Assembly (NCBI GenBank): GCA_002781365.1 | Contig: PETN01000099.1 | Location: 1-49,306, forward strand | Source: Sulfurimonas sp. CG01_land_8_20_14_3_00_36_23 | GTDB lineage: Bacteria; Campylobacterota; Campylobacteria; Campylobacterales; Sulfurimonadaceae | Direction: 5' to 3' | DNA length: 49,306 bases | Shown here: in pieces, positions 1 through 49,306 of the stretch | How the letters are laid out: every line of letters starts with the position of its first letter | Position numbering within the stretch: the stretch's first letter is position 1 | Made by a program: the position numbers and the translations under genes | Notes under the pieces: generated by a model | Databases searched by the model: none | What the model was told of the DNA's origin: nothing | What the model saw: only the letters and a program-made list of their open reading frames with translations

Positions 1-26
1 TTCTCGCTAAACTTACTTCTTCGCAT
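1..26 (-). CDS. Probable IS3-type transposase OrfA, N-terminal fragment
   Basis: Only the first eight codons and part of the ninth are in the window, reading MRRSKFSE from an ATG at 26-24. An AGGAG Shine-Dalgarno lies a few bases upstream (CAGGAGTATTC before the ATG). MxRSKFSE followed by a helix-turn-helix is how many IS3-family OrfA proteins begin. That resemblance and the terminal-repeat-like sequence next to it are the only evidence. The rest lies left of the window. It could be another small protein with a similar N-terminus. Confidence 0.5.
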
Positions 27-94
27 GAATACTCCTGATTTATTTTATCAGAATTATTCCGTTCTAAGTGGTACTGTTTTTAGGGAGGCTTACA
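1..94 (-). mobile_element. Right-hand end of a probable IS3-family insertion sequence (partial)
   Basis: Read on the minus strand from 94, the sequence starts TGTAAGCCTCCCTAAAAACAG and leads after about 65 bases to a Shine-Dalgarno and the MRRSKFSE start. IS3-family ends typically begin with TG, have a C-run followed by an A-run, and lie this far upstream of orfA. The other end is outside the window, so the terminal repeat and the target duplication cannot be checked. The outer boundary at 94 is an estimate. Confidence 0.45.
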
Positions 95-153
95 GAGTCT
101 CCTTGAGGTCTAATAGTTAAAAATATTGTAGCCACCCTGAACTTAAATAAAAG

Positions 154-180
154 TTGCTTTTTTTACTTTTTAGTTACAAT
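154..180 (+). promoter_or_regulatory. Putative promoter of the SUV3-like helicase gene
   Basis: A TACAAT -10 box lies at 175-180 with a poor -35 (TTGCTT, 154-159) 15 bases upstream. The ATG follows at 186, so a transcript starting about seven bases after the -10 would be almost leaderless. No Shine-Dalgarno is visible before this ATG, which fits. The promoter may lie elsewhere or the start further in. Confidence 0.35.
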
Positions 181-185
181 AACAT

Positions 186-2981
186 ATGGCAAAGAAACAT
201 AAAAAAAATACAAAAATCAATACCAGAATAAAAAAATATTTTGATGAAGACCCTTTTGATGTAGGCATTGAAAGAGTCAGTGTAGAGACATTAAGTGAAC
301 TTTTTCACACCTTAGGTATCTATGATGTTGAACACAACAAAAAGATACTTCTTAAAACAATCCGAATGCTATGGTCCGAATCTGATGGTACTGTCCGTCA
401 GGACATACTCAACTTTTTTCAAGAAAATGGGGCGGTTTACAGCTCCAATACTCCAAAAGAGCCAAATCTCGATAGAAGTCATAAGATAGAGGAGTTACTC
501 CAAGAGCTTGATGCCAATGCAGAAGAAGCCGCACTTCTTTTTGATGCCTTTATGGATGTGAGAAGTAAGAAGATAACCATAGAAAAGATGGAAGCAAAAC
601 TGAGACATATCCGTTATGATTTAAAAAAGAGTGCCTTGCAAAAAGCTTTAGATGGAGTGTTTGATTTAGATGACTCTTTGGAGTTTAATGCCTCTTTAAA
701 ATATGAACTCTTTGATCAGAAGTTCCACAAGATTCTCACGCTCAATACAAATCCATATAGTTATGAGTATCTTCAAGACAGTAGTATAGAAGAGATAGTT
801 GCTAAAATATCAGAAGATAAAGCTTTGGCAACTGCCGCAAAACAAGAGAGTATTAATACTTTTTTAAAAAATTTGAAAATTCCACATGCCTATTTAACAG
901 ATAAAGAGATACTCTCTGCACTACGCACATCTCCACCAAAAACGAAGTTAAAATATCCACTCTTGAAGCCTGAGTTATTAAAAAGTATTCTTCATGCGAA
1001 ACTAGATGTGAGAGAGCTAGAAGTGCATAATGAAGAGATTCTCCTAAGTATGAACGAGCGTTGCAAACTCCCTTTTTCAGAGATATCCCTGCCATATACT
1101 CTGGAGTTACATATAGAACTCAATGCGCTCCTTGAAGATATCTGGCTCTGTAACGATTTTGATTTTGATGCCGTTGTACTCAAAAGTAAGCAAGAGCATG
1201 AAGAGAAGTTTTTAGAAGATTTAGAGATGCTGGTAAAAGAGTGCGGAACCTATGCGACTCTGCTTCATTGGAGCCAAGAGGAACTCCATCAAAAAGTGTA
1301 TGAATTTTTTGTAGAGTTGATGGGTAAATCTCTAGTGATAACTCCAAAAATTGAACGAAAAACCTCTCGTATCTTTATCTACAATATCCATGAACAGGTA
1401 GTAAAAAAGCAACGTCAAGCACTTTTAGCAAGGACGATAAGAGACTTTAAAAATCTTTTCCCTATGGCACGGGAGATGAGAAGAAAACTCATCCTGCACA
1501 TTGGACCTACGAACAGCGGAAAAACCTACAGAGCGATGCAAAAACTTCAAGAAGCAGATACGGGCTACTATCTTGCACCGCTGAGACTTCTTGCCCTAGA
1601 GGGGTATGAGACTTTAAAGGCTAACGGGATTGACTCCTCTTTGATTACAGGTGAAGAGCAGATTTTAGATGAAGAGGCTACACATATTAGTTCGACGATT
1701 GAGATGCTCAACTTTGAAGTGGATGTAGATGTCTGTGTTATTGATGAGGTTCAGATGATTGATGACAGAGACCGTGGCTGGGCATGGGCAAATGCGATTA
1801 TCGGAGCACCTGCTAAAGAGATTATTATGACGGGCTCTCCAAATGCAAAAGAGGCGATTGTGGCTTTAGCAGAATATCTTGGCGAAGAGCTTGAGATTAT
1901 CGAGTTTGAGAGAATGAATCCACTCACACTTTTAGTAGAGCCTACAGAGGTATCCGAGGTAGAAGCGGGAACAGCGATTATCGCTTTTAGTAGAAGAGAT
2001 GTTCTAAAGCTCAAACAAAACTTTTCTCGATTTTTCAATGTAAGTGTTGTGTATGGAAACCTCTCTCCTGAAGTGCGACGCGAAGAGGCGAGACGATTTA
2101 GAGAGGGTGAGACACAGATTCTTATTGCAACGGATGCTATAGCGATGGGGATGAACCTTCCTATTAAGACGATTCTCTTTTCTAAGGCTGAGAAGTTTGA
2201 TGGGGTGACACAGAGAACACTCCAAGCAAGTGAAATCCATCAAATAGCAGGAAGAGCAGGGCGATATGGACTGCATGAAGAGGGATTTGTTGGAGCTTTA
2301 AATAAAGAAGTTTTAAATATTGTCAAGCGAAACTTTCATAAAGAGGCGAAGACGATTACCGTGCCGTTTCGTGTCATGGCAAATCTCGAGCATATAAAAC
2401 TCGTGGGAAGCATTCTTGAAGAGAGTTCGCTTAAAGAGATACTCAAGTTTTTTGTTGACAACATGGAGTTTAATGGTCCATTTCATGCATCGAACTTAGA
2501 TGACATGCTTGAAGCCGCGGTCATTGTGGATAATTTTGATTTAGATATAGCGATGAAATACCATCTTGCTTGTGCACCACTTACGCTGAAGTCCCCTTAC
2601 ATTATCGCGGCGTATGAGAGTTATATCTTGGCACTCGAGAAAAAAGTGCCAGTGCGATACACTCCGCCTGCTTTGGTAGGAAATTTCGCGCAAACAACGG
2701 ATGACCTTTTGCGGGCAGAAGATATGGTAAAGGAGATATCTCTTTACTTATGGCTTAGTTATAGGTTTGGTGAATATTTTGTCGATACAGAAAAAGCGCG
2801 TACCTCAAGAGCTGTTTTAAATAGGTTTATTGAAGAGTCTCTGCAACAGAGCCAGTTTGTAGCCAAGTGCAGAATCTGCCATATACCTTTACCACTCAAT
2901 TCAAAATATAGTATTTGTCAGGCATGTTTTAAAAAGAATTATACGGGAAGAAGTAGTCGTAGAAAGATTCGACACGGTTAA
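186..2981 (+). CDS. SUV3-like superfamily 2 RNA/DNA helicase
   Basis: This 931-residue protein unwinds nucleic acid using ATP. The helicase core begins near residue 435 with motif I GPTNSGKT (about 440-447). It continues with a motif II of the DEVQ type (about 520-523) and motif VI QIAGRAGRYG (686-695). The GPTNSGKT / DEVQM / GRAGRYG set is characteristic of the SUV3 (mitochondrial degradosome helicase) family. The first 430 residues are charged, mostly helical, and have no domain I recognise. The C-terminus carries a CxxC...CxxC pair (from C895) that could bind zinc. The gene stands alone between the IS end and a convergent chemoreceptor gene. A role in RNA turnover is inferred from the family. 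One copy of the GGCATGTGGAA motif lies inside the gene at 880-890. Confidence 0.85.
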   Translation: MAKKHKKNTKINTRIKKYFDEDPFDVGIERVSVETLSELFHTLGIYDVEHNKKILLKTIRMLWSESDGTVRQDILNFFQENGAVYSSNTPKEPNLDRSHKIEELLQELDANAEEAALLFDAFMDVRSKKITIEKMEAKLRHIRYDLKKSALQKALDGVFDLDDSLEFNASLKYELFDQKFHKILTLNTNPYSYEYLQDSSIEEIVAKISEDKALATAAKQESINTFLKNLKIPHAYLTDKEILSALRTSPPKTKLKYPLLKPELLKSILHAKLDVRELEVHNEEILLSMNERCKLPFSEISLPYTLELHIELNALLEDIWLCNDFDFDAVVLKSKQEHEEKFLEDLEMLVKECGTYATLLHWSQEELHQKVYEFFVELMGKSLVITPKIERKTSRIFIYNIHEQVVKKQRQALLARTIRDFKNLFPMAREMRRKLILHIGPTNSGKTYRAMQKLQEADTGYYLAPLRLLALEGYETLKANGIDSSLITGEEQILDEEATHISSTIEMLNFEVDVDVCVIDEVQMIDDRDRGWAWANAIIGAPAKEIIMTGSPNAKEAIVALAEYLGEELEIIEFERMNPLTLLVEPTEVSEVEAGTAIIAFSRRDVLKLKQNFSRFFNVSVVYGNLSPEVRREEARRFREGETQILIATDAIAMGMNLPIKTILFSKAEKFDGVTQRTLQASEIHQIAGRAGRYGLHEEGFVGALNKEVLNIVKRNFHKEAKTITVPFRVMANLEHIKLVGSILEESSLKEILKFFVDNMEFNGPFHASNLDDMLEAAVIVDNFDLDIAMKYHLACAPLTLKSPYIIAAYESYILALEKKVPVRYTPPALVGNFAQTTDDLLRAEDMVKEISLYLWLSYRFGEYFVDTEKARTSRAVLNRFIEESLQQSQFVAKCRICHIPLPLNSKYSICQACFKKNYTGRSSRRKIRHG

Positions 2982-2985
2982 GATA

Positions 2986-3014
2986 TTTGGCATGTGGAAT
3001 TTCCACATGCCAAA
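2986..3014. terminator. Perfect inverted pair of the 11-mer repeat; likely bidirectional terminator
   Basis: TTTGGCATGTGGAA (2986-2999) is followed after one base by its exact complement (3001-3014), giving a 14-bp inverted repeat that can fold on either strand. It fills the 36-bp gap between the convergent stops at 2981 and 3018. It is two head-to-head copies of the dispersed motif described below. Uptake sequences in Haemophilus and Neisseria are often paired like this as terminators. Confidence 0.75.
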
Positions 3015-3017
3015 GTA

Positions 3018-4607
3018 TTAGCTTTTAAACTCGTTGATTGTTGCGTGAAGTGATTGTGCAACGTACACTAATCTTTGCATATCTGAAGCTATGCTTTGTG
3101 CACTCTTTCCGTTTGCGTTGGATATACTCTCAATGTTTGCAACATCTTGGATAATCTCTTGAATGTTGGATGACATTTTAAGACTGTCATCTTTTGCCTC
3201 AATCGCTACTCTACTTGAAATATCTATCGCTCCAGAAGTTGTGTCAATTTTATCTTTGACTTCATTGGAGATATCTATAAGGTTCTCAATCTTTTGCGTA
3301 TTTCTATGCATCTTGTCACTTACGTCATTGATAGATTGAACAATAGTACTTACACTTATCTCTATCTCTGTTAAACTTTTCTGTGTTCTCTCTGCAAGTT
3401 TACGAACCTCATCCGCAACAACCGCAAAGCCTCTCCCATGCTCGCCAGCGCGTGCCGCTTCTATGGCAGCATTAAGGGCCAAGAGGTTTGTCTGTTCTGC
3501 AATATCTTTGATAACGTTAAGAACAGATTTAACTTGGTCTGCGTTTGTTTTAAGTCCTGTAAGTTCATTGGAGAGTTCATCTTCAGTTTCTACAAAAGAG
3601 TGCACCTCATTGCTTAAATGCTCAAGGGATACTTTGGCAATATTTAAATCATCATTTGCCTGTTGTACATTCTGCTGTGTCTCTGTTGCAGTGATAATGC
3701 TCTGCTCAAGTAAACTTTTTATACTCTCACTTTTTAGAATGGTTTGCTGCACTATCTCTTGCTCTTTTGAGGTGCCTTGAGTAATAACGCGACTAGAGAG
3801 TTCAACTTCAGTAGCGATTTGAGAGTTTTGTGTTCCAAGGCTCTTTACATCAGTAACAGTCTCTTGAATCATACTAATAAAGTTATTGACCTCTTTGGCT
3901 GCATCTCCAAACTCATTCCCGTTTTTATCATCAAGACGCTTCGTGAGATCTTTATCTCCACTTACAAGTTCAGAAATACGTGTCTTAAGCGTTTTGAGTG
4001 GATTGAAAATCTCTTTTATAAAAAAGATGGTTGCCATAACCGCAAAGAGTATGCCCACAATAATCAAAGTGACAAAAAGTGTTAACTCTGTCTCTTTGAT
4101 ATATGCATCATCTTTGTCAAGGGAGATAACTAAATCCATAACACCTAAAACATCACCCTCTTTAGAAGTGTAATGGCAGGCAAAACACTCCGTTTTTGCT
4201 ATGAGAGGGCGAAGCATACGGATTGTATGGTGGTTGTTCTCTTGCGTTTCAATTACTTGTCTTTGCGCTGTTTGAAATACACCTTGGATAAGAAGATCAT
4301 CTGTAAACTTTTCAGCAGGTGCGTAGATGTCAATAATATTTTTTGACTTTGAAACATGCAGAGATTCTATACCATCTATACTACTAGCCGCATCAAGTGC
4401 TTTTTTAACAATAACGGGATCCCCCGCGAACATACTTCCCCTAAGTGATTGAAAAACGGATTCACTTAGCATGTCTAATGACTGTTTTGTTGTCTTTTTT
4501 GATATATTCTGGAGTGTGGATGAGAGATAAGTCATTCCTCCAATCATACCAAGAATACTGATTACGGCAAGAGAAAAAATCACTTTTGTTTTTACTGTGT
4601 TGAACAT
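3018..4607 (-). CDS. Methyl-accepting chemotaxis protein with periplasmic haem-c motif
   Basis: This is a 529-residue transmembrane chemoreceptor. The first membrane segment is at about 8-30. A periplasmic domain of roughly 145 residues follows, then a second membrane segment at about 178-198, a HAMP domain, and a long cytoplasmic coiled coil. The coiled coil contains the highly conserved hairpin tip ([20 protein letters not shown] and the residues after it), which contacts CheA/CheW. The periplasmic part contains C141-F-A-C-H145, a CxxCH site for covalent haem c. That suggests it senses redox state or a gas such as NO or O2, as shown for some Geobacter receptors. No C-terminal CheR/CheB-tethering pentapeptide is seen. 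The start MFNTVKT directly precedes the first hydrophobic helix. Confidence 0.92.
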
Positions 4608-4663
4608 ACTTCTTCCTATGGGTCTAGTTTTGTTGGATTATTATAGCAAAGTAGACTTGATTA

Positions 4664-5656
4664 TTACATTGTGTAGATTAAATATTCTATTTGTTCTATT
4701 ACGCTTTGTGTTGAGAGCTGATTTTGAGAGGCATAAGCGAGTGCCGCTCCCACGCCTGCACTCTCCTGCACTTTTCCCTTGTCATATTGATGTAGAGTTG
4801 TTATTTCACTGCTTTTGAATGAGAAATCTGTAAAGATGGCATGTGGAATATAACTTAACTCAGAGAGATATGCCCTTATATCGCTGTTTTTATCTTCAAG
4901 AGCCCAACGGGTGGTAGCAAGTGTGATATTATCACTTTTTACCCGCATAAAAATATCCTCTCTTAGTTTGTCCGCGACTAGCAAACACGCCGCCATCTCA
5001 AATCCACCTGCTAAAACAACATGAAATCTTCTCGATGCTTCAAGGATAAAACCAGCGTAGAAGAGAAGGGTTCGCTCACCCAAAAGAGAGAGCTTCTCAA
5101 AACTGCTCATCTCTTCGCTTAGAGAGTCTAAATTACTGTGGTTTGCCTTAGAAGCACCCTTGTTGCAGGCATAGCCTAAAGCTAAGAGCATCGCTTCTAT
5201 CTCTGTGTTTGGAGTGTTCGTGCTCTGCGCTAAGATAAGGTAGTTTCCTTTAAGCTCATAGCGTCTGCCTGCATCTGCTCCTTTGGTAAATATAGCCCTT
5301 GCATCTAGTTTTTCTGAGGGGGAGATGTTGAAATTTTGGCACCCCAAGGGCATTTCCTCGCTAACGCTCAGGGCACACGTGGAATGTTGAGGAAGCCTCT
5401 CCATCCCAAGGTTTAAAATCTCAAGAGAGGCAAAGGGATGAAGATTGTGAATGGCTCGGGTGACAACTACAGGCGAGGGCTCCTGTATAAAATGTTCCGC
5501 TGAGTAGAGTTTTTCATTGATAAGATACTCTGCGTCTAAACAAGCAGAGATAGAAGAGCCTTTTGCATCACTGAGCGCCAATAAAAAATCAGCTTTTCCA
5601 GAGGGTAGAGAATCGGGCATATTTGTAAAAATATTGGATGTTTTTATGCTTTTCAT
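4664..5656 (-). CDS. CobT-like nucleotide phosphoribosyltransferase family protein (UPF0284/TIGR00303 type)
   Basis: About 330 residues. The segments KGADAGRRYELKGNY, AMLLALGY and VLAGGFEMAACLLVADKL match the CobT-related family found in archaea, cyanobacteria and Campylobacterota. Its members resemble nicotinate-nucleotide:dimethylbenzimidazole phosphoribosyltransferase. A role in activating the cobamide lower ligand is inferred from the family and not proven. I prefer the ATG at 5656 (MKSIKTSN), preceded by AGAGG at a spacing of five. An in-frame ATG at 5719 would add 21 residues but leaves only 23 bases to the divergent radical SAM gene. A 42-bp GC-rich repeat (5336-5377) sits in frame, between LPQHS and FNISPSEKLDA, and looks like an insertion. 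Motif copy at 4838-4848. Confidence 0.75.
   Translation of the reverse strand: MKSIKTSNIFTNMPDSLPSGKADFLLALSDAKGSSISACLDAEYLINEKLYSAEHFIQEPSPVVVTRAIHNLHPFASLEILNLGMERLPQHSTCALSVSEEMPLGCQNFNISPSEKLDARAIFTKGADAGRRYELKGNYLILAQSTNTPNTEIEAMLLALGYACNKGASKANHSNLDSLSEEMSSFEKLSLLGERTLLFYAGFILEASRRFHVVLAGGFEMAACLLVADKLREDIFMRVKSDNITLATTRWALEDKNSDIRAYLSELSYIPHAIFTDFSFKSSEITTLHQYDKGKVQESAGVGAALAYASQNQLSTQSVIEQIEYLIYTM
5336..5377 (-). repeat. 42-bp GC-rich intragenic repeat, copy 1
   Basis: This segment (TTGGCACCCCAAGGGCATTT and onward to GGGCACA) recurs as the reverse complement at 9336-9377, with a single difference by hand alignment. It is about 60% GC in AT-rich surroundings and is exactly 14 codons long. 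It lies inside the CobT-like gene, where it is translated as part of CALSVSEEMPLGCQ. It behaves like a small element inserted in frame. Confidence 0.8.
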
Positions 5657-5742
5657 CATAACCTCTTTTTGTGAAAGTTTACCCAAATAGTCGCTTATAT
5701 TTATGCTAAAATCCCACAATTCCTGTTTATAAAAGAGCTACT

Positions 5743-6615
5743 ATGCATTTTCATCGCGTTCATGTTGAAATAACAAATATCTGCGGTCTCTCATGCAGTT
5801 TCTGCCCGCCTAAACTTCAACCGACAAAAACAATGTCGCTTCCCTTTTTTGAAAAGGTGATAATGCAGCTTCATCCCTATACAAAATCGCTTGCTTTTCA
5901 TCTAATGGGCGACCCCTTGACACTCTCCAATCTTGCTGAATATTTAGACCTTGCGCAGAAATATGGGTTTGAGGTGGAGCTTACAACGAGTGGTTACTAT
6001 CTTCAAAAAACAGCACCTGAAGTTTTGTTCCATAAGGCGGTCAGACAGCTCAATATTTCGCTTAACAGCTACAATAAAAACTCCCTCAACCTCACTTTTG
6101 AAGCGTATATGGAGGGGGTTTTTCTGGCATGTGGAAATAAGTTGCAAAACTACCCAAAACCATTTATAAACCTGAGGGTTTGGAACCTTGATGAGAAGTT
6201 TTCAGAAGCTGTGTTTAACAGGAGTCTCTTTGAAAAACTTGAGCGTTTTTTTGAGGTGAAACTCGATGGTGAGAAAATCTATAAAGAGAAGATAAAATCT
6301 TTCCGCCTTGCTCCAAAAATCCTTCTCAATTTTGATAGCTATTTTGAGTGGCCCTCACTGCAAAGTTCTCATGAAAGTGATGGCACATGTTATGGACTAA
6401 AGTCACACATCGGCATACTCGCTGATGGCAGAGTTGTTCCTTGTTGTCTTGATGCAGAGGGAGTTATAAACCTTGGAAATCTGCATGAGAGCGGACTCTC
6501 TGAGATACTCCACTCTCAAAGAGCCGAGGCTATCCTTGAGGGGTTTGCGCACTCAAAAGCAGCTGAAGAGTTGTGCCGTAAATGTAGTTATAAAAATCGC
6601 TTTATCAACAAGTAA
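5743..6615 (+). CDS. Radical SAM protein with C-terminal SPASM-like cysteine cluster
   Basis: 290 residues. The 4Fe-4S cluster motif CxxxCxxC is at the N-terminus (ICGLSCSFCPP, about residues 14-21) and is expected to bind S-adenosylmethionine. The C-terminus has further cysteines: CYGLKSHIGI, VVPCCLDAEG, then LCRKCSY. This is the layout of SPASM/twitch domains that hold auxiliary Fe-S clusters. Such enzymes often modify peptides or cofactors. No substrate peptide is recognised nearby, so the substrate is unknown. The gene is divergent from the CobT-like gene and followed after 46 bp by the GGDEF sensor gene. The 11-mer motif occurs inside it at 6126-6136. Confidence 0.85.
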   Translation: MHFHRVHVEITNICGLSCSFCPPKLQPTKTMSLPFFEKVIMQLHPYTKSLAFHLMGDPLTLSNLAEYLDLAQKYGFEVELTTSGYYLQKTAPEVLFHKAVRQLNISLNSYNKNSLNLTFEAYMEGVFLACGNKLQNYPKPFINLRVWNLDEKFSEAVFNRSLFEKLERFFEVKLDGEKIYKEKIKSFRLAPKILLNFDSYFEWPSLQSSHESDGTCYGLKSHIGILADGRVVPCCLDAEGVINLGNLHESGLSEILHSQRAEAILEGFAHSKAAEELCRKCSYKNRFINK

Positions 6616-6661
6616 GCTAGTTTAGCTAGAATCTGAAAAAAATTATATATAACGAGTACAT

Positions 6662-8989
6662 GTGATAAAAATTCTTTTAAGCGTATCTCTTCTGCTCCTC
6701 TCTCTATCAGCAGATGAAAAAGTAGTTCTACAACTAAAATGGCTCCATCAGTTCCAGTTTGCGGGTTATTATGCCGCCCATGAGAAGGGTTTTTACAAAG
6801 AGGTCGGTCTTGATGTGGAGATACGAGAGAGGGATTTAGATAAAAATAATGTCCAGCAAGTCATAGATGATGAAGCCCAGTATGGTGTCGCAGATTCGGT
6901 TTTACTTCTGTATAAGGCAAAAAAAGAGCCCGTTGTTATTGTCGCTCCAATCTTTCAGCACTCCCCAAACGTTTTAATTACTCTAAAAAGTAGCGGACTA
7001 GATAGCCCCTATAAGTTAGAAAGTAAAAATGTAACTTTTTATAAAAATCAGATAGATGGATTTTCTATTCTTGCAATGCTCAAAAATATAGATATCCATC
7101 CCAATATTTACAAAAATAAAGAAGATACAGACTATACCTACCTCATAAACAAAAAAACGGATGCTTTTGTTGGGTATTTGAGTAATGAAGCCTTTTATCT
7201 TCAACAATCGGGGGTAGAGATAAATATAATAGACCCTGCAAACTATGGGTTTGATTTTTATGGTGATATGCTTTTTACAAGTACGAAAGAAGCGCAACTC
7301 TATCCAAAAAGAGTAGAGAAGTTTAAAAAAGCCAGTCTCAAAGGGTGGGCTTATGCCCTAGAGCATAAAGAGGAGATAGTACAACTTATAAAAAAGAGAT
7401 ATGCTCCAAAAAAATCGCTAAAGCACCTAAGGTATGAAGCAGATGCCATAGAGCAAGTTATGCGATCGAAAACGATTCCTATTGGCACAACAGATGAGGG
7501 GAGAATACGCTATACACTTGAGGTATTTGAGAAGCATGGTTTGATAAAAAATAGAGTCTTCATAGATGAGTATGTCTTTAAAATGCCAGAAAGTAAAAAA
7601 GAGGGTAGGGAGTTTTTAACAGAGCAAGAGTGGGCGTATCTTAAGAGCAAAAAAGTTATTAAGATGTGCGTTGACCCTGATTGGATGCCATTGGAGAGGA
7701 TTGAAAAAGGTGTTCATGTAGGCATGAGTGCTGAGTATATGAAACTTTTTTCAGCATATATCCAGACCCCTATTGAGTTAGTCAACACAAAAACATGGAC
7801 AGAATCTATCGAGTATGCCAAAGAGCGAAAATGCGATATTTTCTCTTTAGCTATGAGTACACCAGATAGAGAGAGCTATATGGATTTTACAGAGCCGTAT
7901 CTGAGTCTTCCAGTAGTTGGAGTCACGAATCTTGATACGCTCTTTATAGAAGACCTCACAAAAATAGAAGATAAGCCTATGGGTATGGTACGGGACTATG
8001 CTTTGGCAGACATTTTAAGAGAAAAATACCCAAAAATGCAAATAGTAGATGTTGAAAACGTAAAAGAGGGTTTGGAAAAGGTGAAAAATGGGGAGCTGTT
8101 TTGTTTTATAGATACGCTCTCTTCAGCAGGCTATAACATCCAAAAAGATTACATAGGACAACTGAAAATTGCTGGTAAGTTTGATGAAAAATGGAGACTA
8201 GGCGTTGGAACTAGAAATGATGAGCCATACTTAAGAGAGATATTTAATAAGGCTATACATTTGATTCCTCTAGAGAAAAATCAAGAAATTTTAAACAAGT
8301 GGATATCTGTAAACTATGACCAAGGAGAGGATTACTATACTCTTTTCAAGTGGATTGGGGTCATTAGTTTTATCTTTCTTGTGATACTTACAGCCATCAT
8401 GTTTGCAAATAGAAGACTCATTTCTGAGATAACGCGTCGTAAAGAGGTTGAGAAGAGACTAGAACTTATGAGTGTGACAGATGCGCTTACTTCACTTTAT
8501 AACAGAAGACATTTTAATGAAATGTTTGTACAAATGATCAACAGTGCAAAAAGAGAGAACCAAAATATCTGTTTTGCGATTTTAGATGTTGATTTTTTCA
8601 AGCAGTACAATGACACCTATGGACATCACGCAGGAGATGCGGTACTCAAGCGTTTTGCAAAAGTTATGCGAGCGTCTACACTAAGACCAGATGATTACTG
8701 CTTTAGACTTGGCGGTGAAGAGTTCGGAATTTTATTTAAAGGGACACAAACCGCAGAACAAGCGAAGCGTTTTGTAGAGCGCATAAGAGCAAACCTAGAG
8801 AATGAACATATCGAGCATAAAAACAGCAGTGCAAGCAATTATGTCACAGCCTCCTTTGGTCTGGTAATCAAAGAAGCAAACTCAGTTGAGGAGAGTGACA
8901 AACTCTACCAAGAGGCAGATGAGCTACTCTATCAAGCTAAAGAGAGTGGGAGAAATAGAGTTATATCGAATGTGCAGGATTTACAATAG
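6662..8989 (+). CDS. Diguanylate cyclase with two periplasmic binding-protein domains (NMT1/THI5-like and SBP_bac_3-like)
   Basis: This 775-residue membrane sensor makes c-di-GMP. After a signal sequence (residues 1-17) comes an NMT1/THI5-like domain (VVLQLKWLHQFQFAGYYAAH, about 20-260). A second binding-protein fold of the SBP_bac_3 type follows (about 320-555, with CVDPDWMPLE and FCFIDTLSS). Then a membrane helix (about 561-585) and a GGDEF domain. The active site is GGEEF at 684-688, with an intact RxxD inhibitory site (R675-D678) five residues before it, so it should be active and product-inhibited. The start is GTG at 6662; an ATG two bases earlier is out of frame and followed by TGA. 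It ends 29 bases inside the convergent Cys-rich gene. Confidence 0.9.
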   Translation: MIKILLSVSLLLLSLSADEKVVLQLKWLHQFQFAGYYAAHEKGFYKEVGLDVEIRERDLDKNNVQQVIDDEAQYGVADSVLLLYKAKKEPVVIVAPIFQHSPNVLITLKSSGLDSPYKLESKNVTFYKNQIDGFSILAMLKNIDIHPNIYKNKEDTDYTYLINKKTDAFVGYLSNEAFYLQQSGVEINIIDPANYGFDFYGDMLFTSTKEAQLYPKRVEKFKKASLKGWAYALEHKEEIVQLIKKRYAPKKSLKHLRYEADAIEQVMRSKTIPIGTTDEGRIRYTLEVFEKHGLIKNRVFIDEYVFKMPESKKEGREFLTEQEWAYLKSKKVIKMCVDPDWMPLERIEKGVHVGMSAEYMKLFSAYIQTPIELVNTKTWTESIEYAKERKCDIFSLAMSTPDRESYMDFTEPYLSLPVVGVTNLDTLFIEDLTKIEDKPMGMVRDYALADILREKYPKMQIVDVENVKEGLEKVKNGELFCFIDTLSSAGYNIQKDYIGQLKIAGKFDEKWRLGVGTRNDEPYLREIFNKAIHLIPLEKNQEILNKWISVNYDQGEDYYTLFKWIGVISFIFLVILTAIMFANRRLISEITRRKEVEKRLELMSVTDALTSLYNRRHFNEMFVQMINSAKRENQNICFAILDVDFFKQYNDTYGHHAGDAVLKRFAKVMRASTLRPDDYCFRLGGEEFGILFKGTQTAEQAKRFVERIRANLENEHIEHKNSSASNYVTASFGLVIKEANSVEESDKLYQEADELLYQAKESGRNRVISNVQDLQ

Positions 8990-9440
8990 AGTAACGCATA
9001 ATCCTTTTCCAATCTAAATCAAAGTTTTTTTCCACATAGCTTTTGGCATGTGGAATGTGGCAGTTTGAGCAATCTTGGTGGATGGTATCGCCGTAGATGC
9101 TCTGTGCTCCCTCTTTTGAATCTATCGCGCAGAAACTCTTTTGCATCTTTTTCTCAACCTCTTTTACCCCTTTGTCATTAAACCTAAAGTGAGGGCAGGC
9201 ACACAAGTAGCAACTTAGATAAGCTATATCATGGCACTTTTTATTCTCTGCATATAAAAGGCAGAAGTTAGGTTCACTCTTCACCATGTTTTCAAATCTG
9301 AAATACTCAATAATCTCCTCTTTGCTTTTTCCAGATGTGCCCTGAGCGTTAGCGAGGAGATGCCCTTGGGGTGCCAATAATTTTTCTATAATCTTTTTAT
9401 GTTTGAGCGCATGTGCATCAAACCATTGTATATAAGTCAT
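8961..9440 (-). CDS. Cysteine-rich conserved protein of unknown function
   Basis: 159 residues, not assigned to a family. It has many Cys and His residues: FCLLYAENKKCH, SCYLCACPHF, SFCAID, and DCSNCHIPH, which includes one CxxCH. There is no signal sequence, so metal or Fe-S binding in the cytoplasm is more likely than haem c. Its start overlaps the stop of the membrane-protein gene by four bases (ATGA), so the two should be translated together. Its 3' end overlaps the convergent GGDEF gene by 29 bp. Residues about 22-35 (LAPQGHLLANAQGT) are encoded by the 42-bp repeat at 9336-9377. Without them the protein would read through IIEKL-SGKSKEEIIEYF, a smooth helix. Motif copy at 9045-9055. Confidence 0.7.
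   Translation of the reverse strand: MTYIQWFDAHALKHKKIIEKLLAPQGHLLANAQGTSGKSKEEIIEYFRFENMVKSEPNFCLLYAENKKCHDIAYLSCYLCACPHFRFNDKGVKEVEKKMQKSFCAIDSKEGAQSIYGDTIHQDCSNCHIPHAKSYVEKNFDLDWKRIMRYSIVNPAHSI
9336..9377 (+). repeat. 42-bp GC-rich intragenic repeat, copy 2
   Basis: Reverse complement of 5336-5377 with one mismatch. Both host genes are on the minus strand, but the element has the opposite orientation in each, so different peptides are encoded. Its length of 14 codons keeps this reading frame open. No similar sequence was seen elsewhere in the window. Confidence 0.8.
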
Positions 9441-10012
9441 GATTCTCGCCTAAAAGATTTGAGAAGAAAATAGATGATAAGCAGTTGAACACTTAAGAGT
9501 AAAAAGTAGATTGTGTAGACTTGCGCCTGTTTATCTAAAAGAGGGAGCCAGTTTTCAAGCACTTTATAGAAGCTAAAAGAGAGGAGCATACCAGCGAGAT
9601 AGCCCACCTGTTTTGCAACATCTACCTTCTCTAAAAAGATAGCTCGCCTCAAAAAAAGAGTCTCGGCTCGGATGAGGTAGGAACCAAAAGCAAAAGTGAG
9701 TTGATACCCAGTGTAGAGAATGAGCGCACTCATGTAGCTATAGGAAAAAATCAAAAACCAAAAAATCATCGCCAATGCCACAAACTCTACAAGAAGTGAT
9801 ATTTTGTAGAAGTAGTGCATATTTAAAATCTTGTAGTAAAACTTCGCCACAAGAAGCATACTCATAGCGAGTAAAATCCCGCCAAGACTGTAAACAGAGG
9901 GCTCAATAGGTTCATAAATAGTAAAAATAGTCCCAACAGAAACCCCTAAAAAAAGAGAGTTTAAAAATTTGTATTTTATAAAGTTGCGAATATCGAGTTT
10001 TAATTTTTTCAT
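9437..10012 (-). CDS. Integral membrane protein of unknown function
   Basis: 191 residues with about six predicted membrane helices (for example LFLGVSVGTIFTIY, SLGGILLAMSMLLVAKFYY, LVEFVALAMIFWFLIFSYS, YTIYFLLLSVQLLIIYFLL) and short charged loops. I recognise no family. The ATG overlaps the hsdR stop by one base (TAATG), and the gene overlaps the Cys-rich gene by four bases. All three are therefore probably translated from one message. Whether it serves restriction or only shares the transcript is unknown. Confidence 0.7.
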   Translation of the reverse strand: MKKLKLDIRNFIKYKFLNSLFLGVSVGTIFTIYEPIEPSVYSLGGILLAMSMLLVAKFYYKILNMHYFYKISLLVEFVALAMIFWFLIFSYSYMSALILYTGYQLTFAFGSYLIRAETLFLRRAIFLEKVDVAKQVGYLAGMLLSFSFYKVLENWLPLLDKQAQVYTIYFLLLSVQLLIIYFLLKSFRRES

Positions 10013-12345
10013 TAGGCAGCTTTTTGCATATAAAGATATTTTTGAAACTCTATGAAGAGTGAACTAATGCCTGCAACATCACCTAAAATCTCTTTCGCAT
10101 CTTCTAACGACTGGTATTTATTTGTAAGTAAAATAGGGAGTTTTTCTTGTGAGAGCTCTTCCACGCCTGTTTCTATGTACTGACTCAGTACAAACTCTAT
10201 AAACTCTTTTTGTTTCTCGTTAAGCAGTGCTAAAATCGTTGTTTTGGCATCATTTACTCTTGCCTCTCTGCTTATCGGTTTTACATCGCCGTTAAAAACA
10301 TACTCCAAAACATCAAACAAATCACTTTGCTCTGCATTTACAAGTTTTTTAAGAGTGTTTAGTTCCTCTTTACCAAAGCCTGCCTCATCTAGTTTTTCAA
10401 GCAGAGTTTTTCGTGTAAGCGGATGACTCCAAAGTGTTCTCAGCTCCTCTTCGCTTGTAAAGAATTTTGGCAGTTCCCCAAAGAGATTTTGTAAAAATTC
10501 ATCTGCAGAAATAGGTTTGCCGTCGGCGCTCCAAAAAGAGGTGCTCATCATATGCTCTATTTCAAGCTCTTTGCCGTTTTTGAGTTTTACTTTTACTTTT
10601 TGTTTTTTTTCACGCGCTTCTTTTGGCTCTTTTGGTTCAGTCGGCTCTTTCTCTTCTTTTGGTTTTTTAGGCTCAATTGGTTCAGCTTCTATCGGCTCTC
10701 CATCCCACTCAGGGTCTAAAAATCGCTGATACGCATCCACAAAATCATAAATCGTAAAAAACTCTTTCCCATCAAATAACCTTGTTCCACGCCCGACTAT
10801 CTGTTTAAACTCTATCATCTGTTTTACTGGTCGCAGGAGAACAATGTTACGAATATTTCTAGCATCAACACCCGTTGAGAGTTTTTGAGAAGTGCTTAAA
10901 ACAGTTGGGATGAGTTTTTCATTGTCTTGAAACTCTCGCAAAAACTGTTCGCCTATTTCACCGTCATTTGCGGTTACTCTCACGCAGTAATTGGCATCTT
11001 TGCTCTGCTTTTTGTTTTGGTTTACTATGTCACGAATGAGAGCTGCATGTTCTTGCGTGGCACAAAAAATGATGGTTTTTTCATTCTCATTTGCCTCATT
11101 CATAAAAATTCTTACCCGCTTCTCTTCTCTGGCTTTTATCTCAATGATTTTGTTAAAATCTTCCTCTTTATAGAGTTTTCCCTCTTCGATTTCACCCTCT
11201 ATGATGTTGTCATCGCTGGTAAAAATGTAGTCATCCAGTGTTGTCTTAATTCGCTTCACTTTAAAAGGTGTCAAAAAGCCGTCATTAATTCCCTCTTTGA
11301 GTGAGTAAACATAAACCGGTTCACCAAAATAGGCGTAAGTATCGACATTGTCTTTTCTCTTTGGTGTGGCTGTCAAGCCCAACTGAACCGCAGGTGAAAA
11401 ATACTCCAAAATCGCTCTCCAATTTCCCTCATCGTTCGCACCGCCACGATGGCACTCATCGATGATGATAAAATCAAAATAGTCTGGCGGATATGCACCA
11501 AAGTAGGGTTCACTCTCACCGCTCTCATCTGTCCCTCTCATAAATGACTGAAAAATCGTAAAAAAGATGCTTCCGTTTGTAGGAACTTTTTTACTTTTTT
11601 TTATCTCTTTTGGTTTTATGCGAACAAGTGCATCTTCGGGAAAAGCAGAAAAGGAGTTAAAGGCTTGGTCGGCTAAAATGTTTCTATCTGCCAAAAATAA
11701 GATTCTGGGTCGTCTTTGCCCATCTCGCTTGAGATTCCAGCGTGTGTGAAAAAGTTTCCATGCTATTTGAAAGGCTATGGCTGTTTTTCCTGTTCCTGTT
11801 GCTAGAGTAAGAAGAATGCGGTTTTGGTTTTTGGCTACTGCTTCGAGTGTATTTTTGACCGCTATCTCTTGATAGTAACGAGGTTGCCAAGTTCCGCTTT
11901 TGCTCTCGTAGGGTACAGAGCTAAATCTGTCTCTCCACTCATTTTGGTCGGAGTAGGTCTTTTCCCAAAGTTCAACGGGAGTTAAAAAGTTCTCTACTAG
12001 TTCTTCTCTGCCAGATTTGAGACAAATACTATAAATCTCTTTTCCGTTTGTAGAGTAAGTCGTCTCAAGTTGTAGTTTTTGTGCGTAAAGTTTGGCTTGT
12101 GCCACGCCCTCACTCACTTCAAGCTCATCACTTTTGGCTTCAATGACAGCGAGTTTTACACCTTTGTACACCAAAATATAATCAGCGATGAGCGGTTTAG
12201 CTCTTCCACCGCCTACTTGAATACGCCCGTCAGTTATGCGACAAACATCTCGCTCTCGAAGCACTTTAGAATCAGGAACTACGCCCCATCCACATGCCAA
12301 GAGTTTTGGGTCTATAAGTTCGGCTCTTGTTTCTGATTCATTCAT
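10012..12345 (-). CDS. hsdR: Type I restriction enzyme R subunit (EcoEI-like)
   Basis: This 777-residue motor/nuclease subunit translocates and cuts unmodified DNA. The N-terminus has a PD-(D/E)xK nuclease site (ADYILVYKG then VIEAKS, about residues 50-70). Superfamily 2 helicase motifs follow: Walker A TGTGKT (about 180), motif II DECHRGG (about 295), and motif VI GRGTRL (about 517). An EcoEI-type C-terminal domain mediates assembly with HsdM/HsdS. A Pro-Glu-Lys linker at about 545-585 (repeated EPKEPKE-like units) separates motor and C-terminal domain. The gene lies 35 bp after doc and is the last classical gene of the RM operon. The motif is present at 12289-12298. All key residues look intact. 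Confidence 0.95.
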   Translation of the reverse strand: MNESETRAELIDPKLLACGWGVVPDSKVLRERDVCRITDGRIQVGGGRAKPLIADYILVYKGVKLAVIEAKSDELEVSEGVAQAKLYAQKLQLETTYSTNGKEIYSICLKSGREELVENFLTPVELWEKTYSDQNEWRDRFSSVPYESKSGTWQPRYYQEIAVKNTLEAVAKNQNRILLTLATGTGKTAIAFQIAWKLFHTRWNLKRDGQRRPRILFLADRNILADQAFNSFSAFPEDALVRIKPKEIKKSKKVPTNGSIFFTIFQSFMRGTDESGESEPYFGAYPPDYFDFIIIDECHRGGANDEGNWRAILEYFSPAVQLGLTATPKRKDNVDTYAYFGEPVYVYSLKEGINDGFLTPFKVKRIKTTLDDYIFTSDDNIIEGEIEEGKLYKEEDFNKIIEIKAREEKRVRIFMNEANENEKTIIFCATQEHAALIRDIVNQNKKQSKDANYCVRVTANDGEIGEQFLREFQDNEKLIPTVLSTSQKLSTGVDARNIRNIVLLRPVKQMIEFKQIVGRGTRLFDGKEFFTIYDFVDAYQRFLDPEWDGEPIEAEPIEPKKPKEEKEPTEPKEPKEAREKKQKVKVKLKNGKELEIEHMMSTSFWSADGKPISADEFLQNLFGELPKFFTSEEELRTLWSHPLTRKTLLEKLDEAGFGKEELNTLKKLVNAEQSDLFDVLEYVFNGDVKPISREARVNDAKTTILALLNEKQKEFIEFVLSQYIETGVEELSQEKLPILLTNKYQSLEDAKEILGDVAGISSLFIEFQKYLYMQKAA

Positions 12346-12380
12346 TTTTATTTCCTAAATCTTGATGAGATATTTTGTTG

Positions 12381-12830
12381 TTACAAATCACTAAATCCCC
12401 CAACAGCTTCAAATATTCTCAGTTTTACAGACTCACTAAATTCATCATCTTCAATGATAGATTTTATAATATCAAAGAGTAAATCATCTTTTATTTTCCC
12501 CTCGGCAAGCCAAACAACTATCTCTTCCATCTCTAAAATAAATTTATTGACACAGTAGTCATAACCGTTGAGTTCTAAAAAGTAGGCTCCCAAAACCAAG
12601 CTTGATCTTTTGTTTCCATCGCTAAAGGGGTGAAACTTATTGACAGCAATGACAAGATGTTTTAATTTTTCTTCAAATGTCGGATAATAGTCATCGTTTT
12701 GTATATGCTCCAATGCACTATCCAAAAGTCCTATTTCTCTATAACCGTGCAAACCGCCACTCTTATCTATAATCCAATCATGAACTTCAATAGCGTGTTT
12801 GGTGTCGAAATAGAATATTTGAAGTTCCAT
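12381..12830 (-). CDS. Doc/Fic-family toxin
   Basis: 149 residues. The Fic/Doc core HPFSDGNKRSS at residues 67-77 contains the catalytic His and the phosphate-binding GNKR. The short length, KHAIEVHDWII start and GLLDSALEHIQ helix fit the death-on-curing (Doc) branch. That branch phosphorylates elongation factor Tu rather than AMPylating. No inhibitory (S/T)xxxE(G/N) helix is evident within it, so a partner antitoxin is expected. The upstream HTH gene ends in TAATG over this start, so the pair is translationally coupled. It sits in the type I RM operon just before hsdR. The exact modification is inferred from the family. Confidence 0.85.
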   Translation of the reverse strand: MELQIFYFDTKHAIEVHDWIIDKSGGLHGYREIGLLDSALEHIQNDDYYPTFEEKLKHLVIAVNKFHPFSDGNKRSSLVLGAYFLELNGYDYCVNKFILEMEEIVVWLAEGKIKDDLLFDIIKSIIEDDEFSESVKLRIFEAVGGFSDL

Positions 12831-13843
12831 TATCTGTCTTTAAGTCTTTTTAAGACATCTAAAGTTTCAGGGTCTGACAATCGCTCTTCCAAAGATTTGC
12901 TAGTTTCTCCCAAAAATTTGTCAAAATCCCCTTGAGGAACAGACTGTATATAGCTCTCTAGTTTATGATGCAGAGCATCTCTAAAACACAAATCACGACT
13001 AGCCATTTTGGCTCTGGCATCGCTTATATGTGGCAACAAATATGGATTTTGTGAAGCTTTTTGTATCAAAGTCTCTAGCTCTGTCGTTGTGAGCTTTCTG
13101 CCTAGTCTCTCAAACTCTTGTTGCATCTCTACCGCTAACCCATGTTCAAAACTAGAGATGGCATTCAGCACTTCGGCATACATTGTTTCTCTGATTTTAT
13201 CTTTCTCTTTTAAATCCAATATTTTCTTATATTCAGCTGCATTCTCTAAAAAAATTACTTCATATATTTTATTTGTATATTTGCCGTACTTCCATTTATC
13301 GGCTTGTAAATAGTTGTCAAGTGCATCTGTAAACTCTTTTCTATAACTATACTCTTTATAAGCGGAGGGCAAATATGCTTCATCTCTTTGGTTAATATAT
13401 TTTGTATGTCCGCCTGATTTTTGAGCCATGACATCTATGACAATATCGAGTATCTTACTTCTTATGGCTTTTGCTTTTTCACTTTCAGTGACAAGCATAG
13501 CAATATTTAAAACTGTTCTAAAAGAAAATACCCCTAGAGAGGGAGCTTTAGCTATGTCGACGACATCAATGTCGTCGACATAATTTTTGAAATCTTTTAA
13601 CTCTTTACCTTTTAGGATTCTATAGCCATTTTTACTAAGTTCTTCTTTATTGCTCTCTAAATATCTATCAATAGTCCGTTCATCTATCTCTAAAATTTCA
13701 GCAACTTGCGTCTTTGTAAAGAGAGCTTCATCATGCCAATATATACCGCCCAAAGATAAGTTTGACTCAATCTGCTCTAGTGCATAATTATTATTTAAAA
13801 TATTTTGTCTGCTAAGTGTTGATGAAGTTAAATCTTTTGTCAT
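12830..13843 (-). CDS. HTH DNA-binding protein, likely antitoxin/regulator partner of Doc
   Basis: 337 residues. A helix-turn-helix is visible near residues 45-65 (TKTQVAEILEIDERTIDRYL). A RhuM/ORF6N-like segment follows (FSFRTVLNIAMLVTESEKAKAIRSKILDIV), then a helical C-terminus. Large HTH proteins of this kind are common directly before Fic/Doc genes in type I RM loci. Function as antitoxin and autorepressor is inferred from its position. It is the first gene after a promoter with the palindrome TTTTATATAAAA (13859-13870). The same promoter precedes mntA. The start is supported by AAGG eight bases upstream and by conservation of that spacing in the other copy. Confidence 0.65.
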   Translation of the reverse strand: MTKDLTSSTLSRQNILNNNYALEQIESNLSLGGIYWHDEALFTKTQVAEILEIDERTIDRYLESNKEELSKNGYRILKGKELKDFKNYVDDIDVVDIAKAPSLGVFSFRTVLNIAMLVTESEKAKAIRSKILDIVIDVMAQKSGGHTKYINQRDEAYLPSAYKEYSYRKEFTDALDNYLQADKWKYGKYTNKIYEVIFLENAAEYKKILDLKEKDKIRETMYAEVLNAISSFEHGLAVEMQQEFERLGRKLTTTELETLIQKASQNPYLLPHISDARAKMASRDLCFRDALHHKLESYIQSVPQGDFDKFLGETSKSLEERLSDPETLDVLKRLKDR

Positions 13844-13858
13844 GCTTTCTTACCTTGG

Positions 13859-13877
13859 TTTTATATAAAATATTATA
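13859..13877 (-). promoter_or_regulatory. Promoter and operator-like palindrome before the HTH-doc pair
   Basis: On the minus strand, TATAAT (13877-13872) is followed by the perfect 12-bp palindrome TTTTATATAAAA (13870-13859). AAGG and the ATG come next. A palindrome overlapping the expected transcription start is a typical autorepressor site of a toxin-antitoxin operon. Not experimentally shown. Confidence 0.5.
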
Positions 13878-13897
13878 TCGCAATTGAAAACTACTCT

Positions 13898-13930
13898 CAT
13901 CTCTCTTGTAAAGGCTTTTTCTAAGATGAT
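13898..13930 (-). pseudogene. Relic of an hsdS 3' end
   Basis: Directly after the dinD-like stop, the minus strand reads IILEKAFTREM. The intact hsdS ends SILQKAFNGELI and then continues with the same ATGAGAGTAGTT sequence. ILEKAFxGEL is a common HsdS ending. The relic lacks about six bases and the stop codon. It marks an earlier hsdS-to-antitoxin junction. Confidence 0.6.
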
Positions 13931-13931
13931 T

Positions 13932-14795
13932 TCATTCATTGTCTTCATCCAGTTCAAGTAAATTACTCTTTGGCAAAAAGTTCTTTTGTGTGCTAAGGGG
14001 TCTGCCTAGCTCTTTTTCTGTTTGTACCCTTGCATCTCCAGCAACTTTTCCGCCTCTTGAGGCTATCTTTTTGCTTTTGTCAAAGGTGTCGGGTTTTTCT
14101 TCTTTGGAGATTTCAGTCGTGACTCTCTCACCCAACATGGAGAAGATAAGTTCCAAATCGTCCATGTGGTCACGAAGATTTGTATTTGATTTTTGCGGTA
14201 AGTTTTTGTGATTTTTGTATTCGTTTGGAGTCATTCCAAAGGTGGCTTTTGAGATTTCAGCCGTTAAAATCGCAAAATCACGATGTTCCGATATGCCTCT
14301 CTCCCTCCATTCATCTGTAAGGTTTTGGCGAATGGCGATTCCGCGGAGCCGTTTGTCTATCCAATCTTTAGGATACCCTTTTTGTTCATAAAGAGTTTTC
14401 ATCCGCTCTTGTGCAAGTTCTGGGTCTTCTATCTCTTGGATTCGTTCATGCCCGACTTGAGCCAGCCACTGTTTAAAAGGTTCCGCTTTTTTGGATGGGA
14501 TGGATTGGATAAGGCGAAAAATATCTTTAGTATTTCCTGCTAAAATTTTTCTTTTTTTCCCTGTTTGCGTTGACATCTCTACCTGGGGACAATTTGTCCC
14601 TAGGTAGCTTCCAAGCTCTTCATCTCTTTTACGGGTTTTTTTGAGATAATCAGTAGCATTGGCACTATCGGTTAATGCCTCAACTATATCAACCAAAGAG
14701 TAATACCACTCATCTTCATGCCAAGCTCTACGAATCTCTTTATTTTGAAAGATTACTAGTTTATTTGAAGTCATTTCTGATATTGACTTTTCCAT
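13932..14795 (-). CDS. DinD-like / BRO-N domain protein
   Basis: 287 residues. The N-terminus (IFQNKEIRRAWHEDEWYYSLVDIVEALTDS) is a BRO-N-type DNA-binding domain as in phage antirepressors. The middle and C-terminus (FAILTAEISKATFGMTPNEYKNHK and GGKVAGDARVQTEKELGRPLSTQKNF) match the DinD (DNA damage-inducible protein D) family. E. coli DinD inhibits RecA filament activities. A role here in guarding against DNA damage caused by restriction is only an idea. It follows the GHKL gene after three bases, so is co-transcribed with it, and abuts the hsdS relic. Confidence 0.75.
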   Translation of the reverse strand: MEKSISEMTSNKLVIFQNKEIRRAWHEDEWYYSLVDIVEALTDSANATDYLKKTRKRDEELGSYLGTNCPQVEMSTQTGKKRKILAGNTKDIFRLIQSIPSKKAEPFKQWLAQVGHERIQEIEDPELAQERMKTLYEQKGYPKDWIDKRLRGIAIRQNLTDEWRERGISEHRDFAILTAEISKATFGMTPNEYKNHKNLPQKSNTNLRDHMDDLELIFSMLGERVTTEISKEEKPDTFDKSKKIASRGGKVAGDARVQTEKELGRPLSTQKNFLPKSNLLELDEDNE

Positions 14796-14798
14796 TAG

Positions 14799-16934
14799 TT
14801 AATGTCCTTCTAGTTTATCAATGAAAATTTTATTTCTTAGTTTAGCTCGTTTTAAAAGAGTGGAATATTTTATTACTTCTGTATAAATTGAACCATTTGT
14901 TTTATCATCAAACCCAATTACATTTTCAGATGGTCTAAACCAGTAGTCAAAATGGTATGAATGTTCAAACCTACTTACTCGTCCTCTTACATCTCTGTCT
15001 TCTATATTTTCACCTATTAGGTAGCCGTAGAATGTTGTAATTTGAAATTTATCAGTTGTATAATTTCTAATTAAATTTGCATAAAAATCCACTTGACTTA
15101 AATGTTCGGAAACATTAACATCTGGAGCTTTAAATTCAATGATGATACATTTCCCCTCTTGTGGAAAAAGAAGTACATCAGGTCTTTTATCAAGTCTTTT
15201 TTCTCCTAGAGAATTTAAATATTTATTCTCTTCTTCTGTAAATTCTTTTTTAAATATCTTTTCCCCATCAATTTCTATTTGACAGAGGCGTTTTTCTGAA
15301 AATCCTCTAAAATAAATGAAAGTTTCTTCAATTAGCCATAAATCACTACTTTCTGGATTGTCTGAACTTTGTTGAAAAATAAGATTGTGCATTATATCTT
15401 CATCTATTCTTCCACCTTTTTTTAACTCTTCTAACTGTTTTTCAAGGATTTTATCAAATAAATCCAGTACAAGTTTACGCCTCGCAACATATTGAGTTAA
15501 GGCTGTTCTGTTTTGGATAGGTATTAATTTGACAAATTCATCAACTTGTAAACTGAGCTTGGCTTTGTAGTCTTTTTCTGTTGTATTTAATTCTTCTAAT
15601 TTTTTGATTTGTTGCTTAATATTGGCATCGCCATCAGCTTTTATCTTAGCATCAACCTCATAAACTTTTCGTAGGATTGTAGAGTCGCTGTCATTGATAT
15701 TTATCTTTTTTCTTAAAGACGATATTATTTTAGGGTCGAGCAAAAACATTTTTTGAAGCTCTTGGATACCTCTCATTTTTTCATCATTTTTTTGCTGTAT
15801 TTCTATATACAAGTTATCAATGACATTGTTGATTTTATCTTCAATATCCTCTAGTAAGATTTCTTCATCATGAAATAGTGAATCAATATTTTTTTTCTTA
15901 AAATCTTCTTTTGTAGAAATGTTTATATCACCTCTTGTATCACTATCTCTATCATCTATGTATTTGCCAGAAGCTAAAAATAAATATCGATTATCATCAA
16001 TAGCATCTTTTGGAAGCAAACTGTATAGTTTAATATCTTTTGCTATCTCCCCTTTACTTATAAGAATAAGAGCATTTTTATCCAGTTTTTCTTTAGAAAT
16101 TTTAAAAGCTTTTAAATGTAGAGTCTCTTTATTTGATGTACGCTCAATTTTAGAGTTATTGAATTGACTGTAATATATATCAATTAGCTGTTCTTTTTCT
16201 GGAATCGGAATGTCATCAGAAATAATTTCTAGTTCATTCTCTATTTTATCGTCTATCGTTCTTCTGATAATAATTTGTGGTAATGAATTTCTATTTTCAC
16301 AGAATCTTGCCATATAATGAAAAATTAAATCTTCTTTGATAGTTTCAGTTGTTAAGTTTGAAAAGTATATTGCATCTTTTTCTAATAATATATCTTTAAA
16401 AACTAATTGGGTAGAAGAATGAGTAGCTTCCGTCTCTTCTTCCTCCTCTAGTCGTATGATTGCATTTCGAGTTAAAAATTCTGTTGACTTAGAAAGTGTA
16501 AATATTCGTTTTTTAAAACCTGTTTTAGAACTTGGATCATTGTAGATAGTTGTAAATTCTGTTGTATCAAATGTATGCAAAAATTGGATTCGACCAGTTC
16601 CTTTATTTGAGTATCCTTTTCTATTGTCTTTTAAATTTATGAACCTTTCAAACTCTTTATCATTAAAGCCAATTCCTATGTCTGATATTTCAATTTTTTG
16701 AAAATCGTATTGCCCTGTTTGTTCGGAAAGCAGTTTTGTTGTCAGAAAAAGATTTATAACAATTTTACCTTTTTCAGTAGATGAGTTTTGTTCTTTTAAA
16801 ATATTGATTGATTCCAAAGAGTTTGTAAAAGCTTCAAATACAGGCTGTAAAGGAGTATCATCTTTTTTTCTAATATCTCGCAGCGCATTATCATACCAAA
16901 TACCAATAACTTCTATATATTTATGCTCATTCAT
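14799..16934 (-). CDS. GHKL (Hsp90/MutL-like) ATPase fused to a PD-(D/E)xK-type nuclease domain
   Basis: 711 residues. The N-terminal third has the GHKL ATP-binding motifs: N-box EAFTNSLE (34-41), DIGIGF (about 82-87), and a glycine-rich NKGTGRIQF (about 109-117). The middle (about 390-510) is a charged coiled coil. The C-terminus shows RPDVLLF...IIIEFKAP, with D586, E600 and K602 placed as in PD-(D/E)xK nucleases, followed by a QVDFYANLIRNY helix. GHKL ATPases joined to nucleases have been described in bacterial restriction neighbourhoods as relatives of MORC proteins (Iyer, Abhiman and Aravind 2008). A DNA-sensing and cutting defence role is inferred. Its ATG directly follows the hepT stop, with no spacer. 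I recognise no named defence system that matches. Confidence 0.75.
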   Translation of the reverse strand: MNEHKYIEVIGIWYDNALRDIRKKDDTPLQPVFEAFTNSLESINILKEQNSSTEKGKIVINLFLTTKLLSEQTGQYDFQKIEISDIGIGFNDKEFERFINLKDNRKGYSNKGTGRIQFLHTFDTTEFTTIYNDPSSKTGFKKRIFTLSKSTEFLTRNAIIRLEEEEETEATHSSTQLVFKDILLEKDAIYFSNLTTETIKEDLIFHYMARFCENRNSLPQIIIRRTIDDKIENELEIISDDIPIPEKEQLIDIYYSQFNNSKIERTSNKETLHLKAFKISKEKLDKNALILISKGEIAKDIKLYSLLPKDAIDDNRYLFLASGKYIDDRDSDTRGDINISTKEDFKKKNIDSLFHDEEILLEDIEDKINNVIDNLYIEIQQKNDEKMRGIQELQKMFLLDPKIISSLRKKININDSDSTILRKVYEVDAKIKADGDANIKQQIKKLEELNTTEKDYKAKLSLQVDEFVKLIPIQNRTALTQYVARRKLVLDLFDKILEKQLEELKKGGRIDEDIMHNLIFQQSSDNPESSDLWLIEETFIYFRGFSEKRLCQIEIDGEKIFKKEFTEEENKYLNSLGEKRLDKRPDVLLFPQEGKCIIIEFKAPDVNVSEHLSQVDFYANLIRNYTTDKFQITTFYGYLIGENIEDRDVRGRVSRFEHSYHFDYWFRPSENVIGFDDKTNGSIYTEVIKYSTLLKRAKLRNKIFIDKLEGH

Positions 16935-17315
16935 TTATTGTAATTCGTTTATCATTTGATTAATCACTTTTTGCAACTCTTCAAGCTTTGTGTCACAAAC
17001 AAAGTAAATCTCTGCTGCATCTATATCGAAGTAGTGGTGAGAAATAATATCTCTCATTCCCTTAGCGGCTTTCCAATCGATTTGAGGATATTTTAAAAGA
17101 AGTTTTTTGTTTGTGATTTTATCAATATTTTTTAAACTCTCCCCGATGGCGATTAAAACCATGCAGATGCTGTCAAGTTTTTCCATTCCCTCGGGTGTGT
17201 CGGTAAAGTAGGAAGCATCATTCACGACTTCAAATCTTTTTAATGCGACGCTTACGGCATTTGATATTTGGCTAAGTATCTCTACGACCAACTCTTTATC
17301 ATACATAAATAGCAT
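16935..17315 (-). CDS. hepT: HepT toxin (HEPN domain) of an MntA-HepT module
   Basis: 126 residues. The HEPN RNase signature Rx4HxY is intact at R88-H93-Y95 (RDIISHHYF). The all-helical fold and length match HepT. In studied systems HepT is an RNase that MntA silences by adding AMP to a tyrosine next to this motif; Y95 would be the target. It overlaps the end of mntA by 17 bp and is immediately followed by the GHKL gene. Confidence 0.88.
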   Translation of the reverse strand: MLFMYDKELVVEILSQISNAVSVALKRFEVVNDASYFTDTPEGMEKLDSICMVLIAIGESLKNIDKITNKKLLLKYPQIDWKAAKGMRDIISHHYFDIDAAEIYFVCDTKLEELQKVINQMINELQ

Positions 17316-17589
17316 CCTTCTCGATTCTTTTTTTAAGAAATGCGTTCATTTTATCTCTCACTCTCACAATATCAACAGGAGCAGATAAAAGCGTTTGGAG
17401 TTCATCTTTGATGTGAATTATCATAAACATATCAGGAGTTTTTGTTTTGATGCAGATATCTACATCGCTAGAAGAAGTCGCTTCGTCTCTTGCAACCGAA
17501 CCAAAAATTCCAAGTGCATCAATACCATATTTATCAAAATTTTCTTTTTTGTATTTTGCTAAAATCTGCAATACCGAATTTCTTTGCAT
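17299..17589 (-). CDS. mntA: MntA nucleotidyltransferase antitoxin
   Basis: 96 residues. A minimal nucleotidyltransferase with the motif GSx10DxD complete (G30-S31, D42, D44). It is expected to AMPylate and thereby neutralise HepT. It is first in its cassette. The start at 17589 has AAGG eight bases upstream, and a TATAAT/palindrome promoter in front that is nearly the same as that of the HTH-doc pair. Confidence 0.9.
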   Translation of the reverse strand: MQRNSVLQILAKYKKENFDKYGIDALGIFGSVARDEATSSSDVDICIKTKTPDMFMIIHIKDELQTLLSAPVDIVRVRDKMNAFLKKRIEKDAIYV

Positions 17590-17680
17590 ACTTTACTACC
17601 TTAATTTTATATAAAATATTATATCACACTTGAGAACTACTCTCATATCAATTCTCCATTAAAAGCTTTTTGCAGGATTG
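17587..17680 (-). repeat. Direct repeat R2: hsdS 3' end plus palindromic promoter
   Basis: Second copy of the repeat at 13841-13930. It contains the last codons of the intact hsdS (SILQKAFNGELI), the shared ATGAGAGTAGTT block, a TATAAT, the palindrome and the mntA start codon. The spacing from the shared ATGAGAG to the start codon is identical in both copies. Confidence 0.8.
17605..17623 (-). promoter_or_regulatory. Promoter and operator-like palindrome before mntA-hepT
   Basis: On the minus strand, TGATATAAT (an extended -10 with TATAAT at 17623-17618) is followed by TTTTATATAAAA (17616-17605), part of a 14-bp perfect palindrome. The same element precedes the HTH-doc pair, so one repressor could control both. 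Confidence 0.55.
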
Positions 17681-18800
17681 ATTTTTTGAGTTCGTCTAGG
17701 TTTATGATTTTTTGTTCGTAGATTTTTTCTAGGTTTTTGGTTTGTTCTGAGAGGGTGTCTAGTTTTTTTACTATTGTTTGTTGGTCGATTATGGATTTTG
17801 GAAAATATATTTCTATTTTTTTCAAAAGACTTGATTTTATTCCAAGAACTGTTGCACCTGTTCCACTGCTCAATATTTTAGTTCTAATCGGATTTGACAA
17901 AAGAAGATATTTTAAAAATGTTTGATTAACTTTATTTGGATTTGGTTGCATAACAATTATTCTTTGTGCAAAGGCTAATTTTTCAGTTGTGTTAATTTGT
18001 GCTACATTAGCCAATGGTGCTTCCGTAGTAAAAATTATATCACCAAAATTTGGAATACCTCTTGACATCCAAGATTCATAATTATCAGTAGCTATAAACT
18101 CTTGTGGTTCTAATTGTAGATAGCCAATTTTGACATTTTTAGCCGTTATTAATCTAACTCCACTTTCTGTTTTTACAGGTGTTCTACCCCTATAATCAAT
18201 CAATTTTATATGATTTTCAAGATTACATATTTCCCAATCTATAGTAGGATTCTCAAACACGCTTTGCAAATAGCTTTCAAAAAGTTCTTTGGCATGTGCA
18301 AGGTTGCGTTTGGCATTTTCTTTTGCCTTCTCTATCGCACCAAAAGCCTCATCTAAAATGGCTACTATTTTTTGTTGTTTTATTAAAGATTTTGGAAATA
18401 AAATTTGAATTGATTGAAGTTCAGATTTGACAAGACTTGGTATTGTTGTTCCTCTATTCATACTTTTGAAATCAATACCTAGGCATAGATAATAAACAAA
18501 CCTTTTATCCATGTCATTTTCGTTTTTAGGATAAAGTCCAAATGCTGTATCTACATTCCAAAATTTTTCATTAATATAAATTGGTTTACTAATATTACCC
18601 TTTCGTCCAATAATTGTTGTTCCTGCATCACAAATATAATCAGTTGCATAGCCCATTACATTTCCTGCACTACCCATAATTTTATATTTGCCATTTTCGG
18701 ATAATACTAATTGTTGATTTTTCCCATTCTTTATTTCAATAATTTCCCCAAGCTTCCTAACTTCCCACCCCTTTCTTAAAGCTCTACCCACGAGATGCAC
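17643..18800 (-). CDS. hsdS: Type I restriction-modification specificity subunit
   Basis: 385 residues that recognise the DNA target for the RM complex. Two target-recognition domains are visible. The first begins GWEVRKLGEIIEIKNG and ends with a helical spacer (IKQQKIVAILDEAFGAIEKAKENAKRNL, about 140-170). The second begins DWEICNLENHIKL and ends with a similar spacer and SILQKAFNGELI. The two halves give a bipartite recognition site. The sequence itself cannot be predicted. The start overlaps the end of rhuM by 17 bp. A near copy of the dispersed motif (GGCATGTGCA) is at 18291-18300. Confidence 0.95.
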   Translation of the reverse strand: MHLVGRALRKGWEVRKLGEIIEIKNGKNQQLVLSENGKYKIMGSAGNVMGYATDYICDAGTTIIGRKGNISKPIYINEKFWNVDTAFGLYPKNENDMDKRFVYYLCLGIDFKSMNRGTTIPSLVKSELQSIQILFPKSLIKQQKIVAILDEAFGAIEKAKENAKRNLAHAKELFESYLQSVFENPTIDWEICNLENHIKLIDYRGRTPVKTESGVRLITAKNVKIGYLQLEPQEFIATDNYESWMSRGIPNFGDIIFTTEAPLANVAQINTTEKLAFAQRIIVMQPNPNKVNQTFLKYLLLSNPIRTKILSSGTGATVLGIKSSLLKKIEIYFPKSIIDQQTIVKKLDTLSEQTKNLEKIYEQKIINLDELKKSILQKAFNGELI

Positions 18801-19782
18801 CTAAAATATTTTTCAACTCTTCAAGCTCTTTTAGGTCGGTTTCTTTGGCTTCTTCTATTTTTCTTTTTGCATCAAACTCTGCGTAAATCTCTCTTACTTT
18901 TTCTTCCATTACGGCATGTGGAATTGTGCCGTTGCCTTTGAGGATTTTTTTGTCGTTAAAATCGAGCATTTTATCTATGTTTTCTCTCCAAAAGTTCATT
19001 GTTATGTCTTGCTTGTTTTTTACTCTTAGTTCTGCTGTTTCTAAAAAGATAACGACTAAACGGTTGAGCGTGTCTATCTCGTCTGCACTCAGATAGTTCT
19101 TGGCTATGGTTATATCCCCTTTACGGACAATAGAGCCTTTAAAAGATGTGAGTGCCATGTTCGGCTCATCTTTGGAAGCTCTTGAGAGTATGAGTTCTGC
19201 GGCGGTTTGGTCGGTCACTGCATAGATAAGTTTGTTCTGAGTTTCGGCAAAAAACATGTGCGTTGCTTTGTCTGTTTTGTCATAATCACTGCTGAGCATA
19301 AACAGATCTTTTACCTTTTGATAGAAGCGTTTTTCAGATGCGCGAATATCACGAATTCGTTCTAAAAGCTCATCAAAATAGTCCGTTCTTCCATCAGGAT
19401 TTTTGAGCCTCTCATCATCCATCACAAAACCTTTGACCATATACTCGCTCAGGTTTTTGTTTGCCCAGATTCTAAACTGTATGCCTCGTTTACTTTGTAC
19501 TTTAAAACCGATGGCTAAAATCATCTCAAGTGAGTAAAAAGCTACATTGTAATTCTTACCGTCAGAGGCAGTTGTTAAGTAATCCTTAACAACTGAATTG
19601 GCTTCTAATTCCCCATCTTTTAGGACTTTTGAGATGTGCATACTTATGTTTGGAACAGAGGTGGCAAAAAGTTCTGCCAACTGACTTTGGTTCATCCAAA
19701 CCATACCGTCTTTGGCATAAAGTGCTACGGAAGCTTTTCCGTCTGCCGTGTTATAGATGATGATGTTTTGCTCTTGGTTCAT
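18784..19782 (-). CDS. rhuM: RhuM family protein
   Basis: 332 residues, matching the RhuM family along its length. The segments seen are IIIYNTADGKASVALYAKDGMVWMNQSQLAELF, YNVAFYSLEMILAIGFKVQSKRGIQFRIWA and SFKGSIVRKGDITIAKNYL. It has an N-terminal helix-turn-helix-like region. RhuM was first noted on a Salmonella pathogenicity island, and its biochemical role is unknown. It is often found between hsdM and hsdS, as here. It overlaps hsdM by four bases (ATGA) and hsdS by 17, which implies co-translation. Contains one exact motif copy at 18913-18923. Confidence 0.88.
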   Translation of the reverse strand: MNQEQNIIIYNTADGKASVALYAKDGMVWMNQSQLAELFATSVPNISMHISKVLKDGELEANSVVKDYLTTASDGKNYNVAFYSLEMILAIGFKVQSKRGIQFRIWANKNLSEYMVKGFVMDDERLKNPDGRTDYFDELLERIRDIRASEKRFYQKVKDLFMLSSDYDKTDKATHMFFAETQNKLIYAVTDQTAAELILSRASKDEPNMALTSFKGSIVRKGDITIAKNYLSADEIDTLNRLVVIFLETAELRVKNKQDITMNFWRENIDKMLDFNDKKILKGNGTIPHAVMEEKVREIYAEFDAKRKIEEAKETDLKELEELKNILGASRG

Positions 19783-21230
19783 AACAGCTCTTTAATCGTT
19801 TTGAGAATAGCTTCACTCTCTTTATCTAGCTTTGCCATTGCTTTTAAAATCTCACTCGGTTCTCTGAGCGGTGCCTCTTCAGCTATATTTGGATTTTTTG
19901 CAGATAAATCGTAAGTTGTTTTGTCGATGTTTTTTAGGTCTAGCGTCCAAGAGTTTGCACTGTCGGCTTGTGTTTTTTGAAGCTCCACAAACTCACTCAA
20001 ATCTTTTTCGTTGAGCGGATTGGTTTTTCCTAAGTTTCTATCTAAGCTCAGTGAGTAAAACCACACTTTTTTTGTACTCATGCCTTTGTCAAAAAAGAGC
20101 ACGACGGTTTTTACACCTGCACCTGTAAAAGTCCCCGCAGGTAAATCTAAAACCGTGTGTAAGTTGCATGATGTGAGTAACTCACGACGCAAAGCAATCG
20201 AAGCGTTGTCGGTGTTGCTTAAAAAAGTGTTTTTTATAACAACTCCCGCTTTTCCGCCTGCTCTGAGTATTTTGATGAAATGCTGTAAAAACAAAGATGC
20301 GGTTTCGCCTGTTTTTATGGGGAAGTTTTGTTGCACTTCGGCACGCTCTTTGCCACCAAAAGGAGGGTTTGCCAAAACTACATCGTAGCGGTCTTTCTCC
20401 TGAATGTCTGCAATGTTTTCGGCAAGGGTATTTGTGTGAATGATGTTTGGTGCTTCGATGCCGTGGAGTATCATGTTCATAATGCCGATGATGTAGGCGA
20501 GTGATTTTTTCTCTTTGCCGTAAAAGGTGTTTTTTTGCAGAGTTGTTATGTCGTTGGTTGTAAGCTTTTTACTTTTTTTGAGATACTCAAAGGCTTCCAC
20601 CAAGAAGCCCGCAGAACCTACGGCACCGTCATAAATGGTTTCGCCTATTTTTGGGTTTACAACTTTTATGACTGTTTTTATGAGAGCTCTTGGTGTGTAG
20701 TATTCGCCACCGTTGCGCCCTGCATTTCCCATGTTTTTGATTTTGCTCTCGTACAAGTGGCTCATCTCATGTTTTTCTGCATGCGTTCTAAAGCGAAGTT
20801 CATCTATGTAGTTTATAACTTCCCGTAAGTTGTAACCGCTTTGGATTCTGTTTTTTAGTTCACTGAATATTTCACCGATTTTATACTCGATGGTGTCGGC
20901 ACTCACGGCATTTGCTTTGAATTTTTTAAAGTAGGGAAAGAGTTTGTTGTTTACAAAATCAGTGAGGTCGTCACCGCTGAGAGCATCATGGTCGAGTTTG
21001 CCATTTTCAAGTTTTGGAGCCGCCCAAACACTCCACTGAAATTCGGGTGCGATAATGGTTTGGTACGCATTACCGATAAGCTGTGCCGTCGTTTCTTTGT
21101 CTTTTTCTAAGTCGTCAAGGTATTTTAAAAACAAAACCCAAGAGGTCTGCTCGACATAGTCAAGCTCACTCCCGCATCCTGCATCTTTGTGGAGTAGGTC
21201 GTCTATATTTTTAAAAGTTTGTTCAAACAT
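19779..21230 (-). CDS. hsdM: Type I restriction-modification DNA adenine methylase subunit
   Basis: 483 residues. An N-terminal HsdM helical domain (LDDLEKDKETTAQ) precedes the N6-adenine methyltransferase domain. That domain has the SAM-binding motif YDGAVGSAGFL (about residue 200) and the catalytic motif NPPFGG (about 290). It methylates the host copy of the target site together with HsdS. It heads the locus. Upstream, an extended -10 (TGCTAAAAT) lies at 21272-21264 on this strand. No motif copy lies inside the gene. Confidence 0.95.
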   Translation of the reverse strand: MFEQTFKNIDDLLHKDAGCGSELDYVEQTSWVLFLKYLDDLEKDKETTAQLIGNAYQTIIAPEFQWSVWAAPKLENGKLDHDALSGDDLTDFVNNKLFPYFKKFKANAVSADTIEYKIGEIFSELKNRIQSGYNLREVINYIDELRFRTHAEKHEMSHLYESKIKNMGNAGRNGGEYYTPRALIKTVIKVVNPKIGETIYDGAVGSAGFLVEAFEYLKKSKKLTTNDITTLQKNTFYGKEKKSLAYIIGIMNMILHGIEAPNIIHTNTLAENIADIQEKDRYDVVLANPPFGGKERAEVQQNFPIKTGETASLFLQHFIKILRAGGKAGVVIKNTFLSNTDNASIALRRELLTSCNLHTVLDLPAGTFTGAGVKTVVLFFDKGMSTKKVWFYSLSLDRNLGKTNPLNEKDLSEFVELQKTQADSANSWTLDLKNIDKTTYDLSAKNPNIAEEAPLREPSEILKAMAKLDKESEAILKTIKELL

Positions 21231-21263
21231 TATGATTTATCTTTGTAGGGAATTTTATATTGT

Positions 21264-21272
21264 ATTTTAGCA
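21264..21272 (-). promoter_or_regulatory. Putative hsdM operon promoter (extended -10)
   Basis: TGCTAAAAT read on the minus strand, about 30 bases before the hsdM ATG. No clear -35 is seen. The rest of the 232-bp gap to the DUF3015 gene holds one motif copy (21332-21342) and nothing else I recognise. Confidence 0.4.
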
Positions 21273-21331
21273 TACATCATTTTGTTTATGGTCTTAGGAG
21301 CTAAAGCATTTTCTAACTTCAATAGGTTTTA

Positions 21332-21342
21332 TTCCACATGCC
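21332..21342 (-). repeat. Dispersed 11-mer motif, intergenic copy
   Basis: TTCCACATGCC, followed by AAA, so it reads TTTGGCATGTGGAAT on the minus strand. It lies in the divergent region between hsdM and the DUF3015 gene, away from both likely promoters. Confidence 0.85.
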
Positions 21343-21462
21343 AAAGATTTGGCTGTGATTATACCTTTTATAGTTTTGTTTGACAATTTTTAAATGTAAC
21401 GCAATAAATGCTTAAGGTTAAAAGGCATAGAATGCTTATATCTTAATTTTAAAGGATTTAAA

Positions 21463-21909
21463 TTGAAAAAACTTCTTATAAGCGTAGCAGCAGTTGTAGC
21501 TTTAGCTACCTCAGCAATGGCAGGTGTTAACTCACAAACTGGTTGTGGTCTTGGTTCGATGATTATCAAAGATGATTCTACAGCTATTATGTTGGCGCTT
21601 CAAGCAACAACGAACGGTACTTCAGGAAATCAAACTTTTGGTATTACTTCAGGAACTCTCGGCTGTCAAAAAACAAAAGTGGTTATGAATGAAAGAGCGC
21701 AAGAGTTCGTTGCTTCAAATATGGATACTCTTGCAAAAGAGATAGCTGTAGGTCATGGCGAGTCTCTCGATACTTTAGCGGAACTTTTAAAAGTTGAAGA
21801 CAAAGCTACTTTCTCTGCAGCGCTTCAAGCAAATTACAACAGCATCTATACAAGTCAAAAAGTACAAATGTCCGATGTTCTTGATAACATCGCATCTACA
21901 ACACTTTAA
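21463..21909 (+). CDS. DUF3015 family exported protein
   Basis: 148 residues with a clear signal peptide (KKLLISVAAVVALATSAMA, cleaved before GVNSQTG). The mature part starts with TGCGLGSMI and later has TSGTLGC, the two-cysteine pattern of the DUF3015 family. Function is unknown. The start is TTG at 21463, chosen because AAAGGA lies six bases upstream and because it directly begins the signal peptide. The next gene (DUF4105) follows after 43 bp on the same strand. These two families are often adjacent, so they may work together in the envelope. Confidence 0.75.
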   Translation: MKKLLISVAAVVALATSAMAGVNSQTGCGLGSMIIKDDSTAIMLALQATTNGTSGNQTFGITSGTLGCQKTKVVMNERAQEFVASNMDTLAKEIAVGHGESLDTLAELLKVEDKATFSAALQANYNSIYTSQKVQMSDVLDNIASTTL

Positions 21910-21946
21910 TCCAAAAAAACTCTAGCGAGATTTTCTCGTTTGAGTT

Positions 21947-21957
21947 TTCCACATGCC
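21947..21957 (-). repeat. Dispersed 11-mer motif overlapping a start codon
   Basis: TTCCACATGCC, in which the ATG (21953-21955) is the apparent start codon of the DUF4105 gene. There is no Shine-Dalgarno in front of this ATG. Confidence 0.8.
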
Positions 21958-23800
21958 AAATCAGGAAATCTCCATTTTAAATAAAATCATAGTTACCCTC
22001 ATTTTTTGTATCTGTTTTTTAGAAGCCTCAAGCCAAGAGTATAAAGAGAATGCAGATAGCCTCAAGCTTTCAGAGCAGAGGTATTGGCAACTCCTTCTTC
22101 ACGCGACAAATAATGTGAGTGAGATAGATGACAGTACTTTTTTTCTCGCAACAGATGGGAAGACAAATCCAAAAAATGAACTCCACGCAACACTCGATGC
22201 ACTCTTTAATGAAGAGAGGTTGGATGACAACTCCACAGCATGTAGATTTCCTGCTAGAAAAGCTTGGCTCAAAGAGCAGCTTGGTATTGATGATTTTGTC
22301 GCGGTACATTGCGACGAATATGACACAACACTCAAAAGATTGAGCCCAAAATCAGCAACTTTAGTTTTTCCAGCCGCACATATCAACTCTCCCGCTTCCA
22401 TGTTCGGGCATACTTTCTTAAGAATCAACTCCGCCTATGAGTCTAGACTTCTCTCCTATGCTATCAACTATGCCGCAGATGCAAATCCTGATGAGTCTAA
22501 TGCCGTTGAGTTTGCTATAAAAGGTCTGTTTGGGGGCTATTTTGGAAGATACTCCCTTCTTCCCTATTATGATAAACTCAAAGAGTATAGAGATACGGAG
22601 CAGAGAGATATTTGGGAGTATAACCTTAACCTCAATGAGGCGGAAGTTCTTAAAATGGTAGAGCATATTTGGGAGCTTAACGGAACGCACTCCTACTACT
22701 ACTTCTTTACAGAGAACTGCTCGTACAATATGCTCTGGCTTCTAGAACTTGCTAGACCAACCCTGCATTTGAGAGAGTATTTCAGTTATCAGGTTATCCC
22801 TATGGAGACAGTACATGCCGCTCATCTGGAAAATATTATAAAAGATACGACTTTTAGAGCATCTAAAAGAACTACGCTTCTCAAATATGAGAGTTTGATA
22901 GATGAAGAGTATATCCACATGCCAAAAGAGCTCATCCATTCTCGTCTAAAACTCGAAGATATAGTGCAAAACAGGCAGATAGCGCTACAACAAAAGCAGT
23001 ACATTCTTGAGGCTTCCATAGAGTTTTTAGAGTACGCATTTAGTAGAAACAAAATGAGTAAAGAGGAGTATTTGGAGATGTTTCATGCACTCTCTAAAGC
23101 TAGAGCAGCGCTAGGAAGTGGTGCAAGACTTGATATTCAAACCCCTCCAAATCCGCTCAATAGCCATCGCGCTATCAGAACAACTGCAGGCTTTGGTTAT
23201 CAAGAGAGTAGTGAGGTAGGCTTTTTAGGCATTCGTCCTGCCTATCATGACCTCTTTGATAGCAACTATGGTTTTTTGCGCGGGACACAGATAGAGTTTG
23301 GAGATATTCTCCTCTCTTATGCGCAAGATGAACTTAAAGTAGAAAAGGCGACGATTCTCTCTATCGCCTCCATCGCACAAAGGTCTGAGTTTTTTGATAG
23401 TTTTTCATGGAGAACAAAATTTGGCTGGGATAGAGACTCGCTGGATGAGAAAACAAATTTTATGGGAAGTGTCGGGTTTGGATATAGTTGGGGCAATGAG
23501 TTTGCTTATGTTTATTGTATGGCTGACCCTCTTTTTTATATGCAAAACAGAGCCGTATCCGCCCTTGGCGGGAGCCTTGGCATAGTCATAGATACGTACC
23601 CTTTTATGAGTACAAATCTAGAAGCCACGCAAAGATTCTACGACAGGGGCGAAACACAGTTTTTAGCAAATGCAGTGCAGAGTTTCAGGCTCTCTCAAAA
23701 TACACAACTCAGATTTGAGTATAGCTATCTTGAGAGATATGTCAATGATAAAAAAGTAAAAGAGGCAAGCTCTAAAGCAACTTTAAACTACTACTTTTAG
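21953..23800 (+). CDS. DUF4105 (Lnb N-terminal periplasmic domain) exported protein
   Basis: 615 residues. A signal sequence (KIIVTLIFCICFLEASSQ) is followed by a DUF4105 domain. Key segments are SPASMFGHTFLRINS and YYYFFTENCSYNMLWLLELARP, with the His and Cys conserved in this papain-like family. The C-terminal half, rich in aromatic residues and ending RFEYSYLERY...TLNYYF, looks like an outer-membrane beta-barrel. DUF4105 forms the periplasmic part of Lnb-type lipoprotein acyltransferases, but an acyltransferase role here is not established. The only ATG start, at 21953, lies within a copy of the dispersed motif and lacks a clear Shine-Dalgarno. It may be translated from the upstream message. 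A further motif copy is at 22914-22923. Confidence 0.8.
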   Translation: MPNQEISILNKIIVTLIFCICFLEASSQEYKENADSLKLSEQRYWQLLLHATNNVSEIDDSTFFLATDGKTNPKNELHATLDALFNEERLDDNSTACRFPARKAWLKEQLGIDDFVAVHCDEYDTTLKRLSPKSATLVFPAAHINSPASMFGHTFLRINSAYESRLLSYAINYAADANPDESNAVEFAIKGLFGGYFGRYSLLPYYDKLKEYRDTEQRDIWEYNLNLNEAEVLKMVEHIWELNGTHSYYYFFTENCSYNMLWLLELARPTLHLREYFSYQVIPMETVHAAHLENIIKDTTFRASKRTTLLKYESLIDEEYIHMPKELIHSRLKLEDIVQNRQIALQQKQYILEASIEFLEYAFSRNKMSKEEYLEMFHALSKARAALGSGARLDIQTPPNPLNSHRAIRTTAGFGYQESSEVGFLGIRPAYHDLFDSNYGFLRGTQIEFGDILLSYAQDELKVEKATILSIASIAQRSEFFDSFSWRTKFGWDRDSLDEKTNFMGSVGFGYSWGNEFAYVYCMADPLFYMQNRAVSALGGSLGIVIDTYPFMSTNLEATQRFYDRGETQFLANAVQSFRLSQNTQLRFEYSYLERYVNDKKVKEASSKATLNYYF

Positions 23801-23811
23801 AGCTCACTTTT

Positions 23812-25773
23812 TTAGTATTTTAGTTTAAAACCAAAGAGCGCAGTTGTCTCAAAGTTTACAGGATAAATCGCATCCTCTTTAATCCATAAACCATTTTTTT
23901 GGTTGAAGAGATTGTTGATTTTAGCGAAAACTTCCCACGTCTCTTTTACATAACTCGCCGAGAGGTCTGTGCTCATATACGCCGCTTGTTTTTGCGTAAA
24001 GTTATTGTTGAAATCATCAGCCGCGTATGCTTCTGAACGGTAGCTCTGTGTCAGTGAGATTGTGGCATGTGGATTTGGGAGATAACTTAGGATGGCTTTG
24101 ATGTTATGATCTGAAACACCTGGAAGCGTGTTACCTGAAAAATCATCACTCCCTCTCTTCTCATCATCTATAATCGCTTGAACATAGTTATAGTTGAGTG
24201 TAAGGTTATAGCTATCGTTGATGAGGTATTTATCATAGAAATCAAGGCCATATTTATGTGATTTGTCCAAGTTTGTGTTTGTTCCAAAGTCGCCAGCGTA
24301 AGCCTTGTGAAGATAAATTTCATTTTTCAAATCTACATAGTACGCAGAAATTTTGAGTTTGTTAGTGTTAGTTATACTGTTATACCCAAGGGTAAAAGAG
24401 TTTGCCTGCATAGGTTCTATAAAGGCATTGAAGTCAGTACTGGCTGTGTAGAGTGGTGGCGTATAAACAGTTGAGAAAAAGTTATCAATGTTAGGTGCCT
24501 GATAAGAGTGCGCGTAGTTTATAAAAAGAGAGTTCTGCTTGTCAAAAGCGTAGTTATATCCAAGCTCTGCACCATGAAGGGAGTTGCTTTGTGTCAAATC
24601 ACTCGCAGAGGCTTTGTATCTGTAACTTACATCTTCAAAACGATACCCCGCTTTGAGTGTAGAGTTTCCAAGATAGAACTCACTCATTACAAAGGCAGCT
24701 CTGTTATTTTTGCTCGTTGTATTGGAAGAGGCTTTTCTATCTCCGTTAAAACCATCCAAACCAAGTGTAAAAGCTAGTGTCTCACTCAAATAATCAAGTG
24801 ATGTTTTTAAAGAGCTGTAGTCATAATAGGAAGGACCGCTCCAAGATGGAACATAATCAGATTTTTTCTTCTCATTGTTTAGCTCTACTTTGAGCGTAAA
24901 TGCTTCATTGATAAAGTAACTAAGACCCGCACTCAGTGCATCAGTATCAAAAAGAAGATGTGAAGCAGAACTCGCACCATAAGCCCCCGTTCCCTGTTGT
25001 GAAGGGTCTTCGTTATACTCCGCTTCTTTCATTGTCCCGCCATAAATGACATCTGCGCGAGCGGAAGAAGCCCCGACTCTCAGTTCTAAGGCTTGTATAG
25101 GTGTATATGCCACACTTAAGCTACCTGTTGAGAGTTTGCTTACATCTTTGTTTCCGCTTGCATCAATCGTACGGATACCATCATTTTTTTGTGTCTCTCC
25201 GCTTGCTGATACAGAGAGTTTATCATCGCTGTGCCCAAGGTAAAAAGAGCCATCAAAAACTCCATTTGTTCCGCCATAAAGAGAGATAACTTTATCGTTA
25301 CTCTTTTTGGTAGTGATATTGATAACGCCACTATTGGCACCATCACCGCCGCTCACAATACCGCCTGATTTTATAATCTCAATAGAGCTTATAGAGGCTG
25401 GAGAGAGAGCACTTAGAAGTTGTGGTATGCCATCGATATTGTTAAGTTTTCTTCCATTGAGGTTGATAACCACATTCTGGTTTCCATTGCTCGTTCCATA
25501 TCCATGCATGTCGATTAGCTGGCTAAATGGGTTTCCATAACTTGGCATACTCAAAACAGAGGTTTGTGTATTTAAAAACTCATAAACATTTTGAACGCGG
25601 GCTTTTTCTATATCCTCTTGGGTGTAGACTTCAACAGCATCGGTGGATTGCAACTCATCTGTTGCAATAGCAGTGGATGTGATGTTGATAGTCTGTAGTT
25701 TTATCGCTTCTTGCGCGTGAAGCGCACTAATGAGAGCAACTGAAATAAGGGAGAGTTGTACTGTTTTTTTCAT
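23812..25773 (-). CDS. TonB-dependent outer-membrane receptor
   Basis: 653 residues. A signal peptide (MKKTVQLSLISVALISALHA) and a TonB-box-like INITST stretch come first. A plug domain follows (VEVYTQEDIEKARVQNVYEFLNT, LNGRKLNNIDG, SIEIIKSGGIVSGGDGANSGVINI). A 22-strand barrel of about 480 residues ends in the aromatic FGFKLKY. The ligand is not evident; siderophore, metal or cobamide are all possible. It is the second minus-strand gene after the small ORF at 25891-26232. A 14-bp palindrome (25820-25833) 47 bases before the start could be a repressor site. It ends 11 bp after the convergent DUF4105 gene. Motif copy at 24064-24073. Confidence 0.92.
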   Translation of the reverse strand: MKKTVQLSLISVALISALHAQEAIKLQTINITSTAIATDELQSTDAVEVYTQEDIEKARVQNVYEFLNTQTSVLSMPSYGNPFSQLIDMHGYGTSNGNQNVVINLNGRKLNNIDGIPQLLSALSPASISSIEIIKSGGIVSGGDGANSGVINITTKKSNDKVISLYGGTNGVFDGSFYLGHSDDKLSVSASGETQKNDGIRTIDASGNKDVSKLSTGSLSVAYTPIQALELRVGASSARADVIYGGTMKEAEYNEDPSQQGTGAYGASSASHLLFDTDALSAGLSYFINEAFTLKVELNNEKKKSDYVPSWSGPSYYDYSSLKTSLDYLSETLAFTLGLDGFNGDRKASSNTTSKNNRAAFVMSEFYLGNSTLKAGYRFEDVSYRYKASASDLTQSNSLHGAELGYNYAFDKQNSLFINYAHSYQAPNIDNFFSTVYTPPLYTASTDFNAFIEPMQANSFTLGYNSITNTNKLKISAYYVDLKNEIYLHKAYAGDFGTNTNLDKSHKYGLDFYDKYLINDSYNLTLNYNYVQAIIDDEKRGSDDFSGNTLPGVSDHNIKAILSYLPNPHATISLTQSYRSEAYAADDFNNNFTQKQAAYMSTDLSASYVKETWEVFAKINNLFNQKNGLWIKEDAIYPVNFETTALFGFKLKY

Positions 25774-25819
25774 TTATATTTTTCCTTTTATATGTTTGAG
25801 TTTAATAACCATCATTTTC

Positions 25820-25833
25820 TATGCTTAAGCATA
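25820..25833 (-). promoter_or_regulatory. Perfect 14-bp palindrome upstream of the TonB receptor
   Basis: TATGCTTAAGCATA is its own complement. It lies 47 bases before the receptor start, where a metal-dependent repressor such as Fur could bind, but it does not match the usual Fur box well. The hairpin AGTGAA-GCAG-TTCACT at 25869-25884 lies between it and the small ORF and may be an attenuator or weak terminator. Confidence 0.4.
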
Positions 25834-25890
25834 TACGAAAAAGATTCTATGGAGATAGGGCTAAGGGAAGTGAAGCAGTTCACTTTCCTT

Positions 25891-26232
25891 TTAACGCCCG
25901 TCTAAAATGTGGAAATAGGGTGGAGATATAGAGTTGTTAAGTGATTTAAAATAGTTTAAAAAGTAGTTTTGATTGGGGTGTTGCAGGAGGATTTTACGTG
26001 TTTTTTTAAAAAAGTAACAGTTGCAATGGCATGGTTTTGAAGAGAGTTGTGGCAGGCAAATGGGGGCAAGCTCATCCTCTTCTATCTCAGCTTCAAGCTC
26101 AGAACCCTCAAAACTCAGCATGTGGAAACTCTGCACTCTTGACGTGTTTGCGTTGATGCTCACTTGATTGACAGTAGCAGTAATAGCACTTAGGGTAAAA
26201 TAGTTTCTACCAAAACCACGAGGAAGTTTCAT
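25891..26232 (-). CDS. Small hypothetical protein upstream of the TonB receptor
   Basis: 113 residues, not recognised. The start is preceded by AAGAGA about five bases upstream. The middle is acidic (FEGSELEAEIEEDELAPIC), followed by a cysteine cluster (CLPQL...CHCNCYFFKK) that could bind metal. There is no signal sequence. It shares direction with the receptor 117 bp downstream, so an accessory or regulatory role in uptake is possible. A one-mismatch copy of the dispersed motif lies inside at 26117-26127. It could be non-coding. Confidence 0.45.
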   Translation of the reverse strand: MKLPRGFGRNYFTLSAITATVNQVSINANTSRVQSFHMLSFEGSELEAEIEEDELAPICLPQLSSKPCHCNCYFFKKTRKILLQHPNQNYFLNYFKSLNNSISPPYFHILDGR

Positions 26233-26342
26233 CTATCTCTTTTTTATTTTTTTGAAATTGTAGCGAGTTTTTTTAGATTACTGCTCCCTTTTACTTCAAT
26301 ACTCTTCTCATTACTCTATAAATAAAATATTTCATTTAAATA

Positions 26343-26351
26343 TGTTAGAAT
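26343..26351 (+). promoter_or_regulatory. Putative extended -10 promoter of the 7TM-GGDEF gene
   Basis: TGTTAGAAT, 39 bases before the TTG start. The 157-bp gap to the divergent small ORF is otherwise AT-rich with no recognised feature. Confidence 0.4.
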
Positions 26352-26389
26352 CCAGTTAAAAAACTTTTAGATTACTTTTAGGACTCTTT

Positions 26390-28114
26390 TTGAACAAATT
26401 TATAATTATTTTACTTCTCAGTTTTAGTTTTTTATTCGCGAGTGAGTTGATAATTACCAAAGAGGGTCAAATTTTTGATGACTTTCTAATAGAGATGTAT
26501 GAAGACACTACAGCTTCACTAACATTAGATGAAACCAAAGATAAAACATTTGTGCCTATCTCCAACAGCATTAGCACTGGCTACTCAAACTCCTATTATT
26601 GGTATAAGTTTAAACTTCAAAATCAGACAGAGAAGAGTCTTAAATATATTTTTGAATCTACAGAACATTTGACGCATGAAATGGACTTTACTATTATCTC
26701 TAAAGGTGAAAAAAGAGTTACCTATGAAAAAGGTATAGGGCGTTACAATAAAGAGGGTGTTGTTGAAACCACAAAATTAAACTTTCCTATTTACCTAAAA
26801 AAAGGTGAACAAAAAGAGATTTATATACGACACTTTAGTTTATACCCAAACTATACCTCTTTTCATATCAGGGATGAGTCTTCTTTTAATGAATATACAT
26901 TAAAGCATGATAGATTTTTGAGCCTCTACTTTGGTGCTGTGCTGGCATTGATACTCTACAATCTTTTTATCTTTTTCTATAGTAGGGACAGTACATATTT
27001 ACTCTATGTTTTGTATGTAACATCTTTTATTACTTGGCAAATGAGTATGAATGGGTTCCCTCCTTTTGATACAAGTAGTAGTATCTTTAGAGCCTACATG
27101 CTAGGTTCATCTGTACCTTTTTTTATAGCATTTTTACTTTTGTTTAGTCGAAGGATTTTAGAGACAGAAAAATTATTTCCAAAAATAGATCAAGCGATAA
27201 GGTATGTTGCGTATTTATATTTTATTTTAGCTATCTGTTCATGGTTTGATTCACATACAACATTTGTTATTATTAATGCACTAGGCACATTTCTTTTGCC
27301 ATTTTTACTCTATATAGGATTTAAAAGTTATTTGTGCGGAAATAAAATAGCACTCTTTTATCTTATTGCACAGACCACTTTCTTAGCAACCACCACGATG
27401 CTTTCCCTCATGGCAGATGGTTACTTAGAATACAATATAGTGACAAGACATGGTATCGTCGTAGGCTCATTTTTAGAGATTCTTCTTTTTTCTTTAGCCC
27501 TTGCATACCGATTGAGACTCTTAGAAGATGAAAAAATCGGACTCATGTGTCAGAGTAAAGAGGAGTTAACTAAACTCATCGATGAGAGAACAAAAGCGCT
27601 TACAGAGGCCAATAAAGAACTAGAGCATTTAAGTGTTACCGATAGATTAACCAGTATCGCAAACAGATTAGGACTTGATAATGTTTTTGAGTATGAACTA
27701 CATAAATTTGAGCGCTACGAGAGCAATCATTTTGGAGTAATTTTAATTGATATTGACTACTTTAAAAAGATTAATGATATGAATGGGCATCAGGTTGGGG
27801 ATAATGTACTTCAGGAGTTCGCAAAGATTTTAAAAGAGAACTTACGCAATAGTGACACGGTAGGGCGCTGGGGTGGAGAGGAATTTTTAATTATATGTCC
27901 CAACACACAAAGAGAGGGTGTCCTTACAATAGCTGAGACATTACGTGAGAAAATTGAAGCACATAATTTCAAAGAAGTGGGTAACTTAACAGCAAGTTTT
28001 GGGGTTTCTATGATGCAGATGGGTGATACGAAACTTAGTTTTTTCAAACGAGTAGATGATGCCCTCTACGAAGCAAAACAGACAGGACGTAACAAGGTTG
28101 TTTTTTTAAAATGA
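26390..28114 (+). CDS. 7TM-DISM diguanylate cyclase
   Basis: 574 residues. A signal peptide (residues 1-18) is followed by a periplasmic 7TMR-DISMED2-type sensor domain (about 25-170, with NSYYWYKFKLQN). Seven membrane helices (about 175-375) and a short coiled coil (DERTKALTEANKELEHLSVTDRLT) lead to a GGDEF domain. The active site is GGEEF at 495-499, with an RNSD inhibitory site five residues before it, so active and product-regulated c-di-GMP synthesis is expected. The ligand is unknown; the DISMED2 fold often binds carbohydrates. The start is TTG at 26390, which gives the complete signal peptide. Confidence 0.92.
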   Translation: MNKFIIILLLSFSFLFASELIITKEGQIFDDFLIEMYEDTTASLTLDETKDKTFVPISNSISTGYSNSYYWYKFKLQNQTEKSLKYIFESTEHLTHEMDFTIISKGEKRVTYEKGIGRYNKEGVVETTKLNFPIYLKKGEQKEIYIRHFSLYPNYTSFHIRDESSFNEYTLKHDRFLSLYFGAVLALILYNLFIFFYSRDSTYLLYVLYVTSFITWQMSMNGFPPFDTSSSIFRAYMLGSSVPFFIAFLLLFSRRILETEKLFPKIDQAIRYVAYLYFILAICSWFDSHTTFVIINALGTFLLPFLLYIGFKSYLCGNKIALFYLIAQTTFLATTTMLSLMADGYLEYNIVTRHGIVVGSFLEILLFSLALAYRLRLLEDEKIGLMCQSKEELTKLIDERTKALTEANKELEHLSVTDRLTSIANRLGLDNVFEYELHKFERYESNHFGVILIDIDYFKKINDMNGHQVGDNVLQEFAKILKENLRNSDTVGRWGGEEFLIICPNTQREGVLTIAETLREKIEAHNFKEVGNLTASFGVSMMQMGDTKLSFFKRVDDALYEAKQTGRNKVVFLK

Positions 28115-28207
28115 AAGCTGATAGTTTGTACCTAAGAGAGTAAAAAAAGAGATTTCGCACCAAATTATAGAACATGCAAGCGATATTAGAATTGTTTTTT
28201 ATTATGA

Positions 28208-28213
28208 TACAAT
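28208..28213 (+). promoter_or_regulatory. Putative -10 box of the rqcH - cdsA - dxr - tsaD cluster
   Basis: TACAAT (in TATGATACAATCG), 28 bases before the ATG at 28241. No clear -35. AT-rich runs upstream are typical of Campylobacterota promoters. Confidence 0.4.
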
Positions 28214-28240
28214 CGTGTACATATTAAAATCGGAACCTCT

Positions 28241-29566
28241 ATGAAACTATCTCACCTTAAACAAATCATCATCTATCTGCAAAAATTTACAAAAATATCG
28301 GCTATCCATCGCGTTTCAGACACTATCATGAAGGTGGCGTTTGATAGAGATGAGGAGGTCTATTTTGAGATGCAACGCTCGAACTCTACTATCTTTAAAT
28401 GCCCCTCTTATCCGCGTTCAAAAGTTTACAATGCCCCTTTTGATGTGCTGCTATCCAAACGCTTTAATCGCTCCAATATACTCTCGATGGAGCTGTTGAA
28501 TGATGACAAAATTTTACGTATAAAAACTTCTGTAGCCTCCGCATATAAGCAGGAGATAAGCTATTTGCAGATTGAGTTTACAGGGAAATATACAAACATT
28601 ATTCTCCTTGATGAAGAGGAGATAGTTCTTGAAGCACTTCGGCATGTGGATTTGTTCTCCTCTTTTCGTGAAGTGAGGGTTGGGCAGAAGCTCCTCTTGG
28701 TTCCAAATGCACCTTTTGTCGCAAAAGAGTACCCCATAGAAGATGTGGAGCGTTTTCTCTATGCGCAGTATGAAAAGGAGCAGGAGCAAAAACTCTCCTC
28801 TTTAAAAAAGCAGAAAGTCTCACAGCTAAATAAAAAACTCAAAAAACTCCAAAAGCTCTCTAGCTCTCTCGAAGAGGAGCAACGTCTCATAGAAGATGCC
28901 GAGTTGTTTCAGCATCAAGGGAATTTAGTTCTCTCAAATATGCATACGATTCAACCCTATAAACGCGTCTTTGAATTGGATGATTATGATGGGAAGAGCG
29001 TTACTATCGAGCTTTTAAAAGCGTATCCGAGTGTTGCTATGATGGCAAACTCTCTCTTTGCAAGAAGTAAAAAGTCCAAGCAAAAAGCAAAACATCTGCA
29101 TATAGAAAAGGAGAGTTTAACTGCAAAGATAGAGCATATTCTCCTCTTTATACATACGGTTGAAGAGGCAAAAGATGTCGCTAAAATAGCACTTCTGTTT
29201 CCAAAAAGAGTGCAATCAAAGAAGATAAAAGTGAATGAATCTATAGAGACTTTTTTTATAGAGGGGTATAAAGTTCAGCTTGGGAAAAATGAGAAGGGAA
29301 ATATCGAGCTCCTTGAGAATGCAAGAGCAAAAGATGTCTGGATTCACATGAAAGATTGCCCCTCTGCACATGTTTTAGTGACAACGGACAAGCAAAATGT
29401 TCCCACGAATGTGATTGAGAGCGCGGCAAGGCTCTGTGTAGATTTTACAACAACTGCAAAAGATAAGTATTTGGTCGATTATACTCCTAGAAGAGAAGTA
29501 ACTATACAGCATGGGGCGAATGTGCTGTATAATAAGTATAAAACTATTGAGGTAGACACTAGGTAA
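28241..29566 (+). CDS. NFACT family protein (RqcH-like, ribosome quality control)
   Basis: 441 residues, close to the about 435 residues of the Helicobacter homologue and shorter than Bacillus RqcH (about 570). It has an NFACT-N domain (LQIEFTGKYTNIILLDEEE), a coiled coil (about 185-320), and an NFACT-R domain (DVWIHMKDCPSAHVLV, then DYTPRREVTIQHGANVLYNKYKTIEV). RqcH binds stalled 50S subunits and adds alanine tails to nascent chains. At the expected position of the tRNA-contacting Asp-Arg pair I read D89-K90, a possible change. Older annotations call these fibronectin-binding proteins. It starts a conserved Campylobacterota gene cluster. Motif copy at 28641-28650. Confidence 0.85.
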   Translation: MKLSHLKQIIIYLQKFTKISAIHRVSDTIMKVAFDRDEEVYFEMQRSNSTIFKCPSYPRSKVYNAPFDVLLSKRFNRSNILSMELLNDDKILRIKTSVASAYKQEISYLQIEFTGKYTNIILLDEEEIVLEALRHVDLFSSFREVRVGQKLLLVPNAPFVAKEYPIEDVERFLYAQYEKEQEQKLSSLKKQKVSQLNKKLKKLQKLSSSLEEEQRLIEDAELFQHQGNLVLSNMHTIQPYKRVFELDDYDGKSVTIELLKAYPSVAMMANSLFARSKKSKQKAKHLHIEKESLTAKIEHILLFIHTVEEAKDVAKIALLFPKRVQSKKIKVNESIETFFIEGYKVQLGKNEKGNIELLENARAKDVWIHMKDCPSAHVLVTTDKQNVPTNVIESAARLCVDFTTTAKDKYLVDYTPRREVTIQHGANVLYNKYKTIEVDTR

Positions 29567-29590
29567 TCCTCGTAAGAATGAAGCTTTAGT

Positions 29591-29656
29591 GACCACAGCG
29601 GTCCGAGCGGAGTAAAGGGACTTGTTCCTTTACGGGACCAATAAGAAAAGGTTCCC
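29591..29656 (+). other. Structured GC-rich leader between the RqcH-like gene and the acidic protein
   Basis: A hairpin with stem 29612-29620 / 29625-29633 (nine pairs including one G.U, loop CTTG) is enclosed by GGTCC (29600-29604) and GGACC (29635-29639). GACC at 29591 can compete for the left arm, and GGTTCCC at 29650 can pair with GGGACC. No T-run follows, so it is not a simple terminator. It may be an RNA control element for the following genes or a small repeat. Confidence 0.55.
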
Positions 29657-29690
29657 TTCATTTTATGAAATAAAATTAAGGAATAAGCAG

Positions 29691-30014
29691 ATGGCAATCG
29701 GTCCTGTAGGAAATGCGATTTTCGTAAACCAGATGACAGCGAGTGTTGCGACGGCTCACGGAAATCAGAATAACCGTTTCGATTTACAAAATGTCATGGC
29801 TCAGGCTGCTGCGAATGAGAAAGAGGAGAAGGTCTTAGAAGTTCGCCCAGCTGAAGAGAATCATAAAGTGGATGCAGACAGGGAGCATCAGAAAAATGAA
29901 GCTGATCAAGAGAGTGCGAGAAATGAAAAAGAAGAAGAACACGAGGATGACGAGGACGATAACACGGAAGAAGAGATAGATTTTACAAAGCACAAGTTAG
30001 ATATTAAAGTCTGA
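29691..30014 (+). CDS. Small acidic conserved Campylobacterota protein
   Basis: 107 residues. The start at 29691 (MAIGPVGNAIFVNQMTAS) is preceded by AAGGA; a longer frame from 29622 would run through the structured leader and lacks a Shine-Dalgarno. After a hydrophobic N-terminal 30 residues the chain is strongly charged and low in complexity (EKEEEHEDDEDDNTEEE). Function is unknown. A small protein of this type lies between the NFACT gene and cdsA in related genomes. Confidence 0.75.
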   Translation: MAIGPVGNAIFVNQMTASVATAHGNQNNRFDLQNVMAQAAANEKEEKVLEVRPAEENHKVDADREHQKNEADQESARNEKEEEHEDDEDDNTEEEIDFTKHKLDIKV

Positions 30015-30052
30015 TTAGATATAATTTTGTAAATTGTATTTTAGGAAAGATT

Positions 30053-30808
30053 ATGGCTCTATTTGGGGAACATCAAGAGAGAGTAGTAACAGGATTGGGG
30101 CTTTTAGCTGCTGTTTCGCTTGTTGGATTTATAGATAACTTTTTTGTTATGTGGCTTGTTTTGGGTGCTGTTTATCTTATCGCCTTCAAAGAGGCTCTGC
30201 GCCTTTTTGAGATAGATAATGACCCTCTCATCTTTATGGCTATAGGTATCTGGCTTGTAGCTGGAATCTACCCTTATGGAGATGACCTCTTTGTTTTAGC
30301 AGGTGTTGCGTATGCAAGTGCGATAGCTTATAACAAAGATTTGGTCTGGAAAGATTTCTTCCCTTTTATTTACCCGACTGCGGGAATGCTTTTTATTTTA
30401 ACGATGTATCAAGAGTATGGCGTTATGTCTCTTTTGTGGCTTTTGGTTGTGGTTGCCCTGACAGACGTGGGCGCATACGCAGTTGGTAAGAGCATAGGCA
30501 AAACAGTTTTTTGTGAAACAAGTCCCAACAAAACAATGGAAGGGGTAGTTGGCGGAATTGTTGTCGCAACTATTGGCGGTGCGTTTGTAGGTTTGTGGGT
30601 TGTTGACTTTTATATCTCTTTCATAATCTCGTTTATGGTCGCCACGAGTTCTATTTTTGGTGATTTGTTTGAGAGTTCTCTTAAAAGAGCTGCAGGAGTC
30701 AAAGATAGTGGAGATTTACTTCCAGGACATGGCGGCGCTCTTGACCGCATAGATGGCTATCTCTTTGGTGCAATTGTGATGCTTGTACTCTTAAGAGGAT
30801 TGGTATAA
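30053..30808 (+). CDS. cdsA: Phosphatidate cytidylyltransferase
   Basis: 251 residues, an integral membrane enzyme that makes CDP-diacylglycerol from phosphatidate and CTP for phospholipid synthesis. Seven or so helices are followed by the family signature SLKRAAGVKDSGDLLPGHGGALDRID (about 210-235), with the metal-binding Asp residues. TSPNKTMEG earlier also fits. A TATAAT at 30020-30025 and an AGGAA Shine-Dalgarno precede it. dxr follows after four bases. Confidence 0.95.
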   Translation: MALFGEHQERVVTGLGLLAAVSLVGFIDNFFVMWLVLGAVYLIAFKEALRLFEIDNDPLIFMAIGIWLVAGIYPYGDDLFVLAGVAYASAIAYNKDLVWKDFFPFIYPTAGMLFILTMYQEYGVMSLLWLLVVVALTDVGAYAVGKSIGKTVFCETSPNKTMEGVVGGIVVATIGGAFVGLWVVDFYISFIISFMVATSSIFGDLFESSLKRAAGVKDSGDLLPGHGGALDRIDGYLFGAIVMLVLLRGLV

Positions 30809-30812
30809 TTTT

Positions 30813-31883
30813 TTGATACTCCTTGGTTCAACAGGCTCCATCGGTGTAAATACACTCGCGGTAGCGCAAAGATTTGGTATGCGTGTAGAGGTTTTAGTTG
30901 CTGGAAAAAATATAGAACTTTTAAACACTCAGATTGCAATACATCAGCCAAAAGTTGTGGTTATAGCGGACAAAGAGGACGCTTTAAAAGTAAATCATTC
31001 TAATGTTCTTTATGGACAAGAGGCGATTGTAAAAGCGATAGAAGATGCTTCAAGCGAGTTGGTTGTCAATGCACTTGTAGGCTTTTTAGGTCTTCGCCCA
31101 ACACTTACAGCTTTGGCATGTGGAAAAAGAGTGGCACTCGCAAACAAAGAGTCGCTCGTGGCATGTGGAAGATTTATAGACACTTCAAAAATCCAACCTA
31201 TCGACAGTGAACATTTCGGTCTTTGGTATTTGATGCAAAATCGTCCTGTCGAGAAGATGATAATTACCGCAAGCGGTGGAGCATTTCGCGACTGGGATAT
31301 TAAACGCCTAAAAGATGCGACTTTAGCAGACACGCAAAAACATCCGAATTGGTCAATGGGACAAAAAATAACCATCGACTCTGCGACGATGGTCAACAAA
31401 ATGTTTGAACTCCTAGAAGCAAGATGGCTCTTTGGCGAGGGCAAGTACGATGCAATTATTGAGACAAAATCGCTCATTCACGCACTCATAGATTTCAAAG
31501 ACGGCTCTACCACAGCACACTTTGCACATGCCAACATGCAACTGCCTATCGCTTTTGCAATAGATGGCAAAATGAGTGAAAACATTTTAGGGCATGTGGA
31601 TTTACTCAAAGTTGGCTCGTTAGAGTTTCGAGAGATAACACAAGAGCGATACCCAATTTGGCAGATAAAAGAAGATTTGCTTAAAAATCCTGCCAAAGGC
31701 GTGGTTGTAAATGCCGCAAACGAAGTGGCAATCGAGAAGTTTATTAACAAAGAGATAGGTTTTATGGACATCAGTAAAACCATCATCAAAGCCTATGAGA
31801 AAGATTTCCACATGCCAAGAAGTGTTGAGGATGTTTTTACTCTTGATGAAGAGGTTAGAGCTTTTGTGAGAGGTATCAAATGA
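30813..31883 (+). CDS. dxr: 1-deoxy-D-xylulose 5-phosphate reductoisomerase
   Basis: 356 residues. Second step of the MEP isoprenoid pathway: DXP to 2-C-methylerythritol 4-phosphate with NADPH. The N-terminal NADPH loop is LLGSTGSIG. Then come [19 protein letters not shown], the metal and substrate region SEHFGL, and [12 protein letters not shown]. The start is TTG at 30813, which puts the NADPH loop at the usual distance. The length is typical of Campylobacterota. The gene holds four exact copies of the dispersed motif (31115, 31160, 31591, 31806) and one near copy (31522). This is the densest cluster in the window. Confidence 0.96.
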
Positions 31884-32863
31884 TTTTATCTATAGAGAGC
31901 AGTTGCGATGACAGCGCGATAGCTATTACAGAGATTTCCACATGCCGATTACTCTTTCATAAAAAAATATCCCAAGAGTTAGAACACTCTGTGTATGGCG
32001 GTGTTGTTCCTGAGCTTGCCGCGCGTCTTCATGCTGAAGCTTTGCCAAAAATCTTGCAAGAGTGTGAACCCTATTTTAAAGATTTAAAAGCTGTGGCGGT
32101 TACCTCGACTCCAGGTCTTGCGGTAACGCTTGTAGAGGGTGTGACTATGGCAAAAGCAGTCGCGGTTGCACTGGGCATTCCTCTTATCGGAGTAAATCAT
32201 CTCATCGGTCATATCTACTCTTTGTTTATAGAAAAAGAGGCACACTTTCCGCTTACAGTTCTTTTAGTCTCAGGTGGACATACTCAGGTTATGGAAGTAA
32301 AAAGTTTAACGGAGATTACTACGGTTGCAAAAAGCATGGATGACAGCTTCGGTGAAAGCTTCGATAAGGTGGCAAAGATGATGGGACTTGGTTATCCTGG
32401 CGGACCGCTTATCCAAGAGCTTGCAAAAAATGGAGATAGAAAAAAGTATCACTTTACTATCCCTCTTCAAGGCAAACAATCCTCACTGCTCGCTTTCTCT
32501 TACTCGGGACTCAAAAATGCCGTTAGACTTGCAGTTGAAAAAGAGGAAAAAGGGAACTATGCAGATATTGCAGCTTCGTTTGAGCATGTGGCAACGGAGC
32601 ATATCATTCATAAACTCAAGAAATATTTTCAGACACACTCTCCAAAAACTTTTGCAATTGTCGGTGGTGCAAGTGCAAACCTCTATCTTCGTTCTCAGAT
32701 TGAAGCGCTTTTAAAACCACATGGTGCGGGACTCCTTTTAAGTGAGTTGAAATACTGCTCGGACAACGCAGCGATGATAGGCAGAGTGGCAGTTGAGATG
32801 TATGAGAAAAAAATGTTTAGCAGACTTGATGCTTTGGATGTCTCCCCGAGAAGTTCTCTTTAA
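31880..32863 (+). CDS. tsaD: tRNA N6-adenosine threonylcarbamoyltransferase
   Basis: 327 residues. The catalytic subunit that transfers threonylcarbamoyl to A37 of ANN-decoding tRNAs. It shows [13 protein letters not shown] at the N-terminus, metal-binding H107 and H111 (HLIGH), LLVSGGHTQ, and [14 protein letters not shown]. It overlaps dxr by four bases (ATGA). A motif copy at 31936-31946 encodes ISTCR near the N-terminus, and a partial copy is at 32584-32591. Confidence 0.96.
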
Positions 32864-32986
32864 TCTTAAAAAGGTCTTGTTCAAAAAAGAGTATTTTCTA
32901 ATTAAGACAAATATTATCCGATTTAACCTATACTTCGCTTACAAAATAAAAGAGATGCTTTTACGAAAGATGAACATTCCTTTTGT

Positions 32987-32992
32987 TACAAT
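32987..32992 (+). promoter_or_regulatory. Putative tpx promoter -10
   Basis: TACAAT followed 15 bases later by a strong AAGGAG Shine-Dalgarno (33008-33013), six bases before the tpx ATG. A short leader with a strong ribosome site suits a highly expressed gene. Confidence 0.5.
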
Positions 32993-33019
32993 AAATTAAA
33001 CAAAAATAAGGAGCCGAAA

Positions 33020-33523
33020 ATGGCAACTACAAAATTTAAAGGTACAGACGTAGAATTATTAGGAAATGAAGTAAATGTAGGTGATAAAGCACCTGAAGTT
33101 ACAGTTGTAAACTCAGATGGTTTAGGTGACGTTGTTGTTGGTGGCGCGCAAGGACATAAACAACTTATTATTGTTGTCCCTTCATTAGACACAGGTGTTT
33201 GTGCTACTGAAACTCGTAACTTCAATGCAAAAGCTGCATCTTTAGCAGGTGTTAAGCCAGTTATCGTTTCTTTAGACTTACCATTTGCGGCTGGTCGTTT
33301 TTGTTCAGCTGAAGGTATCACTAACTTAACTGTTACATCTGACTTTAGAAACAAAGATTTCGCAAACGCTTATGGCGTACTTCTTGGTGGTTCTGTTCTT
33401 GCAGGTGTTACTTGTAGAGCAATCTTCGCAATGAATGAAGAAGGTATTGTAACTTATAAAGAAATCGTTCCTGAAATTACTGAAGAGCCTAACTACGAAG
33501 CTGCAATCGCTGCTGTTAGTTAA
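33020..33523 (+). CDS. tpx: Thiol peroxidase
   Basis: 167 residues. An atypical two-cysteine peroxiredoxin that reduces peroxides using thioredoxin. The peroxidatic C61 is in DTGVCATETR and the resolving C95 in GRFCSAEGI, the same positions as E. coli Tpx. Codon use is more uniform than in neighbours, suggesting strong expression. It has its own promoter and a hairpin after it. trxC at 41.2-41.6 kb could supply electrons. Confidence 0.96.
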   Translation: MATTKFKGTDVELLGNEVNVGDKAPEVTVVNSDGLGDVVVGGAQGHKQLIIVVPSLDTGVCATETRNFNAKAASLAGVKPVIVSLDLPFAAGRFCSAEGITNLTVTSDFRNKDFANAYGVLLGGSVLAGVTCRAIFAMNEEGIVTYKEIVPEITEEPNYEAAIAAVS

Positions 33524-33550
33524 GTACTCCTTTTTTAAAATACTCCTCAA

Positions 33551-33574
33551 CTCTCTGGGCAATTGCCCTGAGAG
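33551..33574 (+). terminator. Hairpin after tpx
   Basis: CTCTCTGGGCA-ATTG-CCC-TGAGAG folds with five outer and four inner pairs around one T.T mismatch, loop AATT. No T-run follows, so it may stabilise mRNA or act as a weak terminator. Confidence 0.5.
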
Positions 33575-33622
33575 AAACACCCATAAACCACTCTTTTTAA
33601 GTTAAACACTACATCACTTTGA

Positions 33623-33628
33623 TACAAT
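33623..33628 (+). promoter_or_regulatory. Putative -10 of the outer-membrane barrel gene
   Basis: TACAAT, with GGAG (33649-33652) five bases before the ATG at 33658. Confidence 0.45.
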
Positions 33629-33657
33629 AACGCTTATATTTATAAAATGGAGTTAGA

Positions 33658-34314
33658 ATGAAAAAAATATTACTTATACTCGCAATTGCTTTGACAACAA
33701 CTTTAAGTGCAGACATAGCAAGAGCTGAAATTGGTGTTGGTGCTTGGATACAAACACCTACAGGTGACATGAGCGCTTCGAGCGTATCTGATAAAACACA
33801 AGATACAAAACCTTACGTTTGGGCATTGGTGAAACATCCGATTCCTGTTATTCCAAACTTGAGACTAGAGTATGTAAGCGTTCTTACAGCTGACACAGCT
33901 ACGCAACTTGAACTTACACAATACGATGTAATCCCTTACTATAATATTTTAGATAATACTGGTTGGATTACACTTGACATCGGTCTTGACGTAAAAGTGA
34001 TTGAAGCTTCAAACACGGCGTTAGCTGTAACTACAGACTCATTTGCTATTCCACTTGGATATGCAAGAGCAAGATTTCAGTTGCCTTTTTCAGGATTAGC
34101 AGCAGAAACAGATGTAAAGTATATCTCTTATGATACAAATACAGTTTATGATGTAAGAGCAAAGTTAGATTATACGCTTGATATTACTCCTCTGATTCAA
34201 CCATCGATAGAAGTAGGTTACAGAGTTCAAAAATTTGAAACAACAGAGTTGTTGGGTCAAGCTATGAAGCTTGATTTCGCAGGTATTTACGCAGGTATAA
34301 TGCTTCGTTTCTAG
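33658..34314 (+). CDS. Outer-membrane beta-barrel protein (TIGR04219-like)
   Basis: 218 residues. A signal peptide (KKILLILAIALTTTLSA) is followed by alternating polar/hydrophobic strands: GVGAWIQTPTGDMSA, LRLEYVSVL, GWITLDIGLDVKV, and a final strand GIYAGIMLRF ending in F. The N-terminal GVGAW...PTGD and the length suggest the TIGR04219 barrel family, common in Campylobacterota, of unknown function. The promoter and Shine-Dalgarno are clear. It is convergent with murB. Confidence 0.75.
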   Translation: MKKILLILAIALTTTLSADIARAEIGVGAWIQTPTGDMSASSVSDKTQDTKPYVWALVKHPIPVIPNLRLEYVSVLTADTATQLELTQYDVIPYYNILDNTGWITLDIGLDVKVIEASNTALAVTTDSFAIPLGYARARFQLPFSGLAAETDVKYISYDTNTVYDVRAKLDYTLDITPLIQPSIEVGYRVQKFETTELLGQAMKLDFAGIYAGIMLRF

Positions 34315-34321
34315 TCGCTAT

Positions 34322-34354
34322 TTCCACATGCCAAAAAATTATTTGCTGTGTGGA
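34322..34354. repeat. Motif copy with a decayed inverted partner between convergent genes
   Basis: An exact TTCCACATGCC at 34322-34332 faces TTGCTGTGTGGATTT (34344-34357), which resembles TTGGCATGTGGATTT with three changes. TCCACA can still pair with TGTGGA (34349-34354). It spans the gap between the barrel gene stop and the murB stop and is probably a weakened paired terminator. Confidence 0.6.
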
Positions 34355-35178
34355 TTTAAAAGGGGTGAGTTCTCACCCATAAACCTCTCATCTAAAACAA
34401 CTATCTCACACTCAAGCCAGATTTTAAACTCTTTATAAACTTCTCTTTGTGCCTCTTGAATTAAAAAAAGTGCGTCATCAAAAGTGCCATTCTCACAGTT
34501 AACTAAAAAGTTTGCATGTTGGTTGCTAAACTCCATGCCTCCAACTCTTTTGCCTTTGAGTCCAACCGCTTCTATAAGTCTGCCTGCATAATCTCCAACA
34601 GGATTTTTAAAACAGCTTCCTGCACTAGCTCCATTTGGCTGGTTCGAGCGCATTTTTTTAAACATCTCTACTTTTGTTTCATCAAATCCACATGCCACTT
34701 CAAAGCTTGCTTCTAAAACAGGGAAGTCAATATTTGTATATCTATAACCGTACTCTATCTCTTCTTTGCTAAGTTCAATGAGACTCTCTTCTTGGCATGT
34801 GGAAATAGAAATGAGATGGTTAAAAATTTCGTACTCTTTTAGCCCTGCATTCATATATACAAGTCCGCCGAGCTTGCCTGGAAGATGCGAGACAAATTCA
34901 AAATTTGCGATATCATGTTTTTTGCAAAAAGAGGCTATCTTCCCTGATGGCGTTGCTCCACCTATTTTAAGAGTGTTCCCCTCTAGCTTTATGTAATCAA
35001 ATTTTTTACTAAGCATCATAAGCGGGGGAGGTTGTGAGCCGATAAGAGTGTTATTGCATGCGCCAAGAAGATAGAAGACTTTGTTGTAGTCTGAACAATC
35101 TTCCAAGATTGTTACGTCAAATGTAGAGCCTATTCTGATGGAAGAGAGTTTTGAAAAGTCTACTTGTTTAAAATTCAT
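34339..35178 (-). CDS. murB: UDP-N-acetylenolpyruvoylglucosamine reductase
   Basis: 279 residues. A flavoenzyme that makes UDP-N-acetylmuramic acid for peptidoglycan. FAD-binding segments GSQPPPLMML, LPGKLGGLVYMNAG and GYRYTNIDF are present, as are the catalytic SAGSCFKNP and SNQHANFLVN. Short, like the Campylobacter enzymes. It overlaps the end of fliQ by one base. Motif copies at 34687-34696 and 34794-34804. Confidence 0.95.
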   Translation of the reverse strand: MNFKQVDFSKLSSIRIGSTFDVTILEDCSDYNKVFYLLGACNNTLIGSQPPPLMMLSKKFDYIKLEGNTLKIGGATPSGKIASFCKKHDIANFEFVSHLPGKLGGLVYMNAGLKEYEIFNHLISISTCQEESLIELSKEEIEYGYRYTNIDFPVLEASFEVACGFDETKVEMFKKMRSNQPNGASAGSCFKNPVGDYAGRLIEAVGLKGKRVGGMEFSNQHANFLVNCENGTFDDALFLIQEAQREVYKEFKIWLECEIVVLDERFMGENSPLLNPHSK

Positions 35179-35444
35179 TACTGCACGAAAGTAGGAATCA
35201 TATTGAAAACGTTCACTGAAAAGTCAGTCATGGAGTTGAGCATCCAAGGCATAGTAAGAATAATGACGATAACAACACCTATAATCTTTGGAATAAAGGA
35301 GAGTGTCATCTCATTTATTTGGGTCGTCGCCTGAAAAATACTGACTGCCAAACCTAAGAACATACCAGTTAAAAGCCCAGGCAGGGAGAGAAGAAGAGCA
35401 ATTTTAAATGTTTCGATTCCGAGTGCTATAAGTTTTGCTTCCAT
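35178..35444 (-). CDS. fliQ: Flagellar export apparatus protein FliQ
   Basis: 88 residues with two membrane helices (FKIALLLSLPGLLTGMFLGLAVSIFQ and IIGVVIVIILTMPWML), the TQINEMTLSFIPKI loop between them, and the usual FliQ length. It is part of the export gate with FliP and FliR. Its presence away from other flagellar genes and next to murB and recA is a Campylobacterota arrangement. It starts three bases after the mqnD stop. Confidence 0.95.
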   Translation of the reverse strand: MEAKLIALGIETFKIALLLSLPGLLTGMFLGLAVSIFQATTQINEMTLSFIPKIIGVVIVIILTMPWMLNSMTDFSVNVFNMIPTFVQ

Positions 35445-35447
35445 AAT

Positions 35448-36311
35448 TTATGAATTCCTTAGCTCTTTATACTCTGTTGGGATGAGATAATCTTCTACTT
35501 TAACTTCTGTGTCATAAAAACCATTTTTATAACCTATTTCAAAGAGTTTGTTTATCGCTTTGTATTGTATCTCACTTAGTGTAATAGAGTCATCATTTGC
35601 ATAGAGTTCAAGATATTTATCAAGTGTCGCTGCATCTATACGAACCAAATCTCTCTCAAGGAGCATTTTAGAGAGTCTCTCTTTATGGTCTCTTGCTACT
35701 TGAACAGCTTTTGTAAGTGTTGCTTCATACTCTATGGCTTTGTTGAGTGGAATGGAGCGACGAATAGCCATGCCTCCAAGAGGAAGAGGAAGCTCTTTAC
35801 CAGCGAGTTCCTGCCAAATATCCCACATCTCAATCTCCACTTCAAGTTCATTGTTATAGGTTAAAATAGATTCATGTATTAAAACACCAGCATCCACTTT
35901 GCCATCAAGAACAGCCTGCTCAATATCTAGAAAATTCATGTAAGTGATTCTGGCATGTGGAAATTTTATGCGAAAAAGCATAGCATTGGTTGTATGTGCA
36001 CCACTGAGGGCAACTTTGAAGTTTTTTTTGAGTGTTGCACCTTTTTTCTTGATAACCTTAGGACCGTAACCTTCACCAAAGCTAACGGCGGTACGAAGGG
36101 GAGCATACTCCTCTTTGATGTGAGGATAGAGAGCAAAGCTTATGGCAACTATGTCATAAACACCATTAAGGGCATCTTCATTGAGAGTCTGAATATCTTT
36201 AGCTATGTTATCAAAGAGGGTATTTTTCATATCTACCCAACCAAATTTTATAGCATAGTACATAAATATATCGTCGGCGTCAGGTGAGTGTGCAATTAAA
36301 GTTCTTTTCAT
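35448..36311 (-). CDS. mqnD: 1,4-dihydroxy-6-naphthoate synthase (futalosine menaquinone pathway)
   Basis: 287 residues. The N-terminal LIAHSPDADDIFMYYA, YDIVAISFALYP, SGAHTTNAMLFR, and LGGMAIRR fit MqnD, which opens cyclic dehypoxanthine futalosine. Campylobacterota make menaquinone this way. It heads the mqnD - fliQ - murB operon and is divergent from recA. It resembles a periplasmic binding protein in fold, but no signal sequence is present, which supports the enzyme assignment. Motif copy at 35952-35962. Confidence 0.88.
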   Translation of the reverse strand: MKRTLIAHSPDADDIFMYYAIKFGWVDMKNTLFDNIAKDIQTLNEDALNGVYDIVAISFALYPHIKEEYAPLRTAVSFGEGYGPKVIKKKGATLKKNFKVALSGAHTTNAMLFRIKFPHARITYMNFLDIEQAVLDGKVDAGVLIHESILTYNNELEVEIEMWDIWQELAGKELPLPLGGMAIRRSIPLNKAIEYEATLTKAVQVARDHKERLSKMLLERDLVRIDAATLDKYLELYANDDSITLSEIQYKAINKLFEIGYKNGFYDTEVKVEDYLIPTEYKELRNS

Positions 36312-36440
36312 AAACTAGATTTTAACCAAATAAGGATAAAATTCCGCCTTAATAAATGTGTAGCATTTAGAAAAAGAAGAAAGAAATGTAGAAAAATATG
36401 ACAAAATGAAAGATTTTTAACAGAGTCCTTCAAATTGACA

Positions 36441-36446
36441 TACAAT
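36441..36446 (+). promoter_or_regulatory. Putative recA promoter -10
   Basis: TACAAT 32 bases before the recA ATG. No LexA-type box (CTGT-N8-ACAG or GAAC-N4-GTTC) is seen in the 166-bp gap, as expected for Campylobacterota, which lack a classical SOS response. Confidence 0.4.
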
Positions 36447-36477
36447 AAGTCTAAATTTAATAATAAGTGAGCCCAAG

Positions 36478-37515
36478 ATGGATGCAAACAAACAAAAATC
36501 ATTAGACTTAGCAATGAAACAAATCGATAAGGCATTTGGTAAAGGTGCTTTAATGAGATTAGGTGACAAGGACATTGTTCCTATTCAAGCAATTAGCACA
36601 GGTTCTCTTGGGCTAGACTTGGCACTTGGCATAGGTGGTGTTCCACAGGGAAGAGTTGTAGAGATTTATGGACCAGAAAGTTCTGGTAAAACAACTTTAG
36701 CACTTCAGATTACAGCAGAGTGTCAAAAAGCAGGCGGAGTTTGTGCGTTTATAGATGCAGAGCATGCTTTGGATGTTGTTTATGCTAAAAACCTTGGCGT
36801 AGATATTGATAACCTCCTTGTATCTCAACCAGATTATGGCGAGCAAGCTTTAGACATTGTTGAAACAATTGCGAGAAGTGGTGCGATAGACTTAATCGTT
36901 ATAGATTCAGTTGCCGCTTTGACTCCAAAGTCTGAGATTGAAGGTGAGATGTCTGATCAAAACGTGGGTGTTCAAGCGCGTCTTATGTCAAAAGCACTTC
37001 GTAAATTAACAGGCGTTTTACATAAAATGAACTGTACGGTTATCTTTATCAATCAGATTCGTATGAAAATTGGAATGATGGGCTATGGTTCACCTGAAAC
37101 AACAACAGGTGGAAATGCTCTTAAGTTTTACGCTTCAGTGAGAATCGATGTAAGAAGAATCGCATCACTCAAACAAGGTGAAAACAATATTGGTAACCGA
37201 GTCAAAGCGAAGGTTATTAAAAACAAGGTAGCTCCTCCATTCCGTCAAGCTGAATTTGATATAATGTTTGGTGAAGGAATCTCTAAAGAGGGTGAGCTTG
37301 TTGATTACGGTGTGAAACTTGACATCATTGACAAAAGTGGAGCTTGGTTCTCTTATGAAGATGTTAAGCTTGGACAGGGTCGCGAGAATGTTAAAGCAAA
37401 ATTTAAAGAAGAGCCAGAATTGGCTCGTGAAATAGAAGAAAAAATCAAAGTAGCGATGGGCGTAAGTAATCTTATGGTCATGGATACATTAGAAATTAAC
37501 GAGGCGGATGAATAA
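36478..37515 (+). CDS. recA: Recombinase A
   Basis: 345 residues. Strand exchange and homologous recombination, including integration of incoming DNA in transformation. Walker [10 protein letters not shown] (about 66-74), VIDSVAAL, loop 2 region [16 protein letters not shown], all intact. The stop codon directly abuts the eno ATG, with no base between. Neither recA nor eno holds a motif copy. Confidence 0.98.
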
Positions 37516-38781
37516 ATGTATATAGATAGTGTTAGTGCAATAGAGGTAATGGATTCACGTGGGAATCCAACTGTAAAAGCGACTGTAGAGTTGAGTGATG
37601 GAACGATTCAAAGCGCAATTGTTCCTTCAGGTGCAAGTACAGGAAAGCGTGAAGCTTTAGAGCTTCGTGATGGTGGAGCAAGATATATGGGCAAGGGTGT
37701 TTTACAAGCAGTTGAAAATGTAAACACTCAAATCTCTGATGTACTTATTGGACTCTCTCCTTTCAATCAAGCGCAAATCGATGCTGAAATGAAGCAACTT
37801 GACGGAACGAACAACTATGGAAACTTGGGAGCGAATGCAGTTCTTGGTGTTTCTATGGCTGTTGCTCGTGCGGCAGCTGCTAGTTTAGGCATACCACTTT
37901 ACCGTTACCTTGGCGGCGCAAATGCTATGGTTATTCCAACTCCTATGCTAAACATTATCAATGGTGGTTCACACGCAGATAACTCTGTAGATTTTCAAGA
38001 ATATATGATTGTTCCAAAGGGCTTTGAAGACTTTGCTGAAGGTTTACGCGCTTCTGCTGAGGTCTATCATACTTTAAAAGGTATCTTAAAAGCAAAAAAT
38101 CATAATACAGCTTTAGGGGATGAAGGTGGTTTTGCACCAGACCTTAGTTCAAACGAAGAGCCTATACAAATTATTATGGAAGCGATAGAAAAAGCAGGCT
38201 ACATTGCGGGTGAACAAATCTGTATCGCTTTAGATGTTGCTGCTTCTGAGTTAGTTACAGAGGGTGGATACCGTTTAGAATCAGAGAACCGTACCGTTAC
38301 ATCTGAAGAATTAGCAAATTATTATGTAGATTTATGTTCAAAATATCCAATTGTATCTATTGAAGATGGGTTAAGTGAAGATGATTGGGATGGTTGGAAA
38401 GTTTTAACTGAAAAATTATCTGACAGAGTTCAACTTGTAGGGGATGATTTATTTGTTACAAATGTAAATATTTTAAATGAAGGAATTTCAAAAGGTATTG
38501 CTAACTCTATACTTATTAAGCCAAATCAAATTGGATCTGTAAGTGAGACAATGCAAACCGTAAGACTTGCTCAAAGAAATGGTTACACTTGTATTATGAG
38601 TCACCGTTCTGGCGAGAGCGAAGATGCTTTTATTGCTGACTTCGCTGTTGCCCTCAACTGTGGTCAAATCAAAACAGGTTCAACTGCTCGTGGAGAGAGA
38701 ACTGCTAAATATAATCGTCTTTTAGAGATTGAAAACGAAGTTGTATATGGTGAATATTTAGGTTCTGTACTTTTTAATTAA
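37516..38781 (+). CDS. eno: Enolase
   Basis: 421 residues. Converts 2-phosphoglycerate to phosphoenolpyruvate. N-terminal [13 protein letters not shown], catalytic [10 protein letters not shown], metal ligands in [14 protein letters not shown] and [10 protein letters not shown], the base Lys in [13 protein letters not shown], and [17 protein letters not shown]. Co-transcribed with recA. The recA - eno - FtsB-like - AMIN order is conserved in Campylobacterota. Confidence 0.98.
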
Positions 38782-38792
38782 GAAATAATTCT

Positions 38793-39071
38793 ATGAACAG
38801 AGAAGAACTTTATAAAAATATAGACAATACACAGAGTATAACTCAGCGCTATTTAGGTCTATCTTTTGGAAAGTTTCTGACTCTGTTTGCTATCATATTA
38901 GCTTTAGGGATTTATCTTGGCGTACTTTTGTATGGTGCAAACTCACTTGAAGTTTTGTTCGGATTGCAAGAGTATGAGAGCTATCTTCAAACAGAAATAT
39001 ACAGACTAAAAGATGAAAATGCCGAACTTCAAAGAGAATATTTTGAATTAAAAGAGATTTCAGCCAAATAG
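38793..39071 (+). CDS. FtsB/DivIC-like septum formation initiator protein
   Basis: 92 residues. One membrane helix (about 26-48) is followed by a short coiled coil (LQTEIYRLKDENAELQREYFELKE), the FtsB/DivIC layout. It would act with FtsL and FtsQ at the division site. The longer cytoplasmic N-terminus is typical of this phylum. It follows eno after 11 bp. The assignment rests on topology and position. Confidence 0.7.
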   Translation: MNREELYKNIDNTQSITQRYLGLSFGKFLTLFAIILALGIYLGVLLYGANSLEVLFGLQEYESYLQTEIYRLKDENAELQREYFELKEISAK

Positions 39072-39099
39072 TTAAATAGTATAAAAAATAGATGTTTAA

Positions 39100-39108
39100 T
39101 GCTATAAT
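39100..39108 (+). promoter_or_regulatory. Internal extended -10 promoter of the AMIN gene
   Basis: TGCTATAAT, a perfect extended -10, 21 bases before the TTG start at 39130 and just downstream of the FtsB-like stop. It suggests the AMIN gene can be transcribed apart from recA-eno. Confidence 0.55.
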
Positions 39109-39129
39109 AACTCAAAAAAGGGGACTTGT

Positions 39130-39765
39130 TTGATTAAAATATTTTTTATATCACTTTTTTTACTCTCCACTCTCAATGCTCGAGAAAATCCATTTTTTCC
39201 ATCTCAAGGTGAAAAAGATATACCACTTACATCTGTAAATAGCACAAACCTTCTCCCTTTAAAAAGAGCAACTATAAGCCTACCTCCTCAAGCGAGAGTT
39301 CTTCAAAAAGTGACGTTAGAGTTTAAAAATCTCGATGGATCAATTGAAAGTAAAAGTATAGAACTTGAAAATTCGATTGATTGGCATTTGCCTGTGTTTG
39401 TATCGCAGAGCTTCGGAGAGATAAGCGAAGAAAAAAAAGCCCTAAAAAAGCAAGAGTTAAAAGAGTTTAAAAAGATTGCTTCAATGAAACATGCAACATT
39501 TTTCTCTCTTGATAAAACTTTAAAAATTGTTACTTCTGATAAAAATATTAGAAACTTTTTACTTGTAGAGCCACATAGAATCGTTATGGACTTTAAAAAA
39601 GATACAACATTTAAAAGTTATACAAAAGTTATGAAAAAAAATATTTTTTCTGTTATAAGAGTAGGAAATCACTCTGGTTACTATAGAATCGTTATAGAAC
39701 TCGATGGTTTATATAGATACAAACTAGAAAAAATATCAGATGGATATATGATTCATTTAATATGA
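39130..39765 (+). CDS. AMIN-domain periplasmic protein
   Basis: 211 residues. A signal peptide (KIFFISLFLLSTLNA) comes first, then a variable region rich in Lys and Glu. The C-terminal AMIN domain (about 135-211: RNFLLVEPHRIVMDFKK, VIRVGNHSGYYRIVIELDG, YMIHLI) targets proteins to peptidoglycan at septa or poles. The Campylobacter homologue in this position is a known glycoprotein of unclear function. The start is TTG at 39130, directly before the signal peptide. Confidence 0.75.
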   Translation: MIKIFFISLFLLSTLNARENPFFPSQGEKDIPLTSVNSTNLLPLKRATISLPPQARVLQKVTLEFKNLDGSIESKSIELENSIDWHLPVFVSQSFGEISEEKKALKKQELKEFKKIASMKHATFFSLDKTLKIVTSDKNIRNFLLVEPHRIVMDFKKDTTFKSYTKVMKKNIFSVIRVGNHSGYYRIVIELDGLYRYKLEKISDGYMIHLI

Positions 39766-39767
39766 CA

Positions 39768-39790
39768 CTCTCTTAAGAGTTCCAAGAGAG
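39768..39790 (+). terminator. Possible hairpin after the recA-AMIN operon
   Basis: CTCTCTT-(9 nt)-AAGAGAG directly after the AMIN stop. No T-run, so weak as a terminator. Confidence 0.4.
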
Positions 39791-39838
39791 AAACTGATTA
39801 AAAAGTAGCTCACTCTTTGGGATATAAATACTATTATT

Positions 39839-39847
39839 TGCTATAAT
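39839..39847 (+). promoter_or_regulatory. Extended -10 promoter of the CNNM/CBS gene
   Basis: TGCTATAAT, about 73 bases before the TTG start. It is the same nine bases as the AMIN promoter. The leader in between is about 65 nt with a weak GGTACC/GCCAC stem. Confidence 0.5.
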
Positions 39848-39919
39848 GACAACTCATTATTATAAACATCTGGTACCTTTGTGCCACTATTTTCTTATTA
39901 TTAAAGGATATTGTAAAAC

Positions 39920-40960
39920 TTGGACTTATTAATACTGTTCTTTTTCTTGTCGGTAAGCGTTTCCTTCATCTGCTCTGTTTTGGAGTCAGTACTCTTGTCT
40001 GTGAATATGGCATATGTTTCGGTGTTAGAAAAAGAGAGACCAATAGTCGGTGCATATTTACGAAGCCATAAAACTAATATCAATAAATCAATAGCCTCTA
40101 TACTGATTTTAAATACAGTTGCTAACACTTTAGGCGCTGCTGCAGTTGGTGCGCAAGCTTCTATTATATTTGGCAATGACGTTGTTGTCTATGTCTCCAT
40201 TATTTTGACTTTTGCAATTTTATTCCTATCTGAGATTATCCCTAAAACAATAGGAGCGCTTTACTGGAAACAGTTAGCTCCAATGTCTGCACAGATTATT
40301 AGAATTCTGATTTTTGTTACCTACCCAATCATCTTGTGTACGCTTTTTGTTACAAATAGAATTTCAAGAGGGAAGCAAGACTCAAATATTTTGACAAAAG
40401 AAGAGTTACTTCATAGCATGCTTCTGAGTGAATATGGTGGTGTGATTGATGAAAAAGAGTCTGACTTTATAGAAAATATCTTAAATCTAAGTAAGATAAA
40501 AGTTAGAGATGTCCTTACTCCAAGAAGTGTTGTGTTTGCACTCAAAGAGACGATGACAATACGTGAGATAATTGACACGCAACCAGCTATTTTTAAATTT
40601 TCCCGTATTCCTGTTTATATAGATTCCATAGAACATGTAAGTGGAATCGTTCTGACAAAAAAGATTTTTAAACAAGCTCTCATAGATGATACCGTAGATG
40701 TTGGAAGTATAAAGAAAAATATTGTATCTCTGAATGCGAATATACCTGTCTCTAAAGCACTAGATATGTTTATCAATAAAAAAGATCACATGTTTTTGGT
40801 TCGAGATAATTATGACCAAACAGAGGGTATTATTACCTTAGAAGATTGTGTTGAGACGATACTTGGTGTAGAAATTGTAGATGAGAGTGATACTACAGAA
40901 GATATGCGAGAGCTTGCAAAGAGAAGAATGAAGCAAAATCGAAAAATGCAAGAAGAATAA
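39920..40960 (+). CDS. CNNM/CBS-domain membrane protein (HlyC/CorC-type family)
   Basis: 346 residues. A CNNM (DUF21) membrane domain with four helices (LILFFFLSVSVSFICSVLESVLLS, IASILILNTVANTLGAAAVG, and further) is followed by a pair of CBS domains (about 200-325: VRDVLTPRSVVFAL, FSRIPVYIDS, LVRDNYDQTEGIITLEDCVETILG). The C-terminal CorC_HlyC domain of longer members is missing and replaced by a short charged tail. Members are linked to Mg2+ or Co2+ transport. The start is TTG at 39920, with AAAGGA eleven bases upstream. Confidence 0.85.
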   Translation: MDLLILFFFLSVSVSFICSVLESVLLSVNMAYVSVLEKERPIVGAYLRSHKTNINKSIASILILNTVANTLGAAAVGAQASIIFGNDVVVYVSIILTFAILFLSEIIPKTIGALYWKQLAPMSAQIIRILIFVTYPIILCTLFVTNRISRGKQDSNILTKEELLHSMLLSEYGGVIDEKESDFIENILNLSKIKVRDVLTPRSVVFALKETMTIREIIDTQPAIFKFSRIPVYIDSIEHVSGIVLTKKIFKQALIDDTVDVGSIKKNIVSLNANIPVSKALDMFINKKDHMFLVRDNYDQTEGIITLEDCVETILGVEIVDESDTTEDMRELAKRRMKQNRKMQEE

Positions 40961-40973
40961 AATAGGAGAAGGC

Positions 40974-41002
40974 ACTATGTCTAGGAGGCAACGAGACATA
41001 GT
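40974..41002. other. Hairpin 1 in the gap between the CNNM and trxC genes
   Basis: ACTATGTCT (40974-40982) pairs with AGACATAGT (40994-41002), nine perfect pairs around an 11-nt loop. No T-run on either side. First of two hairpins in this convergent 213-bp gap. Confidence 0.55.
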
Positions 41003-41033
41003 ACCAAAAAATTATAAGAGTTATTTGCAAGAG

Positions 41034-41077
41034 AAGAGATACTTAGTCAGAGGGGATTATAAGTCTAAGTATCTCTT
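41034..41077. terminator. Hairpin 2, 13-bp stem between convergent genes
   Basis: AAGAGATACTTAG (41034-41046) pairs perfectly with CTAAGTATCTCTT (41065-41077) around an 18-nt loop, followed by TCTTGTCTG. Likely the terminator for the CNNM gene, perhaps for both directions. A small RNA is possible. Confidence 0.6.
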
Positions 41078-41173
41078 TCTTGTCTGCATTATAATGACAA
41101 AAAATGTAGATTTAGTGTCATTAATATTAAATATTGATTTATGAGTTCAGAACTATTTCGGTTGTTAGCCTAG

Positions 41174-41599
41174 TTAGTTTATAAATTGAGAAACAAGCTT
41201 ATTTAAAGTCACTGCATCAAGTGCACCAGATACCCTATGTATCTCTTTAGAGTCTTTAAAAATTATAAGTGTCGGGATGCTTCTTATTCCAAATCGTGCC
41301 CCAAGTTGCTCTTGTGCTTGAGTATTTACTTTTGCAAAAAGTACCTTCAGAGGGAAGTTCTTTGCACTTTTTTCAAAGTTGGGTCCCATCATCTTGCATG
41401 GACCACACCAAGGCGCCCAAAAATCAATAAAAACAGGGATGTCACTATTGACTACAACTTCGTCAAAAGTGGCATTACTCAATTCCAAAGGTGTTGTAAC
41501 AAGCAGAGAGTGATGGCACTTTCCACAGTTTGCTTTTTTGTAAGAGTCTCTTTTTGGGATATTATTTACACTTAAACAGTTTGTGCATACTACGCGCAT
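41174..41599 (-). CDS. trxC: Thioredoxin 2-type protein
   Basis: 141 residues. An N-terminal zinc-binding part (C5, C8, C25, C28) precedes a thioredoxin domain with active site WCGPC (C65, C68) and the cis-Pro loop IRSIPTLIIF. The added zinc domain identifies TrxC (thioredoxin 2). It reduces disulfides in the cytoplasm and could serve Tpx. The gene is 16 bp after the small unknown gene. Confidence 0.93.
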   Translation of the reverse strand: MRVVCTNCLSVNNIPKRDSYKKANCGKCHHSLLVTTPLELSNATFDEVVVNSDIPVFIDFWAPWCGPCKMMGPNFEKSAKNFPLKVLFAKVNTQAQEQLGARFGIRSIPTLIIFKDSKEIHRVSGALDAVTLNKLVSQFIN

Positions 41600-41615
41600 A
41601 GGATTTTCCTTATGG

Positions 41616-41930
41616 TTAAATTGAAGCTACCCCTACTTTTGTCAATATCAAGTTTAAAGTACCTTCTTCTATCTCAATAATACCCTCAGATTTGAGTTCA
41701 TTCATCGCTTCTTCTAGTGCATCATCTTGTTTGGCATTTAGTTTTGTTAGTACATTTCTTACAACATCTTGTTTTGTCATAACCTGACCAATGTGATTGT
41801 TTTTTCTAAACCAATTTAAAAACATCTCTTTGACTTCATTTTTTGGAGCAACATCAAGAGGACTCTTTTTCGGAGGAGATTTTCTTTTGTTGGAGTGGGG
41901 CGTATTTACTTTTTTATGAGATGGTTTCAT
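41616..41930 (-). CDS. Conserved hypothetical protein, possible winged-helix fold
   Basis: 104 residues. A basic N-terminal tail (KPSHKKVNTPHSNKRKSPPKKS) is followed by a helical part (VKEMFLNWFRKNNHIGQVMTKQDVVRNVL, LEEAMNELKSEGIIEIEEGTLNLILTKVG). The helix-helix-beta hairpin ending resembles a winged helix, and the basic tail suggests nucleic-acid binding. No family recognised. Upstream, 41931-42072 shows nothing recognisable. Confidence 0.65.
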   Translation of the reverse strand: MKPSHKKVNTPHSNKRKSPPKKSPLDVAPKNEVKEMFLNWFRKNNHIGQVMTKQDVVRNVLTKLNAKQDDALEEAMNELKSEGIIEIEEGTLNLILTKVGVASI

Positions 41931-42072
41931 CTATAAACCTTTATATTTGTTTAGGCTATCTGAAATATGCGATGCTTAGTAAAAGTCACTTTTTCAGTTG
42001 TAAGGGTATTATACAATCTCTTAGCATTAACCGTAGGCATTACGCCATAATCTATGATATTTTTCTACTCTT

Positions 42073-43854
42073 TTAAATCAACTGATTTTTAACAAATTCC
42101 ATATAGTGACCCACTTCGGTTTCGAGTTCTTTATGCGTTCCCTCTTGTACGATTTTTCCCTCTTCCAGAACATAAATTCTATCTGCATTTTTAACAGTAC
42201 TAAGTCTATGGGCAATAGTGATGACAGTTTTATCTTTGAGAATGGATTCAAGATTTATCTGTAGTTTTGCCTCGGTATGAACATCAAGTGCAGAAGTAGA
42301 TTCATCAAAGATAACGACGCTTGGGTTAGCAATTATCATTCTTGCAATGCTCAAGCGTTGGCGTTGTCCACCAGAGAGTCGTATTCCGTGATGCCCGACA
42401 ATGGTCTCTAGTTTATCACTCATATTTTCAACCATTGAACTCAGTTGAGCAATTTCGAGGGCTTTATAAATCTCTTCATCACTGATGCTCTCATCCCCCA
42501 TAGTGATATTAAATCGCAGCGTTGCGTTAAAAAGTATAGGCATTTGAAGTACGAGGAAGATTCTCTCTCTGAGTGCATTTTTATCTATCTCTTCTGTTGG
42601 TAGAGTATTGTATGTTAGCGCCCCTGCATTTTTTTCATAAAAACCTGAGAGTACCTGAGCTAGTGTTGTTTTACCACTTCCGCTTGCTCCAATGAGTGCG
42701 ATTTTTGAGCCTGATTTTATATTGAGGGAGATATCTTTGAGTATTGGCTTCTCTTTGTTGTAGGAGAATTCCACATGCTGTAATTGAATATCCACATGCC
42801 GAGATTCTATAAGCTTCTCACCTGTAATCTCTGTTTTGAGTGTGAGAATCTTATTGATTCTTTTGAGTGCTGCCGTTGCTGAAGCGTAAGAGTATTGCAT
42901 CGAGAGTATATCTTGAACTGGTGTCATGATAAACCAGATATACCCAAACATCGCGAACATCATTCCTATACTCAAATTGCTATAAGCAACAAGTAAAAGA
43001 CCCGAGGCTCTGAGGATTTCAAAAGCACTTAAAAAAATTGTGTAGGAGAGTTTTTCATACGCCACACTTTTAAAACTAAACTCATTTGAAGATGTTTGAA
43101 TCCTATTTGCCTGCGCTGTTGCATTTGCAAAGAAGTACTCCTCTTTGTTGGAGGCTTTGATTTGTCCGTAGAGTTCTAGTGTCTCTCCTATACCCTCTTG
43201 AAACCTTGCTATTGCCTCATTCTCCTCTTTTTTAAGCAAACCTACTTTTTTTGACATCCCTTTACTGAGGAACATGATAAGAGGTTGAACAAGAAGTATC
43301 AAAATTCCTAAAATAGGGTCTATCGCTATCATGACAATGCCTACGGCAATCAGTGTTAAAACAGAGGCTATAAAACGGCTTGCACTACTCATGATGAAAG
43401 TATCAAGGGTATTTACATCGGTTACAAGGTTTGCTGTAATCGCTCCGCTTCCAACTGTTTCATACTCGTTCATAGAGGCGATTTTTAAGTGCTCTATGAG
43501 TTTTTTACGAATCATAAAAGTTACATATTTTGAGATTTTAGTAAATATCTTTGTGGTAATTATGCCTAGAAAATAGTATAAAAAACGTAGAAATATGACA
43601 ACCAAAGTAACGATGGCGATATAAAAAAAAGCACTTCCTTGTCCAAAAAGTGCATCAATAGCAGGAACAATATTTGAAGGCTTTGAGAGAAGCACTTCAT
43701 CAACCATTACTGGAAGCATTAAAGGGATAGGAACACTTACTAGTATGGCAAGGAGTGTAATTATTTGCCCATAAATAAGTGCTGGCTTCTTATCTAAGAT
43801 AAGCTTGAAAATATACTTGAATGTTATCTCCTCTTTTTTCATTTTATCTATCAT
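42073..43854 (-). CDS. ABC transporter, fused permease and ATPase (MsbA-like exporter)
   Basis: 593 residues. Six membrane helices (about 20-310) are followed by an ABC ATPase domain. Walker A GASGSGKTT is at about 386, signature LSGGQRQRLS, Walker B VVIFDEST, and the H-loop AHRLST. One full exporter forms as a homodimer. The substrate is unknown; lipids or peptides are common. It overlaps the Bax-like gene by 11 bases, so the two may be co-expressed. Motif copies at 42791-42800 and, with one mismatch, 42769-42779. Confidence 0.93.
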   Translation of the reverse strand: MIDKMKKEEITFKYIFKLILDKKPALIYGQIITLLAILVSVPIPLMLPVMVDEVLLSKPSNIVPAIDALFGQGSAFFYIAIVTLVVIFLRFLYYFLGIITTKIFTKISKYVTFMIRKKLIEHLKIASMNEYETVGSGAITANLVTDVNTLDTFIMSSASRFIASVLTLIAVGIVMIAIDPILGILILLVQPLIMFLSKGMSKKVGLLKKEENEAIARFQEGIGETLELYGQIKASNKEEYFFANATAQANRIQTSSNEFSFKSVAYEKLSYTIFLSAFEILRASGLLLVAYSNLSIGMMFAMFGYIWFIMTPVQDILSMQYSYASATAALKRINKILTLKTEITGEKLIESRHVDIQLQHVEFSYNKEKPILKDISLNIKSGSKIALIGASGSGKTTLAQVLSGFYEKNAGALTYNTLPTEEIDKNALRERIFLVLQMPILFNATLRFNITMGDESISDEEIYKALEIAQLSSMVENMSDKLETIVGHHGIRLSGGQRQRLSIARMIIANPSVVIFDESTSALDVHTEAKLQINLESILKDKTVITIAHRLSTVKNADRIYVLEEGKIVQEGTHKELETEVGHYMEFVKNQLI

Positions 43855-44521
43855 ATTTGATGAGTTTGTTAAATCTTATCATTTGACTGAGCTCTTTACC
43901 ATACGCCACACCGATTTCAGAGTATTTATCAAGTTTTTTCACAAGTTTATGTGGGTCATTTGTTTGAACTCGTAATGCTCGAAACTCTTTAAAAGCCTTC
44001 CCTTTTGCCATAAGCTTGAAGTAGGCTCTTACACTATCCTCAAGAGTAGCAAATTTTTTAAGCCAGATAGTTTTTTTCCCTTTTCTCTGCTCAGAAGCTG
44101 CGATTCTAGGTTCCTTTTTATTGAAACTCCACATGCCAAAAACATTGTTTGCTTTGACAAAAAATCGTGAAGTAGCCCATGAACTCTCCATCGCTGCCTG
44201 CGCGATAGCAATACTCTGTGGGTGTGGCTTGAGTGCTCCTAAAAGTTCTTTATCTGTCTTTACTTTATAAGTCGTTTTTAACGCTTTGATTTTTTGTGCA
44301 TTTGTGCCATTTTTGATATCTTTGGCTATCTGTTTATACTCAGTAAGGAGCTCTTTGTGAACCTTTTGCACGGCAGGGACAACCAGAGCATAAAACCTAG
44401 CTTTTTTCTCTTTGACACTCATGCTTTTTGGAATAATATTGGGCAGATATTTTGGTGACACTGTTTGTGAGGCTGCAAGTAAATTTGCAGTGAGGAGCAG
44501 GGCTAAACAGAGGTATTTCAT
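43844..44521 (-). CDS. Bax-like glucosaminidase domain protein
   Basis: 225 residues with a signal peptide (KYLCLALLLTANLLAASQ). The glucosaminidase fold is shown by QAAMESSWATSRFFVKANNVFGMWSF, with the catalytic Glu at about residue 113, and SVRAYFKLM. It matches the Bax family of predicted peptidoglycan hydrolases. It precedes the ABC exporter gene, overlapping by 11 bp. Motif copy (TCCACATGCC) at 44128-44137. Confidence 0.85.
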   Translation of the reverse strand: MKYLCLALLLTANLLAASQTVSPKYLPNIIPKSMSVKEKKARFYALVVPAVQKVHKELLTEYKQIAKDIKNGTNAQKIKALKTTYKVKTDKELLGALKPHPQSIAIAQAAMESSWATSRFFVKANNVFGMWSFNKKEPRIAASEQRKGKKTIWLKKFATLEDSVRAYFKLMAKGKAFKEFRALRVQTNDPHKLVKKLDKYSEIGVAYGKELSQMIRFNKLIKYDR

Positions 44522-44545
44522 TTGTTTCCTTTGTGATATGGAGCA

Positions 44546-45712
44546 CTAATAATAAACAGCAATAATAGCAAAAGCCAAGAAAAACATGAGGTGTGACATC
44601 CCTTCAAAGTAGTTTGTATGCCCTTCATCTGTTGTCTTCCAAGCTAAAATAACGGTCAATATCAATGCCCCAATTTCAAGAGGGTTAAAGTCAAGAGTAA
44701 AACGTATGCCACTTGAATAAGCAAGTGCCATTAAGATAGGTACAGTTAACAAGATAGAGACAGTAGAAGCGCCCATCGCGATGTTTACAACTCTTTGAAT
44801 CTCATCATTTTTGGCAGCTTTAATTGCTGTAACGATTTCAGGGGCAACAGCTACAATGGCAATGATGAGTCCTGCTAAGCCCGCAGAGATTCCATGCTCT
44901 TTTGCTTGTGCAATCCCATCAATCGCAAAGACTTCCGCACCAAAGGCGATGATAGCGATAAAGAGAAAGATAGAAAAGATAAGCCCGAGCTTGTTAAATT
45001 TCTCAAAGATATAATCATCTACACTCTCCGTTTGTTCTTGATTCTCTTTTGCCATTTTTCTTTTGATTCTAAAGATTCTACTTCTTGCAGTACTTTTAAA
45101 GAAGTGCGTATGCGTTTTTGTTTGAAAAACTAAAATGATGAAGTAAAACAACATGAGAAGTATGGCGATGGCAATGGAAGCATCTTCTATAATAGAGGCA
45201 GAATGTTTGCCAAGGCTAAGAACACCAGGAACAAGTAGCGCGATAGCAGCAACAAAAAGGATGGTTGTATATGCGCTTGAAGTCTCTTTGTTATGTTCTT
45301 GTTCTGTAAATTTGAGTCCACCTAAAAAGACAGCGAGACCTAAAAGTACATTCATATCAACAATGACCGCAGAGATGATACCACCCTTGACAGTTTTTAT
45401 CACTTCAGGGTCAGCGACCGCCTGAAGCAAGATGATATATAAAAGTATGATTTCAACAATGACCGCACTAAGAGTCAGCACAAAACTTCCATAAGGTTCT
45501 TGAAGTTTGATAGAGAGGATTTCTGCCAGTTCTGAAACAGTGAGAGAGAGGGAGCCTATGCCAACAGCTGCAAAAAGTGTAGCAAGAGCACCTTCTCCAT
45601 TTTTATGAAAATAAAAAGCTAACAAAATAGTGAAGATACCTAAAAAAATATCCCAATAATCTTGAACGAAAAATTTAAACTTATTATCCATTTTTTCTAC
45701 AACATTGACCAA
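44546..45712 (-). CDS. Ca2+/H+ (Na+/H+) antiporter of the CaCA superfamily, ChaA-like
   Basis: 388 residues with about eleven membrane helices. The two inverted alpha repeats carry the cation-binding Glu: EPYGSFVLTLSAVIVEI (about 80) and GLIIAIVAVAPEIVTAIKAAKNDEIQRVVNIAMGAS (about 300). An acidic and basic cytoplasmic loop (FRIKRKMAKENQEQTESVDD) divides the halves. It matches ChaA-type exchangers; the ion is not certain. It is ten bases after mgtE on the same strand. Confidence 0.85.
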   Translation of the reverse strand: MVNVVEKMDNKFKFFVQDYWDIFLGIFTILLAFYFHKNGEGALATLFAAVGIGSLSLTVSELAEILSIKLQEPYGSFVLTLSAVIVEIILLYIILLQAVADPEVIKTVKGGIISAVIVDMNVLLGLAVFLGGLKFTEQEHNKETSSAYTTILFVAAIALLVPGVLSLGKHSASIIEDASIAIAILLMLFYFIILVFQTKTHTHFFKSTARSRIFRIKRKMAKENQEQTESVDDYIFEKFNKLGLIFSIFLFIAIIAFGAEVFAIDGIAQAKEHGISAGLAGLIIAIVAVAPEIVTAIKAAKNDEIQRVVNIAMGASTVSILLTVPILMALAYSSGIRFTLDFNPLEIGALILTVILAWKTTDEGHTNYFEGMSHLMFFLAFAIIAVYY

Positions 45713-45721
45713 AAATTTCCT

Positions 45722-47089
45722 TTAAAGTAAGATAAGAGTTGCAAGACCTAAAAAGCTAAAAAAGCCAACTATATCTGTTACTGTTGTAAGTAAAACAGTA
45801 CTTCCAATCGCTGGATCGACACCTGCTTTTTGCAGAACTAGAGGGATAACACTTCCAAAAAAACCTGCACTTATAAGGTTGATGAGCATTGAGAGCGCGA
45901 TGACAACTCCAAGCATAGGGAGGCTAAACCAGAAGTATGCAATTACGCCTATAATGAGGGCAAAGATCATACCATTTACTAAAGAGATAACAACCTCTTT
46001 TTGAATGGTCTTTTTAGCATCCTCGCCTTCAATATCACCTAGTGCCATCTGCCGAACTGTAACGGTAAGTGTTTGTGTTCCTGCATTGCCTCCCATAGAT
46101 GCAACTATGGGCATTAAAATAGCAAGCGCGACAAGTGACTGAATCGTGCTATCAAACATACCAATCACCAAAGAAGCTGCAATAGCAGTAAGAAGATTGA
46201 AACCAAGCCAAATGGCTCTCGTTTTTCCAATTTCAAACATGTCATCATCTTGCTCCGCTTCATCATTAACACCTGCAAGATTAAAGATTTGTTCTGTTGC
46301 GCTCTCTTCCATAATGTCATAGATATCATCAGAGGTAATTCTTCCTATGAGCCTGTTATAGTTATCAACAACAGGTACAGAGGTCAAGTTGTAGTTTGTT
46401 ACCATCTCAACAACATCTTTAATATCTGTTTTATGGTTTACTGAGTAGGTTCTATGTTTTTCAAGTGGAATATCTTGAAACTTTAAGTCATGTTCAAAAA
46501 TGATTAAATCTTCTAAGCCAATGGAACCTATGTATTTGTCTCTGTTGTCTATTAAATGCACATGCCAAATATTATCTACTTCGCCACTCTCTTTGAGATA
46601 CTTGAGGCGTTTAATGGCTGCTCCAATATTTTCATCAATATTTGCACTAAAAAGCTCGGTCTGCATATAGGAACCGGCTTCATCCTCTTTATAGGCGATG
46701 AGTTGTTCAAGTAGCTCTTTGTCTTCGTCGTCAAAAGTCTCAAGGATATTTTGCGACATCTCCTCGTGCTCTTCACTAATGTTCTGGATGAGCGTAGCCG
46801 CATCATCGGTATCCATTCTAGAGGCAATGTCTGCGAGTTTTTTAACACTGAAAATATCTGCAGTCTCTTCTTGCACATAATCGGGAAATTCAGAGAGGAC
46901 TTCTGCAAAGAGGTCATGAGGAATTCTCTTAACAATATTTATGTATTCTTCACTGCTAAGCTCTCTAAGCTCTAGAAGTTGTTCAGCAATATCATAAGGG
47001 TGGACAGTTGCGGTATTGCCTTTATACTGTTCTATTTCAACCGTTATGATCTCGACAAGAGCGTTGATTTCTTCTGTGCTGATTTCCAT
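45722..47089 (-). CDS. mgtE: Magnesium transporter MgtE
   Basis: 455 residues from the ATG at 47089 (MEISTEEIN), which has a GGGAAGAAG Shine-Dalgarno; a GTG at 47104 would add five residues. An MgtE N domain (about 30-130) is followed by two CBS domains (about 140-270) and five membrane helices with the pore segment (PIVASMGGNAGTQTLTVTVRQMALG). The N and CBS domains gate the Mg2+ channel in response to internal Mg2+. All parts are present. It is followed by the antiporter gene. A one-mismatch motif copy is at 46557-46566. Confidence 0.95.
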   Translation of the reverse strand: MEISTEEINALVEIITVEIEQYKGNTATVHPYDIAEQLLELRELSSEEYINIVKRIPHDLFAEVLSEFPDYVQEETADIFSVKKLADIASRMDTDDAATLIQNISEEHEEMSQNILETFDDEDKELLEQLIAYKEDEAGSYMQTELFSANIDENIGAAIKRLKYLKESGEVDNIWHVHLIDNRDKYIGSIGLEDLIIFEHDLKFQDIPLEKHRTYSVNHKTDIKDVVEMVTNYNLTSVPVVDNYNRLIGRITSDDIYDIMEESATEQIFNLAGVNDEAEQDDDMFEIGKTRAIWLGFNLLTAIAASLVIGMFDSTIQSLVALAILMPIVASMGGNAGTQTLTVTVRQMALGDIEGEDAKKTIQKEVVISLVNGMIFALIIGVIAYFWFSLPMLGVVIALSMLINLISAGFFGSVIPLVLQKAGVDPAIGSTVLLTTVTDIVGFFSFLGLATLILL

Positions 47090-47225
47090 TATGCTTCTTC
47101 CCACTATTTGTATCTATACTCTCATTTGTTTTCATTTTAAAAAATGTAGCTCTTATAATACTATATTAACTATTATAGGGGGGTTTAATTTGTAAAGTAA
47201 ATAGCAAAATATATCTATTTTAAGG

Positions 47226-47231
47226 TAAAAT
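47226..47231 (+). promoter_or_regulatory. Possible -10 of the NUDIX gene
   Basis: TAAAAT, 31 bases before the GTG start. The 157-bp divergent gap also holds the inverted pair TATAATA / TATTATA around 47155-47178, which may carry the mgtE promoter. Confidence 0.3.
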
Positions 47232-47261
47232 TTCAAAAATTATTTCATAAAGAGAAGAGCA

Positions 47262-47840
47262 GTGAGCGAAATGAAACGAGTCGAATTTTGTGATGGGTAT
47301 CGAGACAAAAAGAATGCTGTTTTTTTGGTTATTTATGTCAAGGAAATATCTCCTTGGAAATATTTTAATGATGACATCAAAAGCATGCGATGCCCTGCCA
47401 TAATCATGATAGACAGATGGGATGGACGCATGGGTTTTCCAGGTGGAACGGTTAATGAGGGCGAGAGCCTTATCGATGCACTTGTTCGAGAGGTCAAAGA
47501 GGAAATTGGCATAAATGTAAAACCCGATAAAGTTCGCCCGATAGCTTCCCATGAGTGGAAAATCGCGACACATCTCTATGGTTTGGAAGTTCAAGAAGCA
47601 GAGTTTCTCCACATCTACTACCATATTCTCAACAACTTTTCTCGCTCGATTTTGCTTCATGCCTACGAAGAGGGTGACCAATCTCATTTTATGTCTGAGA
47701 TAACAGGGATAAAAATCATCCCACTCGTGCAACATGCAGGAAAAGGAATCAACTATTTTTTACAAAACAGCTTTGCAGGATCTGCTAAAAATGAGTTGTT
47801 AATTTTACTCGATGAGGTTTTTAACATAGAAGTGAAATAA
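47262..47840 (+). CDS. NUDIX hydrolase
   Basis: 192 residues. The NUDIX box Gx5Ex7REUxEExGU is complete (GTVNEGESLIDALVREVKEEIGI, about 65-87). It is expected to cleave a nucleoside diphosphate linked to another group. The sequence around it (RWDGRMGFPGGTV and FLHIYYHILNNFS) resembles NUDT16-type enzymes, which act on (d)IDP or RNA caps, but the substrate is not certain. The start is GTG at 47262; an ATG at 47271 is an alternative. It is convergent with the histidine kinase. Confidence 0.85.
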   Translation: MSEMKRVEFCDGYRDKKNAVFLVIYVKEISPWKYFNDDIKSMRCPAIIMIDRWDGRMGFPGGTVNEGESLIDALVREVKEEIGINVKPDKVRPIASHEWKIATHLYGLEVQEAEFLHIYYHILNNFSRSILLHAYEEGDQSHFMSEITGIKIIPLVQHAGKGINYFLQNSFAGSAKNELLILLDEVFNIEVK

Positions 47841-47844
47841 CTTT

Positions 47845-49242
47845 TTAGTTATTCTCTTGAGGAATAAAAATTTTAAACTCTACGCCATCATTTTTATTTT
47901 TAAGAAAAATATCCCCATATAATCGCTCTTCAATAAGCATCTTTGCCATAGCAAGTCCTGCTCCATGGTTCAGCTTATCCTCTTTGGAAGTACTGAAATA
48001 ATCAAATACTTTTTCTATAGGTTTTATTTTTATACCTCCAGCATTATCTGAAAATGTCAAGATATATTTTTTAAGTAGAGTATCTTGAGTAAGAGAGATA
48101 GATATTTTATTATCCTCTGATTCTATCTTAAATTCATCTAAAGAGTTGTCTATCAATATCATTATTATATTAGAGAAGATGTGTTCATAATTATGCATTA
48201 TGAGGGTATCTTCTATCTCTAAAGTAAACTGAGCATTTTTTATCAATATTTTTGAATTTAAAATATATATCACATGCTCTATTGTATTTTTAGGTGAAAA
48301 ATCATTTTTTGTAATATCTTGAGAATAATAGGCTGAAAACTCATCAATCGTTTTCTTCATTAGATTAAGCGAGTAGGATATCTTTGGCAACTCAGTCTCA
48401 ATCGTAGGGATAAGCGACTCTTTTTTATTTTTGAGAAGTGACTCAATCATCAGTATAGATAAACCGATGTGAGAAAGAGGATGTTTCCATTGGTGTGTAA
48501 TGTTGTTGATTGCTAGTCCAATCGAGCTGTAACGGGAATGTTCTAGGAGTGCGATTTTGCTGTTGTTTAGAAGATTTACATGGTGTTTTGTTTTTAATGA
48601 CTGCGCGATAAGCAAGAGTATAATATCTATAAAAAGAGCAGTCGTAACCAAATGTCTGTAGATATCATAATAGGTAATAAGCCCATAAATACTCAGTGTA
48701 CTAAGCACTACTGCACAAATTAGAATTAATTGTCCTATCAAGTAAAACTTTGAACCTACCTCTCTCATATAGATACCAGCGCTTAAGAGATAGATTGTGT
48801 TGAACATTATAGAAAGACCTGTAAGAAAAGAGTATTTTGTGTATGTTGGATCAACAAAAAGTGCGTAACTCATCAGTAAGATAACAAAAGTATGCAGAGA
48901 GATGAGTCCTACCATGACATAATAAAACTTTTTGTATCTCTCTTTAATGGAGAAAAATAGATATGTATATATCAAAAAGAGTATAGAAGTAAAAGAGGGA
49001 GTGAGCCAAGCGATAGCTGTTAATAGTTTTAAATTAATACCAAAATCAAGATTGTACAATACTCCTTGTAATGAAAGGGTGTAAAGGAGTAAGCTTAACG
49101 TATAAACCCCTACTACAAGGTAAACAGGAGTTCTGTGAATACTATACAAAATAAAACTCAAAATCGAAAAGAGTATAAAAACCCCGCCAAATAGTCCAAA
49201 AATAATCAGCTTTTGGGAGTGTAATAAATTCTGTGTCAACAC
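47845..49242 (-). CDS. 7TM-DISM sensor histidine kinase
   Basis: 465 residues. Seven membrane helices fill about 10-215 (7TMR-DISM_7TM type) with no periplasmic sensor domain in front. The kinase core follows: H-box with the phospho-accepting H250 (THQWKHPLSHIG), N-box ILIDNSLDEF, G1 DNAGGI, G2 HGAGLAMAK. The HQWKHPL variant is typical of Campylobacterota kinases. No response regulator is next to it. The start is GTG at 49242 (an in-frame TTG follows at once), bounded by a stop codon just upstream. A TACAAT -10 lies at 49263-49258 on this strand. Confidence 0.88.
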   Translation of the reverse strand: MLTQNLLHSQKLIIFGLFGGVFILFSILSFILYSIHRTPVYLVVGVYTLSLLLYTLSLQGVLYNLDFGINLKLLTAIAWLTPSFTSILFLIYTYLFFSIKERYKKFYYVMVGLISLHTFVILLMSYALFVDPTYTKYSFLTGLSIMFNTIYLLSAGIYMREVGSKFYLIGQLILICAVVLSTLSIYGLITYYDIYRHLVTTALFIDIILLLIAQSLKTKHHVNLLNNSKIALLEHSRYSSIGLAINNITHQWKHPLSHIGLSILMIESLLKNKKESLIPTIETELPKISYSLNLMKKTIDEFSAYYSQDITKNDFSPKNTIEHVIYILNSKILIKNAQFTLEIEDTLIMHNYEHIFSNIIMILIDNSLDEFKIESEDNKISISLTQDTLLKKYILTFSDNAGGIKIKPIEKVFDYFSTSKEDKLNHGAGLAMAKMLIEERLYGDIFLKNKNDGVEFKIFIPQENN

Positions 49243-49257
49243 CTAATTTCTCTTAAA

Positions 49258-49263
49258 ATTGTA
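49258..49263 (-). promoter_or_regulatory. Putative -10 of the histidine kinase gene
   Basis: TACAAT on the minus strand, about 15 bases before the GTG, giving a very short leader. Confidence 0.4.
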
Positions 49264-49268
49264 TCATA

Positions 49269-49291
49269 AAAATGCTAGCCAATGGCATTTT
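49269..49291 (-). terminator. Terminator-like hairpin at the right edge
   Basis: AAAATGC and GCATTTT (seven pairs, nine-base loop). On the minus strand it is followed by TTTATG. It may end a minus-strand gene beyond the window. Confidence 0.4.
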
Positions 49292-49306
49292 ACAGACCTA
49301 ATCCTA

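Follow-up and report, generated by a model that had tools for sequence, protein, structure and literature searches.

A GHKL ATPase–nuclease of paraMORC3 architecture, a candidate antiphage nuclease, encoded within a type I restriction-modification operon of Sulfurimonas

The window considered here, a stretch of 49,306 nucleotides from Sulfurimonas sp. CG01_land_8_20_14_3_00_36_23 (contig PETN01000099.1), carries on its minus strand a type I restriction-modification (RM) locus in which hsdM, hsdS and hsdR are all co-oriented (Table 1). In the order of transcription the genes encode HsdM, RhuM, HsdS, MntA, HepT, a GHKL ATPase–nuclease, a DinD-like protein, the PADLOC candidate PDC-M59A, Doc and HsdR, so that the ATPase–nuclease gene lies inside the hsdM-rhuM-hsdS-...-hsdR operon, where the initial annotation, made from the sequence alone, had placed it. 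MntA, HepT, Doc, HsdM and HsdR all retain their catalytic motifs. MntA and HepT form a complete type VII toxin–antitoxin tandem, comprising a GSx10DxD antitoxin and an Rx4HxY HEPN toxin, both of which score below the NCBIfam equivalog cut-offs. The successive spacings between mntA, hepT, the GHKL gene and dinD are -17, 0 and 3 bp, and the absence of any spacer behind hepT, also remarked upon earlier, is therefore exact. No Rfam match was obtained between window positions 9000 and 22000, and promoter-like and terminator-like sites were not above the number expected by chance.

Table 1. Positions in the window of the genes, protein domains and repeats of the RM locus
Feature	Position	Strand	Evidence
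HsdM, NPPF	19779..21230	-	PF02384 E 1.7e-61
RhuM family protein (PDC-S05)	18784..19782	-	Pfam; PADLOC
HsdS	17643..18800	-	PF01420
73-nt repeat copy 1, immediately following hsdS and preceding mntA, with a promoter-like extended -10 (TGATATAAT)	17577..17649	-	
Six-gene cargo insert (5.3 kb) at the hsdS/hsdR junction	12346..17642	.	not present in three same-genus genomes
MntA-like nucleotidyltransferase antitoxin, GSx10DxD	17299..17589	-	PF18765/PF01909; NCBIfam MntA below cut-off
HepT-like HEPN RNase toxin, RDIISHHY (Rx4HxY)	16935..17315	-	PF01934 E 2.4e-16
GHKL ATPase–PD-(D/E)xK nuclease fusion, paraMORC3 architecture, 711 aa	14799..16934	-	ORF; 84-homologue alignment; model pLDDT 87
GHKL ATP-binding domain, residues ~1-245 (E34, N38, D85, G87, G89, K106, G112, G114, R115, T175)	16200..16934	-	alignment; structure matches
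S5-fold/transducer domain, residues ~246-340	15915..16199	-	model strands; VIA alignments; conservation
Helical/coiled-coil region, residues ~341-505	15420..15914	-	secondary structure of model
PD-(D/E)xK nuclease domain, residues ~506-711 (E512, H516, D586, E600, K602, E686, R700 invariant)	14802..15419	-	alignment; C-terminal model
DinD-like Bro-N protein (PADLOC PDC-S13)	13932..14795	-	Pfam; PADLOC; NCBIfam
73-nt repeat copy 2 (82%), before PDC-M59A, preceded by ILEKAFTREM	13831..13903	-	
PADLOC candidate PDC-M59A	12830..13843	-	E 5e-100
Doc/Fic protein, PADLOC candidate PDC-M59B, HPFSDGNKR	12381..12830	-	Pfam; PADLOC; motif
HsdR	10012..12345	-	PF04851, PF08463

The fusion gene itself is real: a single open reading frame encoding 711 aa fills its interval exactly, while the plus strand of the same interval has stops throughout. 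The ATP-site motifs named in the initial annotation are present as EAFTNSLE (E34, N38), DIGIGF (D85, G87, G89) and KGTGRI (G112, G114, R115). A scan of species genome contigs with the single protein found no relatives; with an alignment as query 118 were found, of which the 80 best were retained. Across 84 aligned full-length homologues the ATP-site residues are invariant, apart from one masked residue each at E34 and N38, and so are D586, E600 and K602, the three residues that had been read as a C-terminal nuclease pattern. K106, R486, E512, H516, W533, S546, Y618, F635, E686 and R700 are likewise invariant, and E512, situated in the helix that precedes the other three acidic and basic residues, completes an E-D-ExK pattern. 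Lysine K294 of the S5/transducer domain, kept in 77 of the 84, is a candidate for contact with phosphate. Part of the conservation of residues 635-641 is due to the search itself, because the segment FYGYLIG seeded the scan that fetched most of the homologues; the seed left out the ATP-site and nuclease residues. Conservation of such depth, as read from the alignment, is not chance. The Pfam HATPase models reach five of 11 aligned homologues and do not reach the window protein.

An AlphaFold2 model of the full protein, built with 68 sequences, has a mean pLDDT of 87. Its N-terminal half, containing the ATPase and the transducer, matches SMCHD1, MutL and Hsp90 in Foldseek (E down to 3e-10), and gives VIA Z-scores of 15.7-17.3 against Hsp90/TRAP1, SMCHD1 and MORC3, in keeping with the Hsp90/MutL type of ATP site proposed for it. 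The VIA alignments to MORC3, SMCHD1, Hsp90 and TRAP1 run on to residue ~375-390, and the model thus points to an S5 domain following GHKL. Residues 361-505 are predicted to be helical, with two long helices at 417-447 and 456-505, which is compatible with the long coiled coil suggested previously. The C-terminal 208 residues, folded separately (pLDDT 82), have a nuclease-like fold, and the top VIA rows are mostly PD-(D/E)xK nucleases: the Shedu nuclease domain 8ti9 (Z 6.5, 133 residues aligned, rmsd 4.0), EndoMS/NucS (Z 6.5 and 6.4) and R.BspD6I2 (Z 6.1), then MspJI, AspBHI and McrBC. Because the Z-scores are modest and tied, and Foldseek used alone gives no significant match for this domain (best E 0.22), it takes the fold group and the invariant E-D-ExK together to support the nuclease assignment. 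Searches of PDB sequences, by phmmer with the protein and by hmmsearch with profiles A1 or A5, gave no convincing relative.

This combination of domains recalls paraMORC3, a family predicted in 2008 by Iyer, Abhiman and Aravind (PMC2292703) and characterised by GHKL, S5 and a C-terminal RE-fold with E-D-ExK. The window protein has an N-terminal GHKL domain with all the ATP motifs intact, an S5 domain after it and an RE-fold bearing E-D-ExK, and it is of the paraMORC3 type; the assignment is by architecture, judged against the published description of the family. Its family occurs mainly in Bacteroidota and Proteobacteria, as paraMORC3 does mainly in Proteobacteria and Bacteroidetes (PMC2292703), and shares with paraMORC3 the lack of the MORC-specific S5 motif GhXhhpXXRhl. 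Prokaryotic MORC proteins have GHKL and S5 in common with the window family, but that motif was found in none of the 84 homologues, and membership of MORC is thereby ruled out. A further difference lies in the genomic setting: a subset of the nuclease-bearing paraMORC3 genes was described as standalone, lacking conserved neighbours and possibly having another function (PMC2292703), whereas the subclade of the window protein is repeatedly embedded in RM operons.

One remote relative has been studied experimentally. VcSduA of Vibrio cholerae is a GHKL-nuclease with antiphage activity, which is abolished by either E27A or K557A; it protects at all tested multiplicities, without collapse of the culture, and the authors of that study tied it both to paraMORC3 and to the Shedu family (PMC12137116). 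Here VcSduA itself was compared by description, and profiles were compared with a VcSduA-like set made up of L097, a protein that passes SduA_C, together with plasmid and phage relatives, among them a protein of the P2-like phage PhiR44_1 annotated as ParaMORC3. In hhalign the window family matched this set collinearly over the full length (97.9%, E 5e-13, 16% identity), and the nuclease region alone gave 93.8%, while an HsdR N-terminal control gave 13%. The HsdR N-terminal domain was accordingly rejected as the nearest relative of the nuclease, despite a weak Pfam HSDR_N match to the window protein (E 0.0015). The resemblance to VcSduA, a GHKL-Shedu of type I-D, and to PhiR44_1 ParaMORC3 extends to domain order and catalytic residues. 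On the other hand identity to the VcSduA-like group is only ~16%, and the window protein does not match SduA_C (DUF4263) at the Pfam cut-off, which is why it is not filed here as Shedu; one of 11 homologues matched at E 0.15, and PhiR44_1 ParaMORC3 likewise falls below the cut-off (E 0.001). Neither PADLOC 2.0 nor NCBIfam gives the GHKL protein a name. The earlier statement, which matched the gene set to no named defence system, was incomplete in leaving out its family, a known one with an antiphage remote relative. The two groups also differ in their surroundings: a DNA cytosine methyltransferase gene adjoins nine of the ten L097-like relatives fetched (L098-L107, from plasmids and phage PhiR44_1) and only 2/71 neighbours of the window family, which suggests that in the L097/VcSduA-like group GHKL-nuclease and methyltransferase form a two-gene module.

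The boundaries of the inserted DNA at the locus can be drawn by comparison within the genus. Homology to genome G433 covers hsdM-rhuM and the conserved parts of hsdS as far as window position 17650 and resumes at 12345, so that the six genes between represent an insertion at the hsdS/hsdR junction. In G433, as in G414 and G282, hsdS runs into hsdR with a 4-bp overlap and no gene intervenes, and in a fourth genome of the genus, G434, the junction is occupied by a HicAB toxin–antitoxin pair (L133:4597-5203). The GHKL gene is AT-rich (GC 28.5%, GC3 18%), similar in this to hsdS (31%/20%) and unlike hsdM (41%/43%) and hsdR (40%/35%). Within the insert a 73-nt sequence with a promoter-like extended -10 is repeated directly, ahead of two blocks of cargo, its copies 82% identical overall and 93% identical over a 42-nt core; as the genome has no more than two clear copies and the insert holds both, it is not a widespread genomic element. 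The peptide ILEKAFTREM ahead of the second copy resembles the HsdS C-terminus ILQKAFNGEL and is possibly an HsdS remnant. The insert may therefore have grown in at least two steps, a newer hsdS-mntA-hepT-GHKL-dinD block having recombined in front of an older hsdS tail followed by PDC-M59A and doc. Other type I RM operons carry embedded defence genes, DarTG2, TgvAB and RloF among them ("guilt by embedding"; PMC12255303, PMC11411939). The insertion site between hsdS and hsdR and its variability among relatives are the same there, but the cargo genes are others, and the available text of these two reports describes no paraMORC3 at hsdS/hsdR.

The initial annotation had gone further and proposed that the ten genes constitute one guarded system, in which HepT or Doc halts growth once restriction or the ATPase–nuclease fails. 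All the parts do have intact motifs, and mntA, hepT, the GHKL gene and dinD are tightly packed behind a common promoter-like repeat. Nevertheless a relative of MntA-HepT was found beside none of 90 homologous loci, bearing in mind that short toxin genes diverge fast and distant pairs could be missed, and DinD beside one, so that MntA-HepT and DinD look like separate cargo; within the genus the insert is absent or replaced by HicAB, and at two of the homologous loci, L020 and L038, GHKL is the sole gene between hsdS and hsdR. Moreover, MntA neutralises HepT by adenylylating it (PMC7641770, available text), and a third guard is thus not needed. We regard the guarded system as very improbable, and the co-occurrence of GHKL, toxins and DinD is better explained by the piling up of cargo at an hsdS/hsdR hotspot. 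What survives of the earlier interpretation is the fusion, its position in the RM operon and the link of its homologues to defence genes; the unnamed family and the guarded set do not. Of the two findings named in advance as counting against it, a C-terminus lacking a nuclease fold and homologues unconnected with defence genes, neither was made.

The GHKL-nuclease gene is rare in the phylum, being present in 3/397 genomes; no relative of the window protein was found in phage records, and megablast of plasmids with the whole operon gave no match. Such patchiness, together with the cargo-like insertion, weighs against a role in MutL-like genome maintenance, in which the protein would protect the host chromosome or mend breaks made by its own RM enzyme and would not be antiphage. 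The order of GHKL, S5 and nuclease is indeed that of the MutL/MORC relatives, and the best folds for the nuclease, which are tied, include the mismatch endonuclease NucS/EndoMS, but the neighbours of the homologues are defence genes and not repair genes, and we consider such a role improbable.

Of ~54 close homologues, 12, from several phyla, have type I RM genes next to them; at an assumed background of 5% the binomial probability of 12/54 is ~1e-5, several of the loci being near relatives of one another, and that of 8/54 is 0.005. The order hsdM-hsdS-GHKL-hsdR is seen in L020 and L038, hsdS-GmrSD-GHKL-hsdR in L069, and hsdR-GHKL-Fic-hsdM in L051, a Sulfurovum; the remaining type I-adjacent loci are L019, L022-L025, L044, L047 and L071. 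Type III genes provide the context in L018 (mod-GHKL-res) and in L063 and L066 (GHKL-mod-res). Elsewhere a homologue adjoins a C5 methylase with McrBC-like genes (L033) or with McrC-like/LlaJI-like genes (L055, L061, L062), a TOTE primase-helicase (L054) or an Eco57I-type methylase (L017). In a maximum-likelihood tree the window protein belongs to a supported group of 18-19 rows that are for the most part RM-adjacent and come from Campylobacterota, Bacteroidota, Pseudomonadota, Thermodesulfobacteriota, Spirochaetota and Bacillota; Auribacterota join in the next wider set (support 91). For most of the remaining family members no RM gene was detected nearby, many having none within 10 kb. Embedding in RM operons (type I) or adjacency to RM genes (type II, type III, TOTE) is thus recurrent and concentrated in one subclade spanning several phyla.

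Given this distribution, the protein might be an accessory nuclease coupled to the RM enzyme of its host operon, loading on the DNA ends or stalled translocation products which that enzyme leaves, degrading them and blocking repair of restricted phage DNA; any type of RM enzyme that makes ends would serve. The occurrence of the window subclade and its close relatives inside or beside type I, type III, C5-methylase/McrBC-like and TOTE operons fits this, as do the gaps of only a few bases between GHKL and RM genes, which suggest co-translation, and the activation of the Shedu protein EcSduA by DNA ends, which it senses (review PMC12904381). Against it, many homologues are solitary, no single RM partner is conserved, and RM-embedded defence genes can act alone, as TgvAB does according to the available text (PMC11411939). 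We judge such coupling possible, though on the unlikely side. A more general version, in which the paraMORC3 subclade is a plug-in whose ATP-driven clamp-nuclease recognises the products of RM machines that are unrelated to one another (types I, II, III and TOTE) and carries out a second restriction step by destroying the DNA they have cut, is doubtful and is offered as speculation. At one type III locus (L018:8007-14778) mod and res flank the GHKL-nuclease gene directly, with gaps of 11 and -1 bp.

The gene at the hsdS/hsdR junction probably encodes a single-gene, DNA-targeting, ATP-gated antiphage nuclease of the paraMORC3 type, carried as interchangeable cargo of the type I RM operon. The architecture modelled as GHKL, S5 and PD-(D/E)xK, the invariant E34/N38/DxGxG/GxGR and E512-D586-E600xK602 sites, the modular insertion of an AT-rich gene into a junction that is empty or otherwise filled in the genus, and the repeated embedding in RM loci (type I in 12 of ~54) all support this. 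The full-length match to the VcSduA-like set adds to it, VcSduA having the same architecture and needing both sites for antiphage activity (PMC12137116). By analogy with the GHKL superfamily, ATP binding would pair two subunits through their GHKL domains, and the transducer and coiled-coil regions would then close round DNA like a MutL/MORC clamp. Closure would position or unlock the C-terminal nuclease, which would cleave the DNA of an invader, such as phage DNA that is linear or bears ends, and hydrolysis would reset the protein and spare the host. The example of VcSduA likewise suggests that phage DNA is the target and that HepT and Doc are not required. Set against autonomous action are the distance of the subfamily from the VcSduA-like group in sequence and its position below the SduA_C cut-off, together with the description of nuclease-bearing paraMORC3 genes as ones that stand alone and may have another function (PMC2292703); the strong RM association in the window subclade means that dependence on RM would fit too.

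The window protein belongs to a family known from prediction, of which one distant relative has been tested by experiment, and the embedding of defence genes at hsdS/hsdR has been described before (PMC12255303, PMC11411939). Three points are new: the RM-embedding subclade that crosses RM types, the same-genus empty sites that delimit the insert, and the promoter-like repeat marking the blocks within it. A branch of the paraMORC ATPases that had been predicted but not characterised, and that travels as cargo in several types of RM operon, thereby gains a concrete and testable role. Should it depend on the RM enzyme of its host, restriction would be linked directly to clamps of the MutL/MORC kind, the eukaryotic relatives of which act on chromatin; if it is autonomous, the GHKL-nuclease defence group so far known from VcSduA would be widened. 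The variable hsdS/hsdR junction also offers a practical place to search for new defence genes in the genus.

Four further loci deserve mention. In Sulfurovum FS08-3 (L012:8997-13585; G177) the GHKL-nuclease gene stands between two DUF1016/YhcG-type genes beside a ribosomal protein operon, with no RM gene nearby, and in Sphingobacterium sp. T2 (L071:7084-9189) it is split into two frames inside hsdS-hsdR, through either pseudogene formation or sequencing error. The second type I RM locus of the Sulfurimonas genome (contig C22, L135:4918-10553) carries genes for a zeta-toxin-like protein, Abi_2 and a YobI-type ATPase between hsdR and hsdM. In another genome of the same genus (L136; G356), a DinD-like fragment followed by decayed pieces of hsdR is apparently a ruined copy of the same operon.
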